NCBI GenBank assembly: GCA_025927935.1
Contig: JAICKM010000080.1
Coordinates: 1-15,141 of the forward strand
Reading direction: 5' to 3'
Origin: Chloroflexia bacterium
Lineage (GTDB): Bacteria; Chloroflexota; Chloroflexia; QHBQ01; JADMIH01
DNA length: 15,141 nucleotides
Shown: positions 1 to 15,141 of the stretch, piece by piece
How the letters are laid out: each line of letters begins with the position of its first letter
Numbering within the stretch: the stretch's first letter is position 1
Translations under genes and position numbers: made by a program
Notes under the pieces: model-generated
What the model was told of the DNA's origin: nothing
Databases searched by the model: none
What the model saw: only the letters and a program-made list of their open reading frames with translations

Positions 1-1
1 G

Positions 2-3000
2 CTCGACCCCGCCTACCGCATCGCCAACACCATCTGGGACGCCACCCCCTGGCCGGTGGACCGGCGCATTACCCGCGCCCAAACTGCCATGGTGCCCGGT
101 TGGACACAAGAAGAACTGGCCGGTAGCGATCTGGACCTGTCCGTTGCGCTCCCCCCGGAGCCGCCCGCTCCCTCCAGCGAGTCGCGCCGGGTCACGCAGA
201 AGTTCGAGACCCGCCCGCCCCTGCCCGGCGAGTCGCAGCGCATCACGCAGAAGTTCGAGACCCGCCCGCCTCTGCCCGGCCAGACCAGCGAGTTGGTGCC
301 GCCCCCCGAAGCGGCGGCAGCCGAATCCCAGGAATGGGCGGGCATCCTGGATAGCCCGGACGCGCCCGCCACCTTCGACCTGGATTGGTTGGACGATTGG
401 GCCGCCGCCGCCGAAACCGCGCCCGCCGTCGAGACCCCGCCGGCAGTGGCGCCCACCGCATCGGCCTATGAGACCCTGGAGTTCGCGGCAATTACAAGCA
501 CCGGCACCGAGGACACGCTCCCATCGGCGGAGGGCCTGATTGTTACCCCGGCGCCGGAAGCCGCCCCCCCAGAACCGGTAGCCGAGGCAACGGAGCCGGC
601 AGCCGCCCCGGTCGAAGCCGCTAATATCAGCGGGCAGGGCACCACCGAGATCGAGGCGGTTCCGGTCGCGCTGGAAGAGTCCGCCCCATCTGCGGATCTC
701 GTCCTGCCGGCTGCCCCGGTGAGCGAGGCGGCGCTTCCGGCTGCCGAGCCGGATGCCTTCCTCGCCTGGCTCAGCGAACCGGTAGCAGATATGCCGGAAG
801 CGCCGGAGAGCGCCGCCGAGGGGTCGGGAGAGGACATGGCGGAAGCGCGTGTCACCGGGGACTCATCCCCGGCGGCCCAGGTAAGTATGTTTCCCGCCTT
901 GGTGAGCGAACCCCCCGCCGCCGTAGCCGGCGTACCTCTCGCTGAGGAAGACCTAACGGCAGCACCGGCGGAGGAAGTGTCTACCGCGCAGGCCAGTCTG
1001 TTCCCCGCCTGGCTGGATGAGCCGGCTAATGTGGCGGAGCAAGCCGCCCGGGCTGAAAACACGACCACCGATGCAACAGTGAATGCCGGGGAGCAAGCCG
1101 CCTCGGCCGCGAGCGCCGCCGCCGATACGACAGCACAGGCATCTGAGATGGACGGGGCGGGCACGGCTGATGGCGCGGAAGATAGTCCCCCCGCCCGGCA
1201 CCACGCCGTCCACATCTTCCCGGCCTGGCTGGAAGAGGCAACGAGCGACGACGAAGACGAGTCAGATCTGGAGATGCTGCCCGCCTGGATGCGCGAGGCC
1301 CCCCCGCTCGAAGTCGACGCCCCGCCAGCCGCCGCCTCAGCATCACCGGCGGCAGATATGCCGCCGACCCCACCAGACGCGGCCATCCTGGCGGCGCAGG
1401 TGGATGAATCCCTGCCCGCCCCACCGGTCCTGGCGGAAGCCGTCAGCCTGGTCGCGGCAGAGCAGGAAGCGCCGGCCAGCATCGCCGGTGAGGAACCCGG
1501 CGTGGCTGTAATAGAGGGCCAGGCAGAACCGCCGGCCCTCTCCCTGGAGGAACCTGCTGTATCCGCAACCGAAGCGCAAGGCGAGAGCCTGGGCGCGATT
1601 GCCATACCGCCCACCGACGATGCGCCCACGCCGGATGCCGTGGTCGATTTCCCAGACCAGAGTCCGCTGGTTGGCGAATCGGCGCTGCCGGTCATGGAGC
1701 CGGCCCTGCCGGAAACCGAAGCATCCGTGTCCGCGGAATCCGGTACCATCGTGGCCGGCGAGATAGGCGAGGGGGCACCGGCCGCCGCGCTCCTGCCGGA
1801 CGATCTGTTCCCGGCCTGGTTAGAGGAGATCGAGCGCAGCGAAGCGGCAAGCGCAACCGCCGCACCGCCGGCCGGTGCCGGTGCGGCGGACATGCTCTCT
1901 GCCGAAGTAGTGCCGGCAAGCACCACCTCGCCGGAAGCAACCGTGAGCGAAGCAGCAGCGGCAAGTGCGATCGCGCCGGAAGTGCCTGCTGATGAAGCAG
2001 TACCAGCCATAACCGCCCCGCCGCAAGGGATACCTGCTGGCGAAGAAATAGAGGCAACGGCGACCGTGCCGGAAGCGATGCCTGCTGAAGAAGCGGCGGA
2101 TAGTGCCGCACCACCTACCCCACCACCCGCAACGGCCGCCATGTCTGGTGCGGATTCCGTACCAGGGGACCAAGAAGGCAAGGCCGTGGAGTCCTGGGCG
2201 CAACCGCCTGCCCCGGCAGCCGAAGACGGGATGTTTCCGGCCTGGATGAGCGAGACAGGCGCGGCTAGTCTGCCGGTTGGGGCCACGCCCGGTGCGCCGG
2301 AAGCCGCAAGCGCCGGACCCGCGGATAGCGACCAGGCCGCATCCGCGCACCCCGAATCCCTGACCCCGGCGCCCGAAGCCGGGATCTTTCCCGCCAGGCT
2401 GGAAACCATGCCCCAACCGGGTAGCGATGCGGGCGCGCCGGCGGAAACCGCGTTCACACGGGAAGCGGAATCCGCTCCGCTGCCAGGCGAAGCAAGTGTG
2501 CTGCCCGACTGGCTTACCGAGGCGGTGAATGTCCAGTCGCCGGAGTCCCCTGCCGCGGCCCCGCCGCTTGCGTTGGACGAAGAAACGCTGTTCGCGACCG
2601 ACCATACTCTCGGCGGACAGGCCGGTGACATCCCTATCGACGAGGATTTGTTCCCCGCCTGGTTAGAGGAAGGTCCGCCCGCCGCCCCGGCATCCGGCGA
2701 ACTATCGGCCACCGTGGCAGCCGGGGCTTCCCCCCAGGCGCCGACCACAGTTGCCGATCAGGCGCCATCCACCGCGCCCGCGCAGGAAGTGAACGAGTTG
2801 CCGCCGGTAGCCGTAGCGGAGGATGTCACGTTCTCTGCTGGGTCTGACGAAGTGGTGTCCTCGCCGGCGGCGGCCATTGCGGCGGCACAGAGCGCACATG
2901 GCATGTTGGGCACGGCGGAAGCACCGGCGACGAGCCAGGAGCCAGGAACCGCCGAGAACATCGCGGGCGAACGCGCCACGCCGGACACCAGCGAGGAACC

Positions 3001-6000
3001 GGACGAGTTCCCGGCGTGGATGGCCGGCCCGTGGTTCGAGGTCGCGGTGGCCCCGGCGGCAGGCACCGGCGAGATGAGCGCCGAATCGCTGGTGATTGTG
3101 CCGGATAGCGCGGTACAGGCGCCCGGCACGGAACTGCCGCCGGCGCTGCCTGTCGCCGCGGCCACCAGCCGCCAGGAAGGCGAGTCCGGCGAGGATACCG
3201 CCGCCCCGGCTATGGCCGCGACGGAAGGAGCAGCGGAGCCTTTCGCCATTAGCGCTATGGCCGTGCCGATCCCCGCGGTGCCAGGCACGCCGGACGCGGG
3301 AACGCCGGAGGACGCGCCGGATGCCGCTGCCAATGCCGCCGCGCGGGATACAGCGGGTAGTGCCACGGCGGGCGCTGCGGCAGCCGCGGACAGTGAGTCT
3401 GCCGGGTTGCCGGGCTTCATCGTAGCCGATGACTCCGCGCCGGTCGAAAGCTACCCGGCTGATGCGACGCCGGAGGCCGCCGAGCCGCTCCACGAGGAGA
3501 TTCTCGACTGGCCCGTGCCCGCCGAGGGCAGCGCGGATGCCGCCGCCGAGGCCGATCAGCCTGTCGACTTCAGCGCAGTCGCCGAGGAGACCACCACCGC
3601 GCCGCCCGCGGATCTGCGTGCGCCCGAATCACCCACAGCACCCGCCGCACCGCCGCAAGATGATGCGTCCCAGGCGGCGGAATCCGCGCCTACCCCCGCC
3701 TCGCAACCTGCGTTAGATCATTTTGCTAAAGTGGGCTATAATCATGGCGACGACTCGCAGATCCCGCATGACGCGGCAGAATCCGGCCCCCCGCCCACCC
3801 CGGTCGGCGCGGCTGGTGCCGTTACCGGACCTGTAGAGATACCGGATCGGCGTAGCCGAGTTGAGTCCGGTCACCTGCCGGATGGATCGGCGGAGCATGG
3901 CGCGCCCGCCACCGCAGGCCAAACAGCTTTCGCGACCTCAGAGGAGGACAACATGGCTCCTAGCTATAAGGAAGACGACGATCAAGAGCGCCAGTTCGAC
4001 TTCGACTGGGATCGCGATGCTCTGCCGGATTATCTCAAGCCCTTCCTGATGAATGAGACGCCCGGCCAGCCGGGACAGCCGCCGGCGCCCGCCGCGCCGG
4101 CCGGTCCCGGCGCGAACGCGGCACCCCCCGCCGGACAGCCCATGCCGCCCGCACCCCCACCTGGCGGCGGCCCAGGGGGCAACGACTTCAACCTGGATAA
4201 TATTCAGCCGTTTGATTTCGGCGCAGTGCCCCCACCGAACCGCCCGGCCCCGCCGTCCGGCCCCGTAGCGCCGATCCGGCCGCTGTCCGCTGCTCCGCCG
4301 CCGGCCCCGCAGCAACAGGCGCCGGGTGGGTTCAACGAGAGCGATTTCGGTGGGGTGCAGCCCTTTAATTTCGGCGCTCCGGCGGGCGCAGGCGGCGGTG
4401 ATGAGTTCGACTTCGGCAGCGATGCGCTCCCGTCCTGGTTGGGATCGGGCGGCGCCGCCGGCCCCGCTTTCAGCTTCGATACGCCCGCCGGTGTCCCGCA
4501 AGCCGCGGATCAGACGCCGGGTCCCGATTTGAGCAGTCCAGGTATTCCCGATTGGCTGCGCACCCCGGAAACGCCAACGCCCCAGGCCGCCGCGCCGCCA
4601 CCCCCGGCTGCCCCTGGCGGCGATTTCGACTTTGGCGGCGAGGCGCTGCCCTCCTGGTTGAGTGCGAGTGCCGCGGCCCCCGCCCCACCCGCCGGGAACG
4701 ATTTCGGTGATGTGCAGCCCTTCGACTTCGGCGCCGCCGGCGGCCAGGGGCAGCCGCAGCCCTTCGACTTTGGGGCGATGGCCGGCGGCGCCGCCCCTCA
4801 GCCGTTTAATTTCGGCGCTCCCGCAGCGCCCGAGCGCGGCGCGGCCCCACCAGCGGGGCTGGGCGAAGACTTTGACTTCAGCGCGGTCCAGCCGTTCGAT
4901 TTCGGCGCCCAGGCGCCTCCGGCCCCGAGTATGCCGGCGGGGCCGGGTTCCGGCGGCGACTTTGATTTTGGCGGCATCCAACCGTTTGATTTCGGCGGCA
5001 CAGCCGCGCCCGCGCCGGGGTCATCCGATGTAAGCGGAGCCGCGCAAGCCGCAGGCGCACCCGGCGAGTTTGATTTCAGTATGGTGGAGTCGTTCGACTT
5101 CCGCGGTCCCGGCGGCGCAACGCCCGCGGCCGGTAGCTCCGGCGATTTTGATTTTGGCGGGGTCCAACCGTTTGACTTCGGCGGGGGCGAAACCACCCCG
5201 GCGGCCGCCGGCGGACCGGCTATGGCCGGTGGCCCGGCCGGCGACTTCGATTTCGGCGGCATGCAGCCGTTTGACTTCGGCGGCGCCCCCGCTAGCGACA
5301 TCGCGGGCGACGTGAGCGATGTCGATGACTTTATCGACTTCCTGAGCGTGGGCGCCGGAAACGCCGAGCCTGCCCCGTCCACCCCTGGCGAATTCGCGTT
5401 TGACCTGGGCGGCGATGTGCAGCCCTTCTCGCTGGAAGGCGCTGGACTCGGCAGTGCGCCGCCCGCGCCCGGCCCAGCCTTCGGCGCTCCGCCCGCCCCC
5501 ATGTCCGGCCCGCCGGAGCGCGGATCGCGCCTGCCTGCCGGCCCTGGTCCCGAGGAGATGGGCAGCCTGGCCGGCGATGAGTTCAGCTTCGAGCCGTGTA
5601 TGTTTGATGCGGAGGGCGGCGCCGCCCCGGCTTTCAGCGCTCCGCCCGCCAATGCGCCCGCCTCTAAAGAGGCACCGCCGCCGTTTAACCAGGCGCCGGC
5701 CATGCCCACGTCGCCCTTCAATCCGGGATCGATGTTTGCCGGGCGCGCCCAGGCCGATGTGCCGCCCGGCCTGGAGGATCTGCCCGATCTCCAGCCCTTC
5801 TCCTTCGAGGGCCTGGATTCGACCAGCGATCAGGGCTATGGCTACGACACCGGCGACATGGGGCAATCCTTTGGCCGGCGCTCCACGGACCGGGGCGAGA
5901 CCAGCCGCAGCGGCATGGCCTTCAACCTGGACGAAGAAAGCAGCGGCCCCGCCGGGGATGTGCATAGCTTCTCGTGGCAGCGGCGCACCACCCCGGCCCG

Positions 6001-8740
6001 CGAACCGGCGCACGCCCCGGAAGCACCGGAGACCGCCGGGTCCATCTTCGCCAAGGCGCGCAAGCGCAAGGAGGAGTTGGAGCAAACCCTGCGCCAGGAG
6101 GCGGAAGCGCGCGGAGAAGTCTACACGCCCCCGCCGGTCGTCGAGAACCTGCACCCCGAAGAAGCGGCGGAATTGCGGTACTGGCCCAACCTGGACGAAG
6201 AAGAGGCAGTGGCGAGCGCCCCAGCCCAACCGGCGGTCCAACCCTTCGACTTCACCGCGGTGGCAGGTCCCACGCCCGCCGATGTCGCCCAGGATATGGC
6301 GAGCCTGCAACTGGCCCCGTTTGAGTTCGAGGAAGAAGCCGCGCCCACCGCGGGATCGCCGACGATTCAGTTGCCGGAGGAAAGCGCGCAAGTGAGCGCT
6401 CAGGTGCCGGACGTGCCCGAATTCGCCGCCGGCCAGCCCATGCCGGTGCCGGTGCAGGATCAGACCGGCCTCCAGGCCGGTACCCCGGCCATGCCGGAGC
6501 CGTTTGCCTTCGACGCCGAGGGTATCACCGCGGATATCCAACCCTTCTCGTTCGATCTGGGCGAGACGGTGCCTGCTGACGCGCAACCCGCCCAACCCCT
6601 CGCCGAACCCTTCGCCTTCGAGCCACAGCAAACCGGCGCCGCCTCTGTGCAGCCCTTTGCTTTTGAGCCACAGGAAAGCGCCGCTGATCAATCCTTTGCC
6701 TTCGAACCACAGGAAAGTGGTCCCGCGGCTGTCCAACCCTTCAGCTTCGAGGCCCAGGAGGGCCAGCCTGCGGTGGTTGAACCTTTCACCTTCGAGGCCC
6801 AGGAAACCGGCGCCGCCACAGCGGAACCCTTCGCCTTTGAGCCACAGGCAGGCCAGCCTGCGGCTGTCCAACCCTTCACATTCGGGGCCGAGGAAGGTCA
6901 ACCTTCGGCGGTCCAACCTTTCGCCTTCGATGCCGAAGAAAGCGGGGCTGCGGCGGTCCAACCCTTCGCCTTTGAGGGTCAGGAAAGCGCCGCCCCGGCG
7001 GTCGAACCCTTCGCCTTCGAGGCCCAGGAAGAACAACCTGCGGCTGTCCAACCCTTCACCTTTGATACTCAGGAGAGTAACACCCCGGCAGTCGAACCCT
7101 TCACCTTCGAGACGCCGGAAGCCGGCGCCCCGGCGGTGGAACCCTTCGCCTTTGATGCGTCGGCCATGGGAGAACCCGCTGCGGAAGTTGCACCCTTTGC
7201 TTTCGAGACACCGGAAGCCACCGTGGAGCCGGAGGTGGAACCGTTCGCCTTCGATATGACCGAGGCCGGGGCGGCGCCCGCCGTGGAGCCGTTCACCTTC
7301 GACATGGTCGAGAGCGTGGCGCCGCCTTCCTTCGAGACGGCGGAGCCGAGTGCCACCGCGCCGCAGGCCGAAGCCGCCCCGGCGGAGACCACTGCCGGCG
7401 AATTGCTCTGGAGCATCCCCGTCGCGGAACCGGGCGCGGCGCCCGTGGCCGAGGCGGGCATCGAGGGTGGCTTCGGCGAGGAAGTGGCCCCAGGCGAATA
7501 TGACTTCAGCGGCCTCCAGCCGTTTGACCTGGGGGCGCTGGATCTCACGCCCGAAGAACGGGCGTATCTCACCGGTGAGCAGGCGGGGGCCGCAAGCATG
7601 CCCTCCGCGGAAGCGCCGCCCACCGAGGTCAGCGCGCAAGCGCCCGCCGCACCCGCGGAGGTGCCGGCCTCAGCGATGGAACCGGCCGGGATTCCTGAAT
7701 TGCAGTTGCAGCATGGCGAACCGGCGATGGGCGCGGATGTCGCGGAGATCGAGCCGTTCAGCTTCAATGTAGCCGCGTTTGAACCCCCGGCGGCCGAACC
7801 GCCCGCCATGGACCTGGGCGGGGTGCCGCCTGCTCAGGCGCCCGGCTACGAGGCCGGGGCGCCCACAGCGACGGTCGAACCGGTCGAGTTCGACATGGGT
7901 ACCATCAGCGAAGCCGCGCCGGTGGAGCCGTTCCAGTTCGAGTTCGAGCCGGAAGCGGCGACCTCCGTGCCGGTGGAGCCGTTCCAGTTCGAGCCGGAAG
8001 CCATCGAGGCCGAAACGGCGCAGCCGTTCAGCTTCGAGACGCCGGCCCCGCCGGCCCCGACTGTCACCCACTATGAAACGTCGGCGCGATCCGGCACCGG
8101 GCCACTGGCCGCCGAAACCTGGGCGGAAATACCCGCGGAAGGCGCCTTCGACTTCAGCGGGGTCGAGATGGACCAGACGCCCGCCGAACCCGCCGAGGCC
8201 GCCGCGCCCGAAGCTGCCGCCGCGCAGACGCCGGAGGCGCTCGCCGCCCCGGTCGCCGCCGCGCCTGCGACCGAGGCACCCGCCGAGGCGCCCGCGGAAC
8301 CTGCGGCCCCGGTCGTGGCCGAAGCATCCACGCCAGTCCCGGTCGCCGAAGCACCCGCGCCGGTGGCCGCCGAACCGGCCCAGGCCCCCGTCGCGCCAGC
8401 GGCGGTGCCGCTCGCCCCGGCGGGGGGGTCAATGGACGAATTGGCCCGCCACCTGCGCGATAATCCGGACGATACGGCCGGCCGATTGGCCCTCGCCATC
8501 GGCTACGAGCAGCGCGACGACATCACGCGCGCCGCCGAGCAATATCGCCTGCTGATCAAAGGCCGCAATGTGCCGGAAAATCTACTGGATATCGTGACGG
8601 GCAACCTGCGCGATCTGGTGGAGGCGCAGCCTGATAATCCGGCCTTACATCGCCTGCTGGGCGACGCCTACATGAAACAGGGCCAGTACCAGATGGCAAT
8701 CAGCCAGTATAATTGGCTGTTGACCAAGGGCACGCGCTAG
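2..8740 (+). CDS. Giant repeat-rich disordered protein with C-terminal TPR domain (5' end outside window)
   Basis: The frame is open to the left edge, so the gene probably begins upstream; the first internal start is GTG at 56, from which it encodes 2894 residues. Numbering below is from that GTG. The first codons in view (LDPAYRIANTIWDATPWPV) look like structured coding sequence. Residues about 40-1220 are Ala/Pro/Glu-rich with 11 FPAWL-type motifs (235-990). Residues about 1376-1745 carry FDFG/QPFDFG modules. A charged helix (KARKRKEELEQTLRQEAEA) lies near 1997-2022. About 18 PF-x-F repeats cover 2148-2425. A Pro/Ala linker precedes a TPR-like domain at 2793-2894 (LHRLLGDAYMKQGQYQMAISQY). 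I saw one cysteine (EPCMFD), no signal peptide and no membrane segment, so a cytoplasmic scaffold is likely; the function is unknown. It heads an operon, with the V4R gene 9 nt downstream. The stretch at 3713-3952 looks non-coding, so it may be two genes. The TPR call is solid; the gene boundaries are less so. Confidence 0.8.
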   Translation, partial: LDPAYRIANTIWDATPWPVDRRITRAQTAMVPGWTQEELAGSDLDLSVALPPEPPAPSSESRRVTQKFETRPPLPGESQRITQKFETRPPLPGQTSELVPPPEAAAAESQEWAGILDSPDAPATFDLDWLDDWAAAAETAPAVETPPAVAPTASAYETLEFAAITSTGTEDTLPSAEGLIVTPAPEAAPPEPVAEATEPAAAPVEAANISGQGTTEIEAVPVALEESAPSADLVLPAAPVSEAALPAAEPDAFLAWLSEPVADMPEAPESAAEGSGEDMAEARVTGDSSPAAQVSMFPALVSEPPAAVAGVPLAEEDLTAAPAEEVSTAQASLFPAWLDEPANVAEQAARAENTTTDATVNAGEQAASAASAAADTTAQASEMDGAGTADGAEDSPPARHHAVHIFPAWLEEATSDDEDESDLEMLPAWMREAPPLEVDAPPAAASASPAADMPPTPPDAAILAAQVDESLPAPPVLAEAVSLVAAEQEAPASIAGEEPGVAVIEGQAEPPALSLEEPAVSATEAQGESLGAIAIPPTDDAPTPDAVVDFPDQSPLVGESALPVMEPALPETEASVSAESGTIVAGEIGEGAPAAALLPDDLFPAWLEEIERSEAASATAAPPAGAGAADMLSAEVVPASTTSPEATVSEAAAASAIAPEVPADEAVPAITAPPQGIPAGEEIEATATVPEAMPAEEAADSAAPPTPPPATAAMSGADSVPGDQEGKAVESWAQPPAPAAEDGMFPAWMSETGAASLPVGATPGAPEAASAGPADSDQAASAHPESLTPAPEAGIFPARLETMPQPGSDAGAPAETAFTREAESAPLPGEASVLPDWLTEAVNVQSPESPAAAPPLALDEETLFATDHTLGGQAGDIPIDEDLFPAWLEEGPPAAPASGELSATVAAGASPQAPTTVADQAPSTAPAQEVNELPPVAVAEDVTFSAGSDEVVSSPAAAIAAAQSAHGMLGTAEAPATSQEPGTAENIAGERATPDTSEEPDEFPAWMAGPWFEVAVAPAAGTGEMSAESLVIVPDSAVQAPGTELPPALPVAAATSRQEGESGEDTAAPAMAATEGAAEPFAISAMAVPIPAVPGTPDAGTPEDAPDAAANAAARDTAGSATAGAAAAADSESAGLPGFIVADDSAPVESYPADATPEAAEPLHEEILDWPVPAEGSADAAAEADQPVDFSAVAEETTTAPPADLRAPESPTAPAAPPQDDASQAAESAPTPASQPALDHFAKVGYNHGDDSQIPHDAAESGPPPTPVGAAGAVTGPVEIPDRRSRVESGHLPDGSAEHGAPATAGQTAFATSEEDNMAPSYKEDDDQERQFDFDWDRDALPDYLKPFLMNETPGQPGQPPAPAAPAGPGANAAPPAGQPMPPAPPPGGGPGGNDFNLDNIQPFDFGAVPPPNRPAPPSGPVAPIRPLSAAPPPAPQQQAPGGFNESDFGGVQPFNFGAPAGAGGGDEFDFGSDALPSWLGSGGAAGPAFSFDTPAGVPQAADQTPGPDLSSPGIPDWLRTPETPTPQAAAPPPPAAPGGDFDFGGEALPSWLSASAAAPAPPAGNDFGDVQPFDFGAAGGQGQPQPFDFGAMAGGAAPQPFNFGAPAAPERGAAPPAGLGEDFDFSAVQPFDFGAQAPPAPSMPAGPGSGGDFDFGGIQPFDFGGTAAPAPGSSDVSGAAQAAGAPGEFDFSMVESFDFRGPGGATPAAGSSGDFDFGGVQPFDFGGGETTPAAAGGPAMAGGPAGDFDFGGMQPFDFGGAPASDIAGDVSDVDDFIDFLSVGAGNAEPAPSTPGEFAFDLGGDVQPFSLEGAGLGSAPPAPGPAFGAPPAPMSGPPERGSRLPAGPGPEEMGSLAGDEFSFEPCMFDAEGGAAPAFSAPPANAPASKEAPPPFNQAPAMPTSPFNPGSMFAGRAQADVPPGLEDLPDLQPFSFEGLDSTSDQGYGYDTGDMGQSFGRRSTDRGETSRSGMAFNLDEESSGPAGDVHSFSWQRRTTPAREPAHAPEAPETAGSIFAKARKRKEELEQTLRQEAEARGEVYTPPPVVENLHPEEAAELRYWPNLDEEEAVASAPAQPAVQPFDFTAVAGPTPADVAQDMASLQLAPFEFEEEAAPTAGSPTIQLPEESAQVSAQVPDVPEFAAGQPMPVPVQDQTGLQAGTPAMPEPFAFDAEGITADIQPFSFDLGETVPADAQPAQPLAEPFAFEPQQTGAASVQPFAFEPQESAADQSFAFEPQESGPAAVQPFSFEAQEGQPAVVEPFTFEAQETGAATAEPFAFEPQAGQPAAVQPFTFGAEEGQPSAVQPFAFDAEESGAAAVQPFAFEGQESAAPAVEPFAFEAQEEQPAAVQPFTFDTQESNTPAVEPFTFETPEAGAPAVEPFAFDASAMGEPAAEVAPFAFETPEATVEPEVEPFAFDMTEAGAAPAVEPFTFDMVESVAPPSFETAEPSATAPQAEAAPAETTAGELLWSIPVAEPGAAPVAEAGIEGGFGEEVAPGEYDFSGLQPFDLGALDLTPEERAYLTGEQAGAASMPSAEAPPTEVSAQAPAAPAEVPASAMEPAGIPELQLQHGEPAMGADVAEIEPFSFNVAAFEPPAAEPPAMDLGGVPPAQAPGYEAGAPTATVEPVEFDMGTISEAAPVEPFQFEFEPEAATSVPVEPFQFEPEAIEAETAQPFSFETPAPPAPTVTHYETSARSGTGPLAAETWAEIPAEGAFDFSGVEMDQTPAEPAEAAAPEAAAAQTPEALAAPVAAAPATEAPAEAPAEPAAPVVAEASTPVPVAEAPAPVAAEPAQAPVAPAAVPLAPAGGSMDELARHLRDNPDDTAGRLALAIGYEQRDDITRAAEQYRLLIKGRNVPENLLDIVTGNLRDLVEAQPDNPALHRLLGDAYMKQGQYQMAISQYNWLLTKGTR
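188..289 (+). repeat. Two tandem copies of a 51-bp in-frame unit
   Basis: Two adjacent 17-residue units (188-238 and 239-289) encode R-V/I-TQKFETRPPLPG followed by ESQ or QTS. The DNA copies are nearly identical, differing at a few bases, which indicates a recent duplication in the N-terminal part of the giant protein. Unlike the surrounding acidic sequence the unit is basic, with Arg and Lys. Confidence 0.85.
752..3027 (+). repeat. Dispersed array of 11 FPAWL-type motifs in a disordered region
   Basis: Eleven short aromatic motifs recur in otherwise Ala/Pro/Glu-rich sequence: FLAWLSE, FPALVSE, FPAWLDE, FPAWLEE, LPAWMRE, FPAWLEE, FPAWMSE, FPARLET, LPDWLTE, FPAWLEE and FPAWMAG. Most are preceded by D/E/S/G plus a hydrophobic residue and followed by E. 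The spacing is irregular, roughly 20 to 190 residues. Tryptophan is almost confined to these motifs. The related forms LPDYL, LPSWL and IPDWL continue at about 4020-4660. Conserved motifs in variable spacers suggest repeated docking peptides; the partner is unknown. Confidence 0.75.
3713..3742 (+). promoter_or_regulatory. Promoter-like AT-rich island inside the long frame
   Basis: A perfect TATAAT lies at 3737-3742 within an AT-rich stretch that stands out in very GC-rich surroundings. The region 17-18 bp upstream (about 3713-3719, TTAGATC) is a poor -35 match, and there is no extended -10. Both other forward frames have stops here (TAG at 3714, TAA at 3727), as is common at true gene ends. 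It could drive a separate downstream gene starting at 3953. It may also be a chance match, because the frame runs through it uninterrupted. Confidence 0.4.
3942..3947 (+). promoter_or_regulatory. Perfect Shine-Dalgarno before internal in-frame ATG (3953)
   Basis: AGGAGG is followed by a 5-nt spacer (ACAAC) and an ATG at 3953-3955 in the frame of the giant protein. This is the strongest ribosome binding site in the window. Translation from it gives MAPSYKEDDDQERQFDFDW, where the FDF-type composition begins. Read as protein, the site itself encodes Ser-Glu-Glu-Asp-Asn, so it could be coincidental. Confidence 0.5.
4181..5288 (+). repeat. FDFG / QPFDFG module array (FxFG-like)
   Basis: At least ten modules follow the pattern [D/E]-F-D-F-[G/S]-G-[I/V/M]-Q-P-F-[D/N]-F-G, separated by Gly/Pro/Ala-rich spacers. 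Examples are IQPFDFGAV, VQPFNFGAP, VQPFDFGAQ, IQPFDFGGT and MQPFDFGGA. Two modules replace the second half with ALPSWL. One is degenerate (VESFDFRGP). Weaker copies continue to about 5815 (VQPFSLEG, LQPFSFEG) and at 6239 (VQPFDFTAV). The protein pattern is far better conserved than the DNA, where F, D and Q codons vary, so selection acts on the peptide. Confidence 0.85.
6497..7330 (+). repeat. About 18 near-tandem PF-x-F repeats, mostly 15 residues (45 bp)
   Basis: Units follow [Q/E]-P-F-[A/S/T]-F-[E/D]-x-Q-E-[S/G]-x-x-A-A-V, for example EPFAFEPQQTGAASV, QPFSFEAQEGQPAVV and QPFAFDAEESGAAAV. Most are 15 residues, with a few of 13-17 and longer ones at the edges. Codon choice is distinctive: [C/G]AACCCTTC dominates here, against CAGCCGTTT/CAGCCCTTC in the earlier FDFG array. 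This suggests a separate, more recent local expansion by slippage or unequal crossover. Copy number probably differs between strains. Confidence 0.88.
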
Positions 8741-8749
8741 GGGTCTATT

Positions 8750-9241
8750 ATGCCTGATCTGCACACCGGCCACGAGGGCGGGATCGCCGACCTGAGCATG
8801 GCCGATATCACCGCCGTCGACCGGCCCACCTTAGGGCCGGCGACAGCGGTGGCCGCCTTCCGGGCGATCCGGCTCGGTGCCCTGGGCACCGTGGCTGGGT
8901 CAGGCTTGAACGGCGCCGTCTACCTGGCCGGGCGCCGTTGGGCGCAGAGCCTGATCTTTACCACTCCGGCCGATCTGTTTCGCACGCTGGCCGAACTGCG
9001 TCTGGGAGTGCCGCGGGTGCTTAGTCAGAGCGCCGACACTATCGAAATCGAACTGGCGGAAACCCTGAGCGCCGCGGGCTTGCCCCCTGTGGGCGAGCCG
9101 TTATGCCACTTCGAAGCCGGGTTCCTGGCGGGCGCCCTGGCGACGCTGACCGGCAAGCGCGTCCAGGTGCGGGAAACGGCCTGCTGGGGCACCGGCGGGC
9201 AGCGGTGCGTCTTTGTCGCTAAACTCGAACCCCGGACGTGA
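8750..9241 (+). CDS. V4R (4-vinyl reductase) domain protein, small-ligand sensor type
   Basis: This 163-residue protein has a C-terminal V4R signature: CHFEAGFLAGAL from residue 119, then VQVRETACWGTGGQRCVF. Cys119, Cys145 and Cys153 match the Cys pattern typical of the family. V4R domains are small-molecule-binding modules found in BchJ-type bacteriochlorophyll proteins and as sensor domains of regulators; they usually act by binding rather than catalysis. The ligand here is unknown, and no chlorophyll gene is in view. The ATG follows AGGGG at 8739-8743 with a 6-nt spacer, 9 nt after the giant gene, so the two are very likely co-transcribed. There is no signal peptide or membrane segment. 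The family call is confident; a role with the Roadblock protein downstream is inference from adjacency. Confidence 0.85.
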   Translation: MPDLHTGHEGGIADLSMADITAVDRPTLGPATAVAAFRAIRLGALGTVAGSGLNGAVYLAGRRWAQSLIFTTPADLFRTLAELRLGVPRVLSQSADTIEIELAETLSAAGLPPVGEPLCHFEAGFLAGALATLTGKRVQVRETACWGTGGQRCVFVAKLEPRT

Positions 9242-9254
9242 CCGGCCGGGGTTC
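9227..9254 (+). other. Hairpin across the V4R stop codon
   Basis: A perfect 9-bp inverted repeat (GAACCCCGG / CCGGGGTTC) with a 10-nt loop spans the V4R stop at 9239-9241. No U-tract follows, so it is not a clear intrinsic terminator. It could attenuate or protect mRNA between the V4R and Roadblock genes and so set their relative output. Confidence 0.4.
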
Positions 9255-9288
9255 CGCGTAATTTGGTAGCCTACGGGAGGGCAACTGA

Positions 9289-9636
9289 GTGAGGAAAATC
9301 GTCGAAGATCTGATTCGCATCGACGGCGTGATCGGCGGCCTGCTGGTGGGCAAAGACGGCCTGGTGGTGTCGAGCACCCTGCTGGAAGATGAAGATGCCG
9401 AGGTCCTGGGCGCGATGTCCGCCGCCATGTTTGGCACTATCGCCAAGGCGGCCGAGCGGATCGGCGTGGGCGCCCTGCGCGACACGATCATCGAAGCCGC
9501 CGAGGGTTCCATCCAGTTAATCGAGGCCGAGGATCTCATCCTCGTCGTGATCACCGAGCGGGGCGTGAACCTGGGCATGATTCGGATCGAGATGCGCAAA
9601 GCCGCCAAGCGCGTCCGTGAAGAGATCCCGATGTAG
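9289..9636 (+). CDS. Roadblock/LC7 domain protein (MglB-like)
   Basis: This 115-residue protein is a single Roadblock/LC7 domain. Typical features are the N-terminal helix (RKIVEDLIRIDGVIGGLLVG), the KDGLVVSST strand, an alpha-helical middle (VLGAMSAAMFGTIAKAAERIG) and the closing strands (IIEAAEGSIQLIEAEDLILVVIT). Family members dimerise and commonly regulate Ras-like GTPases, as MglB does for MglA in polarity and motility. The start is GTG at 9289, supported by GGGAGG at 9275-9280 with an 8-nt spacer; there is no suitable ATG. It lies 47 nt after the V4R gene. No cognate GTPase is visible here, so the partner is either elsewhere or something else, such as the upstream scaffold. The family call is secure; the specific role is unknown. 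Confidence 0.9.
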   Translation: MRKIVEDLIRIDGVIGGLLVGKDGLVVSSTLLEDEDAEVLGAMSAAMFGTIAKAAERIGVGALRDTIIEAAEGSIQLIEAEDLILVVITERGVNLGMIRIEMRKAAKRVREEIPM

Positions 9637-9670
9637 CCGGGGCACCCCGCATCATACCTGACCCTACTTG

Positions 9671-9676
9671 AAGGAG
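9671..9676 (+). promoter_or_regulatory. Ribosome binding site fixing the TTG start of ndk
   Basis: AAGGAG lies 10 nt before the TTG at 9687. The nearest alternative, an ATG inside the gene, would remove the conserved first strand (ERTLIILKPDAV), so the rare TTG start is preferred. Confidence 0.75.
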
Positions 9677-9686
9677 TTTTATCGCT

Positions 9687-10136
9687 TTGGAACGCACGCT
9701 TATTATCCTGAAACCCGACGCCGTGCAGCGTGGCCTGGCCGGCGAAATCCTGAACCGGCTGGAGCGCCGGGGCCTGAAGATCGCCGGCATGAAGATGATG
9801 CAGGTCAGCCCCGAACTGGCAAAAGAGCACTATGCCGAGCATGTCGGCAAGCCCTTCTATAATGGCTTGATCGAGTATATCACCTCCTCGCCGGTGGTCG
9901 TGCTGGTGCTGGAGGGCAAGAACGCCGTTGCCGTCTCGCGCAGCACCATCGGCGCGACCAACCCGGCCAACGCGGCGCCCGGCACGATTCGCGCCGACCT
10001 GGCCGTTGAGACCGGCCGCAACCTCATCCACGGATCGGCCGACCCGGAAGCCGCCGCCCGCGAAGTGAGCCTCTGGTTCAAGGACGACGAGTTAACCTCC
10101 TGGCCGCGCGATACCGACCGCTGGATCCAGGAGTAA
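9687..10136 (+). CDS. ndk: Nucleoside diphosphate kinase
   Basis: This 149-residue enzyme transfers the gamma-phosphate of ATP to nucleoside diphosphates through a phosphohistidine and keeps cytoplasmic NTP and dNTP pools balanced. Hallmarks are the N-terminal ERTLIILKPDAVQRG with Lys9, Tyr49 (HYAEH), Arg85 and the SRSTIGATNP loop, Arg102 (GTIRADLA), and the active-site N-x-x-H-G-S at 112-117 with catalytic His115. Length is normal for the family, with a slightly long C-terminus rich in Asp and Trp. The family-typical Asp directly after HGS is replaced by Ala-Asp (HGSAD), a mild variation. Initiation is at TTG. It sits 50 nt after the Roadblock gene and 10 nt before the glycosyltransferase, inside the operon. 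The assignment is very secure. Confidence 0.97.
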   Translation: MERTLIILKPDAVQRGLAGEILNRLERRGLKIAGMKMMQVSPELAKEHYAEHVGKPFYNGLIEYITSSPVVVLVLEGKNAVAVSRSTIGATNPANAAPGTIRADLAVETGRNLIHGSADPEAAAREVSLWFKDDELTSWPRDTDRWIQE

Positions 10137-10146
10137 CCCCACCCTG

Positions 10147-12348
10147 GTGACCACGAACTCTGTGCCGGCCCCGCCCGCGGGAGAAAATCTCGTGGCGCGC
10201 GGCCGGCGCGTCGCACGCGCGCATCTGTCCCCCCGCACGCACCCGGATCTGTTCATCGCCGCCGGCATCTTTATCCTGGCGCTGCTGGCGCGTGCCTGGG
10301 GCGTTCAATGGTCCCTCCCCTACGTGGGCCATGTGGACGAGCCGAAAATCGTGGACTCCGGCGTCCAGATTGTCAAAACCGGCGATCTGAATCCCCACCT
10401 GTTCATCTGGCCGTCGCTGGTGATCTACATCCAGGCGCTGATCTACAAACTCAACCTGCTGTGGGGCACTTGGCGCGGATACTACGTGGGACCGCAATCG
10501 CTCCCCGACCAGAACCACATCTTCGCCCTGGCGCCCAGCCTCTACCTGTGGGGGCGCACCTTCAGCGCGCTGGTGGGTGCCGCTACCGTAACCGGCTGTT
10601 TCGCCCTGGGCCGGGCCATGTTCGGCCGCATTGCCGGTATCCTCGCGGCGCTTTTGCTGCTGACCTCGCCGCTCCATGTCGAGTACTCGCACTATCTCGT
10701 CACCGATGTAACGGTGGGCGCCTGCGGGCTGCTGGCCCTCGCCCTGGCCTGGCGGCTGGCGCGGCACCCGAACCCCCGCGCTGCCCTGCTGGCCGGCGCC
10801 GCCGTGGGGCTTTGCACGGCGGCCAAGTACAACGGCCTCTATATCGCCGTGCCGGTGGGCATCGCGTGGGTGCTGGCCTGGCGGCGCCTCCATCGCGCCG
10901 ATCCCCGCCCGGCGACCAGCGGGCGCTGGCTCCTTGTCGCGTTGGGCATCGTAGGCGCCGCTGCCGCGGTCTTCCTGATCACCAACCCTTATGTGATTCT
11001 CGATTGGACCCACTGGTCGCGCGGTTTCGTCTTCCAGATCAACGCCTACCTGCCCGCGAGCAACCTGGGCCAGATCGCCACGGCCTTCGGGAAGCAAGTG
11101 GACGCCCTCTGGACGACCGACACGGCCCTGCTGGCGGCGGGCGTGATCGGCAGTCTGGTGCTGCTCGTTGAGGCGATTCGCCGCAGGCGGCGCGACCCCA
11201 ACCTGGTCCGCGCCGCCTGGCTGCTGCTGCCCTTCCCGCTCGCCTACACACTCGCCATGAGCCGCTTCACCGAGGTCTACGAGCGCAACCTGATCATCAC
11301 CCTGCCCTGTCTCTGTCTGGCCTTCGGCTATGCCGCGGCCCGCGTGGCGGAGGTCGTCGCGCCCCGCCTGCCGGCGCGGGCACGAGTAGCCTGGGCGGTG
11401 CCCGCCGTGGCGGCTGTCCTGGGGTTGCTGGTGGTCGCGGAACCCGCCCGCCGAACCTTCAACTTTGACGAGTACATGGGCAAGACCGAGAGCCGCAACG
11501 CCGCCTGGGCCTGGCTGCAAGGTGAGTTGCGCGCCGGGCACCGCGCCGCGGTCGAACTGCATACGCTGCAAACGTGCGCGCCGCCACCCTGGCAGTGCCC
11601 CGCCCCCGATGTCCTGGCCCCCAACGCCCCACTCACCGAGCAACTGCCGATCTGGTACGCCACCCACGGCTATGATTATGTGCTGCTCGTCGGCCAGGAG
11701 ATCGCCTATGTAGGTAACCCCGACAAGGAGGGCCGCCGCCCGCCGGACCAACTGGCGCCCTATTTGGCCCTGCCCGTCGTGCGCCTCTTCGCCGGAGACG
11801 CCGAAAACGGCAAGGGACCAACAGTGCGCGTACTGCGTGTATTGAATAGCTTGCAGACTATCGCCGGCGTAACGCCCAGCGGCGCCCACTTCGGCGCAGT
11901 CGCCGAACTATGGGGGTACAATGTCGCGCCGCTGCCCACGGCGGGCGTCGCCTACGACCCGTCCGCCGGGCCGCCCCCGGCTACCGCCTACCGGCCCGGC
12001 GCCGCCGCCGGCGTGACCCTCTACTGGCGCGCGCTGCCCGGCGCGGCGACCACGCCCGGCAACTGGACCGTCGCCCTGCACCTGATCGATACGGCGGGCC
12101 AGACGGTGGCCCAGGTCGATGTGCAGCCCATCAGCAGCGGGCACATCCGGCCCGTCAGCGACTGGTACGCCAACGAGTTCCTGGTCGGCGCCTACAACAT
12201 CCCCCTGCCCTCCACCCTGGCCCCCGGCGCCTACGAACTGACCCTGGCACTCTACGATGCCCCCACCGGCCCCGGCCTGCCCGTGGCGCAAACCGGGCAA
12301 GCCACGGCTCCCGTCCTCGACCTCGGCACGATCCAGGTCACGCCTTAG
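10147..12348 (+). CDS. Family 39-type (GT-C) membrane glycosyltransferase with C-terminal beta-sandwich
   Basis: This 733-residue protein is likely a polyprenyl-phosphate-sugar-dependent glycosyltransferase of the ArnT/PMT (GT39) type, transferring sugar on the outer side of the cytoplasmic membrane. A first membrane helix (about 35-55) is followed by an external loop with the acidic pair Asp64-Glu65 (GHVDEP), the usual catalytic Asp site of GT-C enzymes. A second conserved-looking acidic position is in SHYLVTDV near 187. Several further hydrophobic helices run to about 431. Residues 432-550 form a soluble mixed alpha/beta part. About 555-730 is beta-rich (VTLYWRAL, WTVALHLID, GAYELTLALYD) and reads as a beta-sandwich. 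The start is GTG, 10 nt after ndk, with AGGAG at 10129-10133. The acceptor and sugar cannot be told from sequence; protein O-glycosylation or envelope glycan assembly are both possible. Confidence 0.85.
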   Translation: MTTNSVPAPPAGENLVARGRRVARAHLSPRTHPDLFIAAGIFILALLARAWGVQWSLPYVGHVDEPKIVDSGVQIVKTGDLNPHLFIWPSLVIYIQALIYKLNLLWGTWRGYYVGPQSLPDQNHIFALAPSLYLWGRTFSALVGAATVTGCFALGRAMFGRIAGILAALLLLTSPLHVEYSHYLVTDVTVGACGLLALALAWRLARHPNPRAALLAGAAVGLCTAAKYNGLYIAVPVGIAWVLAWRRLHRADPRPATSGRWLLVALGIVGAAAAVFLITNPYVILDWTHWSRGFVFQINAYLPASNLGQIATAFGKQVDALWTTDTALLAAGVIGSLVLLVEAIRRRRRDPNLVRAAWLLLPFPLAYTLAMSRFTEVYERNLIITLPCLCLAFGYAAARVAEVVAPRLPARARVAWAVPAVAAVLGLLVVAEPARRTFNFDEYMGKTESRNAAWAWLQGELRAGHRAAVELHTLQTCAPPPWQCPAPDVLAPNAPLTEQLPIWYATHGYDYVLLVGQEIAYVGNPDKEGRRPPDQLAPYLALPVVRLFAGDAENGKGPTVRVLRVLNSLQTIAGVTPSGAHFGAVAELWGYNVAPLPTAGVAYDPSAGPPPATAYRPGAAAGVTLYWRALPGAATTPGNWTVALHLIDTAGQTVAQVDVQPISSGHIRPVSDWYANEFLVGAYNIPLPSTLAPGAYELTLALYDAPTGPGLPVAQTGQATAPVLDLGTIQVTP

Positions 12349-12356
12349 CAATAGCC

Positions 12357-12385
12357 TTGGATCTCGCGAGCCTCTGTGCTAAGAT
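12357..12385 (+). promoter_or_regulatory. Extended -10 promoter for the hicB remnant, with palindrome in the spacer
   Basis: TTGGAT (12357-12362) and an extended -10 TGC-TAAGAT (TG at 12377, hexamer 12380-12385) are separated by 17 bp. The spacer contains the 8-bp palindrome CTCGCGAG (12363-12370), a possible operator. The expected transcription start, near 12392, makes the GTG at 12390 an unlikely start for the antitoxin and favours the ATG at 12438. The elements are only partial consensus matches. Confidence 0.5.
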
Positions 12386-12437
12386 ATGAGTGTACATCAT
12401 TACATTGGCATCGGACTCTAAGAGGCAGGAGACCTGG

Positions 12438-12665
12438 ATGAAACAGACTCGCCAACTAACTGCAATCATTGAGCGCGAAGACGACGGATACGTAGCACTA
12501 TGCCCGGAACTCGACATTGCCAGCCAGAGTGATACGGTTGAGGAAGCGCGACGTAATCTGGTGGAAGCACTGGAGTTATTCTTTGAGGTCGCTGATCCCA
12601 GCGAGGTGGAGCGCTGGCTGCACAATGAAATCTTTGTTACGCGTGTAGAGATTCCCGTTGGGTAG
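12438..12665 (+). CDS. hicB: HicB-like antitoxin (UPF0150 family), short form
   Basis: This 75-residue protein has the HicB core: LTAIIEREDDGYVALCPELDIASQSDTVEEARRNLVEALELFFE. HicB proteins fold like a partial RNase H domain and neutralise HicA mRNA-interferase toxins by binding them. The ATG at 12438 follows CAGGAG (12426-12431) with a 6-nt spacer; an in-frame GTG at 12390 would add an atypical N-terminus. This short form ends without the helix-turn-helix or ribbon-helix-helix tail found in longer HicB proteins, so self-repression through it is uncertain. The cognate toxin gene directly downstream is broken, leaving an orphan antitoxin. Base composition is less GC-rich than the operon before it, which fits horizontal acquisition. 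Confidence 0.88.
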   Translation: MKQTRQLTAIIEREDDGYVALCPELDIASQSDTVEEARRNLVEALELFFEVADPSEVERWLHNEIFVTRVEIPVG

Positions 12666-12881
12666 CTGCGAGTTCTATCCGGTCGCGAAGTTTGCCGGAT
12701 TCTGGCGCAGCAGGGTTTCGTAGCCATGCGACAACAGGGTAGCCATATCGTGATGCAAAAGCGACTTGCCGGGTAAACCATCACGGTCCCAGTTCCAAAC
12801 CATACTACGTTACACATCGGTACGTTACAGGCCATCATCCGGCAGTCGGGCTTATCTCGTACGCTCTTCGAGTCCAACTAA
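12658..12881 (+). pseudogene. hicA: Decayed HicA-like mRNA interferase toxin gene
   Basis: From 12666 the frame reads LRVLSGREVCRILAQQGF, then MRQQGSHIVMQKRLAG, a stop (TAA, 12774-12776), then TITVPVPNHTTLHIGTLQAI, then IRQSGLSRTLFESN and a stop at 12879-12881. This is a near-complete HicA (YcfA-like) double-stranded RNA-binding fold, including the active-site His in GSHIVM. Two lesions are visible. First, HicA normally starts MGKLRVLSG; here TTGGGTA-GCTGCGA appears to lack one A, so the TTG-GGT start at 12658 is out of frame with the rest. Restoring it would also give hicB a TAA stop in the usual overlapping arrangement. Second, TAA stands where Lys is usual (PGKTITVP). The toxin should be inactive unless the codons reflect sequencing errors. 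Confidence 0.82.
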
Positions 12882-12942
12882 CTCGATACATCTTGCGCCT
12901 ATAACCTTCACATAAGTAAAGACAACCGCTTTCGGTAGACAA

Positions 12943-12969
12943 AGGCCGCACCCATAACAGGTGCGGCCT
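12943..12969 (-). terminator. Intrinsic terminator-like hairpin for the protease gene
   Basis: A perfect 10-bp inverted repeat (AGGCCGCACC / GGTGCGGCCT) with a 7-nt loop lies 55 nt beyond the protease stop codon on the minus strand. In that direction it is followed by TTTGTC, a short imperfect U-tract. It may also stop transcripts coming from hicB on the plus strand, where no T-run follows. Confidence 0.65.
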
Positions 12970-12991
12970 CGCCGTTGTCCGGCTGGGGGCA

Positions 12992-13014
12992 GGGCGGCGC
13001 GCCAGACGCCGCCC
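12992..13014. other. Second GC-only hairpin next to the protease stop
   Basis: GGGCGGCG / CGCCGCCC form an 8-bp perfect stem with a 7-nt loop, 10 nt past the protease stop on the minus strand. There is no T-tract. It may assist termination or stabilise the 3' end together with the hairpin at 12943. Confidence 0.4.
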
Positions 13015-13024
13015 CGCGCAGGCG

Positions 13025-15141
13025 TTACGGGTTACGGAGCGCGGCCTGGGCCGGCGCGCAGTTCAGCGGGAAGAAGGTCTGCGAGACGACCTTGCTGGTC
13101 TGCCCGCGCGTGATGTTGGCGTTGGGCCGGTAGTAGACTCCGGGGCACGGCTCGCCGGCGGCGCCGCAGGTGTAGCCGTTGATCACCCCGTGCAGCGACA
13201 ACCGCTCGATGTAGACATAGAACGGGTTAGCCGCCGGCACGTCGTTGAAGGTCTGGCCGCTCGGCGTCTCGTTATAGCCCGCCGTGTTGGCGTCGATCTT
13301 GGCGAGTTGGCCGCGCGTCACCGGCAGTTCGGGCCGGAAGCAGGGAGTACCCGACGGGCAGTTGGCCGCCGTGTCGTAGCCGCTGATGTAGCCGTGGCCC
13401 GCCAACCGCCCGATAAAGGCGAAGAACGGGCTGCCCGGCGGCACGTCGGTGAACGTTTGCGTGGTGATGGGGTCGTTCAAGCCCGCCGCGTTGGCGACGA
13501 TCTTGGCGACCTGGCCGCGAGTCACGTCGGCGCTCCAGCGGAAGGTGTTGTCGCTATAGCCGCTGATGATGCCCCGGCAGTAGAGACACTGGATATACTG
13601 GTAGAACGGGTTGAATTGATCGACATCCGTGAAGGGTAGCGGGCAATTCACCGGCGTCGCCGTCGCCGCGGGCGCCGTGGGCGACGCCGTGGAACCGGCC
13701 GGCGGGGTAGCCGTCGGCGGGGCCGGCGTCACGGTTGCCGCGACGCCGGTCGGCGTCTCTGTCGCGGTAGCCGCCGGTGCAGTCGCGGTAGGCGGCACGG
13801 CGGTAGTGGTCGGGGTAGGCGTGGCCGCGCCGTTAACGGCGGCCAGGGCATCAATCCGCCCGTAGCCGAAGTGGTTGTTCGGGATGGTGGTGTAAGGAAT
13901 CCCACCGCAGGTCGTGGAGCCTGTGGTGACAAGCACGGTCGGGTTGGCCGTTTGCTCCAGCAGCGTCTTTGTCGCGGCGATCTGGCGCTTCAGGTCGGGC
14001 CGGGCCGACCAGAGCAGCGCCACCACGCCGACGACATGCGGCCCGGCCATCGACGTGCCCGACAGGCTGGCGTAGCTCGTTGTGCTGCTGGGATAGGCGG
14101 AACGCACATTGACGCCCGGCGCGGAGATATCCGGCTTGCGCCGGTTGGAGCCGTCGGCCGTCACCGGCCCGCGGCTGCTGAAGCTCGCCAGGGTGTTGCT
14201 GCTGTCGTACGCGCCGGTGCTGAACGCCGCGCTGTAGAGGCCGGGCGGATCGCTGACGGTGGAGCAAGCGCTGCCGTCGTTCCCCGCCGACGCCTCGACG
14301 AAGATACCGGCCGCCTCGGTGTTCTCGACAATCGTCTGGAGGGTAGTGGCCGCGCAGCCTTCGTCAGGCGGGCAGCCCCAGCTATTGTTCATCACATCCG
14401 GGCGCTTCGTCGGGTCTGCATTGTTGCCGCTCAGGTCCGTCGGCGCAATAAAGAATTCAAAGCACTCGGTATAGGTCGCGGGACTGCCGACGCCCTGATT
14501 CATATTGCGGCAGCCGATCCACTGCGCGCCGGGAGCGACACCGATCTGATTCGTGCCGCCGTCGTCGCCGATCACGGTGCCGGTGGTATGGGTGCCGTGC
14601 CCGTTGTCGTCGCAGGGGAAGGGCGAATTCGCCCCGCACGAGCCGCCGCCGCTGTGGACGGAGTCATGCCAGTTATAGTTGTGGTCGGCGGTGGTGCCGT
14701 TCCAGCCGCGATAATGCGGCTTGAGCGCCGCGTGGTCCCAGAGCATCCCGGTGTCCTGGTTGGCGATGACGATCCCCTGGCCGGTATAGCCCATCGCCCA
14801 GACCGGCGGCGCGTTCACATTCGCCACACCCCACTCGACCGCGGCGGGCGCGACCGGAGCCGTGGTCTTGTTCTGCGGCGCCCGCACCGGGTCGGTGATC
14901 GCGGTGAAGGTCGCGTTCGACTCAATAGCGCGCACATCGCTGCGCGCGGCCAGCGCATCAACCAGCGCGCGGTCGCCCGTGGTCATCAGCACGTTCGCCA
15001 CCCAGAACGACTGGTAGGTGCGGCCCTGGGCACGCAAAAACGCCTGGAGCGGCCCCTGGGTGCGCGCCGCCGTATCGCGCAGGCTGTTATAGACAAACCA
15101 CCCGCGCGCATCCTCGTCGCGCATATTATATGCGTTGCTCA
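13025..15141 (-). CDS. Subtilisin-like serine protease with three SLH domains (N-terminus outside window)
   Basis: The frame is open at the right edge; the first ATG in view (15124-15122) is preceded in frame by SNAYN, so the signal peptide and start lie outside. Numbering from that Met, residues 1-78 resemble an inhibitor-I9-type propeptide. The S8 peptidase domain spans about 95-430 with Asp124 (QDTG), His176 (NGHGTH), Ser358 (GTSMAGP) and oxyanion Asn246 (VMNNSWG); the set is complete, so it should be active. A Thr/Pro/Ala linker (about 434-492) leads to three SLH domains (about 497-547, 557-617, 625-686), which attach proteins to the cell surface. Cysteines are frequent in the protease domain (163, 171, 205, 221, 251, 257, 287, 406) and in the SLH part, suggesting disulfides outside the cell. 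It is a secreted, surface-anchored protease; the substrate is unknown. It is transcribed convergently with the operon. Confidence 0.93.
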   Translation of the reverse strand, partial: SNAYNMRDEDARGWFVYNSLRDTAARTQGPLQAFLRAQGRTYQSFWVANVLMTTGDRALVDALAARSDVRAIESNATFTAITDPVRAPQNKTTAPVAPAAVEWGVANVNAPPVWAMGYTGQGIVIANQDTGMLWDHAALKPHYRGWNGTTADHNYNWHDSVHSGGGSCGANSPFPCDDNGHGTHTTGTVIGDDGGTNQIGVAPGAQWIGCRNMNQGVGSPATYTECFEFFIAPTDLSGNNADPTKRPDVMNNSWGCPPDEGCAATTLQTIVENTEAAGIFVEASAGNDGSACSTVSDPPGLYSAAFSTGAYDSSNTLASFSSRGPVTADGSNRRKPDISAPGVNVRSAYPSSTTSYASLSGTSMAGPHVVGVVALLWSARPDLKRQIAATKTLLEQTANPTVLVTTGSTTCGGIPYTTIPNNHFGYGRIDALAAVNGAATPTPTTTAVPPTATAPAATATETPTGVAATVTPAPPTATPPAGSTASPTAPAATATPVNCPLPFTDVDQFNPFYQYIQCLYCRGIISGYSDNTFRWSADVTRGQVAKIVANAAGLNDPITTQTFTDVPPGSPFFAFIGRLAGHGYISGYDTAANCPSGTPCFRPELPVTRGQLAKIDANTAGYNETPSGQTFNDVPAANPFYVYIERLSLHGVINGYTCGAAGEPCPGVYYRPNANITRGQTSKVVSQTFFPLNCAPAQAALRNP

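Follow-up and report, generated by a model that had tools for sequence, protein, structure and literature searches.

Eukaryotic scaffolds are well known for long arrays of short docking motifs, which are less familiar in bacteria, and the linkers of FG nucleoporins are poor in acidic residues. Excerpts of four articles describe the closest systems: in Ragulator, the extended chain of p18 wraps Roadblock heterodimers (PMC5680233); human Eps15 carries 15 DPF triplets (PMC2238750); the Myxococcus TPR protein SgmX acts with MglA in the MglA/MglB polarity system (PMC7519303); and structures of Asgard Roadblock and TRAPPC3/V4R proteins are discussed in PMC10933270. A search of the open-access literature for Chloroflexota Roadblock with TPR, or for Chloroflexus disorder with tetratricopeptide, found no paper, and the family described here is large and seemingly unstudied.

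We analyzed a 15,141-nucleotide stretch of DNA from a Chloroflexia bacterium (the window), in which a long protein with an aromatic-motif linker is encoded upstream of V4R, Roadblock and ndk genes. The locus would resemble p18/LAMTOR1 in pairing an extended chain with Roadblock dimers, and the fold of the operon Roadblock lies near Ragulator subunits; p18, however, is short, wrapping two dimers a single time, whereas the window family has up to ~30 motif copies and TPR ends, its Roadblock binding is our proposal, and we claim no homology. Eps15 and the DPF adaptors, as far as the excerpt describes them, likewise present a string of short PF motifs in a flexible region for multivalent docking, but Eps15 is eukaryotic and unrelated, and the family motif is [QE]PFx[FL], longer and predicted to be helical in relatives. 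SgmX, in the excerpt concerned, is also a TPR protein tied to a Roadblock/Ras-like GTPase module; unlike SgmX-MglA/MglB, the window's operon Roadblock has no GTPase alongside. The FxFG nucleoporins share the FxFG spelling in an apparently flexible chain with the window, but the window block is acidic, the family is encoded in a bacterial operon and the glycine is not conserved in relatives; common descent is not claimed.

The motif array between two TPR regions

The window protein is encoded by a single ORF, in which a low-complexity stretch of ~2,780 residues separates two TPR regions (Table 1). No Pfam family matches the whole ORF at 1e-3, and NCBIfam yields only TPR models, all under their cut-offs, for the family members tested. 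A profile search does find TPRs in the last 196 residues, and the TPR_20 match there identifies the product as a TPR protein by profile-recognised repeats. A protein collection yielded two homologues: P0001, 1,759 aa long and 67% identical, and P0002, of 1,994 aa. The latter has N-terminal TPRs plus a C-terminal TPR match, and by eye the first residues of the window ORF align where the N-terminal TPRs of P0002 end; profiles also place N-terminal TPRs in the full-length relatives L069, L046, L055, L044, L060 and L049. Judged from these relatives, the complete window protein probably begins with TPR.

Table 1 Features of the window (IDR, the low-complexity linker)
Feature	Position	Strand	Remarks
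Single ORF: end of N-terminal TPR region, IDR, C-terminal TPR	2..8740	+	2912 codons; 5' end open, no upstream stop within the window
FPAWL/LPAWM/LPDWL-type motif stretch, first IDR half	1001..3022	+	Nine listed sites, one of them FPARL
In-frame internal Shine-Dalgarno AGGAGG, 5-nt spacer, ATG	3942..3955	+	Proposed second start, just before the FxFG block
Conserved module MAPSYKEDDDQERQFDFDWDRDALPDYLKPFLM	3953..4051	+	N-terminus of putative shorter product
Further LP[DS][YW]L / IPDWL sites	4019, 4424, 4544, 4643	+	Motif count
FxFG block of the initial annotation	4181..5815	+	9 PFxFG, 10 PFxF, 3 complete [DE]FxFG-xQPFDFG modules, 2 [DE]FDFG-ALPSWL units
FSWQ motif	5969-5980	+	Within 5969..6109
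Predicted basic helix SIFAKARKRKEELEQTLRQEAEA	6041-6109	+	Sole long helix of model m7b40bb393393; pLDDT 81-88 in two best blocks
PF[AST]F[EDG] array, spaced mostly by 15 residues	6500..7303	+	Motif count
Long motif form GLQPFDLGALDLTPEERAYL, one copy	7511..7570	+	Short predicted helix; pLDDT 73 in best block
Final four PFxF motifs (7754, 7928, 7979, 8024)	7754..8036	+	Motif count
C-terminal TPR region, conserved family anchor	8423..8737	+	TPR_20 28.5 bits, cut-off 25; alignments A1, A2
V4R-domain gene	8750..9241	+	V4R 2.5e-21
Roadblock/LC7 gene, candidate array receptor	9289..9636	+	Robl_LC7 (PF03259) 2.9e-15
ndk, steadiest neighbour	9687..10136	+	NDK 2.3e-57
Small UPF0150/PHD-like protein	12390-12665	+	Both matches under Pfam cut-off
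Subtilase (Peptidase_S8) with S-layer homology domains	13025-15124	-	

The initial annotation had described the block at 4181..5815 as ten or more [D/E]FDFG-[I/V/M]QPF[D/N]FG modules in an apparently disordered Gly/Pro/Ala-rich chain. The motifs, at the place given and in a chain of that composition, are real and far from chance: against 1,000 composition shuffles, the nine PFxFG compare with a mean of 0.15 and a maximum of 2, and 14 FxFG with a mean of 0.92 and a maximum of 4. The module count, by contrast, drops to three: complete [DE]FxFG-[IVM]QPFDFG modules stand at 4958, 5144 and 5243, the [DE]FDFG units at 4403 and 4622 have ALPSWL in the QPFDFG slot, and the remaining PFxFG are partial forms. 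Nor does the array end with the block, which is one segment of a larger whole and has arbitrary ends. Specifically, 33 PFxF motifs run from 4208 to 8024, PFxFG making up 10 of them, and downstream of the block the motifs are mostly glycine-free PF[AST]F[ED], in steps mostly of 15 residues. Counted as PFx[FLI], the window has 36 PF cores, with F as the second hydrophobic residue in 92% and glycine next in 31%, along with 11 PxW motifs. A search for other QPFxFG-rich proteins, which the initial annotation had called for, returned P0001 alone among 7,976 candidates scored.

The sequence of 4181-5815 has no match among solved structures at E<=1. The AF2 model of 4181-7591 has a mean pLDDT of 38.4, with 1,004 of 1,137 residues below 50 on an alignment of just four sequences; a helix at 6041-6109 (SIFAKARKRKEELEQ...) and a shorter one near 7550 stand out from this. 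The shortened motifs are therefore not predicted to fold alone, and the IDR linkers are predicted to be disordered, which supports the disorder suspected by the initial annotation, though on so shallow an alignment it does not prove it. The window protein shares with multivalent short-linear-motif (SLiM) scaffolds such as Eps15 or p18 a conserved short motif that recurs along an apparently flexible chain.

To model the longer motif of relatives, we folded three long motifs, the linker, the C-terminal TPR and Roadblock of L050 with AF2, reading across two TGA codons to obtain a single chain. Most of the TPR has a pLDDT of about 94-98, and Roadblock one of about 90; two of the three motifs reach 85-86, the best block of the third 72, and most of the linker lies below 50. 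In this model the full-length motif PFSLxDLGLSxEE is predicted to form two short helices, and the window appears to keep mainly a shortened core, [VIL][QE]PFxF. The pTM of the chain is 0.39, so motif and Roadblock have no defined relative placement, and the single-chain model was discarded as a source of interface information on docking.

Linker motifs and gene neighbours in three Chloroflexota classes

Genomes of three classes were searched for the family with a C-terminal TPR profile (A1, later A2). Matches were found in 93 of 158 genomes of the window's class (that of L001), in 189 of 298 of Anaerolineae (the class of L005) and in 47 of 47 of Ktedonobacteria (the class of L003, Ktedonobacteraceae), the weakest of which may be paralogues because the matches rest on TPR. 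We examined 128 loci: 60, 40 and 20 from the three classes, picked mostly for long open frames, plus the window and L001-L007.

Outside the window, the other loci of its class have 597 distinct PFx[FLI] sites, with the pattern PF-S(88%)-L(75)/F(23)-[DE]-[DE]-L-G-L-S-x-E-E-I, so that the consensus is mostly the longer module PFSLxDLGLSxEE. The extended form PFx[LFI]xxLGL occurs in at least three copies in 42 of 63 loci, with a maximum of 24 (L077), and Chloroflexus-type repeats have the form PFSLEELGLSPEEIAQLE. A further motif, [FY][SRND]W[QE], is present in 43 of 68 proteins, the window's copy lying at 5969. Eight loci of this class form a separate group with 2-5 PF cores and a divergent Roadblock downstream in 8/8; in two of them, L074 and L082, the PF core ends repeats such as GYTSMLDSLEAEGMEPFDP, with MEPFDP-like cores. 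These repeats, of which LPSEEELEGARPSDERERGYTSMLDSLEAEGMEPFDP is another example, are unlike those of the other loci and end in the same PF core. At least three PxW[LMVI] (maximum 23) and no more than one PF core are present in 38 of 43 Anaerolineae loci, while all 21 Ktedonobacteria loci have 0-1 PF cores. Judged from these counts, the linker motif changes type between classes, PxW[LMV] in Anaerolineae and PFSLxDLGLSxEE in Chloroflexia, and the window holds both. These comparisons document the architecture and the array, show that the family extends over three classes, and show that aromatic motifs of another kind take the place of the array outside the window's class. They also supply a natural series for direct comparison of scaffold and candidate receptor, with one operon position, different arrays and 0 to ~30 copies.

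A Sigma70_r1_1-like domain (GYVDLTDII...) lies between PF arrays within the IDR of L046 and L044, above the Pfam cut-off, and of L069, just under it. The L069 repeats also match the Pfam models FGAR-AT_linker, Terminase_6, HTH and DUF1127, which we took as repeated-helix artefacts.

The constant neighbours of the family are Roadblock and ndk only. Downstream of the 128 loci we found ndk in 105, V4R in one, the window itself, and Roadblock in 75, window included, these Roadblock matches being partly in-sample because the profile came from operon Roadblocks themselves; Roadblock is less than 200 nt away in 72 of the 75. V4R, which the initial annotation had named with Roadblock as a possible adjacent partner, was accordingly dropped as a general partner, while Roadblock was retained. 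The neighbour gene has both the domain and the fold of the Roadblock/LC7 (MglB-like) family: the model of a relative's Roadblock matches 9jue, 7f8m and 6hjm, and among solved structures the fold comes closest to Asgard Roadblocks (9jue, 7f8m), MglB and Ragulator subunits. No GTPase gene was found in the window by Pfam search, and in G001 the sole Arf-family match lies on a different contig, beside a paralogous Roadblock. A TRAPP-like domain set, in which V4R is close to a paralogous Roadblock and to an Arf-family GTPase match, is found on each of two other contigs, G011:C467 and G069:C3301.

Candidate partners of the array

At least two PF cores are present in 54 of the 63 loci of the window's class, and Roadblock lies within 1.5 kb downstream in 52 of the 54. 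PF arrays thus recur at the same operon position, so that the initial reading withstands the refutation by non-conserved motifs that it had itself named. Its picture of an apparently disordered, multivalent chain, in which aromatic motifs return at regular intervals and which is encoded next to Roadblock, is supported. Of the two exceptions, L059 stops at a contig edge and L051 is truly without Roadblock: it has 7 PF cores with ndk immediately behind, and its genome gives no match to the window's Roadblock at E<=1e-5. Eight loci with 0-1 PF core have no Roadblock, four of which (L090, L093, L094 and L098) may be paralogues, and L004, truncated at the 5' end, has a single PF core and Roadblock. 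A one-to-one pairing of PF motif and Roadblock looked good in this class but fails phylum-wide, as Roadblock lies downstream in 21 of 21 Ktedonobacteria loci without PF arrays. In Anaerolineae, Roadblock is downstream in 0 of 43 loci (among L108-L147, most have ndk), so aromatic arrays as such do not require Roadblock.

Sequence identities were compared between loci matched by NDK identity. At NDK 65-70%, Roadblock identity is 84% in PF6+ loci (range 37-96 over 288 pairs) but 45% in Ktedonobacteria (9 pairs) and 44% for 4 pairs of the PF2-5 group, with the C-terminal TPR at 41-42% in all three alike; at NDK 70-80, the C-terminal TPR is at 45% in PF6+ versus 75% in Ktedonobacteria. These values hinted that long arrays go with an exceptionally constrained Roadblock, an idea weakened by a paralogue control. 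In 17 of the same genomes, paralogous MglB-like Roadblocks, with no array alongside as far as known, reach 84% versus 80% for the operon Roadblock (NDK 65-70), and the operon copy is the more conserved in just 23 of 136 pairs. The paralogues being equally conserved, the constraint on the operon Roadblock is not array-specific. For the paralogue query in Ktedonobacteria, nearly all listed matches are the operon Roadblock or another single-copy match, so that this class yielded no usable set of paralogues.

We interpret the block as a lineage-specific part of a multivalent short-linear-motif array in a TPR-disordered linker-TPR scaffold upstream of Roadblock and ndk, whose motifs would dock a dedicated partner, most likely Roadblock; this reading is tentative, with a little less than an even chance of being right. 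Roadblock itself, which we take from the sequence comparisons as the likeliest receptor, likewise falls short of an even chance. Each motif would dock weakly on one dedicated partner, probably the co-encoded Roadblock dimer; one chain could thereby gather many Roadblock copies, and the result might be an assembly platform, possibly a condensate. If Roadblock is the receptor, this would be a bulk gathering of bacterial Roadblocks by a disordered chain, with a bearing on the origin of Ragulator-like platforms. More doubtful is the wider proposal of a Chloroflexota-wide scaffold, its linker re-tooled in each class with aromatic docking motifs, that would concentrate Roadblock dimers in the window's class in a manner Ragulator-like in principle and would have a second product from an internal start.

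The same array might instead serve self-association, its motifs binding the protein's own TPR grooves or each other in a homotypic network or condensate, with Roadblock a mere neighbour. TPRs do flank the IDR family-wide, including in Anaerolineae with PxW arrays and no Roadblock downstream, and two motif kinds share one slot in the window ([DE]FDFG-ALPSWL and [DE]FDFG-xQPFDFG); yet the C-terminal TPR, the one compared, drifts fast where arrays are longest, unlike a receptor for dozens of copies, and we hold self-association to be fairly unlikely. Docking to a third partner, be it an enzyme, a polymerase or a cell-pole or envelope component, is unlikely. PF, PxWL and MEPFDP-type motifs would then track different partners or variants, which suits the swap of motif type by class, and the Sigma70_r1_1-like domain in some members hints at transcription-linked contacts. 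A search with the long PF repeat in 12 genomes, which short cores would escape, argues otherwise: it gave matches in 11, every listed one inside a family ORF and in no other protein, and only Roadblock and ndk are constant as neighbours.

That the linker is a low-constraint spacer or entropic bristle, with repeats growing by slippage or recombination and motifs lacking a specific partner, is quite improbable. Copy number varies widely, and whole repeats have been gained or lost relative to P0001, the closest homologue, in which 25 of 33 PFxF sites are kept and 8 are not. Where ungapped, however, motif P/F/F positions are identical to P0001 at 82 of 84, against 1116 of 1430 (78%) at other ungapped IDR positions, non-motif F being also well kept (52/54); DNA copies of repeat families D1 and D2 have diverged to 61-80% identity with their reference copy, the peptide being kept; and a 13-residue pattern is kept across the 597 relatives' sites. 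Least credible by far are true FG-nucleoporin-like hydrogel repeats of the permeability-barrier type. The resemblance to FxFG nucleoporins seen by the initial annotation amounts to the spelling and the apparently flexible chain of the window block, and we rejected the analogy beyond that: FG as a conserved core and few acidic linker residues characterize those proteins, whereas the residue after PFx[FLI] in the 597 relatives' sites is mostly D, E or A and glycine in just 3%, the block has 66 D+E versus 9 K+R in 545 residues, and the motif in relatives is longer and predicted to be helical. The 'FxFG' is a local flavour of the window, because the glycine is not conserved in relatives.

A proposed internal translation start

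An internal Shine-Dalgarno sequence and ATG precede a MAPSYKEDDDQER...LPDYLKPF module (pattern [FL][DE/F].W..xLPDYL), which is carried by five of the 128 loci (the window, L001, L045, L066 and L068) and also by P0001 and P0002. In all five loci, an in-frame ATG lies 13-17 codons upstream with AGGAG or AGGAGG at 5 or 9 nt. It is the sole ATG past ORF nt 600 with AGGAG/GGAGG at -14 to -3 in L001, L045, L066 and L068, and the window has one further such ATG, out of frame. Among loci with six or more cores, such a Shine-Dalgarno sequence stands at 16 of 660 in-frame ATGs, the five module loci included, and in the 'other' group at 33 of 583; GAG-GAG codons yield in-frame AGGAGG in acidic proteins, notably of Anaerolineae. 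The evidence is strong but not independent, since the five loci are related.

We propose the ATG at 3953 as a second translation start. The product would lack the N-terminal TPR but retain the array and the C-terminal TPR, the FxFG block would be the N-terminal part of this second product, and one gene would provide a scaffold in two lengths. The codons that spell the internal Shine-Dalgarno sequence vary, encoding EED, KE or QE.
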